From contig NZ_UWOK01000001.1 of assembly GCF_900573985.1 (NCBI RefSeq), positions 1,178,001-1,242,000 of the forward strand: DNA of 64,000 nucleotides, written 5' to 3'. The DNA comes from Campylobacter showae (GTDB lineage Bacteria > Campylobacterota > Campylobacteria > Campylobacterales > Campylobacteraceae). How positions within the stretch are numbered: position 1 is the first letter of the stretch; each line of letters begins with the position of its first letter. The notes under the pieces are model-generated. The model saw nothing but the letters and a program-made list of their open reading frames with translations. It did no database searches and had not been told where the DNA came from. Below are positions 1 to 64,000 of the stretch, in pieces. A program made the position numbers and the translations under genes.

Positions 1-274
1 TGGTGAGATCGGGAGCTTCTTTTTGACACGGCGGACAAAACGTGCCGAATATATCAAACATCAAAATTTTATCCTCGTCGCCCTTGATCACAAAGCCTCC
101 CTCGACGCGCTTTAGCGTGAGATCTTTGCCAAACACGCTCTTTAGCGCGATCTCCTCGCCTGTTTTATAGCCCTCTATTTTTACGGGGGCTTTCGCCGTC
201 TCATCCTCGCCGCAGCCTGCTAAAAATATCGCGCAGACCAAAGCCGCCAAAATCGCCTTTATGTTTTTTTTCAT
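1..274 (-). CDS. Thioredoxin-like lipoprotein, N-terminal part
   Basis: The gene runs off the left edge, so only the first 91 residues are visible. It opens with a lysine-rich start and a hydrophobic segment ending in the lipobox LAGC (Cys21), so it should be a lipoprotein in the periplasm or outer membrane. A C-P-P-C pair at residues 80-83 follows FDIFGTF, which is the active site of the TlpA/ResA-type thioredoxin fold. I infer a periplasmic thiol-disulfide reductase for cytochrome c maturation or another disulfide protein; the substrate cannot be read. It is the downstream gene of the tautomerase, with the two almost abutting. In C. jejuni a thioredoxin-like gene also follows smpB. Confidence 0.85.
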   Translation of the reverse strand, partial: MKKNIKAILAALVCAIFLAGCGEDETAKAPVKIEGYKTGEEIALKSVFGKDLTLKRVEGGFVIKGDEDKILMFDIFGTFCPPCQKEAPDLT

Positions 275-275
275 A

Positions 276-488
276 TTATTTTCCTTGTTTTGATCTTAGC
301 TCGGTTATGCTTTCGCCGCCAAATCCGTAGTCGTCGGTGCTGACTTCCTCTATCACGACGACTGTTCTGCTCGCGTCGCGCTTTAGCGTATCGCCCAGCA
401 GTTTCGTTACGCCCGCTATTATCGCGCGCTTTTGCTCGGCGCTTACTACTTCTTTTTCTTTTGTGATTTTTATATTTACGTAGGGCAT
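276..488 (-). CDS. 4-oxalocrotonate tautomerase family protein
   Basis: A 70-residue protein beginning Met-Pro-Tyr-Val. After removal of Met the N-terminal proline is the catalytic base of the 4-oxalocrotonate tautomerase superfamily. The length of about 60-75 residues, the beta-alpha-beta pattern and the later YGFGGESI stretch match the DmpI/YdcE-type small tautomerases, which assemble as hexamers or dimers in the cytoplasm. The physiological substrate is unknown, and in Campylobacter no aromatic meta-cleavage pathway accompanies it. It lies between smpB and the thioredoxin-like lipoprotein on the same strand with gaps of about 10 bases or less, so it is probably co-transcribed. Confidence 0.8.
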   Translation of the reverse strand: MPYVNIKITKEKEVVSAEQKRAIIAGVTKLLGDTLKRDASRTVVVIEEVSTDDYGFGGESITELRSKQGK

Positions 489-497
489 CGGTTTTCC

Positions 498-953
498 TTA
501 AGCGTATTTTTTCATCGCCGCGCGCGCTTCTTTGTCGGCTTCTTTGCGTTTTATCGTCTCGCGCTTATCGTGCAAATTTTTACCTTTTGCTAGCGCAACC
601 CGCGCCTTTACGATGTTTTTATCGTTTAGATAGAGCGCTAAAACGACTAGCGTGAGACCCTCTTGCGTGACTTGGCCGAAAATTTTATCTATCTGCTTGC
701 GGTGCATCAGCAGCTTTCTAGGAGCCCTTTCGTCCGGGCGAAACGCCGAGTGCGTCGTGTTTAGGTGGCTGATGTGCGCGTTTAGCAAAAACAGTTCGCC
801 CTTTATCACGCGCGCGAAGCTATCCTTTAGGTTTGCGCGGCCCGCCCGTAGAGCCTTTACCTCGCTGCCTTTTAGCACGATGCCCGCCTCGAAGGTCTCG
901 ATGATGCTAAAGTCAAACAGCGCCTTTTTATTTTTGGCTAAATCCTTACCCAT
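498..953 (-). CDS. smpB: SmpB, tmRNA-binding protein
   Basis: A 151-residue SmpB of normal family length. The N-terminal half carries the oligonucleotide-binding barrel with the typical [18 protein letters not shown] stretch (about residues 21-38). The C-terminal tail is basic and helical ([15 protein letters not shown]) and enters the empty mRNA channel of a stalled ribosome. SmpB delivers alanyl-tmRNA so that the unfinished protein receives an SsrA tag and is degraded. The tmRNA gene itself is not in the window. An SspB-like adaptor that could act on SsrA-tagged proteins is encoded at 9552-9989. Confidence 0.97.
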
Positions 954-963
954 TTTTTACCTT

Positions 964-1707
964 TTATTTTAAGAAAAACACGCTCGCGCCGCTACCGCTT
1001 AGGAAAAAATCTTTAAATTTATCCATCTGCGGATAAATTTTAAAGCACGGCGCAAAAAGATCGTTTAGCTTGCGATTTTCGTACCGCTCCAGTAGCTGCG
1101 CCGTCGCCATCTCGCGCATTTTTGCCGCTAGATTTACGTCGATGCTATCCATAAAATTTGCCCTAAATTCGCCGTAAACCGCAGGCGTCGAGCAAAATAC
1201 GCTCGGCGTTAAAATTTCTACCTCTGGCACTTCGTCGTCAAAATCGCTTATTATCTCGCCGATACCGCCGACGTTTGCCGCATTGAAATCGCTAGCGAAA
1301 AATGCCACGTCCGCGCCGATATTTGCGCCTATTTTCATCAAATTTTCGCGAGTTAGTTTTAAATTTAACTCCTCGTTCGCCATCTTTAAAAACGTAGCCG
1401 CGTTTGAGCTGCCTCCGCCTAGACCCGCGCCTAAAGGGATTTGCTTTTTTATCACGATTTTATGCGAGGCGAAAAACTCATTTAGCTCGTTTTTAAAGCC
1501 CGCTTTTTCTAGCTCAAATTTGGCCTTTAAAACGATATTATTTTCGATATTTTCGTTATCGCACTCAAGTGCGAAGCCGCTAGATTTTTCAAAGAAAATT
1601 TCATCGTAAATTTCGCGCCTTAAAATAAAGCGAGAGACGATCTCGTGGTAGTTGCCGCGAGTGCCGACGATCTTTAAAAAGGAGTTGATTTTCGAGTAGC
1701 TTTTCAT
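964..1707 (-). CDS. ispE: 4-diphosphocytidyl-2-C-methyl-D-erythritol kinase
   Basis: IspE is the GHMP-family kinase that phosphorylates the 2-hydroxyl of CDP-methylerythritol in the MEP pathway to isoprenoids. The glycine/serine-rich ATP loop PLGAGLGGGSSNAA lies at about residues 91-104, an N-terminal YSKINSFLKI substrate segment is present, and the C-terminal LSGSGAS loop is near residue 237. At 247 residues it is slightly shorter than the E. coli enzyme but complete. Its start codon touches the csrA stop codon (shared base 1707), so csrA and ispE are translationally linked. A second MEP-pathway gene, ispG, is at 59493. Confidence 0.95.
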   Translation of the reverse strand: MKSYSKINSFLKIVGTRGNYHEIVSRFILRREIYDEIFFEKSSGFALECDNENIENNIVLKAKFELEKAGFKNELNEFFASHKIVIKKQIPLGAGLGGGSSNAATFLKMANEELNLKLTRENLMKIGANIGADVAFFASDFNAANVGGIGEIISDFDDEVPEVEILTPSVFCSTPAVYGEFRANFMDSIDVNLAAKMREMATAQLLERYENRKLNDLFAPCFKIYPQMDKFKDFFLSGSGASVFFLK

Positions 1708-1937
1708 TATTTTACGATTTTATCGCTCAGCTCTTTTAGGCTCGCTTCGCCCGCGCCGTTTAGGGCCTGTTTGTTTTCCGCCGCTACGTCTTCTACTAGC
1801 TCAGAGCGCAGGATCATCATATTTTTAGGCGCGTCGATGCCGATTTTTACGCCGCCTTTTGAGATGCCTACGACCGTGATTTTGATATCGTTTCCCAGCA
1901 TTATGCTTTCGTCTTCTTTTCTTGCGAGTATTAGCAT
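1707..1937 (-). CDS. csrA: CsrA, post-transcriptional regulator
   Basis: A 76-residue CsrA beginning [12 protein letters not shown] with the conserved ILRSE segment; Arg44, needed for binding GGA motifs in RNA, is present. CsrA dimers repress or stabilise target mRNAs. In Campylobacter CsrA is tuned by the FliW protein and controls flagellin synthesis; this is family knowledge, not visible here. The C-terminal extension beyond about residue 50 is longer than in E. coli, as is usual in Campylobacter. The gene overlaps truB by seven bases upstream and ispE by one base downstream, which indicates a tight operon truB-csrA-ispE-smpB. Confidence 0.97.
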
Positions 1938-2752
1938 TTTTCGACCTTATTTAGTTTATATGTTACGGTTTCGTCTTTGATTTCAATGATACTAAAAAAA
2001 TCATCAAAGTTTATTAAATATAGCCCTTCGGCGCCAAATTTTAGCTTTTCTACGCTCAGTTTTTTGCCCAGCATTACGTCTGCGGGGTCGCCAAGATATT
2101 TGTTTCGCGGCAATGAGATAAAATCAAGCGGATTTAAAAATCGCTCGTTTTCGTAAACAAATTTACCCTCGCTCACGCGTTTTAGCGCGCTTAGAGTGGC
2201 TCTCGCGCCAAGCTTTTCGGCTAAAATTTGAGCGTACGAGCGCACGTACGAGCCCTCGCTAACGCTAATGCGAAAGCTCAAAAACGGATGCATATACGCA
2301 GTCAAATTTACGTCAAAAACGCTCATTGTTTGGCTTTTTAGTTCAAACTCCTCGCCCGCTCTTGCTAGTTCATACGCACGCTTGCCGCCCACGTGCTTGG
2401 CGCTAAATTTGGGCGGTACGTAGGCGATCTCGCCTTTTAGTTCGCTTAGCGCCGCTTTTATGTCGGCTAAATTTAACGGCGGACAAAGCGTGATCTCCTC
2501 GATATTTTCGTTATCTAGGCTAGCGCTTACGGCTCCTAGCCACATAGTCGCTTCGTAGATTTTGGGCGTTTTATCTATGTAGTTAAAAAGCCGCGTGTGA
2601 TTGCCTAGAGCCACGATCAGGCAGCCGCTGGCAAAGGGATCAAGCGTGCCCGAAAAGCCAGCTTTTTTGACGCCGTATTTGCGCTTTAGCCTGCTTAAAA
2701 AATGATTTGAGCTTATGCCTGCTGGCTTATTTGCGACAAAAAGCGCGTTCAT
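1931..2752 (-). CDS. truB: tRNA pseudouridine-55 synthase
   Basis: TruB isomerises U55 to pseudouridine in the T-arm of tRNAs. The catalytic aspartate is Asp38 in the GTLDPFASG motif, preceded by the KKAGFSG segment. Later motifs such as GSYVRSYAQ are also present. At 273 residues it is close to other Campylobacterota TruB proteins and lacks a long C-terminal PUA extension. It is the first gene of the compact minus-strand run, with 135 bases of AAATTT-rich DNA separating it from the upstream uvrD-type gene. Confidence 0.95.
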
Positions 2753-2887
2753 TTAAATTTGACCTTTGGAGTCTGAGCTAAATTTGCGGCGTTTTTTAAA
2801 TTTGAGCCGCGAGCGTCAAATTTGAGCACATAAATTTGATCAAATTTAACGCTGAATTTGGCACGACTAGCCTCAAATTTACCCATT
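2753..2887. other. AAATTT-rich spacer between uvrD and truB
   Basis: This 135-base spacer has no plausible gene. It contains seven copies of AAATTT, mostly as TCAAATTTGA-like or TAAATTTG-like words. It is a compact example of a word that recurs in nearly every spacer of this window. Confidence 0.7.
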
Positions 2888-4972
2888 TTACACCGCTTTT
2901 TCGACGAAGCTAGACATTATCTCGCGGCTGATTCCGCCGAAATTTATCGTTAGCTTTAGCTCTTTTTTAATCTTTGTTACCGCCGTCACGCGCCCGATAC
3001 CGAAAATTTTGTGCTTGACGAGGTCACCTTTTTTGTATTCGCCTGCGGTTTGAGTTTGCGTTTGGATGATGAGGCTGCCGCTGCAAACGCCTGCTTCGCT
3101 TAAAAATCTGCTCTTTTCCAGCCTCGTTCGCTGGCCCTTATAAAAGCGCGAATTTACAAAGCTTAGCGTCAGGGTTTTTTTGGCACGGGTGATGGCGACG
3201 TAGGCTAGGCGTCGCTCCTCCTCGATGTCGCTACCCTCTCCTAGAAGCGGGAAAAATCCCTCTTCAAGCCCGATCACGAAAAGATGCTCAAACTCAAGCC
3301 CTTTGCTCGCGTGGATACTCATGATCGAGATCGCCTCGCCGCCGATGTTATCCTGCTCGCTTTGTAGCGCGATCTCGTTTAAAAACTCCTCGATAGAAAA
3401 GCTTGGATTTTGCTTGATTTGATCCTTGATCGTAGCGTAAAACTCGTCAATGTTCGCCACGCGCTCGGAGCCGTCGGGTAGGCTCTCGTAGTATTTTTTG
3501 ATGCCGAATTTCGCTTCTAGTTTATCCACTAGCTCGTACGGCGAGTCGCACTCTTTTAGCTCTCTTAAATTTGCCGCAAATTCGCCCAGGCTTGAGACGA
3601 TCTTTTTGCTTAGATCCTTGTCGTTTTCGTCCAGGCTAGATATCGCTTCAAATAGCGAAAATTTATGCTCGAAGGCAATCTTTTCGATCTTTGCGAGGCT
3701 TACCTTGCCAAGACCGCGCTTTGGACGGTTAATGACGCGCTTTAGCGAGAAGTCGTCGTTCTCGTTTGCGACCAGTCTTAGGTAGCTGATGACGTCTTTG
3801 ACCTCGGCGCGCTCGTAGAATTTAACTCCGCCGACCATTTTATACGGGATTTTTTCTTTGGTTAGGCCTTCTTCGAGCGAGCGGGAGAGGGCGTTTATGC
3901 GGTACAAGATCGCGATATCGCTAGCCTGCGCGCCGCTATCAAGCAGCTTTTTGATGCGTTTGGCTACCTTTAGACTCTCCATCGTTTCGTCGTCTGATTC
4001 CATTAGCGCGACGTCCTCGCCGCCTTCTTTGGTGCTTTTTAGCTCTTTACCTAGGCGGTTTCTGTTATGGTCGATGAGCTCGTTTGCCGCGCGTAAAATT
4101 TGACTCGTCGAGCGGTAGTTTTGCTCTAGCCTTATGACCTTGACGTCTTTAAACTGGTCTTTAAAATTTAATATATTTTCGATTCTTGCGCCGCGCCAGC
4201 CGTAGATACTCTGATCATCATCGCCCACGACAGCGATATTTTCGTGCGTGCAGCAGAGTTTGCGCAGGAGCTTATACTGTAAGTCGTTGGTGTCTTGATA
4301 TTCGTCCACCATAACGTAGGCGTACCTGTGCGAGATCTCGCGCGCTAGAGCTTCATCCTCGTCTAAAATTTTATAGCTAAGGCAAAGCAGGTCGTCAAAA
4401 TCCACGAGGTTATTTGCGGCTAGATACTCTTCGTAGAGTTTGTAGATGTTCGCTAGCTTTGCGTGGTAGCCGTCTTTGAAATTATGCCCGTTTGCAAACA
4501 TACCGCCGTGATTTAGCACCTCTTCTACGCTTAGAAGCGAGTTTTTAAAATTTGAGATCTCGCTAGCTAGCACCGAGGTTGGAATATCGCCCTCAAAGCC
4601 TTTTAAAATCCGCTTTTTATCGTCCGTGTCGATGATAACGAAGTTGTTTTTGCGCTTTAGACGGTCGATGTAAAATTTTAAAAACAAAAGCCCGAATTTG
4701 TGGAAAGTGCAAAGTAGCGGAGTGAAATTTTTACCTGCGTCGCCTAGCATTTTTAGCGCACGGGTTCGCATTTCACTTGCGGCTTTGTTGGTGAAGGTTA
4801 GCGTTAGGGTATTTGAAGGCGGGATACCTAGCTCGCTTATGAGATAGGCTAGGCGAGTGGTGATGGTTTTGGTTTTACCGCTGCCGGCCCCGGCTAAAAT
4901 CAGCATCGCTCCGTCCGTATGCGAGGCGGCCTCGCGCTGGCTTTCGTTTAGTTCGTCTAGTAAATCGGGCAT
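2888..4972 (-). CDS. UvrD/Rep-type superfamily 1 DNA helicase
   Basis: A 694-residue 3'-5' helicase of the UvrD/PcrA/Rep family. Visible motifs are Walker A AGAGSGKT (residues 27-34), motif II DEYQDTN (about 223-229), GDDDQSIYGWRGA (motif III), the LEQNYRS motif IV and a VAITRAKK motif VI region near residue 610. These enzymes unwind DNA in mismatch and excision repair and clear proteins from DNA. The C-terminal segment (KKGDLVKHKIFGIGRV) resembles the small Tudor-like PcrA/UvrD tail that binds RNA polymerase. It is slightly shorter than E. coli UvrD (720). C. jejuni has the homologue in the same place, next to truB. Confidence 0.93.
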   Translation of the reverse strand: MPDLLDELNESQREAASHTDGAMLILAGAGSGKTKTITTRLAYLISELGIPPSNTLTLTFTNKAASEMRTRALKMLGDAGKNFTPLLCTFHKFGLLFLKFYIDRLKRKNNFVIIDTDDKKRILKGFEGDIPTSVLASEISNFKNSLLSVEEVLNHGGMFANGHNFKDGYHAKLANIYKLYEEYLAANNLVDFDDLLCLSYKILDEDEALAREISHRYAYVMVDEYQDTNDLQYKLLRKLCCTHENIAVVGDDDQSIYGWRGARIENILNFKDQFKDVKVIRLEQNYRSTSQILRAANELIDHNRNRLGKELKSTKEGGEDVALMESDDETMESLKVAKRIKKLLDSGAQASDIAILYRINALSRSLEEGLTKEKIPYKMVGGVKFYERAEVKDVISYLRLVANENDDFSLKRVINRPKRGLGKVSLAKIEKIAFEHKFSLFEAISSLDENDKDLSKKIVSSLGEFAANLRELKECDSPYELVDKLEAKFGIKKYYESLPDGSERVANIDEFYATIKDQIKQNPSFSIEEFLNEIALQSEQDNIGGEAISIMSIHASKGLEFEHLFVIGLEEGFFPLLGEGSDIEEERRLAYVAITRAKKTLTLSFVNSRFYKGQRTRLEKSRFLSEAGVCSGSLIIQTQTQTAGEYKKGDLVKHKIFGIGRVTAVTKIKKELKLTINFGGISREIMSSFVEKAV

Positions 4973-5136
4973 TAAAATTCCTGCTTTATTTATTAAAATG
5001 ATTAAATTCTAACAAAATAAGCTTAAAAATCGCCGCTGATTTAAATTTGGGTCTGATTAAGAGCGTTTTTAGATATAAATCAATACAATATTAAAAATAT
5101 GATTTTATAAGCTGATATAATAATAAGGAGCCCGAT

Positions 5137-6009
5137 ATGATCAATGATTTTAGTAAATTTTATACCTTTATGGAGATAGTGAAAGAAAGAAGCTTCTCAA
5201 AAGCCTCAAGGGCGCTGGGCATCTCGCAGCCAGCAGTTACTCTCCAGATGAAAAAGCTCGAGGAGATGCTACAAACCACGCTAATAATGCGTAAGAAAAA
5301 CGGCATCGTCCTAACTCACGAGGGCGAGAAATTTTATAAACTCTGTACTCAGTTTGAGAGCGCGATGTTTCGCTTTAAAGACGAGCTGGCGCGCATAAAA
5401 ACCGATAAAGTGCCGCTAGTCATCGCTACCACGCAGCTCATCGCTGAGGCGGTCATCTCTATACTGCTGGATAAAATCTCGCAAAGCGTAGGCAGCGAGC
5501 TAGATATCAGGATAAAAGAGCAAAACGAGCTCATAAACTACCTAAAAGACCGCCGCAGCGACATCGCTATTATCCTTGAGCAATCGCTTGATAGCAGCTT
5601 GCTCGTTAAAAAACTATTCGACTACGAGCTGATTTTGGTCTCTAATAAAAAAATCGCCGAAAGCGTGAAGCCAGAGGAGCTTATTAAGTTTAAATTTATC
5701 AAAGATAGGACGCGAACTTATCTGGATGATATCTTGCATAAGCACGGCGTGGACGCACATGCGCTTGACGTGGCGTATTCGCTAGACGGCTCGATAATGG
5801 TCTGCCGCGCGTTGGCGTCAAACCATGCCGATACGTACGTGGCGTTTTTACCGAGATTTTTGATCGAAAACGAGCTAAAAAACGGCAGGTTGTTTGAGAT
5901 AAACATCTCTAAATTTAAGCTCACTCGCTCGGTTTATGCCGCCGCGTTAAAAGAAAACGAGGAAGCGTTGCATAAATTTTTAAAGATTAAGACTAGTTTT
6001 AATTTTTAA
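5137..6009 (+). CDS. LysR family transcriptional regulator
   Basis: A 290-residue LysR-type regulator. The N-terminal winged helix-turn-helix is at about residues 5-65, with the signature FSKASRALGISQPAVTLQMKKLEE. Residues 90-290 form the two-lobed effector-binding domain (TTQLIAEAVISILLD...). An AAGGAG ribosome-binding site sits 7 bases before the ATG. The effector and targets cannot be read. The gene is divergent from the helicase and convergent with the TonB receptor, so neither is an obvious target. A short palindrome followed by four T residues lies just after it. Confidence 0.93.
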   Translation: MINDFSKFYTFMEIVKERSFSKASRALGISQPAVTLQMKKLEEMLQTTLIMRKKNGIVLTHEGEKFYKLCTQFESAMFRFKDELARIKTDKVPLVIATTQLIAEAVISILLDKISQSVGSELDIRIKEQNELINYLKDRRSDIAIILEQSLDSSLLVKKLFDYELILVSNKKIAESVKPEELIKFKFIKDRTRTYLDDILHKHGVDAHALDVAYSLDGSIMVCRALASNHADTYVAFLPRFLIENELKNGRLFEINISKFKLTRSVYAAALKENEEALHKFLKIKTSFNF

Positions 6010-6035
6010 TCTGCTTTAGAGAAAGTGTCAAATTT

Positions 6036-6053
6036 GGCTAAATTTAGCCTTTT
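6036..6053 (+). terminator. Possible terminator after the LysR gene
   Basis: The perfect palindrome GGCTAAATTTAGCC (6036-6049) is followed by TTTT, 26 bases after the stop codon. The stem is short once a loop of four is allowed, so this is a weak intrinsic terminator at best. Confidence 0.35.
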
Positions 6054-6189
6054 CGGCGCGTAAATTTAAATACTCTTGCGAAAATTTGGCGCAAAATATC
6101 CTTGCCGAACCTGGAGATGATCTTGGTTTGACGATTTTATAACTTCCAAATTTACGGTCAAATTTGAATGGAAAGTATATAAGAATAAA

Positions 6190-6217
6190 AGCAAGGAGAC
6201 GGGCAAGAGCCCGTCTG
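6190..6217 (-). terminator. Terminator of the TonB-dependent receptor gene
   Basis: An 8-base-pair stem AGACGGGC/GCCCGTCT (6197-6204 and 6209-6216) with an AAGA loop lies about 14 bases past the receptor stop codon. Read on the minus strand it is followed by CCTTGCTTTT, a modest T tract. It fits an intrinsic terminator of the receptor gene. Confidence 0.7.
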
Positions 6218-6230
6218 AATAAAATGCGGT

Positions 6231-9191
6231 TTAGAATGTAAATTCCCAGTTTAGCCTGAAATTTCTACCAGCCGAGTAGAAGCGGTTGATACCTAGACCC
6301 GTGGTTCTATCGATCATGTTCATAGTACCAAAAGGCCTGATAGAGCGCGCAGCGTCCCAAGTGATATATTTTTCGTTAGTTAGGTTATAAACGCCTAGCC
6401 TAAACGTCAAATTTTTAATCGGACGTACATAGGTTACGACGTCTACTAGGGTGTAGGCATTGCTTCGCCATTTTGAGTAGCTGTTTGTATTATATGGGTT
6501 TCCGTACGGGTCGGTATCTAGACGCCAGAACATATTATAGGTGTCTTTTTCTTTTTTAGATGCGACGCTAGTGACGTAGATGTCGGCGCCGAATTTATCC
6601 GCCGGGCTTGCGTATCCTAGACCATAGATCGCAGTGGTCGGCTGGATGGCATTCATCGGCACTTTACCGTCGTTATCGGTTTGTACTCTGCCTTTTTGCA
6701 TCGTTAGCTTGTAGCTAGCGTGAAAGCCCTTTAACGAGTCTGAAATTTGACCAAAATGAAGCATAGAGTTTATCTCAAAGCCGCGTACGGTTGCTTTGCT
6801 ACGGTTTACGTTGCCGTATAGTGCAAAAGGTATGGTGTTGCCGCCACCGCCCGTGGCGTAGCTTTTAGTGCCTAGCGAGATTAGATCGATAAAGTTATCG
6901 TATTTGGTCTCAAAAAAGCTAGTGGTTATAAAGCTTTTATCCTCGTGCAGCGTCAATGCAAGCTCTTTTGTCTTAGCTATTTCGGGCTTTAGATCCGGAT
7001 TTGGTTGGATGGTAAAATCAGGATGTTTAAACGCCAAATATAGCTCGTCCGTGGTCGGCGCTCTAAAGCCTTTGGAGTATTTTAGCTGTACTCTAAAGTA
7101 ATCTAGCGGATCGATGTCGGCTCCGATAGCATAAGAGCTGTTGGTAAATTTTTTATTTTGGGCTATGTATTTTATATTTGCTAGCGCGTTATTAGGTGCT
7201 TCTTGCTTCCACACGTCATACGCCCTTTTCCACTCGTCTCTATCCGCGTAGTCCCACCATTTTGGCTCTGGGCTAGGATTATACGGTACGAAAAGGCCTA
7301 GCACCATATCGTCCGGGATTTTAGGCGTAGAGCCCGGGACGTAGTTTGGTTTATATTTTATCTTGTCGTAGCGGTAGCCTAAATTTATCCCCAGCCAGTC
7401 GTTTACGCGCATATCGTCGTTTAGATACAAAGCGCCTTCTTTTGTTTTAACCGGGATTAAAAACGACGTGAGCGGTTCGGTTCTAGGGCAAAGCGCGTAA
7501 AGCAGCGTGAGCGGAGCATTTTCGCACGTATACGGCGTGCCGGTAAAATCCGTGCCTAGCGTCTTAGGCGCCCACCACCGGCTGCTCGTAGCATCGTAGC
7601 CTTGCTTATTGGTCATGGATTTTTCGGTTTTAGCAAAGCTTAGTCCGTATGCGATATCGTGCTCTACGTCGCCCGTTTTGGCGTATTTGTTAAAGTCTAG
7701 GTTAAACTGTTTGGTGTTCGTGTCTAGATCGCGCTCTTTCCAGTCGCGGCTTAAGTAGCCCTTGCCGTATGGAGTGATTAGGTATCCGCTCTGCGAGCTT
7801 TGTTTAAAGGTCTTGCCCGTGCTTGCGTCGGTATAGCTTTTATCTAGTGGAACGGTTGATTTGACGTACTGGTCGGTGGCGTAGTCGTATTTTAGCACGT
7901 CGATATTTGGCTGAGAGCAGTCAAATACCGAGCAGTCAAGCCACGTGTTGCTTACGTTTTGATTGATGCTAAATTTATTCTGATCATGGACGGCTCCTTG
8001 GCTATCTACGAGTCTGTTTACCCACGTTAGTCCGCCGTACTGGGGGTCGATTTCCTGTGTTCGTTGTAAAGTTACTTCGCCGCCGTACTTATCGACAACC
8101 TTGTTGTTTTTAACCTGAAGTCCGATAGGATTTGAAATTTCAGCGCAGTTTTCTCCTGCTTGGCAGTGTTCCTCGGTTCTGGCGCGGGATTTGATTTTTT
8201 GGTTGGAGTATGTAAATTTCATCGTATCCCACAACGGAGTTTCGCTAAAATTTTCATAGGCAAAAGCGCGATTTTTCCTATCCATCATATCGTCGTTGTA
8301 TCTTAGACCGGTATCTATGATCTCGTCCCTGTTGCTAGAAAGCGTAAGCGTGTATGATAGGTCTTTGCCTTGAGATCGGTTTTTGTAGGTATCTGACATA
8401 AAGGTAAATCTATGCTCCTCGTGAGGCTGAAAACCTAGCTTGATGAGGCTGCTCGTTTTTTTGATATAGTACGGGTCGGCCTTTTCTCTGGTTCTGCCTA
8501 GCACGCTATCGTCATAACCCTTGTAACCGTAGTTTTCCGTCTCGTGGTGTCTGCGCTTAGTTTGTACGGCTAGGATGTCAAACCACTTAAACCTACCGGC
8601 TAAGGTATGCGAGTGCATGGTTTGATTATCGGCGGTATTGTAGCCGCCTTTGTAGCCGTAGAAGTAGTCCTTATCTAGCAAAAGATCCCTTGCGTCTTTT
8701 GTTTCAAACATCACGGAGCCGCCTAGAGAGCCAGAGCCCGTACGAACGGAGTCTGCACCTTTTGAAATAGTGGCTTGTTTTAGCGTTTCAAACTCTACGC
8801 CGTTGCGGGTGTTGTTAAAGTTTCCGTATCCTTCAAATAGCTCCTTAAAGCCTTGCGAGCTTAGCGTTTGGGCTTGATGCAGGCCGTCTACCGTGATAGC
8901 CACGCGGTTTTCCTCCACGCCTCTTATCGCGTAGCCGCTTTGACCAAAACGCCCGGCCTCCACCGTCGTTACGCCCGTTTCGTATCGCACGAGGTCTCTG
9001 TTGTCTGAGACCTGCGTTTTGGTTAGTTCTTTGGAGCTTTTTACGTTTTGGCCGACTTTTTTTTGCATCGGATCGCTTTGCGCCTCCGCTTCGCCGCTAA
9101 CCGTTACTTCCTTTAGCTCGACTTCGGCCTCTTTTGCATTTAAATTCGACAAAATAAGCAAAGCGGCAAGAGAAAATTTAAGATGATTCAT
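6231..9191 (-). CDS. TonB-dependent receptor, haem/haemoprotein type
   Basis: A 986-residue outer-membrane receptor. Residues 1-19 are a signal peptide ending LNA. Residues about 35-170 form the plug domain (RYETGVTTVEAGRFGQSGYAIRG; VDGLHQAQTL), followed by a long 22-strand barrel ending in the outer-membrane signature with terminal Phe (NWEFTF). The plug and strand pattern resembles the haemoglobin/transferrin/lactoferrin receptor family (HpuB/HmbR-like) rather than siderophore receptors; the ligand is an inference. Three closely spaced cysteine pairs in extracellular-loop regions suggest loop disulfides. It stands alone on the minus strand with its own terminator and a Fur-like upstream site, so iron-repressed expression is likely. 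Confidence 0.9.
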   Translation of the reverse strand: MNHLKFSLAALLILSNLNAKEAEVELKEVTVSGEAEAQSDPMQKKVGQNVKSSKELTKTQVSDNRDLVRYETGVTTVEAGRFGQSGYAIRGVEENRVAITVDGLHQAQTLSSQGFKELFEGYGNFNNTRNGVEFETLKQATISKGADSVRTGSGSLGGSVMFETKDARDLLLDKDYFYGYKGGYNTADNQTMHSHTLAGRFKWFDILAVQTKRRHHETENYGYKGYDDSVLGRTREKADPYYIKKTSSLIKLGFQPHEEHRFTFMSDTYKNRSQGKDLSYTLTLSSNRDEIIDTGLRYNDDMMDRKNRAFAYENFSETPLWDTMKFTYSNQKIKSRARTEEHCQAGENCAEISNPIGLQVKNNKVVDKYGGEVTLQRTQEIDPQYGGLTWVNRLVDSQGAVHDQNKFSINQNVSNTWLDCSVFDCSQPNIDVLKYDYATDQYVKSTVPLDKSYTDASTGKTFKQSSQSGYLITPYGKGYLSRDWKERDLDTNTKQFNLDFNKYAKTGDVEHDIAYGLSFAKTEKSMTNKQGYDATSSRWWAPKTLGTDFTGTPYTCENAPLTLLYALCPRTEPLTSFLIPVKTKEGALYLNDDMRVNDWLGINLGYRYDKIKYKPNYVPGSTPKIPDDMVLGLFVPYNPSPEPKWWDYADRDEWKRAYDVWKQEAPNNALANIKYIAQNKKFTNSSYAIGADIDPLDYFRVQLKYSKGFRAPTTDELYLAFKHPDFTIQPNPDLKPEIAKTKELALTLHEDKSFITTSFFETKYDNFIDLISLGTKSYATGGGGNTIPFALYGNVNRSKATVRGFEINSMLHFGQISDSLKGFHASYKLTMQKGRVQTDNDGKVPMNAIQPTTAIYGLGYASPADKFGADIYVTSVASKKEKDTYNMFWRLDTDPYGNPYNTNSYSKWRSNAYTLVDVVTYVRPIKNLTFRLGVYNLTNEKYITWDAARSIRPFGTMNMIDRTTGLGINRFYSAGRNFRLNWEFTF

Positions 9192-9240
9192 TTTCCGTCC
9201 TTATTAACGCTAGTTTTGATATTCATTTGCTATAAAGGCG

Positions 9241-9262
9241 AAATGATAATAAATATTTATTT
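9241..9262 (-). promoter_or_regulatory. Candidate Fur box upstream of the TonB receptor
   Basis: The A/T-rich imperfect palindrome TGATAATAAATATTTATTTA lies about 50 bases upstream of the receptor start. It starts with the GATAAT unit of the classical Fur repeat, and 11 of 19 positions match the consensus. Its location and the nature of the gene support Fur control; the match alone is only moderate. Confidence 0.45.
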
Positions 9263-9399
9263 ATAGTTTGATTAAAAATGAGTTGTTTATCTTAAAAATT
9301 ATAAATCAATTTTTTATATTAAGGAATAAAAGGATTGTTGTTGGTAAAACCGGTACAAATAGGATAATATTTTGCTTAAGCAAATTTAGTAAATTTAAG

Positions 9400-9516
9400 A
9401 TGAAGCTTGTATCTGTCGAAAAGCAAAGCGCAGTAAGCGCTGTAAAGCCGTCTGCTCCTGCAAAACTAATATTGCACGGCTCAAATCAAGGAAATGCGCA
9501 TAAAATAAATCTATAA
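9400..9516 (+). CDS. Possible 38-codon ORF divergent from the receptor
   Basis: An ATG-started ORF of 38 codons (MKLVSVEKQSAVSAVK..., ending HKINL) lies in the 360-base gap between the receptor and the next gene. A GATAAT hexamer 33 bases upstream (9362-9367) could be a -10 box, but the ribosome-binding site is weak. The segment KLILHGSNQGNAHKINL loosely resembles the middle of HemP/HmuP haemin-uptake proteins, without their C-terminal KLILTK. If the stop were read through, KQREQNGG would follow. It may be a small protein, a truncated HemP-like gene or nothing. Confidence 0.3.
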   Translation: MKLVSVEKQSAVSAVKPSAPAKLILHGSNQGNAHKINL

Positions 9517-9551
9517 AAACAGCGTGAGCAAAACGGCGGGTAAAAATTTGC

Positions 9552-9989
9552 TTACTTTTTAAACAGATCTTTATTATTTGGGTTTGACATTAGTGCCGAC
9601 ATCGACTTTTCGAGCTGATTTTTTTGGGATTTGTAAATAGAAAAATTTACCAAAATCGGGCTATTTTCAACTAAAATTTGCACGATCGCTCCAAGCGGAA
9701 AGCTAACGACGCTGGCGAAATTTTCTTTGCCAAATCCTGCCTCAAAGCTTAGCTCGTCCGGAGTTAGCTTGGCGCTGCTAAAGGTGTAGCCGGCAAGAGT
9801 AAAGACGATAACCGGCGCCGTAAAAGTGCTCTTAATATACTCCGGCAGCTTGGGGTTAAATTTAACCAGATCAAGGTTAGCCATCGCCGAAAAGGAGCGA
9901 TCGTTTTTTAGCAGATACTCCACGCACTCAAAAACGTGCTCCTTCATCATCGCCGCAAATCTCTCGTCGTCTAAAATCTCATCAAGCAT
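9552..9989 (-). CDS. SspB-like protein (candidate ClpXP adaptor)
   Basis: I chose the internal Met (MLDEILDDERF) because GGGGGC precedes it and the 22 upstream codons look untranslated. The 145-residue product follows the layout of SspB: a helix resembling YEWLLDN (VEYLLKN, about 27-33), then VIVFTLAGYTFSSAKLTPDELSFEAGFG and VSFPLGAIVQILVEN. The E. coli counterparts are IVLNIAPRAVGNLELANDEVRFNARFG and VSVPLAAVLAIYAREN. SspB carries SsrA-tagged proteins to ClpXP through a flexible tail; here the tail is short and lysine-rich (NNKDLFKK). The assignment rests on my reading of the pattern. It follows pepF on the same strand after about 175 bases. Confidence 0.6.
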   Translation of the reverse strand: MLDEILDDERFAAMMKEHVFECVEYLLKNDRSFSAMANLDLVKFNPKLPEYIKSTFTAPVIVFTLAGYTFSSAKLTPDELSFEAGFGKENFASVVSFPLGAIVQILVENSPILVNFSIYKSQKNQLEKSMSALMSNPNNKDLFKK

Positions 9990-10163
9990 TTTGCCCCCTT
10001 TTGTACCTTTTCTCAAATTTGTCGCCCGTAGTAGCCACGCCGAATTTGGCTTCAAATAAACGCAAAATTTAGCGTCAAATTTGTCGCCTTTGACTCGGTT
10101 TGGCTCGTCAAATTTAGCCGCGCTTTTAAATTTACTCCCAAAAGCGCGTCAAATTTGCGCCTG

Positions 10164-11885
10164 CTACGCTTCTTTGCAAAACTCCTCCACTAGCTTTCTA
10201 ACCTCGTTTATGCCGATTTGCCAAAACGCAGCGTTTTCTATATCAAAGCCAAACATCCCGACCAGCTCTTTTGGCGAGCGCGAACCGCCCGCGCTTAAAA
10301 ACTCGGTGTAAATTTGCACGAAATTTTCGCATTTGCCGCTTTTATAAAGCCCGAAAATCGCCAGCACCAAAAGCTGCGCGTACGAGTAGGCATAGCAGTA
10401 AAACGGCGTATGGATAAAGTGCGGGATGTAGCTCCACCAAATTTTGTAGTAGTCGTTTAGCGTGACGCTTGACCCAAACATCTTTGCGCTCTCTTCGAGC
10501 CAAATTTTATTTAGCTCCTCGGCGCTGATCTCGCCCTCGTGAGCGTGGACTCGGCGCTCAAAGGTCGTGAAGTTTATCTGGCGATAGAGCGTGGCGAAGA
10601 TATCCTCGATCTTGCCCGCGAGTAGGGCAGTTTTTTCTCTGCCTTTTAGCGTGCTTTTGATGTGATCGAAAACCAGCATCTCGCAAAAGACCGATGCCGT
10701 CTCCGCCGTAGTTAGCGGCGTGTCGGCGTTTAGAAATCCTACGCTTTCATAGGCTAGATTTTGATGCGCGGCGTGGCCTAACTCGTGCGCTAGGGTAAAA
10801 AGATCCCGCCTCTCGTCGGTGTGATTTAAAAGCACGTAAGGATGGGCCTTTGCGACGCCTGACTGCGAAAAGGCGCCGCCTCGTTTATTTTCGGCAGGAT
10901 AAACGTCGATCCAGCCCTCTTTAAACGCGCGAGCGGCTATATCGCCGAATTTTGGACTAAATTTGGAAAAGGTCTCGAGCACGATTTTTTTGCACTCTTC
11001 AAATTTATAAACGCTCTTACTCTCGCCCAGCGGCGCGTATCTATCGTAGTCGTAAAGCTTTTTAAAACCTAAAATTTTGCGCTTTTTCTCATAAAATTTA
11101 ATCGGCAGATCAAAGCTCGTCTCGGCCGCCTTTATGAGCGCGTCCACGCTAGCTTTGGTCGTTTGGTTTGAGAAATGCCGCGGGCTTTCGGGTAGGTCGA
11201 ATTTCCGCAGTTCGCAGCTAGTTTTTAGGCTGGTTTTTATCATATTATAGATGTAGCTAAGCAGATGCTGCTGCGGCGCTAGGCCGCCAGAGAGGCTCTT
11301 TGCGGCCGCCTTTCGCTCGGCGCGGTCTGGGCTGTGAAGCTTGGATAAAATCTCCTCTTCGCCTAGCATCTTGCCTTTAAATTTAAACTTAAGCGCGCTT
11401 AGCGTCTCGTCAAAAAGCCGCGAGAAGCCCTCCGCGCCCGTGTTTGCCGTGCGGAGTAAAATTTGCTCCTCTTTTAGGCTTAGCTGGTGGGCTTTTTCTT
11501 TTGCGATACTATCTAGATAGTAGCCAAGTCTCGCGCTTTTGGCGATGATTTTGTTTTGTCTGGCTTCGTCAAATTCGTTAAATTTAAGCTCGAAAAAGAG
11601 CAGATGATTTTGCGCCTTTGAGCTAAGCTCGTCAAATTTAGCGTAAAACGCACCCTTTGAGGTATCTTTTGAAAAAACTAGGCTCACGTAAATTTGCACG
11701 CGAGCGATGTTTTCTAGTAAATTTTCATACTCGTTAAGCGCGGCAAAAAACTCCTCGTCGCTTAAATTTAAAAATTTATCCGAGTATTTGGCTTCAAATT
11801 TTTCGCACTCGTTTTGTAACAAAAGAGCCGAAATCTCCAGCTCTTTTTCGTTTTTAAAAAGCGGGGTCAAGTCCCAAACGTTCAT
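10164..11885 (-). CDS. pepF: Oligoendopeptidase F (M3 family metallopeptidase)
   Basis: A 573-residue M3B peptidase. The zinc-binding HELGH motif is at residues 367-371 (AHELGHAAH) with the downstream glutamate in TTAETASVFCEM. No signal peptide is seen, so it should act in the cytoplasm on peptides of roughly 7-17 residues, in peptide turnover. The length is typical. It lies 15 bases downstream of sstT on the same strand, so a transporter-peptidase operon is likely; C. jejuni carries the same two genes close together. The SspB-like gene follows. Confidence 0.94.
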   Translation of the reverse strand: MNVWDLTPLFKNEKELEISALLLQNECEKFEAKYSDKFLNLSDEEFFAALNEYENLLENIARVQIYVSLVFSKDTSKGAFYAKFDELSSKAQNHLLFFELKFNEFDEARQNKIIAKSARLGYYLDSIAKEKAHQLSLKEEQILLRTANTGAEGFSRLFDETLSALKFKFKGKMLGEEEILSKLHSPDRAERKAAAKSLSGGLAPQQHLLSYIYNMIKTSLKTSCELRKFDLPESPRHFSNQTTKASVDALIKAAETSFDLPIKFYEKKRKILGFKKLYDYDRYAPLGESKSVYKFEECKKIVLETFSKFSPKFGDIAARAFKEGWIDVYPAENKRGGAFSQSGVAKAHPYVLLNHTDERRDLFTLAHELGHAAHQNLAYESVGFLNADTPLTTAETASVFCEMLVFDHIKSTLKGREKTALLAGKIEDIFATLYRQINFTTFERRVHAHEGEISAEELNKIWLEESAKMFGSSVTLNDYYKIWWSYIPHFIHTPFYCYAYSYAQLLVLAIFGLYKSGKCENFVQIYTEFLSAGGSRSPKELVGMFGFDIENAAFWQIGINEVRKLVEEFCKEA

Positions 11886-11900
11886 TTTGCGGCCTTAAAT

Positions 11901-13205
11901 TTACTCTATGGTCTCTGAAGCTACGGCGGTGAAAAGCACGTCTGAGGCGCTATTTACGGCTGTTTCTACCGAGTCTTGGATCACGCCGATGATAAATCCT
12001 ACGCCGACAACCTGCATCGCGATGTCGTTACCGATACCAAATAGCGCGCAAGCAAGCGGCACTAGCAGTAGCGAGCCGCCAGCGACGCCGGAAGCTCCGC
12101 AAGCGCCCAGAGCCGAGATAAAGCAAAGCAGTAACGCGTCGCCAAAATCAACGGTGATAGACGGGATCGAGTTTACCGCCGCAAGCGCCAAGATACCGAT
12201 AGTTACGGCTGCGCCGCCCATGTTTATTGTAGCTCCTAGCGGGATCGAGATTGAGTAGAGCTCCTCTTTTAGCCCTAGTTTTTTGCAAAGCGCCATATTT
12301 ACCGGGATATTTGCCGCAGACGAGCGAGTGAAAAACGCCGTAACCGCGCTCTCTCTAACGCAAGTCATCACTAATGGATAAGGGTTTTTCTTAGTAACTA
12401 CAAACACCATCGCAGGGTAAACGACGAAGGAAACGAAAGCCATCGCGCCCACTAGAACGAGGATTAGTTTTAGGTAGCCCGCAAGCGCCTCAAAGCCTGT
12501 CTCGTGGATGCTGATAGTAACTAGGCCAAAGATACCAAATGGCGCTAGGCGGATGATAAATCTAACGATTTTAGTCACGCCGTCGCTGACATCTTGGAAT
12601 ACTTTTTTAGTTTCTTGCGTGCAAAATCTCATCGCAATACCGCCGCCCACGGCCCAAGTGATGATGCCTATGTAGTTGCCGCTAGAAAGCGCGCTGATAG
12701 GGTTTTGAACCATCTTAAAGATGAGGTCTTTTAAGACATCGACGATACCTTGCGGAGCACTCATATTTGCGCTTTCTACGCCTTTTAGCACGAGCTCCAT
12801 CGGGAAAAGAAAGCTAGCGACAACCGCAACTACTGCAGCTAGAAAAGTGCCGACTAGGTAAAGCGTAACTACCTTTTGCATACCTTTTGCGTGGCCGAAT
12901 TCTTTTACGATGATAGACGTCGCAACTAGTACGAAAACTAGGATAGGCGCGATAGCTTTAAGCGCGCCGACAAAGAGGTTGCCCAAAACGGCGATGGAGT
13001 TTGCGACCGAATTTGCCACGTCGGTTAGGTCTTTTTTTGCTGCGGCTAATTGCGCTGCGTCGCTCACGCCTTTTGCGATTAGCTCGTTATAAGGAGCCGC
13101 CTGATAGTGTGTCCAAAAGCCGATAACGGCGCCTAGAGCTATGCCGATCAAAATTTGAACGATCAAATTTCCGTCGGCGAACCTTTTTGCCAGTTTGCTA
13201 AACAT
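11901..13205 (-). CDS. sstT: Serine/threonine:sodium symporter
   Basis: A 434-residue member of the dicarboxylate/amino acid:cation symporter family with about eight membrane helices and two re-entrant hairpins. The serine-rich hairpin [14 protein letters not shown] and the [13 protein letters not shown] segment, plus [16 protein letters not shown] near the C-terminus, are the substrate- and sodium-site regions of SstT rather than GltP/DctA. It imports L-serine and L-threonine. Campylobacter uses serine as a main carbon source, so the physiological role is plausible. It heads the apparent sstT-pepF operon. Confidence 0.9.
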
Positions 13206-13312
13206 TCTAGTGTCCTTGCCTTAAAATTTAATTTTAGTTTAGGATTATAGCCGAATTTACGCGGAATTTACAAGCTTTGAGCGAGATTAATTTGAATTTT
13301 ATTATGAAATGT

Positions 13313-13318
13313 TACAAT
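13313..13318 (+). promoter_or_regulatory. Candidate -10 box of metK
   Basis: TGTTACAAT gives an extended -10 (TGn TACAAT) 30 bases before the metK start, followed by AAAGGAAAAG as the ribosome-binding site. Campylobacter vegetative promoters usually lack a clear -35, and none is seen. Confidence 0.45.
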
Positions 13319-13347
13319 TGCGAGATTAATTTTCATAAAGGAAAAGT

Positions 13348-14550
13348 ATGTATTTATTTACTTCAGAGGTTGTGAGCCCGGGCCACCCGGATAAATGCGC
13401 CGACATCATCGCCGACAGTATCGTCGATACGATCTTGATGCAAGATCCAAACGGCCGCGTCGCTAGCGAAGTTTTCGTCGCGGGTAAAAACATTATAATA
13501 GGCGGAGAGATAAACTCTAAAGTCAAGTTAAGCTTTAAAGACTACGAAGGTATCGTTAAAAACGCACTGGCTAAGATCGGCTACGACGGTAAGTCTAAAT
13601 TTACCAGAGAGCAGTGCCTGCACCCAGACGACGTCGAGATAAAAATCTGCATAAATCAGCAAAGTGCGGATATAAACCAAGGCGTCGATCAAGAAGGCGG
13701 CGAGATAGGCGCCGGGGATCAGGGCATAATGTTTGGCTTTGCTAGCTGCGAAGCGAACGAATATATGCCTGCAGCCATAACATACGCCAGAATGCTTTGC
13801 GATAAGGTTTATAAATTTGCCAAAGCTAATCCCGATAAACTCGGCGTCGATATCAAAACTCAGGTCACGGTAGACTACGGCACCAAAGACAACTTTGAAA
13901 GCTGCAAGCCGCAAAGCATCCATACTATCGTAGTTTCGGCCCCTTGTGTCGAGACGATGAAGATCGAGGAGCTGCGCGCTCTAGTGCAAACTCTCATCGA
14001 CGATGCAGGCTTGCCAAAGGGCCTATATGACAAGAGCAAAACGCTCATCTACATCAATCCGACCGGCCGCTACGTAAATCACAGCTCGCTTCACGACAGC
14101 GGACTAACCGGCCGCAAACTCATCGTGGATAGTTTTGGCGGATATAGCCCGATAGGCGGCGGCGCGCAAAGCAGCAAGGACTACACGAAAGTCGATCGCA
14201 GCGGTCTTTATGCGGCGCGCTGGATAGCTAAAAATATCGTTGCTGCGGGCCTTGCTAAAAAATGCATCGTCCAGCTAAGCTACGCTATCGGTATGGCAAA
14301 GCCTACCTCTGTTAGCGTCGATACGATGGGCACGCAGATCGCCGGCGTAAACGACGATATGCTGTCAAATTTCGTTAGCGAAAATTTCGCCCTCACTCCG
14401 CGCTGGATCACGAACAAATTCGGCCTGGATAAACCCGGCAAAGATACGTTTTTATACGCTAAAGTAGCAGCCAAAGGTCAAGTCGGAAACGCCAAATATC
14501 CGTGGGAAAAGCTTGATGCGGTTGATACTTTCAAGGCTTTGATTAAATAA
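13348..14550 (+). CDS. metK: S-adenosylmethionine synthetase
   Basis: A complete 400-residue MetK, which makes S-adenosylmethionine from ATP and methionine. The ATP-site motif SPGHPDKCADIIADSIVD is at residues about 10-27, GAGDQGIMFG near residue 122, and the P-loop-like GGGAQSSKDYTKVDRS near residue 270. The product supplies methyl groups and, via other genes, autoinducer-2 and menaquinone precursors. It is a single-gene unit with its own promoter and terminator, divergent from sstT. Confidence 0.98.
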   Translation: MYLFTSEVVSPGHPDKCADIIADSIVDTILMQDPNGRVASEVFVAGKNIIIGGEINSKVKLSFKDYEGIVKNALAKIGYDGKSKFTREQCLHPDDVEIKICINQQSADINQGVDQEGGEIGAGDQGIMFGFASCEANEYMPAAITYARMLCDKVYKFAKANPDKLGVDIKTQVTVDYGTKDNFESCKPQSIHTIVVSAPCVETMKIEELRALVQTLIDDAGLPKGLYDKSKTLIYINPTGRYVNHSSLHDSGLTGRKLIVDSFGGYSPIGGGAQSSKDYTKVDRSGLYAARWIAKNIVAAGLAKKCIVQLSYAIGMAKPTSVSVDTMGTQIAGVNDDMLSNFVSENFALTPRWITNKFGLDKPGKDTFLYAKVAAKGQVGNAKYPWEKLDAVDTFKALIK

Positions 14551-14556
14551 TCTCTC

Positions 14557-14590
14557 AAGCCCGCTAAATTTAACGCGGGCTTAAATTTAC
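14557..14590 (+). terminator. Terminator of metK
   Basis: An 8-base-pair stem AAGCCCGC/GCGGGCTT (14557-14564 and 14575-14582) starts six bases after the metK stop and is followed by AAATTT. The stem is strong and the U-run is short. Confidence 0.65.
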
Positions 14591-14683
14591 CCTCAAATTT
14601 AAGGCTTCGTATGAAATTTCGTCCCGCTTTACGTCTTAAATTTTACTCCAAAAACCGCGCGACAAATTTTAAAGAGAATTAAA

Positions 14684-15277
14684 ATGCAAACGGCAACAAA
14701 CCAAAACGGTGTAAACAAGACGCTCGGACTCTTTTTGCTCGGGCTTTGCGCTTTTTATTTTATTTGCGCGTTAGGTATTTTTGTGTTGCCTTTTGACGTT
14801 CTGGCTCGCTCCTTTTTGGCCAGGGATTTCGTGGAAGCTATGCTTAAAATTTACCCCGCAGTAGAGCGAGCCTTTACTCATACCGATTTTACTCAAAAAG
14901 CCGCACTTTATATCGCTTATATGGGGGTTGTCAAGGTCATCACGCTTGTTGTTTACATGGGTTGCTTTTTGTGTCATAGGGCCGGTAGGGTCGCCATGGC
15001 AAAGGCCGTAAAAAAACAAAGTGTCGCAAGCAGAGCATTTGTTTCTATTTTTGGTATTTTTGCTACGGTATTGACGATAAATTTGGACTTTCACGGCACC
15101 TATATCGGTTATCGCAATCCAAGATACTCGCCTGAATACGAATGGGTGTTGAGGTCTCCCAGCGAGCTGTTTTGGCAGATGACGATTGATTTTATATTTT
15201 TGATTATTGTGGCAGCTTGCATATTTTACGTAGCGTTGCAAATTCGGTTGCTATTTCGCAAACGCAAAAACGCCTAA
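14684..15277 (+). CDS. Uncharacterised four-helix membrane protein
   Basis: I do not recognise this 197-residue protein. It shows four likely membrane helices, at about residues 13-38, 72-98, 118-137 and 165-190. A polar loop between helices 1 and 2 carries the FTHTDFTQKAALYIAYMG stretch, and a periplasmic-type loop between helices 3 and 4 is tyrosine-rich (YIGYRNPRYSPEYEW). The C-terminus is basic (LLFRKRKNA), consistent with a cytoplasmic end. The ribosome-binding region is AAAGAGAATTAAAATG. It stands alone between metK and the convergent lnt. No conserved motif points to a function. Confidence 0.75.
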   Translation: MQTATNQNGVNKTLGLFLLGLCAFYFICALGIFVLPFDVLARSFLARDFVEAMLKIYPAVERAFTHTDFTQKAALYIAYMGVVKVITLVVYMGCFLCHRAGRVAMAKAVKKQSVASRAFVSIFGIFATVLTINLDFHGTYIGYRNPRYSPEYEWVLRSPSELFWQMTIDFIFLIIVAACIFYVALQIRLLFRKRKNA

Positions 15278-15288
15278 ATTTAGCAAAT

Positions 15289-16590
15289 TTATCTGAAAAA
15301 TTTATCGAGTAAGCCTTGTTTTGGCGTGATTATCTCAGACGGCGAACCGTTTACGCTGTGATAGATTGCTTTGTTGTATTTCGTCGCGTAGTATTTGATT
15401 AAATTTCGCTGTAAAAAGGACTCGGTGCTAGGCACGAACCAGCCGTTATTAGTAACCGCGATCATTACGTCAAATTCGCCCTCAAATAGCTCGTCCCGCG
15501 TCGCTTCGTAGCAGATCGCGTTTCTGATTTTTACGCCATCTATCTCGTAGTCGCTAGGAGCGCTCGCCGTCTCAAAATCCTTCGCGCCGCCAAAAAATAT
15601 CTTATTTATCAAATCTCGCGCAAATGCCGGTAGCGGGATCTCCTCGCCAAAGGGCACGAGGATAAATTTATCCAGCCGCCGCACCTTACCGCGGTCAAAG
15701 AAAAACGCCGAGTTGTAGTTGGCGCCGTTTTCGCGAGCTAGCGCGCCCGCGACGATAGCGATTTTTTGCGATTTTTCCAGTAGTTCGGAGATGAGATTTC
15801 GCTCGTGCGTCATATAGACGGGAAAGGCGCTCTCAGGCAAAATAACCGCCCTAAATCCCGCGTTTATCGCCTCATCTATGATGGCTAAATTTTGATTTAT
15901 AAATTCGTTTTTTAGCTGCTTTTGCCACTTTAGCTCTTGCGGAACCTCGGTGTTTGCGAGCTTTATTTCAAAAGGCAGAGTTTTAAAATTTGGCGTACCA
16001 TACTGCACTGCGCAGGCTAAAAGCACGCCAAAAGCGATAAATTTGAAGCGGTTTTTGACGTAAAACAGGCACAAAATCGCGGCGAAAATAAACGCAAGGG
16101 CGAGCAAATTTGGCGCAAAAATTCCCGGCACGAAAACGGCTTCTAAATTTAGCCAATTAAAGCCGAAGGGGTGGATATTTGAAACCAAGATAAGCAGCAA
16201 AGCCTTTAGCCAAATTTGAGCCGGGATGCCCGCTATCAAAAACAGCGCGCCGTAAATTAGCCCGATAGCTAAAATCTCAAGCGGGATGAGGTAGCTAAGC
16301 TCGTAATAAACGAGGCTAAAGCTGATCCAGTAAAACCAAATAATCCCGATAAAAAATCCCGTCCAAAAAAAGCTGCAACGGTCAAATTTGAGTAGCAAAT
16401 AAAAGCCCGCGATCGAAAAAAACGGCGAGATAAAATTTAAAATTTCGCCGCCTAAAACGTCGGCTAGTATAAAATTTGAGATTAAAATCGCGCCAACAAA
16501 GGCTTTTATTATAATTTTAGTGCTAAAATAGGGGCTTAAAATTTTTTTTATCAAGGAACCCCATGCAAGAAGGAAATTTCGTAGCTTCAT
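15289..16590 (-). CDS. lnt: Apolipoprotein N-acyltransferase
   Basis: Lnt transfers the third acyl chain to the N-terminal cysteine of lipoproteins in the inner membrane. The N-terminal half has six or seven membrane helices. The nitrilase-like domain carries the three catalytic residues in PESAFPVY (Glu), DKFILVPFGEEIPLP (Lys) and AICYEATRDE (Cys). At 433 residues it is shorter than E. coli Lnt (512), as is usual in Campylobacter. The ATG at 16590 would overlap the divergent yajC start by 28 bases; the TTG at 16554 (Leu13) would avoid this and may be the true start. Its substrates in this window include LptE and other lipoproteins. Confidence 0.92.
   Translation of the reverse strand: MKLRNFLLAWGSLIKKILSPYFSTKIIIKAFVGAILISNFILADVLGGEILNFISPFFSIAGFYLLLKFDRCSFFWTGFFIGIIWFYWISFSLVYYELSYLIPLEILAIGLIYGALFLIAGIPAQIWLKALLLILVSNIHPFGFNWLNLEAVFVPGIFAPNLLALAFIFAAILCLFYVKNRFKFIAFGVLLACAVQYGTPNFKTLPFEIKLANTEVPQELKWQKQLKNEFINQNLAIIDEAINAGFRAVILPESAFPVYMTHERNLISELLEKSQKIAIVAGALARENGANYNSAFFFDRGKVRRLDKFILVPFGEEIPLPAFARDLINKIFFGGAKDFETASAPSDYEIDGVKIRNAICYEATRDELFEGEFDVMIAVTNNGWFVPSTESFLQRNLIKYYATKYNKAIYHSVNGSPSEIITPKQGLLDKFFR
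16510..16515 (+). promoter_or_regulatory. Candidate -10 box of the yajC-secD-secF operon
   Basis: TATAAT lies 48 bases upstream of the yajC ATG, inside the first codons of the divergent lnt gene. A second possible extended -10, TGCTAAAAT, is at 16521-16529. Either would start the export operon. Confidence 0.45.
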
Positions 16591-16853
16591 TATTGTTTCC
16601 AGTTGTGCTTTTCGCGATATTTTATTTTTTGGTTATCAGACCGCAGCAAAAACAGCAAAAAGCTCATGCCGCGATGCTAGCCGCACTCGAAAAAGGCGAC
16701 AAGATCATAACTAGCGGCGGACTAATCTGCGAGGTGATAAAACCGGAAGAGGATTTTATCAGAGTTAAGCTTAACGACGACGTAATTGTGCGCGTTTCAC
16801 GCGAATTTGTCGCAAGAAAAATAGAAAAAACAGAGACGAAAGCAAATGCGTAA
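16563..16853 (+). CDS. yajC: Preprotein translocase subunit YajC
   Basis: A 96-residue YajC with one membrane helix (about residues 10-28, ending FYFLVIRPQQKQQK) and a cytoplasmic domain with the ITSGGLICEV and VRVSREFV segments typical of the family. YajC associates with SecDF and the SecYEG channel. The start has AAGGAACCCC upstream. Its last codons overlap the secD start by 8 bases, so the three sec genes are co-translated. Confidence 0.96.
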   Translation: MQEGNFVASLLFPVVLFAIFYFLVIRPQQKQQKAHAAMLAALEKGDKIITSGGLICEVIKPEEDFIRVKLNDDVIVRVSREFVARKIEKTETKANA

Positions 16854-18426
16854 CGGCAAAATAACGTATAGGCTGATCATCTTTGCTCTGGCTTTGATTT
16901 TCGGCATTATCTTTTCCGCGCCGTCGTTTACGGACAAGCTGGGCGGGTCTAAAATCAGTCTAGGGCTTGATTTGCAGGGTGGACTTCATATGCTTCTTGG
17001 CGTTGAGACCGAGGAGGCCGTGCACTCAAAGATCAAGTCGATAGCCGCTAGTGTGAACTATTTTGCGAAAAAAGAGGACGTTTTGATCGATAGCTTTAAG
17101 ATTCGCGAGGATAAGGTGGACTTTGAGCTACTAGACGCGGACGAAGCCGCTAAAATCGACGGCATGCTAAAAGACATCAAGGGTCTTAACGTACAAAAAG
17201 ACGGTCTAAAATACTCTGTCGGTCTAACTGACGCGGAGAAGGCCGAAACTATCGAATACGCGATAAATCAAGCGGTAGAAACTATCAGAAACCGACTCGA
17301 TCAGTTCGGTCTAGCCGAGCCTACGGTAGCAAGACAGGGCAAGGATAATATCCTAGTCGAGCTTCCTGGCATCAAAACGGCGGCTGATGAGCAGCGAGCA
17401 CGCGATCTCATCGCAAAAGCCGCACACCTCCAGCTAATGGCCGTCGATGAAAAGCGCCAGTCGCAGGCAAACTCTATGAGCGAGGCCGAGGCTGAGAGCT
17501 ACGGCGACATCGTCTATCCGGACGTCAAAAACGAGCAGATAAAATACGTCGTAAAAAACATCCCCGTACTTGACGGCGCGATGCTAACGGACGCTAGAGT
17601 CGCCTTTGATCAGCGCACGAACTCGCCTATCATCAGCTTTACTTTAAACGCCGAGGGAGCTAGAATTTTCGGCGATTTTACCGGCGCAAACGTCGGCAAA
17701 CGCCTAGCTATCGTGCTTGACGGTAGGGTTTACTCGGCTCCGTCGATAAACGAGAGAATCGGCGGCGGAAGCGGCCAGATAAGCGGCGGATTTAGCGTCG
17801 AGGAGGCTCACGACGTAGCTATCGCTCTTAGAAGCGGCGCTCTTTTAGCTCCGGTAAAAATGCTAGAAAAACGAAGCGTAGGACCGAGCCTGGGTGCAGA
17901 TAGCATAAGGCAATCTATGATCGCGCTTGCGTCGGCTTCGGTTTTGGTTGTGCTGTTTATGATAGCTTATTACGGATTTAGCGGCATTTTGGCAAATATA
18001 GCGCTTGTCGCAAATATCTTGATACTAGTCGCCGTGATGGCGATGTTCGGCGCGGCTTTAACGCTACCGGGAATGGCCGGTATAGTGCTAACCATCGGTA
18101 TGGCCGTGGATGCCAACGTCATCATAAACGAGCGTATCAGAGAGCTGCTGCGCGACGGGGCTAGTATCGCAACGAGCGTGAAAAAGGGATACGAAAACGC
18201 GATGAGTGCGATCATAGACGCAAATTTGACCACGCTTATCACCTCGGTCGTGCTTTACGCCTACGGTACGGGACCTGTGAAGGGCTTTGCCGTTACTATG
18301 GGCATAGGTATCATCGCCTCGATGATAACGGCAATCTTGGGTACTCACGGTATGTTTGATACGATTATAAATAAAATAGAAAAAAGCGGTAACACGCGGT
18401 TTTGGTTCGGTTATAAAAGGGTATAA
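16846..18426 (+). CDS. secD: Protein translocase subunit SecD
   Basis: A 526-residue SecD. It has an N-terminal membrane helix, then LGLDLQGGLHMLLGV (D1 motif), a large periplasmic domain P1 and a C-terminal block of five helices. That block carries the RND-type motifs (GADSIRQSMIALA and TIGMAVDANVIINERIRE, about 410-430). SecDF uses the proton-motive force to pull exported chains to the periplasmic side. The protein is somewhat shorter than E. coli SecD (615) because the P1 head is smaller. Its stop codon is immediately followed by the secF ATG. Confidence 0.97.
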   Translation: MRNGKITYRLIIFALALIFGIIFSAPSFTDKLGGSKISLGLDLQGGLHMLLGVETEEAVHSKIKSIAASVNYFAKKEDVLIDSFKIREDKVDFELLDADEAAKIDGMLKDIKGLNVQKDGLKYSVGLTDAEKAETIEYAINQAVETIRNRLDQFGLAEPTVARQGKDNILVELPGIKTAADEQRARDLIAKAAHLQLMAVDEKRQSQANSMSEAEAESYGDIVYPDVKNEQIKYVVKNIPVLDGAMLTDARVAFDQRTNSPIISFTLNAEGARIFGDFTGANVGKRLAIVLDGRVYSAPSINERIGGGSGQISGGFSVEEAHDVAIALRSGALLAPVKMLEKRSVGPSLGADSIRQSMIALASASVLVVLFMIAYYGFSGILANIALVANILILVAVMAMFGAALTLPGMAGIVLTIGMAVDANVIINERIRELLRDGASIATSVKKGYENAMSAIIDANLTTLITSVVLYAYGTGPVKGFAVTMGIGIIASMITAILGTHGMFDTIINKIEKSGNTRFWFGYKRV

Positions 18427-19398
18427 ATGCAATTTTTCTCAAAGGCACATGTTTATGATTTTATGAGCAAGCGCTACATCGCGCTCGCCGTCTCTGCCGT
18501 GCTGTTTTTCGGTTCGCTTTTTTTGATGGCGACGAAAGGTTTTAACTACGGCATCGACTTTTCGGGCGGTACGCTCATTCAGGTGAAATACGATAGCGCG
18601 GTCTCGCTAGATAAAATTCGCGCGGCTTTAGCAAAAGACGAAGCCTATAAAAACGCCAGCGTTACGGAATTTGGCTCAGCGGAAGAAGTTACGATTAGAT
18701 TTTCGGGAGCAAACTCAAATTTAGGTAGCGACGTCGGAGCTAGCGTAGCCGAACTTTTAAAAGATACGGGTAAATTTGAGATCCGCCGTACGGACGTAGT
18801 CGGGCCTAAAGTCGGCGACGAGCTACGCGAAAAAGGCGTGATGGCGCTTGCGATCTCACTCGTGGGCATCTTGATCTACATCGCGTTTAGATTTGAGTGG
18901 AGATTTGCAATGGCGGCGGTGGCCTCGGAGATACACGACGTCGTGATCACGATGGGCGCGATCAGCTTTTTTGCTATCGACGTAAATTTGGACACTCTTG
19001 CGGCGATCCTTACGGTCGTAGGCTACTCGCTAAACGATACGATCATCGTCTTTGACCGTATCAGAGAAAATATCAAAACCAGCAAGAGCACGCATCTTGA
19101 TACGATAATAAACGAATCAGTCTCTGCGACGCTAACTAGAACGATACTCACCTCGGGCACCACGCTCATCACGGTCGTCGTGCTATTTTTGTTCGGCGGA
19201 GATATGATACACGGATTTTCTTTGGCGCTGATAGTGGGCATAGTCATCGGTACGCTTAGCTCGATATTCGTCGCTGCGCCTATGCTTTTGTGGTTTAAAT
19301 TTAGCGTGGAGAAATACCGCGCTATGGAAGCGGAAAAGGCGCGCGTACAAAGAGAGAAAGACAAGCAACGCGCGATGTTTGAAAAAGGCACTATATAA
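18427..19398 (+). CDS. secF: Protein translocase subunit SecF
   Basis: A 323-residue SecF with six membrane helices. GIDFSGGTLIQVK (about residues 39-51) is the family D1 motif, and TVVGYSLNDTIIVFDRIREN (about 197-216) is the D4 motif with the proton-relay aspartate region. The C-terminus is charged (EAEKARVQREKDKQRAMFEK). It pairs with SecD and ends the sec trio. The next small membrane gene begins 9 bases later. Confidence 0.97.
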   Translation: MQFFSKAHVYDFMSKRYIALAVSAVLFFGSLFLMATKGFNYGIDFSGGTLIQVKYDSAVSLDKIRAALAKDEAYKNASVTEFGSAEEVTIRFSGANSNLGSDVGASVAELLKDTGKFEIRRTDVVGPKVGDELREKGVMALAISLVGILIYIAFRFEWRFAMAAVASEIHDVVITMGAISFFAIDVNLDTLAAILTVVGYSLNDTIIVFDRIRENIKTSKSTHLDTIINESVSATLTRTILTSGTTLITVVVLFLFGGDMIHGFSLALIVGIVIGTLSSIFVAAPMLLWFKFSVEKYRAMEAEKARVQREKDKQRAMFEKGTI

Positions 19399-19407
19399 GG
19401 AGAAGCG

Positions 19408-19746
19408 ATGAACTGGGGCAAGGTTGTTTATATATTTTTCGCGCTTATGAGCCTGACGACGACGGCGGGGTTTTTGTACGATAAAAACGAGATTGCGCTA
19501 TTTGTGGCGGCGAGCGTAAACGTGATCTCGACGCTGCTAAAAATCGGCGTCAAAAACGTCTTTGCCGCCGAGCTTTTTGCTAGCTCGCTAGTGGCTGATT
19601 TGCACCTTATTCCGGCTTTTGTGCTACTTCAGGTAAACGGCAACGCGCACATGGCGTATTCGCTAACGATCGGCGCCGCGATAGCAAACGTCTTTTCTTT
19701 GGCGCTTGTTTTGGTCGAGTCCGGCAAGACGCAAGAAGAATTTTAG
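19408..19746 (+). CDS. Small membrane protein, DUF6394-like
   Basis: A 112-residue protein with three or four membrane helices (about 5-22, 27-48, 58-76, 84-105) and an acidic tail (ESGKTQEEF). A protein of this kind sits between secF and leuS in other Campylobacter; I recall it only as a conserved hypothetical, possibly DUF6394. An AAGGAGAAGCG site precedes the ATG. Its position directly after secDF suggests co-expression with export genes, but no function can be assigned. Confidence 0.8.
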
Positions 19747-19754
19747 GAGTAAAA

Positions 19755-22226
19755 ATGAGTGAAATTTTAAAATACGAGCCGGCGAAAATAGAAAAAAAAT
19801 GGCAAGAAATTTGGAGTAAAAACGGCGAATTTGAGCCCAAAGACGACTATAGTCTGCCTAAAAAATATATCCTAAGCATGTTTCCGTATCCTAGCGGACG
19901 TATCCATATGGGACACGTGAGAAACTACACCATCGGCGATGCCTTGGCTCGCTACTACCGCAAGCGCGGCTACAACGTCCTTCATCCGATCGGCTTTGAT
20001 AGCTTCGGCATGCCTGCGGAAAATGCGGCGATAAAGCACAAAATCCATCCTAAAATTTGGACTTACGAAAATATAGACTACATGCGCGGAGAGCTTGAAA
20101 CGCTAGGACTTAGCTTTTCTAAAAAGCGCGAATTTGCGACGTCTGATCCGCTTTATACTAAATTTGAACAAGAATTTTTCATCAAAATGTACGAAAAAGG
20201 GCTGGTCTACCGCAAAAGCGCGGTCGTAAACTGGTGCGAATACGACCAAACCGTGCTTGCAAACGAGCAAGTCGAGGACGGATGCTGCTGGAGATGCGGT
20301 AACGCCGTGATCCAGCGCGAGCTACCTGGCTACTATCTAAAGATCACCGACTACGCGCAGGAGCTACTAGACGACCTAAAGCGCCTTGAGGGCAAATGGC
20401 CGTCTCAAGTGCTCACGATGCAGGAAAATTGGATCGGCAAGAGCTTTGGCTTGGAGTTTAAATTTGAGCTTGACGAGGAGTCGAAGCAAATTTTAGAAGG
20501 CGGCGACCAGATAGATGGCTTTGAGGTATTTACTACGCGCCCAGATACGATTTACGGCGTTAGCTATGCAGCCTTGGCGCCTGAGCATAAGATAGTAAAA
20601 AGACTACTTGACAGCGGTAAACTAGAGGCGAATAAAGCTGAGAGAATTAGAAAAATTTTAAATCAAAGTCCGAGAGAACGCCAAGCTAGCGAAAAAGACG
20701 GTCTATTTTTAGGCATCAACGTCCTGCATCCGCTAACCGGAGAAAAAGTGCCGGTTTGGGTGGCAAATTTCGTTTTAGCGGACTACGGTAGCGGCGCGGT
20801 TATGGCGGTGCCGGCTCACGATGAGCGCGACTATGAGTTTGCGAGTAAATTTGACCTACCTATAAAGTGGGTAGTTAAACCTGCGCAGGGCGAATTTGAG
20901 GGCGGCAAGGCGCTAACGGAATACGGAATATCTATAAATTCGCCACTCATAAACGGTCTTGGCAGCGAAGAGGCCAAACTAAAAATCATAGAAAAATTTG
21001 AAGCGGACAAGATCGGCAAACGCGTCGTAAATTTTAAGATCCGCGACTGGGGTATCTCTAGGCAGCGCTACTGGGGCGCTCCAATACCGATGGTGCACTG
21101 CAAGTGCTGTGGCGTCGTGCCTGAAAAGATCGAAAATCTGCCGGTGACGCTACCTGACGACGTGCAGATAACAGGCGAAGGAAATCCGCTCGATAAACAC
21201 GAGAGCTGGAAACACGTCAAATGCCCAAAATGCGGCGGTGAGGCTGTGCGCGAAACCGATACGATGGATACGTTTTTCGAGAGTAGCTGGTATTTTGCTA
21301 GATATGCGAGCGATGAAAAAACGTGGCAAGAACGCGCATTTGACGCTAAAAGCGTGAATTATTGGATGAATGTGGATCAGTACATCGGCGGTATCGAGCA
21401 TGCGATCTTACACCTGCTTTACGCGAGATTTTTCCAAAAGGCTTTGCGAGATCTAGGCTACCTCAGAGACGACGAGCCGTTTGAGCGCCTGCTTACTCAG
21501 GGCATGGTACTAAAAGACGGCAAAAAAATGAGTAAAAGCAAAGGCAACGTGGTCGATCCAGATGACATCATACATAAATACGGCGCCGATACGGCTAGGC
21601 TTTTTATCCTATTTGCCGCGCCTCCGCAAAAAGAGCTTGAGTGGAACGACAGTGCGGTCGAGGGCGCGTTTAGATTTATAAACCGCCTATACGAACGAAG
21701 CTCGGGCGTAAAAAGATGCATGCAAATCCCACAGATAACGCACGCAAATTTGAGCAAAGAAGAAAAATACGCGCGTATGAAGGTTTATGAAGCGCTTAAA
21801 AAATCAAACGACGTTTACGAGGAAAATTTTACGTTTAACACCCTAATCGCCGCCTGCATGGAGGCTCTAAATGCCGTAAACGCACAGGATAATCAGGACG
21901 TAACGACGGAAGCGTTTTTTATCATCTTAAATTTGCTAGAACCTATCGTGCCGCACGTCGCAAACGAGCTTAGTGAGAAGTTATTTGGCAGGGCAAATTT
22001 TGCTCCGATAACTATTTTGGACGAGGTTTTTGAAAAAGATAGCTTAAATTTGGCTATCACAGTTAACGGCAAGAGACGCGGCGAATTTGAAGCGCCGAGT
22101 AGCGCAGGCGATGACGAGGTTTTAGCTCTAGCTAGACAAAGTGCGGCTAAATGGCTAGAAGGAAAAGAAATAATAAAACAAATTTACGTGAACGGCAAAC
22201 TCGTAAATTTTGTAATAAAAGGCTAA
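19755..22226 (+). CDS. leuS: Leucyl-tRNA synthetase
   Basis: A complete 823-residue class I synthetase. The HIGH-type signature is [12 protein letters not shown] (about residues 46-57) and the KMSKS signature is [10 protein letters not shown] (about 592-601). The CP1 editing domain carries [11 protein letters not shown] and [12 protein letters not shown]. Two zinc-type cysteine sets (CCWRCG; CKCCG...CPKCGG) are visible. It charges tRNA-Leu. The gene is in the yajC operon direction, 8 bases after the small membrane gene and 3 bases before lptE. Confidence 0.98.
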
Positions 22227-22229
22227 ATC

Positions 22230-22763
22230 GTGAAGATAAAAATTTTACTACTTTTGGCAACTTTCATCTTGGTTGGATGTGGTTATAAGCCCGTCTCAAA
22301 GATTACGAACGACATAATGGGCGACCGTGTATACGTAAATGTGCTAATAAGCAAAGAAGAGCCTAAAAACAGCGTTTGGATCAAAGATAGCGTACTAGAG
22401 GGTATCGTAACAAGGCTAGGCAAGCGCATGAGCTACGATAAAAACGAGCCTACGGCGATAACCGTCTCGATCAAATCGCTTAACTACCAAGCGCTATTAT
22501 ATGATGAAAACGGCTATGTGACGTCGTATAAGGCGATACTAACGCTCAATTTCGACACCAAGTTAAAAGGCGGCAAGATACTATCGGTGACTACTTCTGG
22601 CGAGCACGACTTTACCGTTTCGCAAAAGGTAAGGGATACTAGATTTGCCGACGGCGTTATCAGTGAGAGCGAAAAATACAACGCCATAAAAGAGGCTTCG
22701 CAGGAGGCTTTTGACGAATATATCGCCGTGCTTGCGGTAAAAGGGCTAAAAAATGGCGACTAG
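22230..22763 (+). CDS. lptE: LPS assembly lipoprotein LptE
   Basis: A 177-residue lipoprotein starting at GTG, with a signal peptide and the lipobox LVGC (Cys16). Its position after leuS is the conserved position of lptE in Campylobacter and many other bacteria. LptE plugs and helps fold LptD, the outer-membrane channel for lipooligosaccharide. Sequence conservation of LptE is low, so the name rests largely on size, lipobox and synteny. The gene overlaps the following GGDEF gene by 11 bases. Confidence 0.85.
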   Translation: MKIKILLLLATFILVGCGYKPVSKITNDIMGDRVYVNVLISKEEPKNSVWIKDSVLEGIVTRLGKRMSYDKNEPTAITVSIKSLNYQALLYDENGYVTSYKAILTLNFDTKLKGGKILSVTTSGEHDFTVSQKVRDTRFADGVISESEKYNAIKEASQEAFDEYIAVLAVKGLKNGD

Positions 22764-24288
22764 CGTCAGCCAAGTCATAAAAGAATCTATCCAGACCATG
22801 AAAGAGCGCGGGCTCATGCTAACTCCGGATAACTACGCCGAGGTTTTTTGCGAGATAGCGAAAAAAAACGGCGTAATAGTGCCTGATTGTCAGAAGCTTG
22901 AAAAATACTCGGCTCGCCTAAACGATGAGCTTAAGGCGCAACTAAAACAAAAAAACGTAAGAAACTTGGACGAGCTTTTTGCTTTTATGGCGGCTAGGCT
23001 AAATTCGCCCGGGCTTGCCGAGTATCCAAAACTAATAAATGCGCTCGTAGCTATGAATAAAAAGGTTTTTCAGGCCGTAGCTTCGTTGCATAATAAAAAT
23101 GCTAAAAATTTAGCCGAAGCAAGCTCGGAAGCTCTAAATAGAAGACTAGATGCGCAAGCTATAGATAGAATAAAAGATAAATGGTTCGATTTTTTAACTG
23201 ATTACGACGATAGTTTTTTGAAAAGATTGGGCGTTTACGGTGTTAAAAATTTTAGCGACTTAAAAGATATCGTTGCTGAGCTTGAGGATGTTTTGACGAA
23301 AGAGCAGGCTTGCGAAAAACTAGTCCCGCTCATATCGGATATGCTAAGACCTTCTATCACCGATAAAATCGACGGCGAAATAGAAAAAGTAAATAAAGTT
23401 TTAAAAGGCGATCCAAATCTTCTGGAGGATTTTGCTACTAGAAAAAATATAGAAATTTTGACCAAAAAGCGTATCGAACTTGATAGGGCCGAGATTTCTA
23501 CGAAAGTCGGATCGCTGGATAAGGTTTTGGACGGTATAAACGATCAAATAGCAAGCCTGATCAGCAGTTCTTCTAAAAGTTCAAGCCAGATGCAGTTTAT
23601 CAAAAACGATCTAAATTCGATAAATTTAAACGAAGATAGTTTCGAGGGGATCAGGGATAAGTTAAAAAATATCGCCGATACCCTGGACGTCGAGGTTAAA
23701 CAATTGGGCGAGCAGATGCTAAGCGATCAGCAAACTATACAAGAACTACAAGCTAAAGTTAGCAGGCTAGAAGTAGAGTTAGAAAGCGCGAAAGCCGAGA
23801 GTAAAGAGGATTTTTTAACTAAAACAGCGACTAAAAAAGCGTTAATGGAAGAGCTTGGGCGTTTAGAGATTGATTTTTTACAACAAAATGCCGACTATGC
23901 CGTGTGTTTTTTTGACATAGATCATTTTAAAAATATAAACGATATATACGGGCACGACGCCGGCGACGTAATAATAGCAAGCGTAGGAAAAACTCTTAGG
24001 GGTAACTCTAGGGAAGTCGATTTCGTAGCTAGATACGGCGGCGAGGAGTTTGTGGTTTTGTTGCCGGGGTTTGATATAGCACAGAGTATAGAGTTTGCGG
24101 ACAAGGTGCGCGATGTGCTAAAAAACTCCAAATTTTTATACAAAGACGAGCGCATTAGCGTTACGGTGAGTTGCGGCGTTGCGATACGCAGCCAAAATCA
24201 AAGCCAAGCAGCCGTACTAGAAGCTTCGGATAAAATGCTATACCAGGCTAAGCAAAACGGCAGAGATCAGGTAATGCCTAAAATTTAA
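22753..24288 (+). CDS. Diguanylate cyclase (GGDEF domain) with helical N-terminus
   Basis: A 511-residue soluble protein. Residues 1-330 are helical, with a coiled coil at about 255-355 and no sensor domain I recognise. Residues about 360-505 are a GGDEF domain with an intact active site GGEEF (429-433), FFDIDHFKNINDIYGH, and the inhibitory I-site REVD five residues before GGEEF. It should make cyclic di-GMP and be feedback-inhibited by it. It overlaps lptE by 11 bases and its last base is the first base of folC, so it is embedded in the housekeeping operon. No membrane segment is present. Confidence 0.93.
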   Translation: MATSVSQVIKESIQTMKERGLMLTPDNYAEVFCEIAKKNGVIVPDCQKLEKYSARLNDELKAQLKQKNVRNLDELFAFMAARLNSPGLAEYPKLINALVAMNKKVFQAVASLHNKNAKNLAEASSEALNRRLDAQAIDRIKDKWFDFLTDYDDSFLKRLGVYGVKNFSDLKDIVAELEDVLTKEQACEKLVPLISDMLRPSITDKIDGEIEKVNKVLKGDPNLLEDFATRKNIEILTKKRIELDRAEISTKVGSLDKVLDGINDQIASLISSSSKSSSQMQFIKNDLNSINLNEDSFEGIRDKLKNIADTLDVEVKQLGEQMLSDQQTIQELQAKVSRLEVELESAKAESKEDFLTKTATKKALMEELGRLEIDFLQQNADYAVCFFDIDHFKNINDIYGHDAGDVIIASVGKTLRGNSREVDFVARYGGEEFVVLLPGFDIAQSIEFADKVRDVLKNSKFLYKDERISVTVSCGVAIRSQNQSQAAVLEASDKMLYQAKQNGRDQVMPKI

Positions 24289-25442
24289 TGAAACTCGAAT
24301 ATTTTTTAGAAAACAAACCCCTTTTTTACAAGGAAATCAACCGCGCGCGCATGCCGAATGCCTTTAAATTCGTGCAGGGCGCGTTTAAAATACCAAAAAT
24401 CATCCATCTTATCGGCACGAACGGTAAGGGTAGCACGGGGCGATTTTTAGCGCAAATGCTCGCGCGCGGTCATAGCGTCGGCCACTATACGAGCCCGCAT
24501 ATTTTCGAGTTTCGCGAGAGATTTTGGATGAACGGCGCCGTAGCTAGCGCGGACGCGCTCGAGACGGCTCACGAGAAGCTGATTAAAATTTTGCCCCCCG
24601 AGGTCGCGCGTTCGCTTTCGTATTTCGAGTACGCGACGTTGCTTTGCGCTCCGCTTTTTGAGGGGTGCGACTTTTTCGTTTGCGAGGCTGGCGTAGGCGG
24701 CGAATTTGACGCTACGAACGTGTTTGACAAGCGCCTTAGCCTCTTTACTCCGATCGGTTTTGACCACACGGCGCTGCTGGGCGATACGCTAGAGCGGATC
24801 GCGACGACTAAATTTAACGCGATGGCGGACGTTGCTTTGATAAATGATGATATGAGCGAGCTTTGCGCCAGTATCGCGCGAAAAATCGCCGATAAAAAAG
24901 GTGCGACGCTCAAATTCGCTTCCCAAAATTTGACCAACGAGGATAAAAACGAGATTAAAATTTACGCGGAGAAATTCGGCTTGCCCAAGTTTTTGCGCTC
25001 AAATTTGACTCTTAGCTCTTCGGCGTTTAAGGAGCTTGGATTTAGCTTAAATTTATCAAATTTAGGCGCGCTAGATCTAAGCGGACGCTGCGAAAAGATC
25101 GCGCCAAACGTAACGATCGACGTCGGACACAATGAGATGGCGGCGCAAGCCCTAGCTAAAAAATTTGAGGGCAAAAAGCTAAATTTGATCTTTAACGCCT
25201 TTGCGGACAAGGACATAAAAGCCGTCATAAAGGCGATCAGGCCAATCGTCAAAAAGACCTACATCATCGAGTACGAGACGCCGGGCCGCGAGCTTGCGAC
25301 GGAGCAGGTGAAAGAGGCTTTGCGCCAGCTAGATATTGAGTTTGCGGACTTTACGGACGTGCGTGCGGACGAGGAGTATCTGGCGTTCGGGTCGTTTTAC
25401 CTCGTGGAAGCCTTCTTAAAAAGGTACCGCGGTGCAAAGTGA
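24288..25442 (+). CDS. folC: Bifunctional folylpolyglutamate/dihydrofolate synthase
   Basis: A 384-residue Mur-ligase-family enzyme that adds glutamate to dihydropteroate and folates. The ATP loop IGTNGKGSTGRF is at about residues 42-53. The HYTSPHIFEFRERFWMNG substrate loop (about 65-82) and the central GFDHTALLGDTLERIATTK motif are present. IDVGHNEMAAQAL marks the C-terminal domain. It is somewhat shorter than E. coli FolC (422). The start overlaps the GGDEF stop and its end overlaps mfd by 11 bases. Confidence 0.93.
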   Translation: MKLEYFLENKPLFYKEINRARMPNAFKFVQGAFKIPKIIHLIGTNGKGSTGRFLAQMLARGHSVGHYTSPHIFEFRERFWMNGAVASADALETAHEKLIKILPPEVARSLSYFEYATLLCAPLFEGCDFFVCEAGVGGEFDATNVFDKRLSLFTPIGFDHTALLGDTLERIATTKFNAMADVALINDDMSELCASIARKIADKKGATLKFASQNLTNEDKNEIKIYAEKFGLPKFLRSNLTLSSSAFKELGFSLNLSNLGALDLSGRCEKIAPNVTIDVGHNEMAAQALAKKFEGKKLNLIFNAFADKDIKAVIKAIRPIVKKTYIIEYETPGRELATEQVKEALRQLDIEFADFTDVRADEEYLAFGSFYLVEAFLKRYRGAK

Positions 25443-28389
25443 GGTTTTTGAGTATTTTTTAAACGGAGGCGATGCGCAGCTGCTCGTCTGCGAGGACGAT
25501 AAGGAGGCTATCGCGGCTCTTAGCGCGGCGGAATTTGCCGGGCTTAAGGTCTTTAGATTGCCCGATTTTAGAGCGCGCGAGGGTGATGATCTGCGCAGCT
25601 TTAGCGCCGAGCTTTTCGAGCTATCATCCGAGTTAGCCAAATTTTACGAATTCGAGGGCAAAAAGCTCCTCATCAGCCCCGTTTGCACGGTTCTAAACAA
25701 ACTTCCGGGCAAAAAACATCTACAAAAGCTAACGCTAAATTTCGGCGATAAAATCGATCCAAAAGAGCTAACCCAAAAGCTACTGCGCTTTGGCTACGAG
25801 GCGGTGGGTATCGTGGAGAGCGAGGGCGAGTTTTGCGTTCGCGGCGAGATTATAGATATTTTTTGCGTCGGCGCGCAGGAGCCAAACCGCATTTTGCTAT
25901 TTGACGATGAGATAGAGAGTATCAGGCACTACAGCACGCAGACGCAAATTTCAAACAAAACCGAACTAAAAAGCGTTGAAATTTCGCCTTTTATCGCGGC
26001 TCTGGGCGAGGCCGAGTTTAAAAAAACCTCCGAAAAAATAAAAGATATGCAAACGGACGCGCTAATCAGCGACCTAAAGACGCTCGGATTTTGGGCGATA
26101 GATGGATTTATCGACTATACGCGCGAATTTAAAACGGTTTTAACGAAAAAATTTGACGACTTTGAGCGGGATCTAGGCGATGTGGCAAATTTGCCAGTAT
26201 TGCCCGCAGCTAAAGTTTATAAAGACTTAAGCGTAACTTTAAACGCCGATTTTTTCGAGCTAAATAAAAATAAAAAAATCAAGGTTTTAGCGCGCAACGA
26301 GGGTCTTTTTAACGCATTAAATTTAAGCGAATACAAAAACGTCGAGTTCGTGCAAACCGAAGCGGCGTTAAATTTGGTCTCACCAAGTGAAATCATCGTA
26401 TCGCTAAACAAATTTGAAAAGAAAAAGCGCGCCAAAAAACCGAGTCTAGCGATCGACGAGCTAAAGGCGGGCGACTACGTCGTGCACGAGGAGTACGGCA
26501 TCGGCAAATTTACGGGGCTTGAAAAGCTAACGGTGCTAGGCAGGACGCGCGAGTTCGTCGTGATCGTTTATCAAAACGAGGATAAGCTGCTTTTGCCCGT
26601 CGAGCATTTAAATTTGATCGACAGATACGTCGCGGGTAGCGGCAGTATCGCGGTTTTAGACCGCCTGGGCAAGGCAAATTTTGCCAAGATAAAAGAAAAA
26701 GTTAGAGCCAAGCTTTTCGTAATCGCGTCAAAGATTATTTCACTAGCTGCCCAGCGCGAGCTAATCCGCGGCGAAATCATCGAAAAAGACGATGCGGAGT
26801 ATCTAAATTTCTTGCAAAACGCGGGCTTTGCCTACACGAGAGATCAGGAGCGCGCATCAAGCGACATCGCAAACGACCTAAAAAGCGGCAAGGTGATGGA
26901 TAGGTTGCTTAGCGGCGATGTGGGATTCGGTAAAACCGAGGTTGCTATGAACGCGATATTTAAATGCGTAAAATCGGGCTTTCAGGCGCTATTTTTCGTG
27001 CCGACGACGCTTCTTAGTTCGCAACATTTTAAAAGCCTAAAAGAGCGGCTGGGCAAATTTGACGTTAGCGTCTTTAAACTTGACCGTTTCACGAGCGCAA
27101 AGGAAAAAGTGGCTGCGGTTAAGGCGCTGGAGGCGGGACAGCCTTGCGTTTGCGTGGGTACGCACTCGCTTTTATCGGTTAAGCCGTCAAATTTAGGCCT
27201 CATCATCATTGATGAGGAGCATAAATTCGGCGTCAAGCAAAAAGAAAAACTAAAAGAAATTTCAAGCGCCTCGCACGTGCTATCTATGAGCGCAACCCCG
27301 ATACCGCGCAGCCTAAATATGGCGCTTTCAAGCGTCAAGGGCTATTCCGTCCTACAAACTCCGCCAAGCTCGCGCCTAGACGTGCGAACCAGCGTGCGCG
27401 AGTGGGACGAAAAGGCGGTAAAAGAGGCCATCATGCGCGAACTGCGCCGCGGCGGGCAAATTTTTTATATCCACAACCACATCGCCACGATGCCTCAAGC
27501 AAAAAAGCAAATTTTAGACATCATGCCAAATTTACGCATCCTCACGCTGCACTCCAAGATCGACGCCAAAACGACCGAAGAGGAGATGATGAAGTTTGAA
27601 AACGGCGAATACGACGTGCTGCTAAGCACTAGTATCGTAGAAAGCGGCATCCATCTGCCAAACGTAAACACCATCATCATCGAGGGCGCGAATAAATTCG
27701 GTATCGCAGACTTGCATCAGCTACGCGGACGCGTCGGCAGGAGCGACAAGCAGGCGTATTGCTACTTCCTGGTCGAAGACAAAAACGCCCTAAGCGCGGA
27801 CGCGCTAAAACGCCTAGTCGCGCTTGAGAGCAACTCGTTTTTGGGCTCGGGCAGCGTGCTAGCCTACCATGATCTGGAAATCAGAGGCGGCGGCAACCTG
27901 GTGGGCGAAGCTCAAAGCGGCCATATCGAGGCGATCGGCTACTCGCTCTACATCAAAATGCTCGAAGAAGAGATAAATAAACTGCTAAATAAAGAGAGCT
28001 TTGAAAGCGCAAAAATCGATCTGAAACTCAGCATAAACGCGTTTTTAAACTCGGAGTTTATCGGCGAGGATAGGCTGCGTCTGGAGCTTTATAGACGGCT
28101 TAGCAAGTGCAAAGAGGTGGCCGAGGTTTACGGGATAGAGGGCGAGATCGAGGATAGATTCGGCAAGCCCGACATCTACACCAAGCAGTTTTTAAGTCTC
28201 ATTATAATTAAAATTTTAGCGATAAAAGCGGGCTTTAAAGCCATCTCAAATGCCGAGCAAAATATCGTACTAACCGCGCAAAACGGCGAGCAAACCAGGC
28301 TAAGATCAAAGAGCAAAGACGATGATGACGTGATAGAGGAGATCTTGATCTATCTTAGAAAACTAAACAAAGGACGGGCGGAAAAATGA
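25432..28389 (+). CDS. mfd: Transcription-repair coupling factor
   Basis: A 985-residue Mfd starting at GTG inside the end of folC. The N-terminal UvrB-homology module is shortened compared with E. coli Mfd (1148 residues). The RNA-polymerase-binding domain begins at LKAGDYVVHEEYGIGKF (about 343-359). The RecG-like motor has Walker A GDVGFGKTE (about 495-503), DEEH (593-596), SATPIPRSL and a motif VI region QLRGRVGRS. The C-terminal TRCF domain is present. Mfd removes stalled RNA polymerase and recruits UvrA to transcribed-strand lesions; uvrB is at 47900. Confidence 0.96.
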   Translation: MQSEVFEYFLNGGDAQLLVCEDDKEAIAALSAAEFAGLKVFRLPDFRAREGDDLRSFSAELFELSSELAKFYEFEGKKLLISPVCTVLNKLPGKKHLQKLTLNFGDKIDPKELTQKLLRFGYEAVGIVESEGEFCVRGEIIDIFCVGAQEPNRILLFDDEIESIRHYSTQTQISNKTELKSVEISPFIAALGEAEFKKTSEKIKDMQTDALISDLKTLGFWAIDGFIDYTREFKTVLTKKFDDFERDLGDVANLPVLPAAKVYKDLSVTLNADFFELNKNKKIKVLARNEGLFNALNLSEYKNVEFVQTEAALNLVSPSEIIVSLNKFEKKKRAKKPSLAIDELKAGDYVVHEEYGIGKFTGLEKLTVLGRTREFVVIVYQNEDKLLLPVEHLNLIDRYVAGSGSIAVLDRLGKANFAKIKEKVRAKLFVIASKIISLAAQRELIRGEIIEKDDAEYLNFLQNAGFAYTRDQERASSDIANDLKSGKVMDRLLSGDVGFGKTEVAMNAIFKCVKSGFQALFFVPTTLLSSQHFKSLKERLGKFDVSVFKLDRFTSAKEKVAAVKALEAGQPCVCVGTHSLLSVKPSNLGLIIIDEEHKFGVKQKEKLKEISSASHVLSMSATPIPRSLNMALSSVKGYSVLQTPPSSRLDVRTSVREWDEKAVKEAIMRELRRGGQIFYIHNHIATMPQAKKQILDIMPNLRILTLHSKIDAKTTEEEMMKFENGEYDVLLSTSIVESGIHLPNVNTIIIEGANKFGIADLHQLRGRVGRSDKQAYCYFLVEDKNALSADALKRLVALESNSFLGSGSVLAYHDLEIRGGGNLVGEAQSGHIEAIGYSLYIKMLEEEINKLLNKESFESAKIDLKLSINAFLNSEFIGEDRLRLELYRRLSKCKEVAEVYGIEGEIEDRFGKPDIYTKQFLSLIIIKILAIKAGFKAISNAEQNIVLTAQNGEQTRLRSKSKDDDDVIEEILIYLRKLNKGRAEK

Positions 28390-29147
28390 TAGACTGGAAC
28401 ACGACTGCCGCAGCGATTTATAGGCGTAAATTCGGCGCATTAAAAGGCGTGATAGACGTTGATTTTACGCAGCTTGACGGGCTTATCGGGATTGAAAAGC
28501 AAAAAGAAGAGCTCGTAGAAAATACGCGAAATTTTTTAGAAGGCAAGGGCGCAAATCACGCGATACTGTGGGGTGCGCGAGGCTGCGGTAAAAGCAGCCT
28601 GGTTAAGGCCGTTTTTACTAAATTTTACCCAGATGGCTTGCGGCTAATTGAGCTAAAAAACGACGAGCTGGAGATGATACCCGAGATCATTTACGAGATT
28701 AGGGATAGCAGTTTTAAATTTATCATTTTTTGCGACGACCTTAGCTTTGAGGCGGGAGACATGAGCTATAAATTTTTAAAACCCGTGCTTGAGGGCTCGA
28801 TCGAAAAGGCGCCTAAAAACGTGCTAGTCTACGCCACCTCAAACCGCCGCCACCTGATCAGCGAACTAAAAAGCGACAACGAGGGTGCAAAAGTCGGCGA
28901 GACGGAGCTGCACTATAGCGACGCGGTCGAAGAAAAGATCGCGCTTAGCGATAGATTCGGGCTTTGGCTCAGCTTTTATCAGGGCAGCTTTACGGACTAT
29001 CTAAAGATAGTTGATTTTTATTTTAAAGATTTCGTTGGCGACAGAGCCATGCTTCACGAGCTAGCTAAGCAATACGCACAGCTTCGCGCGAGCCGCTCTG
29101 GACGCACCGCGAGGCAGTTTTATCTGAGCTATAAAGATAAAATTTGA
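28386..29147 (+). CDS. AAA-type ATPase, DUF815 family
   Basis: A 253-residue ATPase of the DUF815 family. Walker A is GARGCGKSSL (about residues 63-72), Walker B is FIIFCDDLSFE, followed by YATSNRRHL as the sensor-1 segment. SRSGRTARQF near the C-terminus carries a sensor-2-type arginine region. The function of the family is unknown; members resemble DnaA/Cdc6-type P-loop ATPases. It overlaps mfd by 4 bases and shares its TGATG junction with the next gene, so it belongs to the same operon, as in C. jejuni. Confidence 0.88.
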   Translation: MIDWNTTAAAIYRRKFGALKGVIDVDFTQLDGLIGIEKQKEELVENTRNFLEGKGANHAILWGARGCGKSSLVKAVFTKFYPDGLRLIELKNDELEMIPEIIYEIRDSSFKFIIFCDDLSFEAGDMSYKFLKPVLEGSIEKAPKNVLVYATSNRRHLISELKSDNEGAKVGETELHYSDAVEEKIALSDRFGLWLSFYQGSFTDYLKIVDFYFKDFVGDRAMLHELAKQYAQLRASRSGRTARQFYLSYKDKI

Positions 29148-29962
29148 TGGCAAATTTGACTAGAGTGGGCTTTGTCGGCGATATCGTCGGACGCGCAGGA
29201 CGAAGCGCTGTTATACAAAATTTGCCAAAATTTAAGCGCGAGTTTGAGCTTGACTTTATCGTCGCAAACGCCGAAAATGCAAGCGGCGGCTTTGGCCTAA
29301 CCGCAACAAACGCGCATGAGCTGCTAGAGTGCGGTATCGACGCGATCACGGGCGGCAATCATAGCTTTGATAAAAAAGACGTAGTCGCGTTGATGGACGC
29401 CCTGCCTATCATTCGCCCGTATAATCACTTCACGGGAACTGCGGGGCGCGGCGCGATAAATTTGAGTAAAGAGGGCAAGAGCCTAAGCGTGGTAAATTTG
29501 ATGGGGCACTACGGCTTGCCGCATACGAACAACGCCTTTTTGGAGGCCGAGCGCGCGCTAGAGGAGTGCGAGAGCGAAAATATCCTCATAGACTTTCACG
29601 CCGAGGCCACGAGTGAGAAAAACGCCTTTTTTAGTCTATTTTGCGGGCGAATAGGAGCCATAGCGGGCACTCACACGCACGTTGGCACCGATGATTTGCA
29701 AATAGTTAGCGGCACCGCATACGTGAGCGACGTAGGGCTTAGTGGGGCATTTGACGGCGTCATCGGCATGGATGCTGAAGCGCCGGTGAAGAGCTTTTTA
29801 ACGGGGCTAAAGCACTCGTTTAAGGTAAATGAAAAATGCAGGCGAATCTTTCAAATGGTCGTGTTTGAATTTGACGGCGGGCGCTGCACGGATGCCTTTA
29901 AGGTCCGCGTGATAGACGGAGTTAGCGAGCCTTTGGTGCAGCGAGCGGTTAAATTTATATAA
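29147..29962 (+). CDS. YmdB-type metallophosphoesterase (TIGR00282 family)
   Basis: A 271-residue metallophosphoesterase. I start it at the ATG that overlaps the previous stop (TGATG). Metal-ligand motifs are GFVGDIVGRAGR (about 7-18), ANAENASGGFG, TGGNHSFDKKD, FHAEATSEK and GTHTHVGTDD. The family includes B. subtilis YmdB and Deinococcus DR1281, which hydrolyse 2',3'-cyclic nucleotides. The cellular role in Campylobacter is not established. It closes the long operon that begins at yajC. Confidence 0.9.
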   Translation: MANLTRVGFVGDIVGRAGRSAVIQNLPKFKREFELDFIVANAENASGGFGLTATNAHELLECGIDAITGGNHSFDKKDVVALMDALPIIRPYNHFTGTAGRGAINLSKEGKSLSVVNLMGHYGLPHTNNAFLEAERALEECESENILIDFHAEATSEKNAFFSLFCGRIGAIAGTHTHVGTDDLQIVSGTAYVSDVGLSGAFDGVIGMDAEAPVKSFLTGLKHSFKVNEKCRRIFQMVVFEFDGGRCTDAFKVRVIDGVSEPLVQRAVKFI

Positions 29963-30096
29963 ACGAGCGCAAATTTGAGCCGCACAAGGCTAGCGACGGC
30001 TTTTACTCAAATTTAAGCGCGGCGGCGTTTTGGAGGTAAAATTTGAGCAATAGTCTGGCGTAAAATTTGCTAAAAACAAAGAAAAAAGGAAAAACT

Positions 30097-30765
30097 ATGG
30101 ATAGCACGCAGCTTTTTTTAGCGCTAAAAAACGCGGGCGTAAAGGCTGACGCGGACGGCCCTCTTTGGTGGCCAAATGCGGGCACCTTCGAGGTCGTTGT
30201 GGGTGCCGTTTTGATACAAAATACCAACTGGAAAAATGCGGACAAGGCGCTAAATAATCTAAAAAACGCAAATTTGATGAGCGTTGAGGGCATCGTAAAA
30301 ACTCCCGCGGCCGAGCTAGCCTTGCTCATAAAACCAAGCGGCTTTTACAACACAAAGGCAAAACGCCTAAAAACGCTTTGTGACGCGATTTTTAAAAAAT
30401 TCGGCGATTTTGAAAATTTCAAAGAAAACGTAAGCCGAGAGTGGCTGCTTGGCGTCAAAGGCATCGGCGCAGAGACCTGCGACGCGGTGCTTTGCTACGC
30501 GTGCGGACGCGACGTGATGGTCGTAGATAGTTACGCTTTGCGGATTTTGAGCTTTTTGGGATATGGGTTTGAAAGCTATGAAGAGGCGCAGGAGTGGCTA
30601 GAGGCCGTAGATAGCGAGCAGATTTGCAAAGCATACGGACGCGAGTTAGGCATGAATGAAATTTACGCCAAATTTCACGGCAAGATAGTGGAGTTTTGCA
30701 AGGCGCACTTTAACGGAAAGAGGCTAGACGATGCCGGCGAAGAAATACTAAAATCTATAAAATAG
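30097..30765 (+). CDS. Endonuclease III-like 3-methyladenine DNA glycosylase (MagIII type)
   Basis: A 222-residue HhH-GPD glycosylase. I chose ATG 30097 because AAAGGAAAA precedes it. It is strongly reminiscent of Helicobacter pylori MagIII: WWPNAGTFEVVVGAVLIQNTNW near the start, then KPSGFYNTKAKRL, EWLLGVKGIGAETCDAVLCYAC (helix-hairpin-helix) and MVVDSYALRIL with the catalytic Asp. The Nth-type Fe-S cysteine cluster is absent at the C-terminus (YAKFHGKIVEFCKAHF), as in MagIII. It should excise alkylated purines, starting base-excision repair. It lies 9 bases before the DegT-type aminotransferase gene. Confidence 0.88.
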   Translation: MDSTQLFLALKNAGVKADADGPLWWPNAGTFEVVVGAVLIQNTNWKNADKALNNLKNANLMSVEGIVKTPAAELALLIKPSGFYNTKAKRLKTLCDAIFKKFGDFENFKENVSREWLLGVKGIGAETCDAVLCYACGRDVMVVDSYALRILSFLGYGFESYEEAQEWLEAVDSEQICKAYGRELGMNEIYAKFHGKIVEFCKAHFNGKRLDDAGEEILKSIK

Positions 30766-30773
30766 GAGCAAGG

Positions 30774-31859
30774 ATGAAGATAAATTTTATAAATTTACAA
30801 GCTCAGTATCAAAAATACAAAAACGAAATCGACGAGCAGATCAAAGAGGTGCTAGATAGCTCGGTCTATATCGGCGGCAAGGTCGGCGAGCTGGAGGAAA
30901 ATCTGGCTAAATTTAGCGGCGCAAAGCACGCGATAGCTTGCAGTAGCGGCACGGACGCGCTGCTGTTAGCCTTTATGGCGCTTGATATAAAGCCCGGCGA
31001 CGAGGTCATCACGACGCCTTTTACCTTTATCGCTACGGCCGAGATGATAGCGTTTCTGGGCGCAAAGCCCGTATTTGTCGATATCGACGAGAGGACGTAT
31101 AACATCGATCCAAATTTGATCGAAGCAAAGATCACGCCAAAGACCAAGGCTATCGTGCCGGTGTCGCTTTTTGGGCAGGCGGCGGATATGACGGCGATAA
31201 ATGCCGTTGCGCAAAAGCACGATCTAGTCGTCATCGAGGACGCCGCGCAAAGCTTCGGCGCGAGTCAAAACTGCGTAAAATCCTGCAACCTCTCGCGCAT
31301 CGCTACGACCTCGTTTTTCCCGGCTAAGCCGCTTGGTTGCTACGGCGACGGCGGAGCGATATTTACCGACGACGACGCCCTAAACAAAAAGATACGCATC
31401 CTGCTAAATCACGGCCAGTCCGAGCGCTACATCCACAAATACATCGGTATAAACGGCAGACTCGACGCCATCCAGGCGGGCATTTTAAACGTCAAGCTAA
31501 AATACCTTGACGCCGAAATCGCAAGACGCCAAGAGATCGCGGCGAGATATACTGGCGAACTAAAGGGCGTCGTAGCGCCTTTCGTCGCGGAGGGCAACGT
31601 CTCGGCGTGGGCGCAGTACTGCATCCGCGTAAAAGATAGAGCGAAAATGCTAGAAATCTGCGCGCAAAAAGGCGTGCCGACGGGAGTTTATTACCCCGTG
31701 CCACTGCATTTGCAAGAGGTGTTTAAGGATCTTGGCTATAAGCTTGGGGATTTTGCCGTGAGTGAAGCGGTAGCGCAGGATATAATGGCGCTACCGATGT
31801 CTGCGTTTGTAACCAAAGAGGAGCAAGACTATGTCATCGAGGTTATAAATAATGCTTAA
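30774..31859 (+). CDS. DegT/DnrJ/EryC1 family sugar aminotransferase
   Basis: A 361-residue PLP-dependent aminotransferase that forms amino sugars on nucleotide carriers. The PLP lysine is Lys185 in TTSFFPAKPLGCYGDGGA. Other family motifs are ACSSGTDALLLA (55-66), TPFTFIATAEMI and EDAAQSFGA (155-163). It overlaps the Gfo/Idh gene by 8 bases. The pair recalls WbpE/WbpB-type enzymes that oxidise and aminate the C3 position of UDP-GlcNAc derivatives, and C. jejuni has the same pair at Cj0505c-Cj0504c. No other surface-sugar gene is nearby, so the product is unknown. Confidence 0.9.
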   Translation: MKINFINLQAQYQKYKNEIDEQIKEVLDSSVYIGGKVGELEENLAKFSGAKHAIACSSGTDALLLAFMALDIKPGDEVITTPFTFIATAEMIAFLGAKPVFVDIDERTYNIDPNLIEAKITPKTKAIVPVSLFGQAADMTAINAVAQKHDLVVIEDAAQSFGASQNCVKSCNLSRIATTSFFPAKPLGCYGDGGAIFTDDDALNKKIRILLNHGQSERYIHKYIGINGRLDAIQAGILNVKLKYLDAEIARRQEIAARYTGELKGVVAPFVAEGNVSAWAQYCIRVKDRAKMLEICAQKGVPTGVYYPVPLHLQEVFKDLGYKLGDFAVSEAVAQDIMALPMSAFVTKEEQDYVIEVINNA

Positions 31860-32745
31860 ATTTGCGCTCATAGGTCTTGGCGTCATGGGCAAAAACCACT
31901 ACCGCGCGCTACAAAACGTCGCTGGCGTGCAGATAGCCGCTCTTTGCGATCCGTTTTGCAAGGAAAATTTCGCGCAAAAAATTTACTTGGGTCTTGACGA
32001 GATGCTAGAGAGCGAAAATTTAGACGCCGCCGTCATCGCTACGCCGACCTCGCTACATAAAGAAGCGGCGCTAAAATGCATGCAAAAGGGGCTAAATTTG
32101 CTCATCGAAAAGCCCGTTTGCGCAAATGCCGCAGACGCTCAAATTTTACTTGACGAAGCGCAAAAGCGAAATCTAAAGGTAGTCGTCGGGCACGTCGAGC
32201 GCTTTAATCCAGCGATCGCGGCTCTAAAAAAAGAGCTTGAAAACGAGGAAATTTACAGCGTGCAAATAACTAGAAACGCGCCATTTCCACAGCGTATCGC
32301 AGACGTTGGGATACTGGCTGATCTAGCCGTGCACGATATAGATCTCATTAGGTTTTTAAGCGGCAAAGAGATAAAAAGAGCCGATATAAAATGCTCGCGC
32401 AAAATCCACGCCAAATTTGAAGACAACGCGGTTTTGTCGTTTGAGATTGAGGGCGAGATAACGGCTCTCATCGCCACTAGCTGGCTCGCGCATAGACGCA
32501 AAAGAACGGTCGAGGTTGCGTGCAAAGGGGCGGTTTACGAGGCTGATTTGCTAAATCAGAGTCTTATTAAATTTAGCGAATTTGGCGCGAGCGCGTGCAA
32601 AATGCAAAATATATTCGTCAAAAGAACCGATCCGCTAACAAGCGAGCTGGAGGACTTCGTGCGCCTACTAGGCAGCGGGCAAAGCTCGGGCGCTAGCATA
32701 AAGGACAGCCTAAAAACGCTAAAAATTATAGAGAACGCGAGCTAA
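31852..32745 (+). CDS. Gfo/Idh/MocA family NAD-dependent oxidoreductase
   Basis: A 297-residue oxidoreductase. The Rossmann motif GLGVMGKNH is at residues 8-16 and the catalytic EKP triad at 86-88. GHVERFNPA and the ADLAVHDIDLIRFLSG segment match sugar dehydrogenases of the WlbA/WbpB group. It probably oxidises a nucleotide sugar at C3 to give the keto substrate of the upstream aminotransferase, with which it overlaps. The exact sugar is not readable. The gene ends about 95 bases before cysK. Confidence 0.9.
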   Translation: MLKFALIGLGVMGKNHYRALQNVAGVQIAALCDPFCKENFAQKIYLGLDEMLESENLDAAVIATPTSLHKEAALKCMQKGLNLLIEKPVCANAADAQILLDEAQKRNLKVVVGHVERFNPAIAALKKELENEEIYSVQITRNAPFPQRIADVGILADLAVHDIDLIRFLSGKEIKRADIKCSRKIHAKFEDNAVLSFEIEGEITALIATSWLAHRRKRTVEVACKGAVYEADLLNQSLIKFSEFGASACKMQNIFVKRTDPLTSELEDFVRLLGSGQSSGASIKDSLKTLKIIENAS

Positions 32746-32806
32746 ATTTTAAGCTGAATTATAAAAGAAAATTTATTTTTTTATTTATATTTATAGAAAA
32801 AGAAGT

Positions 32807-32812
32807 TATTAT
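32807..32812 (+). promoter_or_regulatory. Candidate -10 box of cysK
   Basis: TATTAT is 28 bases upstream of the cysK start, after a long T-rich tract at 32770-32795 of the kind that precedes Campylobacter -10 boxes. AAAAGGAGT is the ribosome-binding site. Confidence 0.4.
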
Positions 32813-32839
32813 TACACGATTTTTTCAAAAGGAGTCTAA

Positions 32840-33751
32840 ATGATATATGAAAACATCGTCCAAACCATCGGTAAAACCCCGATCGTAAGGATAAACAGCG
32901 TGCACGAAGAGGGCATGGCTGAAATTTATGCAAAGCTTGAGTTTTTTAACCCGGGCGGCTCGGTAAAAGATAGAATCGCTGCAAATATGATCCTAGGCAT
33001 GCAAAAAGAGGGCGCGCTAAAAAAAGGCGACGTCATCGTGGAGCCAACTAGCGGCAACACCGGCATAGGCGCGGCTATGGTCAGTGCGGCGCTAGGATAC
33101 AAGGTCGTGCTAGTGATGCCAGAAACCATGAGTATAGAAAGACGCAAGCTGCAAAAGGCTTACGGCGCGGAGCTCGTGCTAACCGAGGGCGCAAAGGGCA
33201 TGAAGGGCGCGATCGAAAAAGCGACCGAGCTCGTGCGTGAAAAAGGCTACGTAATGCTAAGCCAGTTTGAAAATAAATTTAACCCACAGGCTCACGAGCT
33301 AACGACTGCAAAAGAGATCATGGATGATTTTGAAGAGCTTGACGCGTTTGTAGCCGGCGTAGGCACTGGCGGCACGCTAAGTGGCACGGCTAGAGCGCTA
33401 AAAGCAAACGGCTATAAGACTAAAATCGTCGCCGTCGAGCCAAACGACTCTGCCGTGATCTCCGGCGAAAAACCGGGTCCGCATAAGATCCAAGGCATAG
33501 GAGCGGGCTTTATCCCGGCTACGCTCGAGACCGCCTATATCGACGAGATAGAGCGCGTAGATAACGATGAGGCCTTTGAGACGGCTAGAAAGCTGGCTAA
33601 AGATGAAGGTATCCTGCTGGGTATCTCGGGCGGCGCGGCTCTGGCGGCTGCGGTGAAGGTCGCAAAGAGACTAGGTAAGGGCAAAAAGGTGCTTTTCATA
33701 GCTCCTGATAACGGCGAGAGGTATCTTAGTACCCCGCTTTACGAGGCGTGA
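32840..33751 (+). CDS. cysK: Cysteine synthase A
   Basis: A complete 303-residue O-acetylserine sulfhydrylase. The PLP lysine is Lys43 in [10 protein letters not shown], the phosphate-binding motif is TSGNTGIG (about 69-76), and [13 protein letters not shown] is near residue 175. It makes cysteine from O-acetylserine and sulfide. It lies directly before the serine acetyltransferase gene with only one base between them, so both steps of cysteine synthesis are in one operon. Confidence 0.97.
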
Positions 33752-33752
33752 T

Positions 33753-34298
33753 TTGGGACTGATAGCTGAGCTAAACGAACTAGTCGCGACCGTACGCGAA
33801 AAGGACCCGTCGGTAGCCTCGTGCTGCTACGGGGCGATCCTCGTAAACACTCCTGGCATCCATGCCGTCTTTTTTCATAGATTCGCGCACTTTTTGCATG
33901 TTAAAAATTGGCGATTTACGGCGCGCTTCGTCTCGCAGATGTCTCGCTTTTTAACGGGCATCGAGATACATCCGGGCGCCAAGATCGGCAGGCGGCTTTT
34001 TATCGATCACGGCATGGGCGTGGTTATCGGCGAGACGGCCGAGGTGGGCGATGACGTGCTGATCTATCATCAAGTAACCCTGGGCGGTACGGGCAAAGAG
34101 TGCTGCAAGCGCCACCCGACCGTAAAAAACGGCGTCACGATAGCAGCCGGCGCAAAGGTGCTGGGAAATATCCTAATCGGCGAAAACGTAAAAATAGGCG
34201 CGAACTCGGTCGTGCTAAAAGACGTGCCCGATAATGCTACGGTCGTAGGAATTCCTGCTAGGATCGTGCGGATAAACGGAGAACGAGTCGGCGAGTAG
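33753..34298 (+). CDS. cysE: Serine O-acetyltransferase
   Basis: A 181-residue serine acetyltransferase of the short type. No ATG is suitable; the TTG one base after the cysK stop gives a complete N-terminal domain ([11 protein letters not shown]). The C-terminal half is a left-handed hexapeptide helix with [33 protein letters not shown], where the Asp-His pair is catalytic, and [20 protein letters not shown]. It makes O-acetylserine for CysK. It lacks the long N-terminal helical domain of E. coli CysE (273 residues), as in H. pylori and C. jejuni. Confidence 0.93.
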
Positions 34299-34421
34299 GT
34301 CAAATTTACGCCGGCTCAAACTTTTTTATTTCATCAAATTTTAAAATTTAAATAAACGGCGAGATTTAAATTCGGCAAATTTAATTTGGGCAGTAGAATT
34401 TGCAGCAAATTTGAGCCAAAT

Positions 34422-35357
34422 TTACTCCTCAAATATCGGAAGTTTCGGCTCTTTTGCTTTTTGTGTTTTACTGCCGATGTTTAAATTTTGCGCATCATTC
34501 GCGGCGCTCAAATTTTTATTATCGTCAAATTTATCAGCCTGCACAGCGTCGTCAAATTTGACCGGCTCGCCGGCTTCGTTCGTCGTGATCTTGAGTCGTT
34601 TCATCGTCTTGGCTGATTTGCTAAACTCTATTAGATCCTCGGTTGTTTTTACTTCGCTCGGGAGCTTTTGCAGTGAGTGTTTAAATATTTCAGCCGCCGC
34701 GATAGCGTCGCTTAGGGCTCTATGATGGGTATTGTCGATGCCTAAAAGTTCTTTTAGCGTTCCTAGACCGTATTTTGGCGAGGCGATAGTGCGGCGGGCT
34801 AGGTCGATCGTGCAGAGTTTGCGGTTTAGTAGCTCTCCGTATCCTAGCGCCTCCAGCGTCGCGCTGATAAAGCCGTAGTCAAAGCGGACGTTGTGTGCTA
34901 CGAAAACGCTCTGACCCAAAAAGACTTTAAACTGCTCCATGACAAAGGCAAGGCTTGGCGCGTTTTTTAGGTGCTCTGCGGTGATTCCCGTTAGTTCGCT
35001 GATATTTTCCGGGACGTACGGCGCATACACGAATGTTTCAAATTTGCCGATTATTTCGCCATTTTGTAGCTTTAGTGCGCCGATTTCTATGATCTGGCCG
35101 CTATTTATGCCGCCGCTAGTTTCTATATCCACGACGCAAAAAATTTGATCTTTTATCTCATTGCGCCGCGTTTTTAGCTCGATTTGGTTTTTTGCGGTGC
35201 GGGTTATATCAAGCCCCAGCGCGCGCCACATCTGCACGTCGCGAACATCAAAAAGCTCGGCATATTCGTCCATTTGCTTGGTTGCGGCGACGAAGTCCGC
35301 GTAGGGCACGTTTCGCTTGGCGATGACGGCTAGTAAATTTTCAAAATCTTGGTTCAA
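34422..35357 (-). CDS. dnaQ: DNA polymerase III epsilon-type 3'-5' exonuclease
   Basis: A DnaQ-family DEDDh exonuclease. I start it at the TTG that overlaps the rpe stop (TTGA), giving 311 residues; a longer reading would run 145 bases into rpe with a spurious arginine-rich leader. Exo I is VVDIETSG (Asp77, Glu79), Exo II FVAHNVRFDYGF and Exo III HRALSDAIAA. The N-terminal 70 residues are an extension seen in Campylobacter DnaQ. The C-terminal 70 residues are polar and probably disordered. It should proofread for the replicative polymerase or act in repair. Confidence 0.9.
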   Translation of the reverse strand: MNQDFENLLAVIAKRNVPYADFVAATKQMDEYAELFDVRDVQMWRALGLDITRTAKNQIELKTRRNEIKDQIFCVVDIETSGGINSGQIIEIGALKLQNGEIIGKFETFVYAPYVPENISELTGITAEHLKNAPSLAFVMEQFKVFLGQSVFVAHNVRFDYGFISATLEALGYGELLNRKLCTIDLARRTIASPKYGLGTLKELLGIDNTHHRALSDAIAAAEIFKHSLQKLPSEVKTTEDLIEFSKSAKTMKRLKITTNEAGEPVKFDDAVQADKFDDNKNLSAANDAQNLNIGSKTQKAKEPKLPIFEE

Positions 35358-36001
35358 AACTCGAGCTTTAGCGAGCGGATAGAGTGCTCGTATGAATTTG
35401 ACGAAAATATATAACTGCCCGCCACGACGATATCCACGCCCGCTTCGTCTAGCTGCGCGACGTTTAGTCCTGTCACGCCTCCGTCGACTTCGATCATGCA
35501 TTTGGCGTTTTTGCGCTCGATCATTTCGCGTAAGCTACGGGCTTTTTCGAGTACCGAAGGGATAAATTTTTGACCGCCAAATCCCGGATTTACGCTCATT
35601 AGCAGCACCATATCGACCTCATTTACGATGTGCTCGATCGCTGTGACCGGCGTGTGCGGGTTTAGCACGATAGCGGGTCCTACGCCGTGGCTTCGGATGT
35701 GATCGATTAAGCGTAGCGGATGCTTTTCCTCCTCGATGTGAAAGCTTAAAAATTTAGGCTTCAGAGGCAAAAAAAGATCGGCGAAAAAGGTGTTGTTTTG
35801 AACCATCAGATGTATATCTAGCGGCTTTGTAGCAGCCTTGGCTACGGCGTTTACGACGACGGGGCCGATGGTTAAATTTGGCACGAAATGCCCGTCCATC
35901 ACGTCAACATGTACAAGATCGGCTCCGGCTTCGCAGATGGCCTCGATCTCAGCCCTTAAATTTCCAAAATCCGCCGATAAAATACTCGGTGCTACATACA
36001 T
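35354..36001 (-). CDS. rpe: Ribulose-phosphate 3-epimerase
   Basis: A complete 215-residue TIM-barrel epimerase that interconverts ribulose 5-phosphate and xylulose 5-phosphate. Motifs are APSILSADFGNL (3-14), VHVDVMDGHFVPN (about 33-45), LMSVNPGFGGQKF (about 137-149) and EVDGGVTGLN (about 171-180), which carry the metal and catalytic residues. It is followed by dnaQ with a 4-base overlap and preceded by the STAS/CheX-type gene 11 bases upstream. Confidence 0.97.
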   Translation of the reverse strand: MYVAPSILSADFGNLRAEIEAICEAGADLVHVDVMDGHFVPNLTIGPVVVNAVAKAATKPLDIHLMVQNNTFFADLFLPLKPKFLSFHIEEEKHPLRLIDHIRSHGVGPAIVLNPHTPVTAIEHIVNEVDMVLLMSVNPGFGGQKFIPSVLEKARSLREMIERKNAKCMIEVDGGVTGLNVAQLDEAGVDIVVAGSYIFSSNSYEHSIRSLKLEF

Positions 36002-36012
36002 TTTAGTGTCCT

Positions 36013-37371
36013 TTATTTGCTTAGAAAAAATATCGCGTCCATGCCGTCTATATCGAGTCGTACGAGGGCGCCTTTGTTTTTTTTGTCTTCCTCTTTGATC
36101 TCTTCAAAAACATGCGGCAAGGTGAAATTCGCCTCTATCTTTCGGCTCTTTAGCCATGCCTCAATGCGGTCTGAGATGACGCTAAGCAGGTCTGCATATG
36201 CTTCGGTTATGCTTGCTTCACCGCCTTCTTGGAGTAAAATTTTGCAGATACTACTAACGGCGTTTTTTTCGACGCAGAGGATAAATTTGGCGTTCATCTC
36301 GCCGTAAAACGCTACCGAGCCCATGCAAAATTTCTCCTCGTCGCAACTAAAATTTGTTACTTCGGTGCTATTACGAGAAATAGGTAAATTTGATAAAGAG
36401 GCTAGCGTGTCCATCACTACTTTTAAGATATCCGGTAAAAGATCTATTAATTCTTTTGTTATATTTTTAGGTTTTTCGTCTTCTATGCTACCGCCGCCTT
36501 CTATTGTCGCGTCGTCATTGAAAAAATCCTGGATCGTATCGTAAAGTAGTATCCCGCAGTCCTCTAAATCATGAAGTAGCGCTTTTGAGACGTTAGGCTT
36601 TTTTAGTCCGCACATAGCTATGGTTGCACCGCTATCGGCACACTCCATCGCGAGTTTTGCCAAAAACGACACGCCGTGAATATTTATAAAACTTGATTTT
36701 TTCATATCAAAAACAAAAAATTTAAAGCCGATTTTTAGCGATTGCAGGAAACTTTTATAAGCGAATTTGTCTGCAAATTCCGAGTCTATAAAGCCGTTTA
36801 TCTCGTAAACCACTACGTTTTCTTTAAGGGTAGTGGATAATTCTTTTTTATTTGATTTGATGTCGGTCAGGCGGATGGCGCACTCAAAATCTTTATGTAA
36901 ACGATTAAATTCTTCCTCGTCTTTTGCGATAGTCGGTTTGTATCCGCGCCCCGATAATGTTAGCGCAATCTGGCGCTTTTGCTCGATATCGGCATTAAAA
37001 ACTATGATTTGTTTATTTTCAGATTCAAATGCTCCCCAAAAAAGCAGAGCGACGTTTAGCGTCTCGAAAAAAGATAAATTTAAAACGTCTTTAGACATTC
37101 TTTTGAGCGCTTTAAATTTTATCTCATTGTAGTCGCAAAAGCCTATATCGGCGTCATTTTCCTTTGTTATTCTTGAGACGGATTCAAGGATTAGATTAAA
37201 GCCTACCTTGTTAAAATAAACGGTATTTTTAAGCGATATTAGGATATGACGCGGAGCTTTTTGGCGTAGATATTTTATATTTGCGTCGCTGATTTCGTAT
37301 TTATCGATATCGCCGTCTAAAAAGCCGGAAGGATAAAATATAGCTACGTCGTCTTTAAAATCTAATCTCAT
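36013..37371 (-). CDS. STAS-repeat protein with CheX-like C-terminal domain
   Basis: A 452-residue soluble protein without a name that I know. Residues about 1-110 and 185-285 each read as a STAS-type fold (e.g. LISLKNTVYFNKVGFNLILESV; FVFDMKKSSFINIHGVSFLAKL). Between them is a short segment (KQIIVFNADIEQKRQIALTL) like the start of a receiver domain but without phosphorylatable aspartates. Residues about 305-452 resemble CheX/FliY-type domains (GSVAFYGEMNAKFILCVEKN; EAYADLLSVISDRIEAWL). An N..N or E..N phosphatase pair is not clear. It precedes rpe on the same strand. Confidence 0.7.
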   Translation of the reverse strand: MRLDFKDDVAIFYPSGFLDGDIDKYEISDANIKYLRQKAPRHILISLKNTVYFNKVGFNLILESVSRITKENDADIGFCDYNEIKFKALKRMSKDVLNLSFFETLNVALLFWGAFESENKQIIVFNADIEQKRQIALTLSGRGYKPTIAKDEEEFNRLHKDFECAIRLTDIKSNKKELSTTLKENVVVYEINGFIDSEFADKFAYKSFLQSLKIGFKFFVFDMKKSSFINIHGVSFLAKLAMECADSGATIAMCGLKKPNVSKALLHDLEDCGILLYDTIQDFFNDDATIEGGGSIEDEKPKNITKELIDLLPDILKVVMDTLASLSNLPISRNSTEVTNFSCDEEKFCMGSVAFYGEMNAKFILCVEKNAVSSICKILLQEGGEASITEAYADLLSVISDRIEAWLKSRKIEANFTLPHVFEEIKEEDKKNKGALVRLDIDGMDAIFFLSK

Positions 37372-37545
37372 AAGATAAAAGAATTTCCTAAAAAAATGAT
37401 ATTTTTTACGTAAATCGAGCCGGTAATTTTTTAAAATTTAACCGTGTTTAAATTTTGTTATTTTAGCTTTTTTATCCATAAATTCAGTTTAAAAACTAAC
37501 GCGTTTGTAAAAGCGGCTTTAAGCTTTTATTTTGTTTATTTTGGA

Positions 37546-37551
37546 TAAAAT
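37546..37551 (+). promoter_or_regulatory. Candidate -10 box of rpmB
   Basis: TAAAAT within TTGGATAAAATC lies 33 bases upstream of the rpmB ATG, with a T-rich run before it and TTTAAGGAAAC as ribosome-binding site. Confidence 0.4.
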
Positions 37552-37583
37552 CAGCAGAAATTTTTATTTTTAAGGAAACAAAT

Positions 37584-37775
37584 ATGTCAAGAGTATGCGC
37601 AATAACAGGCAAAGGTCCGATGGTAGGCAACAATGTCAGCCACGCGAAAAATAGAACGAAAAGAAGGTTTTTGCCAAACCTAAGAACCATCCGCGTTACG
37701 CTAGAGGACGGCACTACGAGAAAGATCAAAGTAGCTGCTTCTACGCTAAGAACAATGAGAAAACAGTCACGCTAA
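37584..37775 (+). CDS. rpmB: 50S ribosomal protein L28
   Basis: A 63-residue L28 beginning [33 protein letters not shown] in the usual pattern; I give no longer stretch. It is basic and of normal length. The zinc-type cysteines of some L28 paralogues are reduced to Cys5 only. It is followed after 27 bases by the channel-type gene, as in other Campylobacter. Confidence 0.96.
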
Positions 37776-37802
37776 ATTTACCGCAAATTTGAGGAGTTGT
37801 CT

Positions 37803-38927
37803 TTGTTTAGAAAGATTTTAAAATTCCTCAACTGGTCAAGTTCTGCAAAACCTCAAATTAGTCTTAATACCGAACTTTACGAACAACTTCGCCCGTTTCG
37901 CTTACCGCTCATCTTAGTCGTTTTGATGATGATGGTCGGGGCTATGGGCTATGTCACGATCGATAATTTTAGCCTGATAGACGCGATTTATCAGGCCGGT
38001 ATGACTTTTACGACCGTCGGTTTTACCGAGGTCGCGCCTATTTCTCCGGCCGGCCGGATTTTTACTATCACTTTTATTTTGCTAGGCTTTGCCGTTTTTA
38101 CGTTTTCTACGGGTTTGATGCTCGAAGTTTTAAAAAAAGGCGCGCTCGTAGCGATCATAAAGGAAAGACGAATGTTATATAAAATCGCAAGGTTAAAAAA
38201 CCACTTTGTCATCTGCTATCACAACCAATACACAATGGAATTAAGCCGCGAATTTAGGGAAAATCACATCCCATTTATCGTTATTGATCCGCGTGAGGAT
38301 CTGCCGGAAATCGCGGAAAAATACAAGTATCCATACTATATCGTCTCTCAGCCGCACACGCAAACGGCGCTTTTAAAGACGCATTTTTCAAGCGCAAAAG
38401 GCATGATCACGCTAAGTCCAAATATCGCTGACAACATCGCTCTCATCGCAACAGTAAGGCTGTTTGAAAAAGAAATCGGGCGCAAAAAGCCGTATTTTAT
38501 AATGACAAACTCCGATAACCAAGACGATACCGAGCGCCTAAAAAAGCTCGGCGCAAACAGCGTCGTGAGCCCGTCAAAACTCGTCGCCCAGCGCCTTAGC
38601 GCGATGAGCGTACGTCCGGATATGGAAAATTTGCTCGAGCAGTTTTTGTATAAGCAAGACTCGCCGATCGACATCGAGGAGATATTGGTGCCTGATTATT
38701 CGTGGGTGCGCTTTAAACGCCTAAAAGAAACTAACCTGCGAAATATAACAAACGCCGACGTCGTTGGCATCAAAGACGTAAATAACAAATTTATCCCGAT
38801 GCCAAAGGGCGATACGCTGATAGGCACAGGCACGAAGCTGCTTGTTATCGGCACCGGCGAGTCGATACGCCTAACCAAACGCGTCATAAAAAGCAAGCAT
38901 AAGCCAGAAGAGCTAAAGTACGTTTAA
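37803..38927 (+). CDS. Potassium channel-type protein with RCK/TrkA domain
   Basis: A protein of about 374 residues starting at TTG; GAGGAG is six bases before TTG 37803, whereas TTG 37797 would have no spacing. Two membrane helices (about 30-55 and 80-105) flank a pore loop with the filter-like TTVGFTEV instead of TVGYGD. The cytoplasmic part has a RCK-N-type domain (HFVICYHNQYTMELSREF...) in which the GxGxxG nucleotide loop is missing, and a TrkA-C domain at the C-terminus (about 280-370). It resembles H. pylori KchA-type K+ channels, but ion selectivity and ligand control may differ. Confidence 0.85.
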   Translation: MFRKILKFLNWSSSAKPQISLNTELYEQLRPFRLPLILVVLMMMVGAMGYVTIDNFSLIDAIYQAGMTFTTVGFTEVAPISPAGRIFTITFILLGFAVFTFSTGLMLEVLKKGALVAIIKERRMLYKIARLKNHFVICYHNQYTMELSREFRENHIPFIVIDPREDLPEIAEKYKYPYYIVSQPHTQTALLKTHFSSAKGMITLSPNIADNIALIATVRLFEKEIGRKKPYFIMTNSDNQDDTERLKKLGANSVVSPSKLVAQRLSAMSVRPDMENLLEQFLYKQDSPIDIEEILVPDYSWVRFKRLKETNLRNITNADVVGIKDVNNKFIPMPKGDTLIGTGTKLLVIGTGESIRLTKRVIKSKHKPEELKYV

Positions 38928-39138
38928 ATTTGAGCTTTGCACGGTAAATTTACGTTGCAAAATCACTGCAAATTTGACGCAAAAACAATTCATCGGTGCC
39001 ATAAAATTTGATAAATTTAAGCTTGACGTAGGCTAGGTAAAATTTGCCAAATCGCCCAAATACGGCGCGTTTTTAACCAGCTCTTAAAATAACATTCGCT
39101 AAAATTAAATTAAAATTTAATCCATCAAAGGAGCAGAT

Positions 39139-39363
39139 ATGTTTCATGAAGACAGAGAGCTTATAACCAAGCTAAAAGGCACGAATGCGAGATTTACGTC
39201 GCTTTTCGACAAACACAACGACCTAGACGAAAAGATCGCCGAGATGCAAAAAGGCAACGTTTATAACGATGCGGAAGTGGATGCTCTAAAACGCGAAAAA
39301 CTCAGACTAAAAGACGAAATTTACGCCTTTTTAGCCGAGTATAAAAAAGAAAATAATCTTTAA
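39139..39363 (+). CDS. DUF465 (YdcH-like) small protein
   Basis: A 74-residue helical-hairpin protein (FHEDRELITKLKGTNARFTSLFDKHNDLDEKI..., then LKREKLRLKDEIYAFL) of the DUF465/YdcH family. The function is unknown; members are short antiparallel coiled coils. A GGAGCAG site precedes the ATG and a terminator follows. C. jejuni has a homologue (Cj0449c) next to rpmB. Confidence 0.88.
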   Translation: MFHEDRELITKLKGTNARFTSLFDKHNDLDEKIAEMQKGNVYNDAEVDALKREKLRLKDEIYAFLAEYKKENNL

Positions 39364-39371
39364 TTTAATAG

Positions 39372-39398
39372 CGGCGGACGATTTGTACCGCCGTTTTC
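39372..39398 (+). terminator. Terminator of the DUF465 gene
   Basis: Stem CGGCGG/CCGCCG (39372-39377 and 39388-39393) with a 10-base loop, followed by TTTT, begins nine bases after the stop codon. Confidence 0.75.
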
Positions 39399-39745
39399 TG
39401 CCTCAAATTCTCTCAAATTTTTATCTTTGATTAGCTGCAAATCGCGCCAAATTTAACTCAAAACCAGAATGCAAAATCGCTGCAAAAACACCAGATTTGA
39501 TGCAAAATATAAATTTGTTTTCAAATTTACAACGCGGCTACATCGAAATCTTTTTGAGTACCCAAAAACCGCCATTCCGACGCATAAAATAATAACCGCC
39601 CAAATATATTCCATCTTATTTTCTTGCCTATTTTTGCCGAAGCTTAATTTTTTTGTTTATTACGACACAAACTCGCACTTTTCGGAAAGACCGTGATTTA
39701 AGATAAAATTCGCTAAAATTTATAAAAGTTTAAAAAGGATGGAAA
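39399..39745. other. Non-coding gap before ppk1
   Basis: About 350 bases without a supported gene. An ATG-started frame of 75 codons at 39469-39696 lacks a ribosome-binding site and family resemblance. Two TAAAAT hexamers (39714-39719 and 39725-39730) could be the -10 of ppk1. The phrase GCAAAATCGCTGCAAA at 39473 has a near copy, GCAAAATCACTGCAAA, at 38958, so this short phrase occurs on both sides of the DUF465 gene. Confidence 0.5.
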
Positions 39746-41839
39746 ATGGATGAGACAAAGAGCGTTTTTATCAACCGCGAGCTTAGCTGGTTGCGCTTTA
39801 ACTCGCGCGTTTTAGCTCAATGCGAAAAGGCGTTGCCGCCGCTTGAAAAGCTAAAATTTATCGCGATTTATATGACGAATTTGGATGAATTTTATATGAT
39901 CCGCATCGCGGGACTAAAGCAGCTTTTTGCCGCGGGAGTCGCAGCTAGCGGTAGCGACGGCATGAGTCCGCTCGAGCAGCTAAGAGAGATCAGAAAATAC
40001 ATCAAAGACGAACTCGCGCTCGTGGAAAAACACTATAAAGACGCATTAAAAGAGCTCGCGCAAAACGGGCTTTTTATGAAAAATTACGACGAAATCTCGC
40101 CCGAACTTCGCGCTAAATGCGACGAGTATTTTTTCTCAAATATCCTGCCCGTCATCGTGCCTATCGCGGTTGACGCCACGCACCCGTATCCTCATCTAAA
40201 CAACCTTAGCTTTAGCCTAGCCGTTAAGCTTGCCGACGCGGATAGTCCAGAGATTATAAAATTTGGCATGATACGCATCTCGCGCGTTTTGCCGAGATTT
40301 TATCAAGCGGCCGACAACGTCTACGTGCCGATAGAAACGATCGTACACCGCCACGCAGAAGAGATTTTTCCGGGTTACAAGCTGCTTAGTTCGGCGGCGT
40401 TTAGGGTCACGCGAAACGCCGATATCGTCATCGAGGAAGAAGAGGCCGATGATTTTATGATGATCCTCGAGCAAGGGCTCAAGCTACGCCGCAAGGGCGC
40501 CTTTGTCCGCATGCAGATACAAAAGGACGCCGACGCCGAGATAGTCGAGTTTCTAAACTCGCATATGAAGATTTTTTATAAGGATATCTACGAGTACACC
40601 GTCCCGCTCACGCTAAATTCGCTCTGGCAAATCGTGGGAAATAAAGAATTTTCGTACCTTTGCCTACCGCCGTACGCGCCAAAGACATTGCCGCCTTTTA
40701 GCACTCATCTCTCGATGTTTGACGTCATCGATAAAGAAGACGTGCTAGTCGTGCATCCCTACGAGAGCTTTGATCCCGTCGTGCAGTTTATCAGGGAGGC
40801 GAGCAAGGATCCGCGCGTGATCTCGATCCGCATGACGCTCTACCGCGTCGATAAAAACTCGCCTATCATCCAGGCTCTCATCGACGCCGCAAACGACGGC
40901 AAGCAGGTAACCGTGATGGTCGAGCTAAAGGCGAGGTTTGACGAGGAAAACAACCTACACTGGGCAAAGGCTCTAGAGGACGCCGGCGCACACGTGATAT
41001 ACGGCATCACGGGCTTTAAGGTGCACGCAAAAGTGAGCCAAGTCATCCGCCAGGAGGGCGGCAAGCTCAAATTTTACATGCATCTATCCACGGGCAACTA
41101 CAACGGCGGCTCGGCGAAAATTTACACCGACGTGAGCTATTTTACGAGCAGGGCGGAGTTTGCGAGCGATACGACGACGTTTTTTCACATACTTTCGGGT
41201 TTTTCTAAAAACCGCCGTTTGCAGACGCTTTCCATGTCGCCGATGCAGATAAAAGAGCGCGTGCTAGAGATGATAAAGACCGAGACCGCGCACGGCGAGC
41301 AGGGCAGGATCGTGGCCAAGATGAACGCGCTAGTCGATAGCGACATCGTGGACGCGCTGGTAAAGGCAAGTAGCGCGGGCGTGAAGATCGATCTCATCGT
41401 GCGCGGCATCTGCTGCGTGCGTCCTGGCGTGAAAGGCCTAAGCGAAAATATCCGCGTGAGATCGCTCATCGGCAAATACCTTGAGCACGCGAGGGTATTT
41501 TATTTTAGGCACGCCGACCCTCAAATTTACATCGCATCCGCTGACTGGATGCCGAGAAATCTCGAGCGCCGCCTAGAGCTCATGACGCCGATAATCGATA
41601 AAAATTTGCAAGAGCGTTTGCTGGAGTTTTTGCGCTTGCAGCTTAGCGATAACGAGCTAGCGTTTGAGTTGCAAAACAGCGGCGAATATGCCAAGGTAAG
41701 ACCGAAAGAGGGCGACGCGCGTATAAACTCGCAAGAGGTGCTCGAGGAGTACGTGAGCGGGATATATAAGGCGACGAAAAAGGATACCGATAAGGGGAAG
41801 AGCGAGCAGATGGTGGCGAAACTGCTAAAAGAAAGTTGA
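39746..41839 (+). CDS. ppk: Polyphosphate kinase 1
   Basis: A complete 697-residue Ppk1 that makes polyphosphate from ATP. The N-terminal domain begins [16 protein letters not shown] (8-23). The two phospholipase-D-like halves carry the active-site histidines in [11 protein letters not shown] (about residue 430) and in [14 protein letters not shown], with [17 protein letters not shown] between them. In C. jejuni Ppk1 supports stress survival and virulence (family knowledge). The stop codon is followed after one base by a copy of the dispersed repeat described at 41840. Confidence 0.97.
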
Positions 41840-41963
41840 GCGGCTCGTCTTTTTGCTCTATACTTCGTTACTTGTAAATTCGGCTCGGTCATTACCTATA
41901 TGGCAACTCCCGTCGCCAAATTTAAAAGCGCCTCGTCTAGAACAAAAATATTTCACCTTGTCG
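41840..41963 (+). repeat. Dispersed intergenic repeat, copy A (3' of ppk1)
   Basis: This copy begins one base after the ppk1 stop, with GCGGCTCGTCTTTTTGCTC, then ATACTTCGTTAC, CGGCTCGGTCA, GCGCCTCGTCTAGAAC, AAAAATATTTCACCTTGTCG. The same ordered blocks recur at 47766-47895 (opposite strand), 56236-56355, 56374-56472 and 56540-56655. It holds no ORF of note and no strong hairpin shared by all copies. Confidence 0.75.
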
Positions 41964-42168
41964 TTTTATATTCAAATTTGAAGTCGATTTGTAAATTTTG
42001 ACTTCAAATTTTACCCACCGAGACCTGCACCTTGATGCTGTTAAAATTTAACTCACAAATTTACAGAAATCTCCGCATGTCGCGAATTTTACTTCGCCGA
42101 GCTTTTTGTCGCACGCATTTCGGTCAAAATTTGAAAAACACCAAAATACGCCGAATTTAAGGGATAAA
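41964..42168. other. Spacer between repeat copy A and the LysE-type gene
   Basis: The spacer is AAATTT-rich. An in-frame ATG at 42106 would extend the exporter by 21 polar residues, but the extension has no membrane or signal character. I see no other gene here. Confidence 0.5.
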
Positions 42169-42780
42169 ATGAACTCTTTCAATGCCTTTTTCTCTGGTTT
42201 TTCGCTCGGGCTCTCGCTGATTTTACCCATCGGAGCTCAAAATGCCTTCGTGCTAAAACAAGGCATCAAAAAACAGCATGTTTTTCTAGTTTGCGCTATC
42301 TGCGCGCTTAGCGACGCTGCACTGATCTTTGCGGGCGTATCGGGGTTTGGCTACGTGGTTGAGCGCTATCCCATCATCAAAACCGCCGCGCTTTGGGGCG
42401 GATTTGTCTTTTTGAGCATTTACGGAATTCGTGGCCTTTATAGCGCATTTAGCGCATCGCATGCTCTAGCAGCCGGCGGCGAGGATACGCGCGGTGCGGC
42501 TAAAACGGCGCTTCTAACGCTAGCTTTTACGTGGTTAAATCCGCACGTATATCTTGACACGGTCGTGCTTCTTGGCTTGGTTTCTACGAAATTTAGCGAG
42601 AGTGCGGGACTCTTTGGTATGGGCGCGATGTGCGCGTCGTTTGCGTTTTTCTTTTCGCTCGGATACGGAGCTAGGTTTTTGGCGCCGCTGTTTAAAAACC
42701 CCGCCGCGTGGAAAATTTTGGAATTTTTCGTCGGCGTTACTATGATAGCGCTTGGCGTGATGTTAGTTGTCGGCGAGTGA
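42169..42780 (+). CDS. LysE/ArgO family amino-acid exporter
   Basis: A 203-residue membrane protein with six helices. I start it at ATG 42169 (MNSFNAFFSGFSLG), preceded by TAAGGGAT. The signature GLSLILPIGAQNAFVLKQGI (about 12-31) matches the ArgO/LysE subgroup (E. coli ArgO exports arginine), and the conserved aspartate in ALSDAALIFAG follows. LTLAFTWLNPHVYLDT marks helix 4. It should export a basic amino acid; which one is not readable. It stands between repeat copy A and a lipoprotein gene. Confidence 0.9.
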   Translation: MNSFNAFFSGFSLGLSLILPIGAQNAFVLKQGIKKQHVFLVCAICALSDAALIFAGVSGFGYVVERYPIIKTAALWGGFVFLSIYGIRGLYSAFSASHALAAGGEDTRGAAKTALLTLAFTWLNPHVYLDTVVLLGLVSTKFSESAGLFGMGAMCASFAFFFSLGYGARFLAPLFKNPAAWKILEFFVGVTMIALGVMLVVGE

Positions 42781-42884
42781 GGGTGCTCAAATTTGATGCG
42801 AAATTTAGCTTGCGCGTATTTTGCAAGTAAAATTTAATGCTTGCGGTAGTAAAATTTCGCAAAATTATGTTTACAGGAGAAGCG

Positions 42885-43568
42885 ATGAAAAAGCTGATTA
42901 TTTTTATGATTGCGCTGATATTTTGCGGGTGCGGCATAGCATCAAAAGGCGACGGAAGCTCAACTAGCGAAAATTTACATATAGCTAGAAAGGTTGCGAT
43001 AGATGTTGCAGGCGGGCAGATTAAATTTAGCCAGGAGGCTCACGAAAAATTTTGGCGAAATTTAAACGCGTCAAAAATGCGTTTGCCGAGCAAATTTAAC
43101 CCATATATCAACGCTGATAAGGATGCGCTGGACTGGATAAAGGTCGATGCCTATGCTATGATAAATTTGAATATAGAGTTTTTAAAATCTGTCCTTGAAA
43201 CTTCAAGAAATGGGACGGTAACTAAGACCGATAAATTTAAGGCCTATGAGAAAAACATTGAAAAACTAGCTCCGAGCGTGGCTACTTATGCGACTGAGCA
43301 GCAGTATAAATCAAAAATGATTATAAAGGATATAATTGCTAAATATGCCGACGAGCTAATAAATTGCGTAGGTGTAGATAAATTTAGTCTTTCTCAATAT
43401 GCTATGCGGATTATTAAAATCAGCGATAACGGGATGACGGTGTATTTTGATTTTGAAGGCGTCAAATTCCGCGATCTAACTAGAGATGGCGTGGAGGCGA
43501 TCTTGAAGGGCTTGGAATACAGAAAAGACAGTCTAGATAAGCTTTTCGACAAAGATTATCGTCAGTAA
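42885..43568 (+). CDS. Uncharacterised lipoprotein
   Basis: A 227-residue lipoprotein of unknown family. I chose ATG 42885 because ACAGGAGAAGCG lies directly upstream and the product then starts MKKLIIFMIALIFCGCG with lipobox FCGC. The mature part is mostly helical and hydrophilic (residues about 30-227), with no recognisable domain; the segment DNGMTVYFDFEGVKFRDLTRDG near the C-terminus is the most structured-looking. The base composition is more A/T-rich than its neighbours. It is followed by the phosphatase-gene remnant. Confidence 0.75.
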   Translation: MKKLIIFMIALIFCGCGIASKGDGSSTSENLHIARKVAIDVAGGQIKFSQEAHEKFWRNLNASKMRLPSKFNPYINADKDALDWIKVDAYAMINLNIEFLKSVLETSRNGTVTKTDKFKAYEKNIEKLAPSVATYATEQQYKSKMIIKDIIAKYADELINCVGVDKFSLSQYAMRIIKISDNGMTVYFDFEGVKFRDLTRDGVEAILKGLEYRKDSLDKLFDKDYRQ

Positions 43569-43592
43569 CCGCTAAAATTTAGTAAAATAAAG

Positions 43593-43722
43593 GATAAATT
43601 TACTTCATTGGCGACGTTCATGGCTGCTGTAAAACCCTTTGCCCATGATAGATTGTTTCCCATGTGGTGCTGATTCTAAAATTTGCTTTACGGCTGATCT
43701 GATAAACCGCGGAGATAATAAC
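43593..43722 (+). pseudogene. Decayed 5' fragment of a metallophosphatase gene
   Basis: This stretch aligns in the same orientation with the start of the intact phosphatase gene at about 46533-46660. One frame reads IYFIGDVHGCCKTLCP and then two stops, against IYLIGDVHGCYKTLC in the intact gene. A second frame reads ADSKICFTADLINRGDNN, against ADSKICFVGDLIDRGNGS. Small deletions separate the two parts, and the ATG and about eight first codons are lost. The catalytic Asp of GDLIDRG has become Asn. It stops just before the terminator of the reductase gene. Confidence 0.85.
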
Positions 43723-43725
43723 ATT

Positions 43726-43754
43726 CAAAAACGGCGGAGCCTAAGCCCCGCCGT
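43726..43754 (-). terminator. Terminator of the molybdopterin reductase gene
   Basis: Inverted repeat ACGGCGG/CCGCCGT (43731-43737 and 43748-43754), preceded on the plus strand by AAAAA, so that on the minus strand the stem is followed by a run of T. It begins a few bases past the reductase stop codon. Confidence 0.75.
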
Positions 43755-43758
43755 AAAT

Positions 43759-46215
43759 TTAAGCGCCTATGATTTTTGGTTTTGAAAACGCTCTGATAGG
43801 TCTTATTGCGCCTTTATATTTTTCGACTTGGACTAAATTCGTATGCGCGATGTTGCTTTGCGCTAGCTTGCTCGTGCCTTTGTCTTTTGTGAGCACGTTT
43901 ACGCATCCGTGCTGGCACAGGCTCTTTTTGCCGTAGACTTCGGGGTCGTACCATGCGCCTTCGCATATGATTACGACGTCGTCTTGGGTTATGTCGCTCA
44001 CTATCGCTCCGCATAAAATTTCGCCCCTGTCGTTAAACACCCTAACCACGTCTCCTGTTGCGATGCCGCGCTTCTTGGCCGCGCTTTGGCTGATAAATAT
44101 AGGCTCTCTTCCGTTTACTTCAGCGTATTTTCTAACTATGGAGTTATCTAGCTGAGAGTGTAGCCTAAAGCGAGAGTGCGGAGTATTTAGTGCGAGTGGA
44201 TATTTCTTTGTTTTTTCTTTATCGCCAAGCCACTCGGTAGGCTCAAACCATGCCGGATGCCCTAGGCAGTCGTCGTATTTCATTTTTGCGATGACGGGCG
44301 AGTAAATCTCGATCTTTCCCGATGGCGTTCCGAGTCTAAATTTATTCGGATTTTCTCTAAAATTCGCAAATCTAGTGTAGTATTTTTTCTCTTCGTCTTT
44401 TTTGTCGAATTTTACGTATCCTTTCTCCCAAAACTCGTCAAACGTAGGCAGATTATCGTATCCGAGCGCTTTGGCTTGGTCCATGGCGTCGGCGAAAATT
44501 TCTTTTATCCACTCCATCTCGGTCTTGCCCTCGGTAAATACCTCTTCCATGCCCCATCTCTTGCAAATTCCTTTGCAAATTTCAAAATCGCTCCTGCTCT
44601 CGCCCATAGGCTGAACGGCTTGTTTTATGGCAAAGATATACTCGCCAGTAGCGTTTGACTGCTCTATGTCGTTTCTCTCAGGCTCGATAGCTGCAGGCAG
44701 GACTATGTCGCTGAGCTTAGCTCCGCTAGTCCAATAAGGCTCTATGGTTATCACGGTATCGAGCTTTTTCCATGCTTGTACCGCGCGGTTTATATCCTGA
44801 TGTCTCGTAAATATCGAGCCGCTAGCGCTTACGGAAACTCTCATATGCGGGAGTTTATAAATTTCGCCGTTTCTTTGCATCTCTTGGCCCGGATTTAGGA
44901 GTGCGTCTATTATTCTGCTGTTTGGCATGACGTAGCCTTTGTTTTTTACCCAAGGGCTATTTTCTGTGGTGTATTTTTCGCTAGGAACCGAGCTTAGGCC
45001 TTTTAGAGCCGGTGCGATAAAGCTATCCGTGCTGGTTTTATGCCCCTGATCGCAAGTCATAAAGCCGCAGCCCTCCTTGCCTATGTATCCTAGCATCGAG
45101 GCTAGCGTGATGAGAGCCCAATATGACTGCTCTCCGTGATCTTGTCTTTGGATAGCAAAACCGCTTATTATCAAAGACTCGTTTTTAGCTAGCGACACGC
45201 ATAGCTCCTCTAGCTTTTTGACGCTTACGCCGCAAATTTTGCTAGCCCAGTCTAAATTTTTAACCACCTTGTCGTTAGTGCCTAGGAAATAATCTTTAAA
45301 TTTATTAAATCCAACGGTGTATTTGCCTATAAAGGCTTCGTCGTATAGTTTATTTTCGTATAGATAGTGGCACATGCCTATCATCATGGCCGTATCCGTC
45401 CCCGGCACCACTCCTATAAAGTCCGAGTTTAGATACCTGATCGTATCGTTTTTATAGGTATCTACGGCGTAAATTTTCTTTTCGCCTTTTGCATTCATAT
45501 CTTTTAGCTTGGCATACACGTCGTAGCCCTCGTGAGTTGGAGCGCCTACGCCTATTTCATTGGTTACTACGGGATTGCTTCCCCAAAAAACTATCGTTTT
45601 AGCAGACTTTAGTACCGCTTCCCATTTCGTAGGAACTTCGTTTGGCTCGATAGTTCCGATAACGTGAGGCATGATAACGTGACCAGCACCATAGGAGTAG
45701 TTGCCGTCCTCTGAGACGAAGCCGCCTAGTATCGTTAGCATCCTTCTAGCCGTAGCTCTACCCCAGCTGACTTTACCGCTGCCGCCCCACCAGTAGCACT
45801 CTCCATAGATGCTCTCGGGGCCGTACTTTTCAAAATTTTCTTTTAGAGCTTTTGCGGCTAGATCAAGCGCCGTATCCCAGCTAACTCTTACGAATTCCTC
45901 CTCGCCTCTAAGCTCGGGTTTATTTGGTCCTTTTTTCTCCAAATAACTCTTTCTAACGCAAGGATATAGTACTCTGCTTTCGTTTTGGACGCAGTCTGCG
46001 ACGGCGTTATTTAAAGTGCTCGGGAATTTATCCGCCTCAAAAGGATCTATGCTAGTTATCTGTCCGCTGACTACGTTTGCGTAAAACGGACCGAATCTAT
46101 TTGCGCAAAAAACCTTTTTCTGATCAAAAAGTGTCTGAGTGACGCCCTCTATCCTGTTAGCTTGCAGGCTGACGCCGGCTAGCGCGCTAAGCTTTAAGAA
46201 ATTTCGTCTTTTCAT
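43759..46215 (-). CDS. Periplasmic molybdopterin reductase, TMAO/DMSO/biotin-sulfoxide type
   Basis: An 818-residue bis-MGD enzyme. The start MKRRNFLKLSALAGVSLQA is a twin-arginine signal, so the folded enzyme is exported. GNYSYGAGHVIMPHVIGTIEP (about 165-185) carries the serine expected as molybdenum ligand in the TorA/DorA/BisC group, and ECYWWGGSGKVSWGR precedes it. No N-terminal cysteine motif for a 4Fe-4S cluster is seen, which also fits this group. It should reduce an N- or S-oxide as terminal acceptor. No membrane cytochrome (TorC type) or anchor gene is adjacent, so its electron donor must lie elsewhere. Confidence 0.9.
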   Translation of the reverse strand: MKRRNFLKLSALAGVSLQANRIEGVTQTLFDQKKVFCANRFGPFYANVVSGQITSIDPFEADKFPSTLNNAVADCVQNESRVLYPCVRKSYLEKKGPNKPELRGEEEFVRVSWDTALDLAAKALKENFEKYGPESIYGECYWWGGSGKVSWGRATARRMLTILGGFVSEDGNYSYGAGHVIMPHVIGTIEPNEVPTKWEAVLKSAKTIVFWGSNPVVTNEIGVGAPTHEGYDVYAKLKDMNAKGEKKIYAVDTYKNDTIRYLNSDFIGVVPGTDTAMMIGMCHYLYENKLYDEAFIGKYTVGFNKFKDYFLGTNDKVVKNLDWASKICGVSVKKLEELCVSLAKNESLIISGFAIQRQDHGEQSYWALITLASMLGYIGKEGCGFMTCDQGHKTSTDSFIAPALKGLSSVPSEKYTTENSPWVKNKGYVMPNSRIIDALLNPGQEMQRNGEIYKLPHMRVSVSASGSIFTRHQDINRAVQAWKKLDTVITIEPYWTSGAKLSDIVLPAAIEPERNDIEQSNATGEYIFAIKQAVQPMGESRSDFEICKGICKRWGMEEVFTEGKTEMEWIKEIFADAMDQAKALGYDNLPTFDEFWEKGYVKFDKKDEEKKYYTRFANFRENPNKFRLGTPSGKIEIYSPVIAKMKYDDCLGHPAWFEPTEWLGDKEKTKKYPLALNTPHSRFRLHSQLDNSIVRKYAEVNGREPIFISQSAAKKRGIATGDVVRVFNDRGEILCGAIVSDITQDDVVIICEGAWYDPEVYGKKSLCQHGCVNVLTKDKGTSKLAQSNIAHTNLVQVEKYKGAIRPIRAFSKPKIIGA

Positions 46216-46512
46216 TTTTCTCCCTTGAAATGAAATTTGGTTATCTCGTCTTTGGTGTTGCGTTAAGTATACTCTCGGCCAAGCCTATGACCAAATTTGA
46301 AGCCGTCGGCGTTATTTATTAAACCTCCTTGAAATATAAAAACTAATTTTATAGTTATATGATATTATAAGAGATAAAGAATAAAAAGTATATAAAAAAT
46401 GTGATTTTTAGTAGGTATTGTTTGGTTTTAAGCGTATAAGAGCGTAAAAGCGACTGTAAAATTTATAAAAAATGGCTAAAATTTGAGCCAAATTTAAGAT
46501 AGGCAAATAAAA
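46216..46512. other. Divergent promoter region, reductase/phosphatase
   Basis: A very A/T-rich spacer of about 300 bases between divergent genes. It holds several TATAAT-like words (for example GATATTATAAG near 46361 and TATATAAAAAATG near 46390), so promoters in both directions are likely, but no operator stands out. I see no small gene. Confidence 0.5.
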
Positions 46513-47217
46513 ATGTTAAATGATTATGGCGACCAAATTTATCTTATCGGCGACGTTCACGGCTGTTATAAAACCCTCTGCGCACTTATAGATCGCTTGC
46601 CACGCGGCGCTGATTCTAAAATTTGCTTCGTCGGCGACCTGATAGACCGCGGAAATGGTAGCTTTGAGGTCGTGCAGCTAGCGATGCAGCGAGGCTACGC
46701 GGCTGTGATGGGCAATCACGAATACCGCCTTTTGCAACACAAGGACGCATTTTTACGTGGCGAAATGCCTAATGATCCGCGCTGGTTTTACCTAAATGGC
46801 GGCGCGCAGACTTTCGCCTCCTACGATAAAGCTATCCGCACCCAGAAGCTCGCACATATAGAGTTTTTATCAAATTTACCGCTTTACTTGGAGTTTGCCG
46901 AGTTCAAAAACGCACAAGGCAGGCGGCTCGTCGCGTCGCATTCGGCGATTGGGCGGATGTGGGCGCTACGTAACTCGCACGGCGATAGCGCGGCGGAGTT
47001 TAGGCGGCATGTACTTTGCGGCAGAGGCGATTTTAGCCAAAACGAAGGCGTCTTTAATGTCTACGGCCATACGCCGATCGCTAGCCCCGATATCACGGAA
47101 TTTAGCGCAAATATCGACACGGGCTGCGTTTATAAGCAAGATTTTGGCTGTCTTTGCGCGCTCGAGTTTCCGAGTATGCGGGTTTTTATGCAGGAAAATA
47201 TCGAGGACGGAGAGTAA
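46513..47217 (+). CDS. Serine/threonine phosphatase-type metallophosphoesterase
   Basis: A 234-residue calcineurin-like phosphoesterase of the PphA/PrpE/lambda-phosphatase group. Motifs in order: GDVHGCY (13-19), GDLIDRG (about 41-47), GNHEYRLL (about 67-74), a middle His in ASHSAIGRM, and YGHTPIASP (about 184-192). It should be a Mn/Fe-dependent protein phosphatase or a dinucleoside-polyphosphate hydrolase; the family does not settle which. A degenerate copy of its first third lies at 43593-43722 on the far side of the reductase gene. Confidence 0.9.
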   Translation: MLNDYGDQIYLIGDVHGCYKTLCALIDRLPRGADSKICFVGDLIDRGNGSFEVVQLAMQRGYAAVMGNHEYRLLQHKDAFLRGEMPNDPRWFYLNGGAQTFASYDKAIRTQKLAHIEFLSNLPLYLEFAEFKNAQGRRLVASHSAIGRMWALRNSHGDSAAEFRRHVLCGRGDFSQNEGVFNVYGHTPIASPDITEFSANIDTGCVYKQDFGCLCALEFPSMRVFMQENIEDGE

Positions 47218-47366
47218 AATTTGCTGAAATTTGAGGCTAAATTTGACTAAAATTTGAAATTTTATGCACCGAGACTCGAGTCTATAAAGTATTAAATTTA
47301 GTTTTTGGTCAAATTTAACGTTATGTCCTTAAATTTCTTTAAACGAAAATGATTGTTTGACGCCGT

Positions 47367-47500
47367 CTTGCTTCTTTGTTAAGGGGGAAGGACTTGAATT
47401 ACGCTCTGCTTTGCAGTTGCGACCGCAAAGGAAGCAAAATCCAAGCCTCACCTCTTTTACAACAAGCAAAGAGTAATCTTAAACGGTTATTCTTTGTGTA
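47367..47500 (+). ncRNA. Candidate structured RNA, strand uncertain
   Basis: The 5' arm TTGTTAAGGGGGAAGGACTTG (47376-47396) can pair along most of its length with 47442-47465 (CAAGCCTCACCTCTTTT and AACAA). An inner hairpin, CTTTGC with GCAAAG, lies around 47409-47430. A second hairpin AAAGAGTAA/TTATTCTTT follows at 47468-47496. Such a rod-plus-hairpin layout suits a small RNA. It lacks the conserved tetraloop motif of SRP RNA, and I recognise no other class. It could instead be a decayed or repeated element. Confidence 0.3.
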
Positions 47501-47517
47501 AGGGACTAATTTTAGTA

Positions 47518-47765
47518 TAAGTTTTATAAAATTTTTAAAATTTTACTCACTCAAAGCGGTTGTCGCTCGCGCCCACGATAAATCGCGGCACGAAAATTTG
47601 GCTTCGTTACAAACTCAGCTCAAATTTTCGGGACGAAAGCTTTTCGCTCATAAAATTTAAAAATTCTTTGAAGCCAAATTTAGTATTCTCAAGATGCGGA
47701 TCTCGGTGAGTAAAATTTGAAGCCAAATTTACAAATTTAGCCAAATTGGACCCCAAATTTGAACG
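47518..47765. other. Non-coding DNA between candidate RNA and repeat copy D
   Basis: The region has low coding character and many AAATTT words. A frame of 96 codons on the minus strand (47607-47897) starts inside repeat copy D and reads through this spacer; it has no family resemblance, and I treat it as a by-product of the repeat. Confidence 0.5.
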
Positions 47766-47895
47766 CAAAACGATAAGGCGAAGTGTTTTTTCGTCAGACG
47801 AGGCAGCGGCGAGCGAGGCGAGGGAGCGGACTGGTCGTCCGTGACCGAAGCCGACTGAGCCGGTAACGAAGTATGGCGGAAAAAGACAAGCCGCC
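47766..47895 (-). repeat. Dispersed intergenic repeat, copy D (3' of uvrB)
   Basis: Read on the minus strand it begins about five bases after the uvrB stop: GGCGGCTTGTCTTTTTCCG, then ATACTTCGTTACCGGCTCAG, CGGCTTCGGTCACGG, CGCTCCC, GCTGCCTCGTCTGACG and AAAAAACACTTCGCCTTATCG. These blocks match copies A and B in order and spacing. This copy is richer in G and C than the others, and its GGCGG...CCGCC can form a hairpin around the T tract, which is not conserved in the other copies. Confidence 0.75.
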
Positions 47896-47899
47896 AATT

Positions 47900-49876
47900 T
47901 TAAAGTTTACGGATTTTGGCGATTTCGTCGCGCAACGCCGCCGCCTTCTCAAACTCCAGCTGCTCGGCGGCTTCTAGCATCTGCTTTCTTAGTTCTTTGA
48001 TTATGCTCGCTCGCTCGGCGGCAGGCATTTTTTCTAGATTTTTGCCGCGTTTATATATCTCGCCCTCATCCTCGACGTGCAGGCTCTCTTCGATGTTCCG
48101 GCTAGCAGAGCGCGGGACGATGCCGTGAGCGCGGTTGTATTCGTCCTGCATCTTGCGGCGAGCTAGCGTCGTATCCATCGCTTCTTGCATGGATTTGGTG
48201 ATCTTTTTGGCAAACATCAGCACTCGTCCGTTTACGTTTCTAGCCGCGCGCCCCATCGTTTGTATGAGGCTCGTCGTTGAGCGCAAAAAGCCTTCCTTAT
48301 CGGCGTCCATGATGGCTATGAGGCTAACCTCGGGCAGATCAAGCCCTTCTCTTAGCAAATTTATGCCGATAAGCATATCAAACTCGCCTCCGCGCAGTCC
48401 GCGGATGATCTCGTTTCGCTCGACGGCGTCGATATCGGAGTGCATGTATTTGACCTTGATGCCAAGCTCGGTGTAGTAGCGACTGAGCTCCTCGGCCATC
48501 TTTTTGGTAAGCACGGTGACTAGTACGCGCTCGTTTCTCTCGATGGTTTTTTTTGCCTCGTCAAATAAAATCTCCACCTGATTTTCGCTGTCTTTTATCT
48601 CGATTAAGGGATCTAGCAGTCCCGTCGGGCGTAAAATTTGCTCGTAGACGTGGCCGCGGCTTAAATTTATCTCGTATTCGTTCGGGGTCGCCGAGACGAA
48701 AAGAAATTTGGCGCGTTTGTTTATAAACTCGTCAAATTTAAGCGGACGGTTATCAAGCGCGGACGGGAGACGAAATCCGTACTCCACCAGCACCTCTTTT
48801 CGGCTACGGTCACCCGCGTACATCCCGCGAAACTGCGGCAGGCTCACGTGGCTTTCGTCCACGATGACTAGATAGTCCTTGCCGCCAAGTTCGAAATAAT
48901 CAAACATAGAGTAGGGCGTCTCTCCTGCCTTTTGCCCGGTTAGGTGGCGCGCGTAGTTTTCGATGCCCTTGCACATGCCCGTGCTGCTCATCATTTCTAG
49001 GTCAAACTCCACTCGTTGTTTTAGGCGCTGAGCCTCGACGAGCTTGCCTTGCTCGTTAAATTCTTTTAGCCGCTCTTCTAGCTCCTCTTCTATCTGTTTG
49101 ATGGCGATTTTTAGGCGGTCTGCGCCCACGATAAACTGACTCGTGGCATAAAGCGTAAATTTACCCACGTCTTTTAGTTTTTTGTTTTCCAGCACGTCAA
49201 AGTGATACATAGCGTCTATCTCGTCGCCGAAAAACTCTATACGAAGCGCTTCGTCTCCCCAGTATGCGGGATAGACGTCCACCACGTCGCCGTTTACGCG
49301 AAAGTCGCCTAGGTCGAAGTAGTTATCGTTTCGCTTGTAGCCCATATCGACGAGCTTTTGCAGTAGCGCGCGCTGATTGATATTTTCGCCCACGCCCAGA
49401 TACGCGACCATGCCTTGGTATTCGCTAGGATTACCTAAGCCGTAGTTGGCCGACACCGACGCCACGCACACGACGTCGTCAAAGCTAAGCAAGCTCGCCG
49501 TCGCAGATAGGCGCAGACGCTCGAGCTCTTCGTTTACGGAGCTGTCCTTTTCGATGAAAAGGTCTTGACGCGGGATGTAGGCTTCGGGCTGATAGTAGTC
49601 GTAGTAGCTGATGAAATACTCCACGTGATTTTTAGGGAAAAAGCCCTTAAATTCGCTATAAAGCTGCGCGGCAAGGGACTTGTTGTGCGTCATGATTAGC
49701 GTTGGCATATTTAGCTCGCGTATAACGTTTGCCATCGTAAAGGTCTTGCCTGAGCCCGTGACACCTAAAAGCGTTTGATATTTGTTGCCAGATCTTACGG
49801 AGGCTACTATGTTAGCGACTGCGCGGGCCTGATCCTCGCTCGGGCTAAATTTGGACGAAATTTCAAAATTTTTCAT
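47900..49876 (-). CDS. uvrB: Excinuclease ABC subunit B
   Basis: A complete 658-residue UvrB. Walker A is GVTGSGKTF (38-46), the beta-hairpin that opens DNA is in [12 protein letters not shown] (about 91-102), Walker B is VIVDESHV, and motif VI is QTMGRAARN. The C-terminal UvrC-binding coiled coil is [19 protein letters not shown]. UvrB verifies lesions in nucleotide excision repair. It is divergent from the two small ORFs and is followed at its 3' end by repeat copy D. Confidence 0.98.
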
Positions 49877-49943
49877 TTTTTACCTTAAAAATCAGCTTTT
49901 TTTGTTACAATTACGTAAAATTATACCAAAACTAAGGAAAAAG

Positions 49944-50177
49944 ATGTTTGATAACGATAAAGTACTAAACACCCTAACCGACAAGGTAAACGACCTGCTG
50001 GCTAGATATAACGAAATCTGCGAAGAAAACGAGTCTCTACGCAACGAACTAATCAGCGTCAAAGCCCAAAACGAAGCTAAAACAAATCAAATCGCCCGCC
50101 TAGAAGAAGACCTGAGAACCAAAAACACCGAGAGCGACGACGTTATCCGCAAGATCGAAGCGGTACTGGGAAAATAA
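49944..50177 (+). CDS. Small coiled-coil protein
   Basis: A 77-residue protein starting at ATG 49944 (AAGGAAAAAG upstream). Almost the whole chain is one coiled coil (VNDLLARYNEICEENESLRNELISVKAQ..., ARLEEDLRTK). It resembles ZapB-type cell-division coiled coils in size and pattern only. It is 7 bases before a ZapA-like gene, which supports the idea of a ZapA/ZapB-like pair, but this is inference. C. jejuni has a hypothetical gene in the same position next to uvrB. Confidence 0.75.
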   Translation: MFDNDKVLNTLTDKVNDLLARYNEICEENESLRNELISVKAQNEAKTNQIARLEEDLRTKNTESDDVIRKIEAVLGK

Positions 50178-50184
50178 ATAAACA

Positions 50185-50409
50185 ATGAAAAAAATAACGG
50201 TAAAAATAGCTTCCACATTCTACAACATCAGCCTCGAGGACGACTTTGCCCAAAATTTTGAAAAAGAGTGGGAGACCTTTACCGGAGGCAAAAAATATCT
50301 CGACGTCAAAGAGCTACTAAGCGCCTTTGTCCAAAAATGCTATGAAAACTATCAGCAGGAGCGCGATCTGCGCTCTTTGGCCCAAAAAGTAAGTAAAGAA
50401 ATAAGTTAA
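50185..50409 (+). CDS. Small ZapA-like protein
   Basis: A 74-residue protein (MKKITVKIASTFYNISLEDD..., then ELLSAFVQKCYENYQQERDLRSLAQKV). The start with a short beta hairpin and the long C-terminal helix recall ZapA, which bundles FtsZ filaments, although it is shorter than typical ZapA (about 100 residues) and the match is weak. It follows the coiled-coil gene directly and precedes the pseudopilin genes, from which it is separated by a promoter. Confidence 0.65.
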   Translation: MKKITVKIASTFYNISLEDDFAQNFEKEWETFTGGKKYLDVKELLSAFVQKCYENYQQERDLRSLAQKVSKEIS

Positions 50410-50487
50410 ATTTTATCCTAGATTACTTTTTTACACGCACCCATATAAAAAGATTTCATTTTAATCTATTTTTAAGCTAATTATCTA

Positions 50488-50520
50488 TATAATCCCGCCA
50501 ACTGCATAAGTGTATGCAGA
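50488..50520 (+). promoter_or_regulatory. Promoter and leader hairpin of the first pseudopilin gene
   Basis: TATAAT (50488-50493) is preceded by T-rich DNA and followed within 10 bases by the hairpin CTGCATA-AGTG-TATGCAG (50503-50520). The hairpin would sit near the 5' end of the mRNA, about 20 bases before the AAGGAG site, and may stabilise it or hide a regulatory site. Confidence 0.5.
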
Positions 50521-50541
50521 AATAAACACAAGGAGTCTCAT

Positions 50542-51045
50542 ATGAGAAAAGGTTTTACAATGATTGAGTTGATCTTCGTGATCGTTATACTAGGTATTTT
50601 GGCTGCTGTAGCTATCCCAAGACTAACTGCGACTAGAGATGACGCTGAGATAGCAAAAGCTGGAACAAACTTAACTACACTAATCAGTGACTTGGGTGCT
50701 TATTATACTTCACAAGGTGAATTTGCTACAAAATTAAGTGGTATGACAAATGTTCAGCTTAGTAACGGTGGTGCAGCCCTTACAGACGAAATAGTAGCTG
50801 CCGGTAAAAAATGCGTGAAAGTTACTTTGGTTCCAACTATTGATGGTACTACAGGTAAGCCTGCTCACTTAAAGGTAGAAGGGGGCACTGATAAGACTAC
50901 AGAAATATGCAAAAAGGTCTTAGCTAGCAAAGGTGTTGATACTTTAGTAAAAGGCAAATTTACTTTCTCACATAAAACAACTGGAGCTATTACAGAGAGC
51001 GGCGCTGGCGAGGTTGCGATCAGCGGTATAAACGTTAAATTCTAA
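50542..51045 (+). CDS. Type II/IV pseudopilin (prepilin) protein
   Basis: A 167-residue prepilin. It starts MRKGFTMIELIFVIVILGILAAVAIPRL: a short basic leader ending in Gly, then Phe1 and Glu5, the site for prepilin peptidase cleavage and N-methylation. The first 25 mature residues form the assembly helix. The C-terminal domain carries two cysteines (Cys92 and Cys118 region) that could form a disulfide. In Campylobacter such pseudopilins serve the DNA-uptake machinery (Cts system); this is family knowledge. It has its own promoter and a strong terminator. Confidence 0.92.
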   Translation: MRKGFTMIELIFVIVILGILAAVAIPRLTATRDDAEIAKAGTNLTTLISDLGAYYTSQGEFATKLSGMTNVQLSNGGAALTDEIVAAGKKCVKVTLVPTIDGTTGKPAHLKVEGGTDKTTEICKKVLASKGVDTLVKGKFTFSHKTTGAITESGAGEVAISGINVKF

Positions 51046-51072
51046 TTTTTAGAAAAAATAAGCTTAATAATT

Positions 51073-51112
51073 AAAGCCCAAGCTTGCCTTAGCAAGTTTT
51101 GGGCTTTTTTTA
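51073..51112 (+). terminator. Strong terminator after the first pseudopilin gene
   Basis: AAAGCCCAAGCTTGC...GCAAG...GGGCTTT with a long T run (through 51112), about 30 bases after the stop codon. It is the best-formed intrinsic terminator in the window. It separates the first pseudopilin from the decayed and third copies. Confidence 0.88.
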
Positions 51113-51142
51113 ATTTAGCCCTAAATTTATCTAGGAAAAGAT

Positions 51143-51598
51143 ATGAGATACGCATTTACTATGATAGGGCTCATATTTGTTATAGTTATCTTGGGGATAC
51201 TTACCACATTTTGCGATTCCTTGCTTGACTCTTGCTAGAGATGATGCGAATTTCGTTCAAATTTTAGCCAATACAAAACAGCTTATGAGCGATGTGATGG
51301 CGTATAATGCCTCGTAAGGCGGGATATCAAACGATATAAAAGATATGACGAACGTTCCAAGCGTTTCTTTTGGCGGTAGTGTCAATCTAAATAATGCTAC
51401 TTACCCGCACAGTATTTGATATTTAAGACTAAAGACTGCGTGTTAAAATTCCGCTTTATAAAAGACGCCGCCAGTCATGTAGTTATAAAGCTAGATCCAA
51501 GCGTAATTATAAACTATTGTAAGGTTCTTGAAAGAAATAATGATTTTATCAGTTTAAAAAACAGTGAATACCCTGTTGGATCAAAAGCTATTTTTTAA
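51143..51598 (+). pseudogene. Decayed pseudopilin gene
   Basis: Starts with AGGAAAAG and ATG and reads MRYAFTMIGLIFVIVILGIL, clearly a prepilin leader, but Glu5 has become Gly. A frameshift follows; the next frame reads AIPCLTLARDDANFVQILANTKQLMSDVMAYNAS, then an in-frame TAA, then SNDIKDMTNVPSVSFGG and a second stop. A third frame continues with IIFKTKDCVLKFRFIKDAASHVVIKLDPS to 51598. The order follows the intact upstream pseudopilin, so this is a full-length relative broken by at least two frameshifts and stops. Confidence 0.9.
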
Positions 51599-51647
51599 TA
51601 TAAAGTGGTATAATTTTCCAAAAATTTAAAAACGTCAAGAGGTTATT

Positions 51648-52082
51648 ATGAAGCGTGGATTTACGATGCTTGAACTAGTATTTGTAATAGTTGTTATTGG
51701 AATACTAGCTAGTATTGCTGTGCCTAGATTGTTTGTAACGAGAGATGATGCGGTGCTCGTTAAAGCTAGAAGTGATATAGCCTCGATACGAAGCGGTATA
51801 ATAAATAAGCATAATACTGATATGCTATCTGGCAAATTTACTTATGATAGCCTTGAAAAATCTGGAGCAACGAATATTTTTGCTAATGTTTTGCAAAACG
51901 GTATAAAAGAAAAAGGCGCTTCTGATGTATCTGGGTGGAAAAAAGGAGGCACGACAGGCAGCAGGACTGTATATACCTTTGCGTTAAATAAAAATCAAAG
52001 CGTAGATTTTGCTTATGATACTGCCGATGGCTCTTTTAGTTGCCCAAAAAACGACAAACTCTGCAAACAATTGACGGAGTAA
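51648..52082 (+). CDS. Type II/IV pseudopilin (prepilin) protein, second intact copy
   Basis: A 144-residue prepilin starting MKRGFTMLELVFVIVVIGILASIAVPRLFVTRDDA, with Gly, Phe1 and Glu5 in place. The C-terminal domain differs from that of the first copy, and two cysteines near the end (SCPKNDKLC) may be bonded. Its last base overlaps the priA start (TAATG), so pilin and helicase are translationally linked, as with Cj0683-Cj0684. It probably takes part in the same DNA-uptake pseudopilus. Confidence 0.92.
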   Translation: MKRGFTMLELVFVIVVIGILASIAVPRLFVTRDDAVLVKARSDIASIRSGIINKHNTDMLSGKFTYDSLEKSGATNIFANVLQNGIKEKGASDVSGWKKGGTTGSRTVYTFALNKNQSVDFAYDTADGSFSCPKNDKLCKQLTE

Positions 52083-54181
52083 TGCCCTACTACCAAATAA
52101 TTCCGAGCGGCTTAAACCTTAAGCCGCTTACATATTGTTCAGATTTTAAAATACCCAATTTTACCCAAGTCTTAATCAATATAAAAAATAAAAAAACTAT
52201 CGGCTATGTCCTCCAAAGCGTAGCCGAGCCGAATTTTAAAACGCTTGAAATTTTAGAAATTTTACCCGCCACGCTTACACCGATACAAATCTCTCTTTTG
52301 AAATTTATCTCGCATTACTATGTCGTAAATTTATCTGTTGCGGCTGGGCTTTTTAATCCACTAGAAATTGAAGCGCCTTGCTTGCAAAATTTGACGAAGG
52401 TGCAAATTTTGAGCGACAAAAATGAGCTAAACGATAACTTAGATGTCAAATTTGACGATAGCAAAGAGTTAAATTTGACTACGGAATTAAACGAAACATC
52501 GCAGTCAAATTTGCCTGAAAATTTAAATAGCGGCGACTATCAGGAAAATTTGAACTCAAATGGGAACGTTGCTACTGAATTAAAATTTAATACCTCTGAG
52601 CAGTTGCCCAAAACGGCTTTCGACCACCTAAATATATCCGAGTTTTTCCCAAAAATCCCAAGCCTAAACCAAGACCAGCAAGAGGCGCTAAATTTTGCCA
52701 AAATTCACAAAACGAGTTTGATTTTCGGCGATACGGGGAGCGGTAAAAGCGAGATTTATTTTTCCCTTATCCGCGAATATCTACTCGCGGGCAAACAAGT
52801 TTTGCTTTTGATGCCTGAAATCTCGCTAACGCCTCAGATGACGAAGCGGCTAAAGAGCTATTTTGGCGAAAAATTCGGAGTCTGGCACTCCAAAATAACC
52901 CCAAAAAAACGCGGCGAAATCCTGCAAAAATTTCAGAGTCGCGAGATAAATTTGATCGCAGGCGCGCGCTCAGCGCTGTTTTTGCCATTTAGCGAGCTTG
53001 GACTCATCATCGTCGACGAGGAGCACGACGACAGCTACAAATCCGCGCAAAATCCGCACTATAACGCCCGCGACCTCGCGCTATTTTTAGCGAGCAAATT
53101 TGACGTCAAAGTCGTGCTAGGCTCTGCTACTCCGAGCGTCGTGAGCTTCAAAAAGCAGCCTCATTTTAGGCTAAGGGGAACGTTTTTTAAAAGCGAGAAA
53201 AAATTTATCTACGACGAGAGTGAGACGGGGGCAAGCGATATGATCCTAGGCGAGCTTGCGGCGAGTTTTGCGAGCAGTAAGCAGGCGGTCGTATTTTTAC
53301 CGACGCGCGCAAACTTCCGCTATCTGTCGTGCCGCGAGTGCGGCAGTACTATAAAGTGCCCATTTTGTAGCGTCGGGATGAGCTTTTATAAGAAACGAAA
53401 TGTGCTAAAGTGCCAGTACTGCGGCTTTACGACAGCTGCGACGTGCTCGTGCGAGAAGTGCGGTAGCGAGATGATCGAGGCGAAAAAAATCGGCACCGAC
53501 GAGCTAACGGAGGCCTTGCGCTCGGCGTTTCCAGCGGCAAGGATCGAGAAATTCGACCGCGACGAGATCACGACGCAAAATAAGCTCGAAAAGACGCTAA
53601 AAGCCTTTAATGCAGGCGAGATAGACGCGCTCGTTGGCACGCAGATGTTGAGTAAGGGGCACGACTACCACAACGTGGATCTTGCTGTCATCATGGGCGT
53701 CGATGAGCTATTAAACTTCCCTGATTTTCGCGCTCGCGAGCGGACATTGGCGCTGGCAATGCAGGTGGCGGGCAGGGCAGGACGCTCGGGTGAGGGGCGC
53801 GTGGTCGTGCAGAGTAGGCAGCGGGAGTTTTTTGAAAATTTTATCACGGATTACGATGCGTTTTTGGCTGAGGAGATTCTTGCTAGAGAGCCGATATATC
53901 CGCCGTTTGCTAGGCTTTTGCGGGTTGTCGTTTCTGAAAAAAGCGAGCAGGCGGTAAAACAAAGGCTTGAAATTTGCGTAGCCGAGCTTGAAAATTTGCG
54001 CGCCGCCGAAACCTCGCTCGAGATAGTCGGACACGGCAAGTGCGCGATCGAAATACTTGGCGGCAAATACCGTTTTGAGATTTTGCTGCGTTGCGCCTCG
54101 CACGCTCCGCTCATAAAAGCCGCTCGCATCTGTGCCGCGCACGGCTTTGACGTCGATATGGATCCGATAAATTTTTCGTAA
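52082..54181 (+). CDS. priA: Primosomal protein N', replication-restart helicase
   Basis: A 699-residue PriA. I start it at the ATG overlapping the pseudopilin stop. Walker A is FGDTGSGKSE (about 215-224), Walker B is VDEEHDDSYK and SATPS follows. The zinc-binding cysteines are in CRECGS, CPFCSVG, CQYCGF and CEKCGS (about 420-460), and motif VI is QVAGRAGRS. The stretch of about residues 105-185 is low-complexity, Asn/Leu-rich and poorly conserved, a linker between the 3'-DNA-binding domain and the motor. It restarts collapsed replication forks. Confidence 0.95.
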   Translation: MPYYQIIPSGLNLKPLTYCSDFKIPNFTQVLINIKNKKTIGYVLQSVAEPNFKTLEILEILPATLTPIQISLLKFISHYYVVNLSVAAGLFNPLEIEAPCLQNLTKVQILSDKNELNDNLDVKFDDSKELNLTTELNETSQSNLPENLNSGDYQENLNSNGNVATELKFNTSEQLPKTAFDHLNISEFFPKIPSLNQDQQEALNFAKIHKTSLIFGDTGSGKSEIYFSLIREYLLAGKQVLLLMPEISLTPQMTKRLKSYFGEKFGVWHSKITPKKRGEILQKFQSREINLIAGARSALFLPFSELGLIIVDEEHDDSYKSAQNPHYNARDLALFLASKFDVKVVLGSATPSVVSFKKQPHFRLRGTFFKSEKKFIYDESETGASDMILGELAASFASSKQAVVFLPTRANFRYLSCRECGSTIKCPFCSVGMSFYKKRNVLKCQYCGFTTAATCSCEKCGSEMIEAKKIGTDELTEALRSAFPAARIEKFDRDEITTQNKLEKTLKAFNAGEIDALVGTQMLSKGHDYHNVDLAVIMGVDELLNFPDFRARERTLALAMQVAGRAGRSGEGRVVVQSRQREFFENFITDYDAFLAEEILAREPIYPPFARLLRVVVSEKSEQAVKQRLEICVAELENLRAAETSLEIVGHGKCAIEILGGKYRFEILLRCASHAPLIKAARICAAHGFDVDMDPINFS

Positions 54182-54211
54182 ATTTGATTTCTTTTCGTTT
54201 GATTTTCGATG

Positions 54212-54364
54212 TTTAATTTGGGTGGCTAGAAAGCGTCTTAAATGTTTTGCAAGGTTTGTAAAATCAAATTTCACATTCGGCTTGGTGTCAAAATTTAAGC
54301 TAAAACGAGCTAGTTTTGGTTTTGGCGGCTAGAGATTAAGTCTTAAATTTAACGCAAGTTTTGC
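54212..54364 (+). repeat. Diverged direct repeat after priA (two units)
   Basis: Two units of about 48 bases, at 54212-54260 and 54316-54364, share GGYGGCTAGA, GTCTTAAAT and GCAAG-TTTG in the same order. They lie in the spacer between priA and the RclC-like gene and carry no ORF. Confidence 0.5.
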
Positions 54365-54503
54365 TATTAATCCGCTCACGTAGACCAGCCAAATCTATCA
54401 AATAGTCTTTAGTGTGTTTTGATTGCTATTTGCAGATAAAGATATTATGAATTTAAAATCTTACTTAAATCAAAACTAAAATGTAATTAAAGTTTTCATT
54501 TAT

Positions 54504-54551
54504 GATAATGCTTATCTTTTTAAGCAGAATTTTATATGATTTATATATAAT
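54504..54551 (+). promoter_or_regulatory. Candidate Fur box and -10 of the RclC-like gene
   Basis: GATAATGCTTATC (54504-54516) matches 12 of 13 bases of the palindrome GATAATNATTATC. TATAAT follows at 54546-54551, and a second TATAAT at 54557-54562. The ATG is 62-72 bases downstream with AAAGGAAC before it. This suggests repression by Fur or the related PerR. Confidence 0.55.
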
Positions 54552-54623
54552 CCCGTTATAATTTTATCTAGCCTTAAATATACAGTCTAATTAAAATTAT
54601 AAAAATCACCCTAAAGGAACTTA

Positions 54624-55256
54624 ATGCAAAAATTTTTACAAGCCCTAGCAGGCTCGCAAAAATATTTCGTAAACTACGTTAGCGTCGCGATTTTCATCGT
54701 GATGGCGTGGATAGGCGGACTCAAAGTCGTGCAATACGAGGCCGACGGCATCGTGCCGTTTGTAACCAACAGCCCGTTTTTTAGCTACATGTATAGCAAA
54801 AAAGATATCGTAGATAACGGCAAGGGCAAAATGGTCGCCGAGTACAACCTGCACAAAAATCCGGAAGGCTTGGTCGTGCCTAAAAACATCGAGTGGCATA
54901 AACAAAACGGTACTTACGCGGTTTCGTATCTGATCGGCGCGATGATCTGCACTATCGGTACGCTCGTGCTGCTTGGCATTTGGTTCCCTAAACTAGGGCT
55001 TATCGGCGGACTGCTGACGTTTGGCATGTCTATCGTAACGCTTAGCTTTTTGATAACGACGCCTGAGACTTGGGTGCCAAATCTAGGCAATCCAGCACTT
55101 GGCATCACTGAAAGTCCTAATCACGGCTTCCCGTATCTATCGGGTGCCGGACGACTGGTGCTAAAAGATATAATAATGTCTGCTGCGGGACTAATCGTAG
55201 CCTCAAATGCGGCTCGCAGGATTTTGGAGTGCTGCAAAAGCTGCTCGGCTAAGTAA
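54624..55256 (+). CDS. YkgB/RclC-like membrane protein (DUF417)
   Basis: A 210-residue inner-membrane protein with four helices (about 16-37, 97-120, 124-146, 178-198) and a conserved loop, GGLKVVQYEADGIVPFVTNSP. It matches the DUF417 family, whose E. coli member RclC (YkgB) belongs to the reactive-chlorine resistance operon. The biochemical activity is unknown. A CCKSC group is at the C-terminal end (ILECCKSCSAK), which could be redox-active or metal-binding; this is an inference. A candidate Fur/PerR site lies upstream. Confidence 0.87.
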   Translation: MQKFLQALAGSQKYFVNYVSVAIFIVMAWIGGLKVVQYEADGIVPFVTNSPFFSYMYSKKDIVDNGKGKMVAEYNLHKNPEGLVVPKNIEWHKQNGTYAVSYLIGAMICTIGTLVLLGIWFPKLGLIGGLLTFGMSIVTLSFLITTPETWVPNLGNPALGITESPNHGFPYLSGAGRLVLKDIIMSAAGLIVASNAARRILECCKSCSAK

Positions 55257-55270
55257 AATTTGCAGATTTT

Positions 55271-55320
55271 AGCGAGCGGTAGACCTAAATTTAGTTATTT
55301 CTCCGCTCGCGGCCGTTTTT
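55271..55320 (+). terminator. Possible terminator after the RclC-like gene
   Basis: GCGAGCGG (55272-55279) pairs with CCGCTCGC (55303-55310) across a 23-base loop; TTTTT follows five bases later. The long loop makes it only a candidate. Confidence 0.4.
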
Positions 55321-55491
55321 CTCATCTCTACTTTTTACTATTTCGTTACAAAATTACTTTGCTTTTTCAATATATACCAAATCAATTTTATCTGTTTGCT
55401 CGCTCGTTAAATTTAGCAAACCGTGTACGCGTAAAATGCTGCTATAAGCGGAGATTAGGTAAAATGCAGCCCTAAATTTAAAGGAGAAAAT

Positions 55492-56235
55492 ATGGCATTT
55501 TTCGATTTTTTCAAAAGAGGCGGCAAAAATAGCGCAAACGCCGCAAAGATCGGCAAGACCGCGCAGGAGCGCAAGGATATAAGCATAGAAATTTTAAAAT
55601 CCCAAGGCGTGCCGTACATTGACCATCTGCCGCTACGATATGAGACGGGTGAGATCACTCCGCGCGAAAAGGACGAGGTTATCGCCCGTGCGATCTGCTC
55701 GTTTGCCGCGATAATGTGTGCTTGCACGATCAGAGATAACGGCGAGCTAACCGACGAAGACAAGCAGGGCACGAAGGACTTTTTGGATAATCGCTTTGGG
55801 TGCATAGACAAGCTAACGCGCATGGAACGCCGCGTCGTGCAGGGCGAGGCGAGCTATAACGAGGCCGTAAATATGGGCTGGAAATACGAGTCGCTGTGGG
55901 CGCTGATGTGGGCCATGGGTCTCGTAGAGGAGCTAAATTTCCCAAACGAGATCTGCGACTGCAAATTTGTGATGGATACCTTTATCGGCGGTGATTTTTC
56001 GGAGCGCGTGAAGCTGCGGGGTACTGATGAAATCCTGCAAGCGCTTGATCTCGTCTATCGTTACCACTGGGCGTGCGTCAATGCCCGCGTGCACGGCTCA
56101 GACTGCGCGGGGCTCGACGAAGAGGTCGTGATGGAGAGGCGCGGCGGGCTAGAGTGGCTGTGCTGCAAGGGGGACGAAAATGATAATCTAACTGACGAAT
56201 ATAATGCGTGGGATTATCCGGACTTAAATACCTAG
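55492..56235 (+). CDS. DUF4272 domain-containing protein
   Basis: A 247-residue soluble protein of the DUF4272 family: PYIDHLPLRYETGEITPREKDEVIARAICSF near the start, WKYESLWALMWAMGLVEEL in the middle and DLVYRYHWACVNARVHG towards the end, then GGLEWLCCKGD and DYNAWDY-like acidic end. The family is common in bacteria but has no known activity. A GGAGAAAAT site precedes the ATG. It stands alone; the stop codon is followed after one base or less by repeat copy B. Confidence 0.85.
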   Translation: MAFFDFFKRGGKNSANAAKIGKTAQERKDISIEILKSQGVPYIDHLPLRYETGEITPREKDEVIARAICSFAAIMCACTIRDNGELTDEDKQGTKDFLDNRFGCIDKLTRMERRVVQGEASYNEAVNMGWKYESLWALMWAMGLVEELNFPNEICDCKFVMDTFIGGDFSERVKLRGTDEILQALDLVYRYHWACVNARVHGSDCAGLDEEVVMERRGGLEWLCCKGDENDNLTDEYNAWDYPDLNT

Positions 56236-56355
56236 CGGCGCGTCTTTTTCCTTTATACGTCGTTGGAAATTTCGCCGAATTTCAGTCACGTATTATAATA
56301 TACGCTCCTTCATTCGGCTCATTTCCGCCTCGTCTAAAGAAAAAATACTGCACCT
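56236..56355 (+). repeat. Dispersed intergenic repeat, copy B (3' of DUF4272 gene)
   Basis: Begins directly after the stop codon: CGGCGCGTCTTTTTCCTTT, ATACGTCGTTGG, TTCAGTCACG, TATACGCTCC, CGGCTCATTT, CCGCCTCGTCTAAAG, AAAAAATACTGCACCTTATTT. It aligns with copies A and D block by block and is the first of three copies in tandem. Confidence 0.75.
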
Positions 56356-56373
56356 TATTTCCGTGTAGCGGTA

Positions 56374-56472
56374 TTTTCTCGCATCGCTATATTCGGTCGC
56401 TACTCATGCACAATAATCACCATCGTAAAATTTTAAGTCGCTTAGTCTAGCTTCGCGATACTGCCGTTCTTG
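56374..56472 (+). repeat. Dispersed intergenic repeat, degenerate copy E
   Basis: Shows TTTTCTCGCATCGCTATATTCGG at its start and CTTAGTCTAGCTTCGCGATACTGCC at its end. The end is nearly identical to that of copy C (CCTAGTCTAACTTCGCGATACCGCC); the middle is poorly conserved. Confidence 0.55.
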
Positions 56473-56539
56473 TATTCTTTAACTCAAATTTAAACTAGCC
56501 TACGCTTAAAAATTAAATTTCGCTTTATCTTTGTGTGTT

Positions 56540-56655
56540 GTTTCTCTTTGCTATACGTCGTTGCGTTTAAAATTTGCTTTATTACATATCAAGCATACGC
56601 TCCGCCCGCAAATTTCATCCGCGCCTAGTCTAACTTCGCGATACCGCCTCTTGCG
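56540..56655 (+). repeat. Dispersed intergenic repeat, copy C
   Basis: Reads TTTCTCTTTGCTATACGTCG, then GCATACGCTCCGC, then GCGCCTAGTCTAACTTCGCG and ATACCGCC. The first block corresponds to GTCTTTTTCCTTTATACGTCG of copy B, the second to TATACGCTCC, the third to CGCCTCGTCTAAAG. It is the third unit in the spacer before the MBOAT gene. Confidence 0.6.
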
Positions 56656-56826
56656 TCATTTCGCTCAAATTTAAGTTGCAACTTTGGCAGACTATTTTTA
56701 CGTCCTTGCTTCAAATTTGGCCGCTTGTGCGTTTAGTTTTTGCTCGGTAGCAATTAATTAATTTTTATTTTGTTTAAATATTAAATAATGTTTATTATAA
56801 TTGCGCTAAAAATCAATGGATGGATA

Positions 56827-58293
56827 ATGCTTTTTAACTCTTACGAATTTATATTTTTATTTTTGCCCATAACTTTTTTCGTATATTTTTTCTTAAATAA
56901 AAAGCGCCTTAGCGAAGCGGCGAAAGGCTTTTTGGTGCTATCGTCGCTATTTTTTTACAGCTGGTGGAACATCGCGTATCTACCGCTAATAGTAGGCTCG
57001 ATGATATTTAACTACTCTTTTGGGCTAGAGCTTTGTAAAAATAATCCTAAAATTTCAAAAAAAATTCTCCTTGCTCTTGGTATCGCGGCAAATTTGGCTT
57101 TGCTTGGGTATTTTAAGTACTCCGATTTTTTGATCGGCAACGTAAATTTCGCCTTCGGTACGCAGATATCGCACCTAAATTTACTCCTGCCGCTTGCTAT
57201 TTCGTTTTTTACGTTTCAGCAGATCGCGTATCTGGTAGATAGCGCGGCAGAAGAGAGCGCGAAGCGGTATGATTTTTTAAATTACTGCTTGTTTGTTACG
57301 TTTTTTCCGCAGCTAATCGCCGGCCCCATCGTACATCACGAGGAGATGATGCCGCAGTTTGCAAAAGCTAAAAATAAAATAATCAACTACAAAAATATCG
57401 CTCTTGGGCTTTTTATATTTTCTATCGGGCTTTTTAAAAAGGTCGTTATCGCCGATACTTTCGCCGTTTGGGCGACCGAGGGCTTTGACATGGCCGCGAG
57501 CTTAAATTTGATCGAAGCTTGGGCGACTAGCCTTAGCTACACGTTTCAGCTCTATTTTGATTTTAGCGGATACTGCGATATGGCGATCGGCGCGGCGCTG
57601 CTTTTTAACATCAAACTCCCGATAAATTTCAACTCGCCTTACAAGGCTTTAAATATTCAGGATTTTTGGCGCAGGTGGCATATCACGCTAAGCCGTTTTT
57701 TGAGAGATTACGTCTATATCCCGCTGGGAGGCAACCGCAGGGGCAAGGCGAGAACGTACGTAAATTTAGCTGCTACCTTCGTGATAGGGGGCATCTGGCA
57801 CGGGGCGGGCTGGACGTTTGTATTTTGGGGATGTCTGCACGGCGCGGCTTTGATCGTCCAAAGGATTTGGAGCGAGCTGGGCTTTAGACTAAATAAATTC
57901 ATAGCTTGGTTTATAACCTTTAACTTCGTAAATATCGCATGGGTGTTTTTTAGAGCAAAGGAGTGGGACGACGCGCTAAAGGTGCTAAAGGGGATGTTTG
58001 GCCTAGGCGGCGGACTAACTCTAAATTCGCGGCTAGAGAAAAAGGTCGGTTTTTTGAGGGAGTACGGCGTAAAATTTGGCGAGTGGAATCCAAATATACA
58101 AATAGACAGCACAAACACCTTGTTCTACTACCTTATCGCTGGTTTTGCGGTAGCGCTGCTATTTAAAAACTCTGCGCAAAAACTGCAAGGCTTTAGACTC
58201 GGCGGGCTAAATTTGACCCTAGCCGTGCTTTGTTTTACGCTGGGCGTTTTAAATTTGCACAAAATGTCTCAATTTTTATATTTTAACTTTTAG
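56827..58293 (+). CDS. MBOAT-family O-acyltransferase (AlgI type)
   Basis: A 488-residue polytopic protein. I prefer ATG 56827 (MLFNSYEFIFLFLPITFF), the usual AlgI-family start, to an upstream ATG at 56788. About ten helices are visible. The family motifs are QDFWRRWHITLSRFLRDYVYIPLGGNR (about 278-304) and IGGIWHGAGWTFVFWGCLHG, whose histidine is the catalytic one. It should move acyl (usually acetyl) groups across the inner membrane onto a surface polysaccharide, with the following SGNH-like protein as partner. The acceptor glycan is unknown. Confidence 0.93.
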   Translation: MLFNSYEFIFLFLPITFFVYFFLNKKRLSEAAKGFLVLSSLFFYSWWNIAYLPLIVGSMIFNYSFGLELCKNNPKISKKILLALGIAANLALLGYFKYSDFLIGNVNFAFGTQISHLNLLLPLAISFFTFQQIAYLVDSAAEESAKRYDFLNYCLFVTFFPQLIAGPIVHHEEMMPQFAKAKNKIINYKNIALGLFIFSIGLFKKVVIADTFAVWATEGFDMAASLNLIEAWATSLSYTFQLYFDFSGYCDMAIGAALLFNIKLPINFNSPYKALNIQDFWRRWHITLSRFLRDYVYIPLGGNRRGKARTYVNLAATFVIGGIWHGAGWTFVFWGCLHGAALIVQRIWSELGFRLNKFIAWFITFNFVNIAWVFFRAKEWDDALKVLKGMFGLGGGLTLNSRLEKKVGFLREYGVKFGEWNPNIQIDSTNTLFYYLIAGFAVALLFKNSAQKLQGFRLGGLNLTLAVLCFTLGVLNLHKMSQFLYFNF

Positions 58294-58302
58294 GAAAATC
58301 GT

Positions 58303-59421
58303 ATGAAATTTAAAAAATGGACGTTTAGCTTTTTGGCCGCGGCGGCTTTGATTTTCGCGCTCGTGGCGGTTTTTAACTACCTGGTCGATCCATACAGGAT
58401 TTACGATACGGATATCTTTAAAAATAAGCCCAGAGAGGATTTGCAGTCGCGCTTTATGAAGGTTTTAAAGATTCAAAAAATCAGGCCCGCGTCGATATTT
58501 TTAGGAAACTCTCGCCCTCAAACGGCTCTAAATTCGGCGCATAGGTATTTCATGCAGCCCGCCTTTAACGCGGCTGTATCGGGAAGCAATCTAAACGAAG
58601 CTAAAGCCTATCTAAAATGGGCGATAAAACAAGGAAATTTAAAGCAGGCGTTGCTCGTTTTTGACGACAAGACGATGCTAGGCGGCGGTAGCAAGGCCGA
58701 TGATTTCGAGGAGTATTTTAAAAATCATAGCGCGTATAAAATTTTATTTAGCTTCCAGACGCTTCGCGACTCGGTAGCGACTGTCCTAAAATACGGCAAA
58801 ACTCCGCTCTTTGAGCCTGACGGCAGACGGACCGAGGCGTCGCTGCTAGAAGAGGTGCGAAGAAACGGGGGCTACCGTGAATACTCCGTAAAAAAGATAG
58901 AGAGCGGATATATGGCTGAACGCAAAAGAGACGAGGTATCAAGGCTGTCTTATGAAAATTTTATCGAGATTTTAACGGATGCTCACGAAAATAATATAAC
59001 CCTTGATATCGCTATAAGTCCGCTACATGCTAGGCTGCTTGAAGTTATGGACTACAGAGTCGGGCTTGACGCGGCATGGTATGAGTGGAAAAAACAGATA
59101 ACGGCCGTAAACGAAGAGGTTGCCCAGCGACTTGGAAAGAGGCCGTTTAGGATAGTGGATTTTGGCCTTTATAACGAGATAACGACTCAGGAGCTACCTA
59201 AAAACGCAGGCCAAATTTCGCCGTACTACTGGGAAGCTAGCCACTATAACGCAAGGCTCGGCGATATGATGCTGGAGTTCTTGTCGGGGCGGGGCGAGCA
59301 CGCGGGGCTAGGTGTAGAGATAACTAGCAAAAACATAGACGCGCACGTAGAAAATCAAAAGAGCCTGAGGGCTAAATTTATAGATACGCGGGAGTATAGG
59401 CGCGAGGTTTTTGGCGAGTAG
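58303..59421 (+). CDS. SGNH-like partner of the MBOAT acyltransferase
   Basis: A 372-residue protein with one N-terminal membrane helix (about 7-27) and a periplasmic domain. ASIFLGNSRPQTALN (about 65-79) has the GNSR nucleophile-type block of AlgX/DltD-related SGNH hydrolases; a later segment, EASHYNARLGDMML (about 311-324), holds the candidate catalytic His. I find no clear catalytic Asp. It starts 9 bases after the MBOAT gene. I infer that it receives acyl groups from the MBOAT protein and puts them on a periplasmic glycan. Confidence 0.8.
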   Translation: MKFKKWTFSFLAAAALIFALVAVFNYLVDPYRIYDTDIFKNKPREDLQSRFMKVLKIQKIRPASIFLGNSRPQTALNSAHRYFMQPAFNAAVSGSNLNEAKAYLKWAIKQGNLKQALLVFDDKTMLGGGSKADDFEEYFKNHSAYKILFSFQTLRDSVATVLKYGKTPLFEPDGRRTEASLLEEVRRNGGYREYSVKKIESGYMAERKRDEVSRLSYENFIEILTDAHENNITLDIAISPLHARLLEVMDYRVGLDAAWYEWKKQITAVNEEVAQRLGKRPFRIVDFGLYNEITTQELPKNAGQISPYYWEASHYNARLGDMMLEFLSGRGEHAGLGVEITSKNIDAHVENQKSLRAKFIDTREYRREVFGE

Positions 59422-59460
59422 GTTTTGGGGCGGTAAATTTATTTAAAAGCCAAGATTTTA

Positions 59461-59466
59461 TATAAT
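59461..59466 (+). promoter_or_regulatory. Candidate -10 box of ispG
   Basis: TATAAT in TTTTATATAATCGC, 27 bases before the TTG start of ispG. Confidence 0.5.
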
Positions 59467-59492
59467 CGCACAATAAAATTTAAAGGCCAAAT

Positions 59493-60551
59493 TTGCAAAG
59501 ATACCCCACGAAACAGATAAAAATCCGCGATGTAAAAATAGGCGGAGACGCGCCCATATCGGTGCAGTCGATGACATTTAGCAAGACCAAAGACGTAAAA
59601 GGCACGCTAGAGCAGATACAGCGGCTTTATTTTGCCGGCTGCGATATCGTGCGCTGCGCCGTGTTTGACAAAGAGGACACCGCCGCACTGCGTGAGGTCG
59701 TAAAAGCTAGCCCGCTGCCCGTCGTCGCCGACATCCACTTTAACCACAACTACGCCGTGATAGTTAGCGAGTTCGTCGACGCTATCCGCATAAACCCGGG
59801 CAATATCGGCTCAAAAAAGAACATCAAAGCCGTCGTGGACGCGTGCAAGCAGCGAAATCTGCCCATCCGCATCGGCGTAAACTCAGGATCGCTAGAAAAG
59901 CAGTTTGAGGACAGATACGGCCGCACGGTCGAAGCGATGGTGCAAAGCGCGCTTTATAACATAAATTTGCTCGAGGATTTTGATTTTACCGATATCAAAA
60001 TCTCGCTAAAATCAAGCGACGTCGAGCGCACGATGGCCGCTTACCGTGCGCTTCGGCCGCTTGTGGCGTATCCGTTTCACCTCGGCGTTACGGAGGCTGG
60101 CACTAGCTTTCACGCGACGATAAAGTCTGCGATCGCGCTAGGCGGACTGCTACTGGAGGGCATCGGCGATACGATGCGAGTTAGCATCACGGGCGAGCTA
60201 GAAGAAGAGATCAAGGTCGCAAAAGCGATCCTAAAAGACAGCGGCCGCCAAAAAGAGGGGCTAAATATCATCTCATGTCCGACCTGCGGGCGTTTGCAGG
60301 CTGATCTGATGGCTGCGGTAAAGCTCGTCGAAGAAAAAACCAAACACATCAAAGAGCCGCTAAACGTCTCGGTGATGGGCTGCGTCGTAAACGCGATCGG
60401 CGAGGCTAAGGGCGCGGACGTGGCGATAGCCTTTGGCAAAGGAAACGGTATGATAATGCGCAAAGGCGAGGTGGTCGCGAGGCTGCCCGAGGGCGAGCTA
60501 GTCGATAGATTTTTACTCGAGATCGACGACGAGATAAAGTCGCGGGCGTAA
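59493..60551 (+). CDS. ispG: 4-hydroxy-3-methylbut-2-en-1-yl diphosphate synthase
   Basis: A 352-residue IspG starting at TTG ([28 protein letters not shown]). It reduces methylerythritol cyclodiphosphate to HMBPP in the MEP pathway. The 4Fe-4S ligands are the two cysteines of SCPTCGRLQ (about 257-265) and the cysteine of [11 protein letters not shown] (about 298-308), with the following Glu as fourth ligand. The TIM-barrel part starts with the [10 protein letters not shown] segment. No ATG precedes the family start, so TTG is likely. Another MEP-pathway gene (ispE) is at 964-1707. Confidence 0.96.
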
Positions 60552-60820
60552 ATTTCAGGCGTCAAATTTGACGTTTGGCGACGCTCGGCTCGGTCAAATT
60601 TGAGCCGATAAATTTGCCTCTGGCTCGGGTTTAAATTTGTTCGTCAAATTTGAACTCTATTTATCAGTGCGAGCCTGCGAAACCACGCTCTTTATGGCGC
60701 TAACTCAAATTTGACCGTTCAAATCTAAAGCAAATTTACGAGCAAGCGTCAAAATTGAATTCAAATTTTATAAAATCCGCCCAAACGCAGGCAAATTTAA
60801 CAAAACTAAAGGATACGAAA
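60552..60820. other. AAATTT-rich spacer before dnaB
   Basis: About 270 bases with ten AAATTT words, several as the palindromes TCAAATTTGA and GTCAAATTTGAC, and one stem CGGCTC/GAGCCG near 60587. An in-frame ATG at 60755 would lengthen DnaB by 22 residues without homology. No gene is supported. Confidence 0.6.
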
Positions 60821-62230
60821 ATGGCAAAAGAAAACATCGATATGCACAATCTCTATGATCTAGATATGGAGCGCGCGATCCTCGCGTCCATCATCTATAG
60901 CGCGGACAATCTAAGCGAGATTTTCGATATCATCAGCCCGTTTGACTTTTATCTGCGCGCTCACGGCGACGTTTACGACGCGATGGTAAAGTGTCTGAAT
61001 GAAAATTTGCCCGTAGAAACGGGATTTTTAAAAACCAAATTAGGAAGTAAATTTGATGAGAACGTGATGAGCGAGATCATCGGCACGAACTCGATCCTGG
61101 ATGTGAAAAAATACGCCGCCGAGATCAAAGAAAAATCGATCAAGCGAAGCCTCGTCAAAATCGCGCACCAGATACCTAGCAAAGTGAGCGAGGACAAGCC
61201 TAGCCGCGATATGGTGGACGAGCTGAGTCAGAGTTTTTATTCGCTAGTGGACGGGCAGAGCGCGGGTGTCGTAAAGGACGCTGCTGTCATCATCGCAGAC
61301 GTCATCGCACACCTAGAAAAGCAAAAACTGCTCGAGGATAAGGATATCGTGGGTATCGACACGGGATTTCGCCAGCTAAACGAGATGACGAAGGGCTTTA
61401 AACACGGCGATCTCATCATCATCGCAGCGCGCCCGGGTATGGGAAAAACCACGATCTGCCTAAATTTGATGAACCACGTGCTGATGCGCGGCGGCGGAGT
61501 CGTATTTTTCTCTCTTGAGATGCCGGCCGAGCAGATCATGCTGCGTATGCTAAGCGCCAAAACATCGATCCCGCTACAAAACATAATGACTGCTAAAATG
61601 GACGACGAGGAGTGGTCGCGCCTAAGCGACGCGTGCGATGATATGGCTAGCCGCAAGCTTTTCGTCTACGATAGCGGCTACGTAAATATCCATCAGATCC
61701 GCACGCAGATGCGCAAGCTCAAGTCTGCTCACCCCGAGATCACGCTGTGCGTCATCGACTACATCGGCCTCATGATGGCGACGTCAAATTTCTCCGATCG
61801 CCACCTACAGATCGCCGAAATCTCGCGCGGACTAAAGCTACTAGCGCGCGAGCTAGACATGCCTATCATCGCGCTTAGCCAGCTAAACCGTAGCCTAGAG
61901 TCCCGCGCCAACAAGCGCCCGATGCTAAGCGACCTACGCGAATCAGGCGCCATCGAGCAGGACGCCGACATGATACTTTTCGTGTACCGAGACGAGGTTT
62001 ACCGCGAGCAGGAGGAGAAGGAGGCCGAGAAAAAGGCGCACGCCGAGGGCAAGGAGTATGTGCGTAAATTCGTCCCAAACAAGATCGAAGAGGATGCCGA
62101 GATCATCGTGGGCAAGAACCGAAACGGCCCGGTCGGCACGGTGGAGGTAATATTTCAGAAGGAATTTACGCGCTTTGTCGATAAGAGCTTTGGCGCCGCG
62201 CACGTGGCGGAGTTTAACCCAAACGCCTAA
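60821..62230 (+). CDS. dnaB: Replicative DNA helicase DnaB
   Basis: A 469-residue DnaB. I start it at ATG 60821 (MAKENIDMHNLYDLDMERAIL), preceded by AAAGGATACG. The N-terminal helical collar runs to about residue 150. The RecA-like motor has Walker A ARPGMGKTT (about 203-211), EMPAEQIMLRML, Walker B LCVIDYIGLM and the arginine-finger region ESGAIEQDADMILFVYRDE. It is the hexameric helicase of the replication fork. A lysine/glutamate-rich insertion (EQEEKEAEKKAHAEGKEY) lies in the last quarter. comEC follows after 23 bases. Confidence 0.97.
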   Translation: MAKENIDMHNLYDLDMERAILASIIYSADNLSEIFDIISPFDFYLRAHGDVYDAMVKCLNENLPVETGFLKTKLGSKFDENVMSEIIGTNSILDVKKYAAEIKEKSIKRSLVKIAHQIPSKVSEDKPSRDMVDELSQSFYSLVDGQSAGVVKDAAVIIADVIAHLEKQKLLEDKDIVGIDTGFRQLNEMTKGFKHGDLIIIAARPGMGKTTICLNLMNHVLMRGGGVVFFSLEMPAEQIMLRMLSAKTSIPLQNIMTAKMDDEEWSRLSDACDDMASRKLFVYDSGYVNIHQIRTQMRKLKSAHPEITLCVIDYIGLMMATSNFSDRHLQIAEISRGLKLLARELDMPIIALSQLNRSLESRANKRPMLSDLRESGAIEQDADMILFVYRDEVYREQEEKEAEKKAHAEGKEYVRKFVPNKIEEDAEIIVGKNRNGPVGTVEVIFQKEFTRFVDKSFGAAHVAEFNPNA

Positions 62231-62253
62231 AATGCGCCCTTTAAGCTTAAATT

Positions 62254-63528
62254 TTGCAAAAGCCGCAACGTAAATCTATCTTTGAAAACGCGCGCGAGGT
62301 TTATGTATTTTGCCTTGCGTGCGCGCTCGTTTTTGCGCTAAATTTGGGCTTTAGCTACTATAAATTTTGCGAATTTAAATCCCAAAACGGCGTTATCCTG
62401 CAAGCTAAAATTTTACAAAACTACGAAAAAACGAACGTAAAAGGCAAAATTTACCGCGTTTTAAAGCTAAAAACGAATGATTTTAGCTTTTACACTACGA
62501 CGCAAACGGACTTTGACGCGGGAGCGAACGAGCAAATTTTAATCGGCGCCGAAAACAAAAACGTCAAATTTAAAGAGTACCTAAGCGGCTCGTTTTTTAT
62601 GCCTAGCTACGGCGTGACGCAGCTTAGGTACGCCGCGAGCGAGGAGCGAATTTACGATAAAATTTTTGAGTTTATTGCCGCGCAACACGAAAACGAGAAA
62701 ATGACCGAACTTTTTACGGCGCTGTTTCTGGCTGCACCCGTGGGCAAGGAGCTGCGCCAAGACGTAAATTTCTACGGCGTTGCGCACCTCATCGCGATCT
62801 CGGGTTATCATTTGGGACTGATTTTTGTGGCGTTATATTTTATCATGCGCCCGATTTACCGCTATTTTCAGGCGCGGTATTTTCCGTATCGAAACGCCAA
62901 ATTTGACCTCTCGGCCGCGATTTTTGCGGTTTTGTTTTGTTATCTTGCCTTGATCGGCTTCGTGCCGTCCTTTTTGCGGGCGTTTTTGATGAGCTTACTG
63001 GCTCTATTTTTGCTCGCTAGAAACGTGCGCGTCGTTAGCTTTGAGCTGCTTTTTACGGTGATTTGCGCCGCCGTGGCGCTGATGCCGAGCCTGCTTTTTA
63101 GCGTAGGATTTTATTTTTCGTGTATGGGTGTGTTTTATATTTATCTGTATTTGCGGCACTTTGGCGAGCGGTTTTCAAATTTGACAAACGCTATCTTGCT
63201 AAATTTTTGGGTATTTTCGGGGATGATTTTGCCAGTGGTTTACTTTTTTCCGCTCGTGAGCGCCCAGCAGCTAGCCGTCTTGCCGCTCACGCCGCTTTTT
63301 AGCTTGTTTTATCCGATTAGCGCGCTTTTGCATGCGTTTGGCGCTGGCGGCGCGCTTGACGAATACCTACTAGAATTTCTCTCGTGGCGCGCAAAGGGGG
63401 TAAATTTGAGCGTGCCGTTTTGGCTGTTTTTGCTTTACAACGCGCTGAGTTTATCGAGCGTCAAAAACAAAATTTTAGCCGCCGTTATCGTGCCGCTAAA
63501 TTTACTCTGCTTTGTCGCGCTTTTTTAA
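62254..63528 (+). CDS. comEC: ComEC/Rec2-type DNA-uptake channel
   Basis: A 424-residue membrane protein starting at TTG. Two or three N-terminal residues groups lead into a membrane helix (about 16-36), a soluble OB-fold-like part (about 45-110), then the competence domain with AAPVGKELRQDVNFYGVAHLIAISGYHLGLIF (about 165-196), the family signature, and about eight more helices. The C-terminal metallo-beta-lactamase domain of Bacillus ComEC is absent, as in other Campylobacter and Helicobacter forms. It moves single-stranded DNA across the inner membrane. It ends with a 4-base convergent overlap with the yihY gene. Confidence 0.93.
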   Translation: MQKPQRKSIFENAREVYVFCLACALVFALNLGFSYYKFCEFKSQNGVILQAKILQNYEKTNVKGKIYRVLKLKTNDFSFYTTTQTDFDAGANEQILIGAENKNVKFKEYLSGSFFMPSYGVTQLRYAASEERIYDKIFEFIAAQHENEKMTELFTALFLAAPVGKELRQDVNFYGVAHLIAISGYHLGLIFVALYFIMRPIYRYFQARYFPYRNAKFDLSAAIFAVLFCYLALIGFVPSFLRAFLMSLLALFLLARNVRVVSFELLFTVICAAVALMPSLLFSVGFYFSCMGVFYIYLYLRHFGERFSNLTNAILLNFWVFSGMILPVVYFFPLVSAQQLAVLPLTPLFSLFYPISALLHAFGAGGALDEYLLEFLSWRAKGVNLSVPFWLFLLYNALSLSSVKNKILAAVIVPLNLLCFVALF

Positions 63529-64000
63529 GCTTCTTTGTCTTCGACGCCTACTTTTTCCAGATACGCGCACAGCTTCACGCCGTAGAGAAATATGATCCAC
63601 GACACGTAAATCCACACGAAAAAGAGCAGCACCACCGAAAACGAACCGTAGATGCTAAGATAGGTTTTGTTGTTTGCGGCGTAAAAGACGAAGATACTTT
63701 TGCCAAGATACCAGATGAGCGAGGCGACGAATGAGCTAAAAAGCGCGTTTTTTAGGGCGATTTGGCGGTTTATCGAGATGAGATACGTCACGCAAAATAT
63801 CGCCCAAATGATGAGGTAGGGAAAAATGCTTAGAAAATTTATCCACTTCGTGTAGGCGCTGGAGTTTAGCATATCTTGAAATAAATTTGAGAGATAAAAA
63901 CTAAGTCCAAGCCCTAAGGGAGCTAGCGTAATGAGCGTCCAATAAGCACTCAGCGAGTTCCAAAATTTGCGGCTACTCGTGTGCATGATGCGGTTGATGA
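63525..64000 (-). CDS. YihY/BrkB family inner-membrane protein, C-terminal part
   Basis: The frame stays open to the right edge, so the N-terminus is missing. The visible 158 residues contain four helices (for example LITLAPLGLGLSFYLSNLF; WINFLSIFPYLIIWAIFC; SSFVASLIWYLGKSIFVFY; VVLLFFVWIYVSWIIFLYG), matching the C-terminal half of the YihY/BrkB (RNase BN-misnamed) family. The IYGSFSVVLLFFVWIYVSW stretch is the family's most conserved. The function is unknown. Confidence 0.9.
   Translation of the reverse strand, partial: INRIMHTSSRKFWNSLSAYWTLITLAPLGLGLSFYLSNLFQDMLNSSAYTKWINFLSIFPYLIIWAIFCVTYLISINRQIALKNALFSSFVASLIWYLGKSIFVFYAANNKTYLSIYGSFSVVLLFFVWIYVSWIIFLYGVKLCAYLEKVGVEDKEA

Follow-up and report, generated by a model that had tools for sequence, protein, structure and literature searches.

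The window, a stretch of 64,000 nt of Campylobacter showae DNA, holds three copies (A, B, and D) of an imperfect palindrome adjoining the genes for polyphosphate kinase (ppk1), a DUF4272 protein, and UvrB. They are members of X, a dispersed family of imperfect palindromes of ~120–126 nt. A sequence-only reading of this DNA had placed the three copies 0–5 bases past the stop codons of these genes, in sense. Coordinates from covariance model R1 confirm the copies and this placement, copy B starting one base earlier than described, and Pfam domains confirm the genes (Table 1). Going beyond that reading, the analysis identified a second subfamily, X2, the exchange of hairpins at orthologous gene ends (slots), and copies in 23S rRNA.

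Table 1. Coordinates of X copies and associated features (window positions unless another sequence is named)
Feature	Position	Strand	Details
ppk1, polyphosphate kinase, adjoined by copy A	39746..41839	+	Pfam PF02503, PF13089, PF13090, PF17941
Copy A, X1 hairpin	41840..41963	+	0 nt past ppk1 stop codon; R1 127.7 bits
Y repeat start (CCGAGACCTGCACC...), 3′ of copy A	41994..42048	+	Inverted-repeat pair with 47676–47730, 78%
Y repeat start, 3′ of copy D	47676..47730	-	Inverted-repeat pair with 41994–42048; by eye
Copy D, X1 hairpin	47771..47894	-	5 nt past uvrB stop codon; R1 116.1 bits
uvrB, adjoined by copy D	47900..49876	-	Pfam PF12344, PF17757
DUF4272 gene, adjoined by copy B	55492..56235	+	Pfam PF14094
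Copy B, X1 hairpin	56235..56360	+	Offset −1 nt, first base is last base of the DUF4272 gene's TAG; R1 112.1 bits
Doubtful remnant between copy B and second copy	56368..56475	+	R1 17.2 bits, E 0.016, weak
Decayed second X1 copy behind copy B	56533..56656	+	R1 44.4 bits, E 1.3e-9
Weaker second copy at the DUF4272 gene end, genome G001	1284849–1284970		Behind the first copy
Facing X pairs, genome G001	128065/128309, 209722/209884, 659219/659363, 1186615/1187224, 1904654/1904918
X2 copy, viral contig L351	6535–6656
X2 copy, viral contig L349	10199–10321
Insertion in helix 45 of 23S rRNA, genome G006 (locus L315)	4968–5100		Ends with reversed X1 5′ end (AAAAAGACAAGCC)

Window copies and the wider family

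The ppk1 gene has its best match among named genomes in Campylobacter showae CC57C (98%). The closest genome compared, G001, shares 27% of sampled 31-letter words with the window. At the same DUF4272 gene end, G001 likewise has a weaker second copy behind the first. A second repeat, Y (~0.3 kb, inverted ends CCGAGACCCGCACC...GGTGCGGGTCTCGG), was seen by eye behind many X copies in the window and at G001 loci L003–L016. The ATACKTCGTT block by itself has no significance within the window. The word AAATTT gives an uncounted impression of being very dense in the window and in related intergenic DNA; it fits the RAATTY methylation motif, which is tied to DNA uptake in C. jejuni.

A two-block pattern allowing up to three mismatches gave 8 + 18 = 26 matches in G001 and 2 + 1 = 3 for the reversed control. 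Model R1, for subfamily X1, was built from alignment A1 of 19 copies, comprising 16 of the 21 G001 copies printed and the three window copies; the scores of A, B, and D are therefore high by construction. Model R2, for X2, was built from alignment A2 of 24 of the 35 copies in the candidate list. X2 has the same ends as X1 (GGCTTGTC...CTTCGCC), about the same length, and a different interior. It was found by these shared ends only, which gave 27 matches in G001, 17 in G023, and 18 in G006, against 1, 1, and 0 for the control; a few of the matches are due to chance.

R1 gave 40 matches in G001 (E ≤ 0.01), 50 in G006, and 38 in G023 (both E ≤ 0.001), X2 cross-matches included. R2 gave at least 49 matches in G001, 57 in G006, 49 in G023, and 51 in G030, X1 cross-matches being possible. 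The two tallies overlap because the models cross-match; G001 has ~32 X1 copies and at least 28 X2 copies. The sequence-only reading had staked its proposal on a profile search returning more than the window copies, and R1 has at least one match at E ≤ 0.001 in 34 of 60 genomes, the independent genome G001 among them. R2 matches occur in 51 of 120 genomes of the bacterial family. Across the order, 31 of 398 genomes match R2 at E ≤ 1e-6, representing 7 of 87 genera, all in two families. Most other species have few copies.

Weaker R1 matches were seen in two further families of the order, one in G043 (2.6e-7) and two in G056 (best 9.0e-11). X2-like hairpins at three loci (L355, L356, L357) in genomes of another family keep inner loop motifs resembling GGAGCTTG...GCGCAACC, with quite different outer ends. 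A short REP-like repeat (CTTTGCTTC...TCGCAACTGCAAGCAGA) is nested in some X copies, at the TTCG internal-loop motif (L014, L018, L216) or in the tip loop (L215).

No Rfam family matched at gathering score in the window, and none matched up to E 1 in 14 loci. The open-access literature searched showed no paper on such a dispersed Campylobacter family, and the sequence-only reading likewise knew of no named Campylobacter family with this pattern. Searches of plasmids with one X1 query and of phages with one X2 query gave no matches. Among viral contigs, the exact X1 pattern was found in no stretch and the X2 pattern in three, of which L349 and L351 were confirmed by R2 and L350 was not. The two confirmed contigs are from IMG/VR. 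In L351, X2 starts 3 nt past the stop codon of an ORF whose translation, as read, resembles a tail-fiber assembly gene.

Placement, folding, and strand asymmetry

Placement was scored for 60 G001 copies, namely 32 X1 (40 R1 matches minus 8 X2 copies) and 28 X2. One X1 copy, split by a different repeat, was lengthened manually. Gene edges were taken from our own ORF and dicodon caller rather than from annotation. In 53 of the 60 copies, no more than 30 nt separate the 5′ end from a gene edge, which disposes of the random placement that the sequence-only reading had named as fatal to its proposal. Forty of these are in sense, −2 to 25 nt past a stop codon; the other 13 are antisense and precede a start codon by 12 to 28 nt. 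Of the remaining seven copies, two follow another X as its second copy. No 3′ end comes within 30 nt of a gene among the 57 copies that have a 3′ gene inside the locus, which three of the 60 lack. Median distances to a gene are 8 nt for the 5′ end and 280 nt for the 3′ end. Chance placement was ruled out by a control in which each G001 element was slid within its own gap; 5000 trials gave a mean of 7.1 of 57 and a maximum of 17, and 50 were observed.

The same polarity was found in G006 (5′ end at a gene edge in 24 of 27, 3′ end near a gene in 0 of 24) and G023 (28 of 30 and 0 of 30). The G006 values are for 27 of 30 loci, leaving out three rRNA-operon loci (L182, L183, and, by equal score, L184). 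Of three loci in other genera, two obey the rule, 6 nt past a stop codon in L325 and 13 nt before a start codon in L327, and L328 is unclear. Gene-edge placement was not established for ten single or rare copies in other genomes. Placement directly after stop codons, as originally described, applies to the 40 sense copies of G001; 13 of 60 copies in G001, 9 of 27 in G006, and 9 of 30 in G023 are antisense and upstream of start codons. The rule thus concerns gene edges of both kinds, with the 5′ end turned toward them. In G001, facing X pairs bracket whole intergenic spaces, each copy adjoining the gene on its own side.

The flank profile has a sharp left border. On the right, conservation extends ~30 nt and includes a T-rich stretch 3′ of the hairpin, where 107 filtered copies average 6.93 T per 11 nt, the opposite strand giving 3.01. 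This stretch starts 7 nt past the stem and has four successive positions with 79–86% T.

Each copy forms a single long hairpin whose internal loops recur at the same positions. In the 24-copy X2 alignment, 97.1% of 883 cells are paired, and 22 of 37 pairs are altered on both sides (shuffles 17.6; 1 of 500 reaches 22). X2 covariation is 0.490, compared with 0.160 in shuffled and at most 0.146 in slid alignments. In the 19-copy X1 alignment, whose middle is poorly aligned, pairing is 81.2% and covariation is 0.271 against 0.125 shuffled; double changes affect 20 of 43 pairs, weakly above shuffles (16.6; 33 of 500 reach 20). Neither alignment exceeds its shuffles in how many further pair types occur (424 and 467 of 500).

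G-T pairs are fewer than A-C pairs in X2 (5 vs 10 of 883) and in X1 (37 vs 51 of 815). The rarity of G-T pairs in X2 means that there is no RNA wobble signature on the sense strand. Copy A folds at −21.6 kcal/mol in sense and −47.7 in antisense as RNA. Sense folds of two of the three window copies, A and D, are no better than shuffles (z −1.26 and −0.39); those of copy B (z −5.89), one X2 copy, and one rRNA copy are better. All 43 aligned copies fold more stably in antisense, whether RNA or DNA parameters are used. Unpaired letters in sense are 69% (X2) to 82% (X1) pyrimidine, and those on the opposite strand are therefore purines. Together, the stability difference and the bias of the unpaired letters suggest that selection acts on folding of the antisense strand.

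Slots in related genomes and copies in 23S rRNA

The ppk1 slot holds X1 in the window, G001, G031, and G006 and X2 in G030 and G023. The uvrB slot holds X1 in the window and G001 and X2 in G030, G006, and G023. Hairpins at the DUF4272 slot differ between genomes too. In a 20-kb stretch compared across four genomes, the orthologous gene end is present in two or more genomes for eight slots. Six of the eight are filled wherever that gene end was found, mostly by different hairpins, one occupant being read by eye only. The other two have X in two of the four genomes; at their empty orthologues the surrounding DNA differs too, and neither a clean-ended insertion nor a target duplication was recognized.

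Slot classes were compared for 33 occupants of nine slots, leaving out slot B, tandem copies, and copies unplaced by the models. The subfamily switches between species in eight of the nine. Flanking DNA 26–85 nt to the right of the element keeps to the slot (2 of 2000 permutations), and the nearest 25 nt do not clearly do so (199 of 2000). The element ends (left 11 and right 13 nt) do not follow the slot (445 and 481 of 2000). Whole or nearly whole elements are therefore replaced within a retained setting, which fits the spread by recombination that the sequence-only reading had listed among its options. Those same end permutations leave unsupported the idea that the terminal letters stay while the interior alone moves. 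In-place compensatory evolution of single slots was set aside, two-sequence folds favoring intact pairs.

The uvrB-slot copies of the window and G001 are 93–97% identical to those of the more distant same-genus genomes G016 and G037, and uvrB itself is 80–83% identical. Between the close pair G016 and G037, the slot copy (93.4%) is less conserved than uvrB (95.2%). These identities fit either circulation of hairpins or constraint.

Some X2 matches occur in threes with equal scores per genome in G004, G006, and G024. Their 23S genes, with one operon checked per genome, contain X2 at 102–112 bits. In G006, X2 lies in the loops of helix 25 (Rfam position 583) and helix 45 (1218/1219), and in G004 and G024 it lies in helix 45 as judged by matching 23S flanks; the helices are named as in published work on these sites. 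In one genome from another family, a complete X2 sits at position 587 of 23S, counted as for helix 25 of G006. Other copies occupy the 16S-23S spacer or the stretch between the 23S and 5S genes. Among ten single or rare copies in other genomes, one falls in rRNA and nine do not.

According to PMC2801512, Campylobacter can carry intervening sequences (IVSs) in helices 25 and 45; these fold into stem-loops, and IVS-bearing strains have fragmented 23S rRNA. PMC4990558 describes IVSs of other bacteria that replace the tip loop and are excised by RNase III. Some X2 copies resemble IVSs in filling the helix 25 and helix 45 loops. IVSs are described as rRNA insertions, whereas the X family also has dozens of copies at protein-gene edges. 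The match between X and published IVSs is one of site and description. The helix 45 insertion in G004, G006, and G024 is longer than one X. In G006, its last part is in addition an X1 5′ end in reverse, so the insert resembles an X joined to a fragment of an inverted partner. In the open-access literature searched, nothing was found on IVS copies elsewhere in Campylobacter genomes.

Known elements and interpretation

The attC site of integrons is a variable imperfect palindrome just past a stop codon, with a folded bottom strand and conserved ends; its core boxes are RYYYAAC...GTTRRRY. X is not an attC site: the core boxes are absent, the X ends having the consensus GCGGCTTGTCT and ATACTTCGCCTTA, and no cassette array was seen. 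REP/RAYT and IS200/IS605 hairpins are conserved and acted on as single strands. X is several times longer than REP, given as 20–40 bp in the available text of PMC3733652. Membership in REP/RAYT and movement by a Y1/HUH (RAYT) transposase were rejected, as no such gene was found in 25 of 25 same-genus genomes. For a MITE, whose ends would match those of an autonomous host transposon, the transposase class covered was likewise Y1.

ERIC is a long imperfect palindrome. X, at ~120–126 nt, agrees with the ERIC description as an imperfect intergenic palindrome of ~127 bp. It is like ERIC/IRU of enterobacteria (127 bp) in length, intergenic position, transcription with neighboring genes, and the importance of orientation, as PMC2229807 describes them. 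By description, the letters being uncompared, X is unlike ERIC in that its stems vary by paired changes, one end sits at a gene edge, its slots differ in hairpin between species, and copies occur in rRNA. Correia/NEMIS of Neisseria are likewise small non-autonomous palindromes near genes, with a role of RNase III on the RNA stem-loop proposed in the same paper (PMC2229807). That paper gives NEMIS 24-bp inverted ends and a target duplication; neither was recognized in X, which pairs over its whole length. BOX elements of pneumococcus are also modular folding repeats, some at gene 3′ ends where they supply the stop codon, and vary in boxB number according to PMC3049150, whereas X varies by whole hairpins of constant length. 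Apparently new in X are the one-ended gene-edge placement, slot exchange, paired stem drift favoring the antisense strand, and copies at IVS sites. We know of no description of one-ended placement, or of different whole hairpins at fixed slots, for ERIC-like repeats.

The sequence-only reading had offered a 3′-UTR element, a mobile non-autonomous element with target preference, or terminator or processing DNA spread by recombination. Of this, a dispersed structured element with fixed polarity to gene edges stands, and a terminator role is neither shown nor excluded. X could be an RNA device that acts locally, in the main as an intrinsic terminator or as a hairpin for 3′-end processing or stability, each copy being kept because it works. 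Its 40 sense copies right past stop codons, the T-rich stretch 3′ of the hairpin, and the six of eight slots filled wherever the orthologous gene was found are all as such a device would have them, as is a uvrB-slot copy more conserved than uvrB between the window and G001 on one side and G016 and G037 on the other. However, 13 of 60 G001 copies are antisense before start codons, the sense strand has the less stable fold in every aligned copy, the T run starts 7 nt past the stem, a terminator scan passed over the element at site A, and a slot can have its hairpin exchanged for an unrelated one. We consider a local device rather unlikely. Copies that are inert relics of old ordinary recombination, placed as they are only through loss of spare DNA between gene and element, would account for decayed copies such as the one behind copy B and for the low copy numbers in most other species. 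Such relics would not be expected to show X2 paired changes far above shuffled and slid controls, a one-ended placement with no 3′ end near a gene in G001, or slots holding full-length hairpins of uniform length in several species, and this origin appears very improbable.

Two further proposals give the folded strand an enzyme. X may be a single-strand recombination site, similar to attC or REP, at which a putative enzyme would read the bottom strand in its folded form and insert hairpins at gene edges or swap them there. Structure more conserved than sequence, unpaired positions at fixed places, a bottom strand that folds better with both parameter sets, the scarcity of G-T relative to A-C pairs in X2, conserved ends, and whole hairpins differing at one slot would all agree with this. 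It is opposed by the lack of a Y1 transposase in the 25 same-genus genomes, by an end profile without the attC core motif, and by X ends that do not follow the slot, and we hold it to be improbable. A hairpin-exchange system is a tentative and still unlikely variant: a putative activity would read the folded bottom strand of a ~120-nt hairpin, set the hairpin with fixed polarity right beside a translated region or into an rRNA loop, and keep replacing the hairpins of slots, 23S IVSs being rRNA-borne slots.

On balance, we lean toward X being a non-autonomous mobile palindromic family of Campylobacter and relatives, similar to ERIC and to Correia/NEMIS and including rRNA IVSs. Weighing against this are the absence of a Y1/HUH transposase from the 25 same-genus genomes, the failure to recognize a clean-ended insertion or a target duplication, element ends that do not clearly follow the slot, sense folds of copies A and D no better than shuffles, X1 double changes that exceed shuffles weakly, a uvrB-slot copy less alike than uvrB between G016 and G037, and the location in rRNA of one alone among the ten single or rare copies. 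For such a mobile family, selection would act on a folded single strand, probably the one antisense to the orientation of X, whose internal loops keep their positions, and stems would drift mostly in pairs. The GCGGC end would face the gene, either right past the stop codon or just upstream of the ribosome-binding region of the start codon, and tolerance of insertions at transcript edges may underlie this placement. A slot, once formed, would mostly be kept across related species while its hairpin is swapped for another family member. The swap would most simply occur by ectopic recombination, the bacteria presumably being transformable. Copies in the loops of 23S helices 25 and 45 would be the rRNA IVSs. 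By analogy, transcribed X copies may be cut by RNase III.

X at gene edges offers a source for the IVS insertions of rRNA and makes the question of their origin testable. If RNase III cuts transcribed copies, many mRNAs of this group would have hairpin-defined ends.
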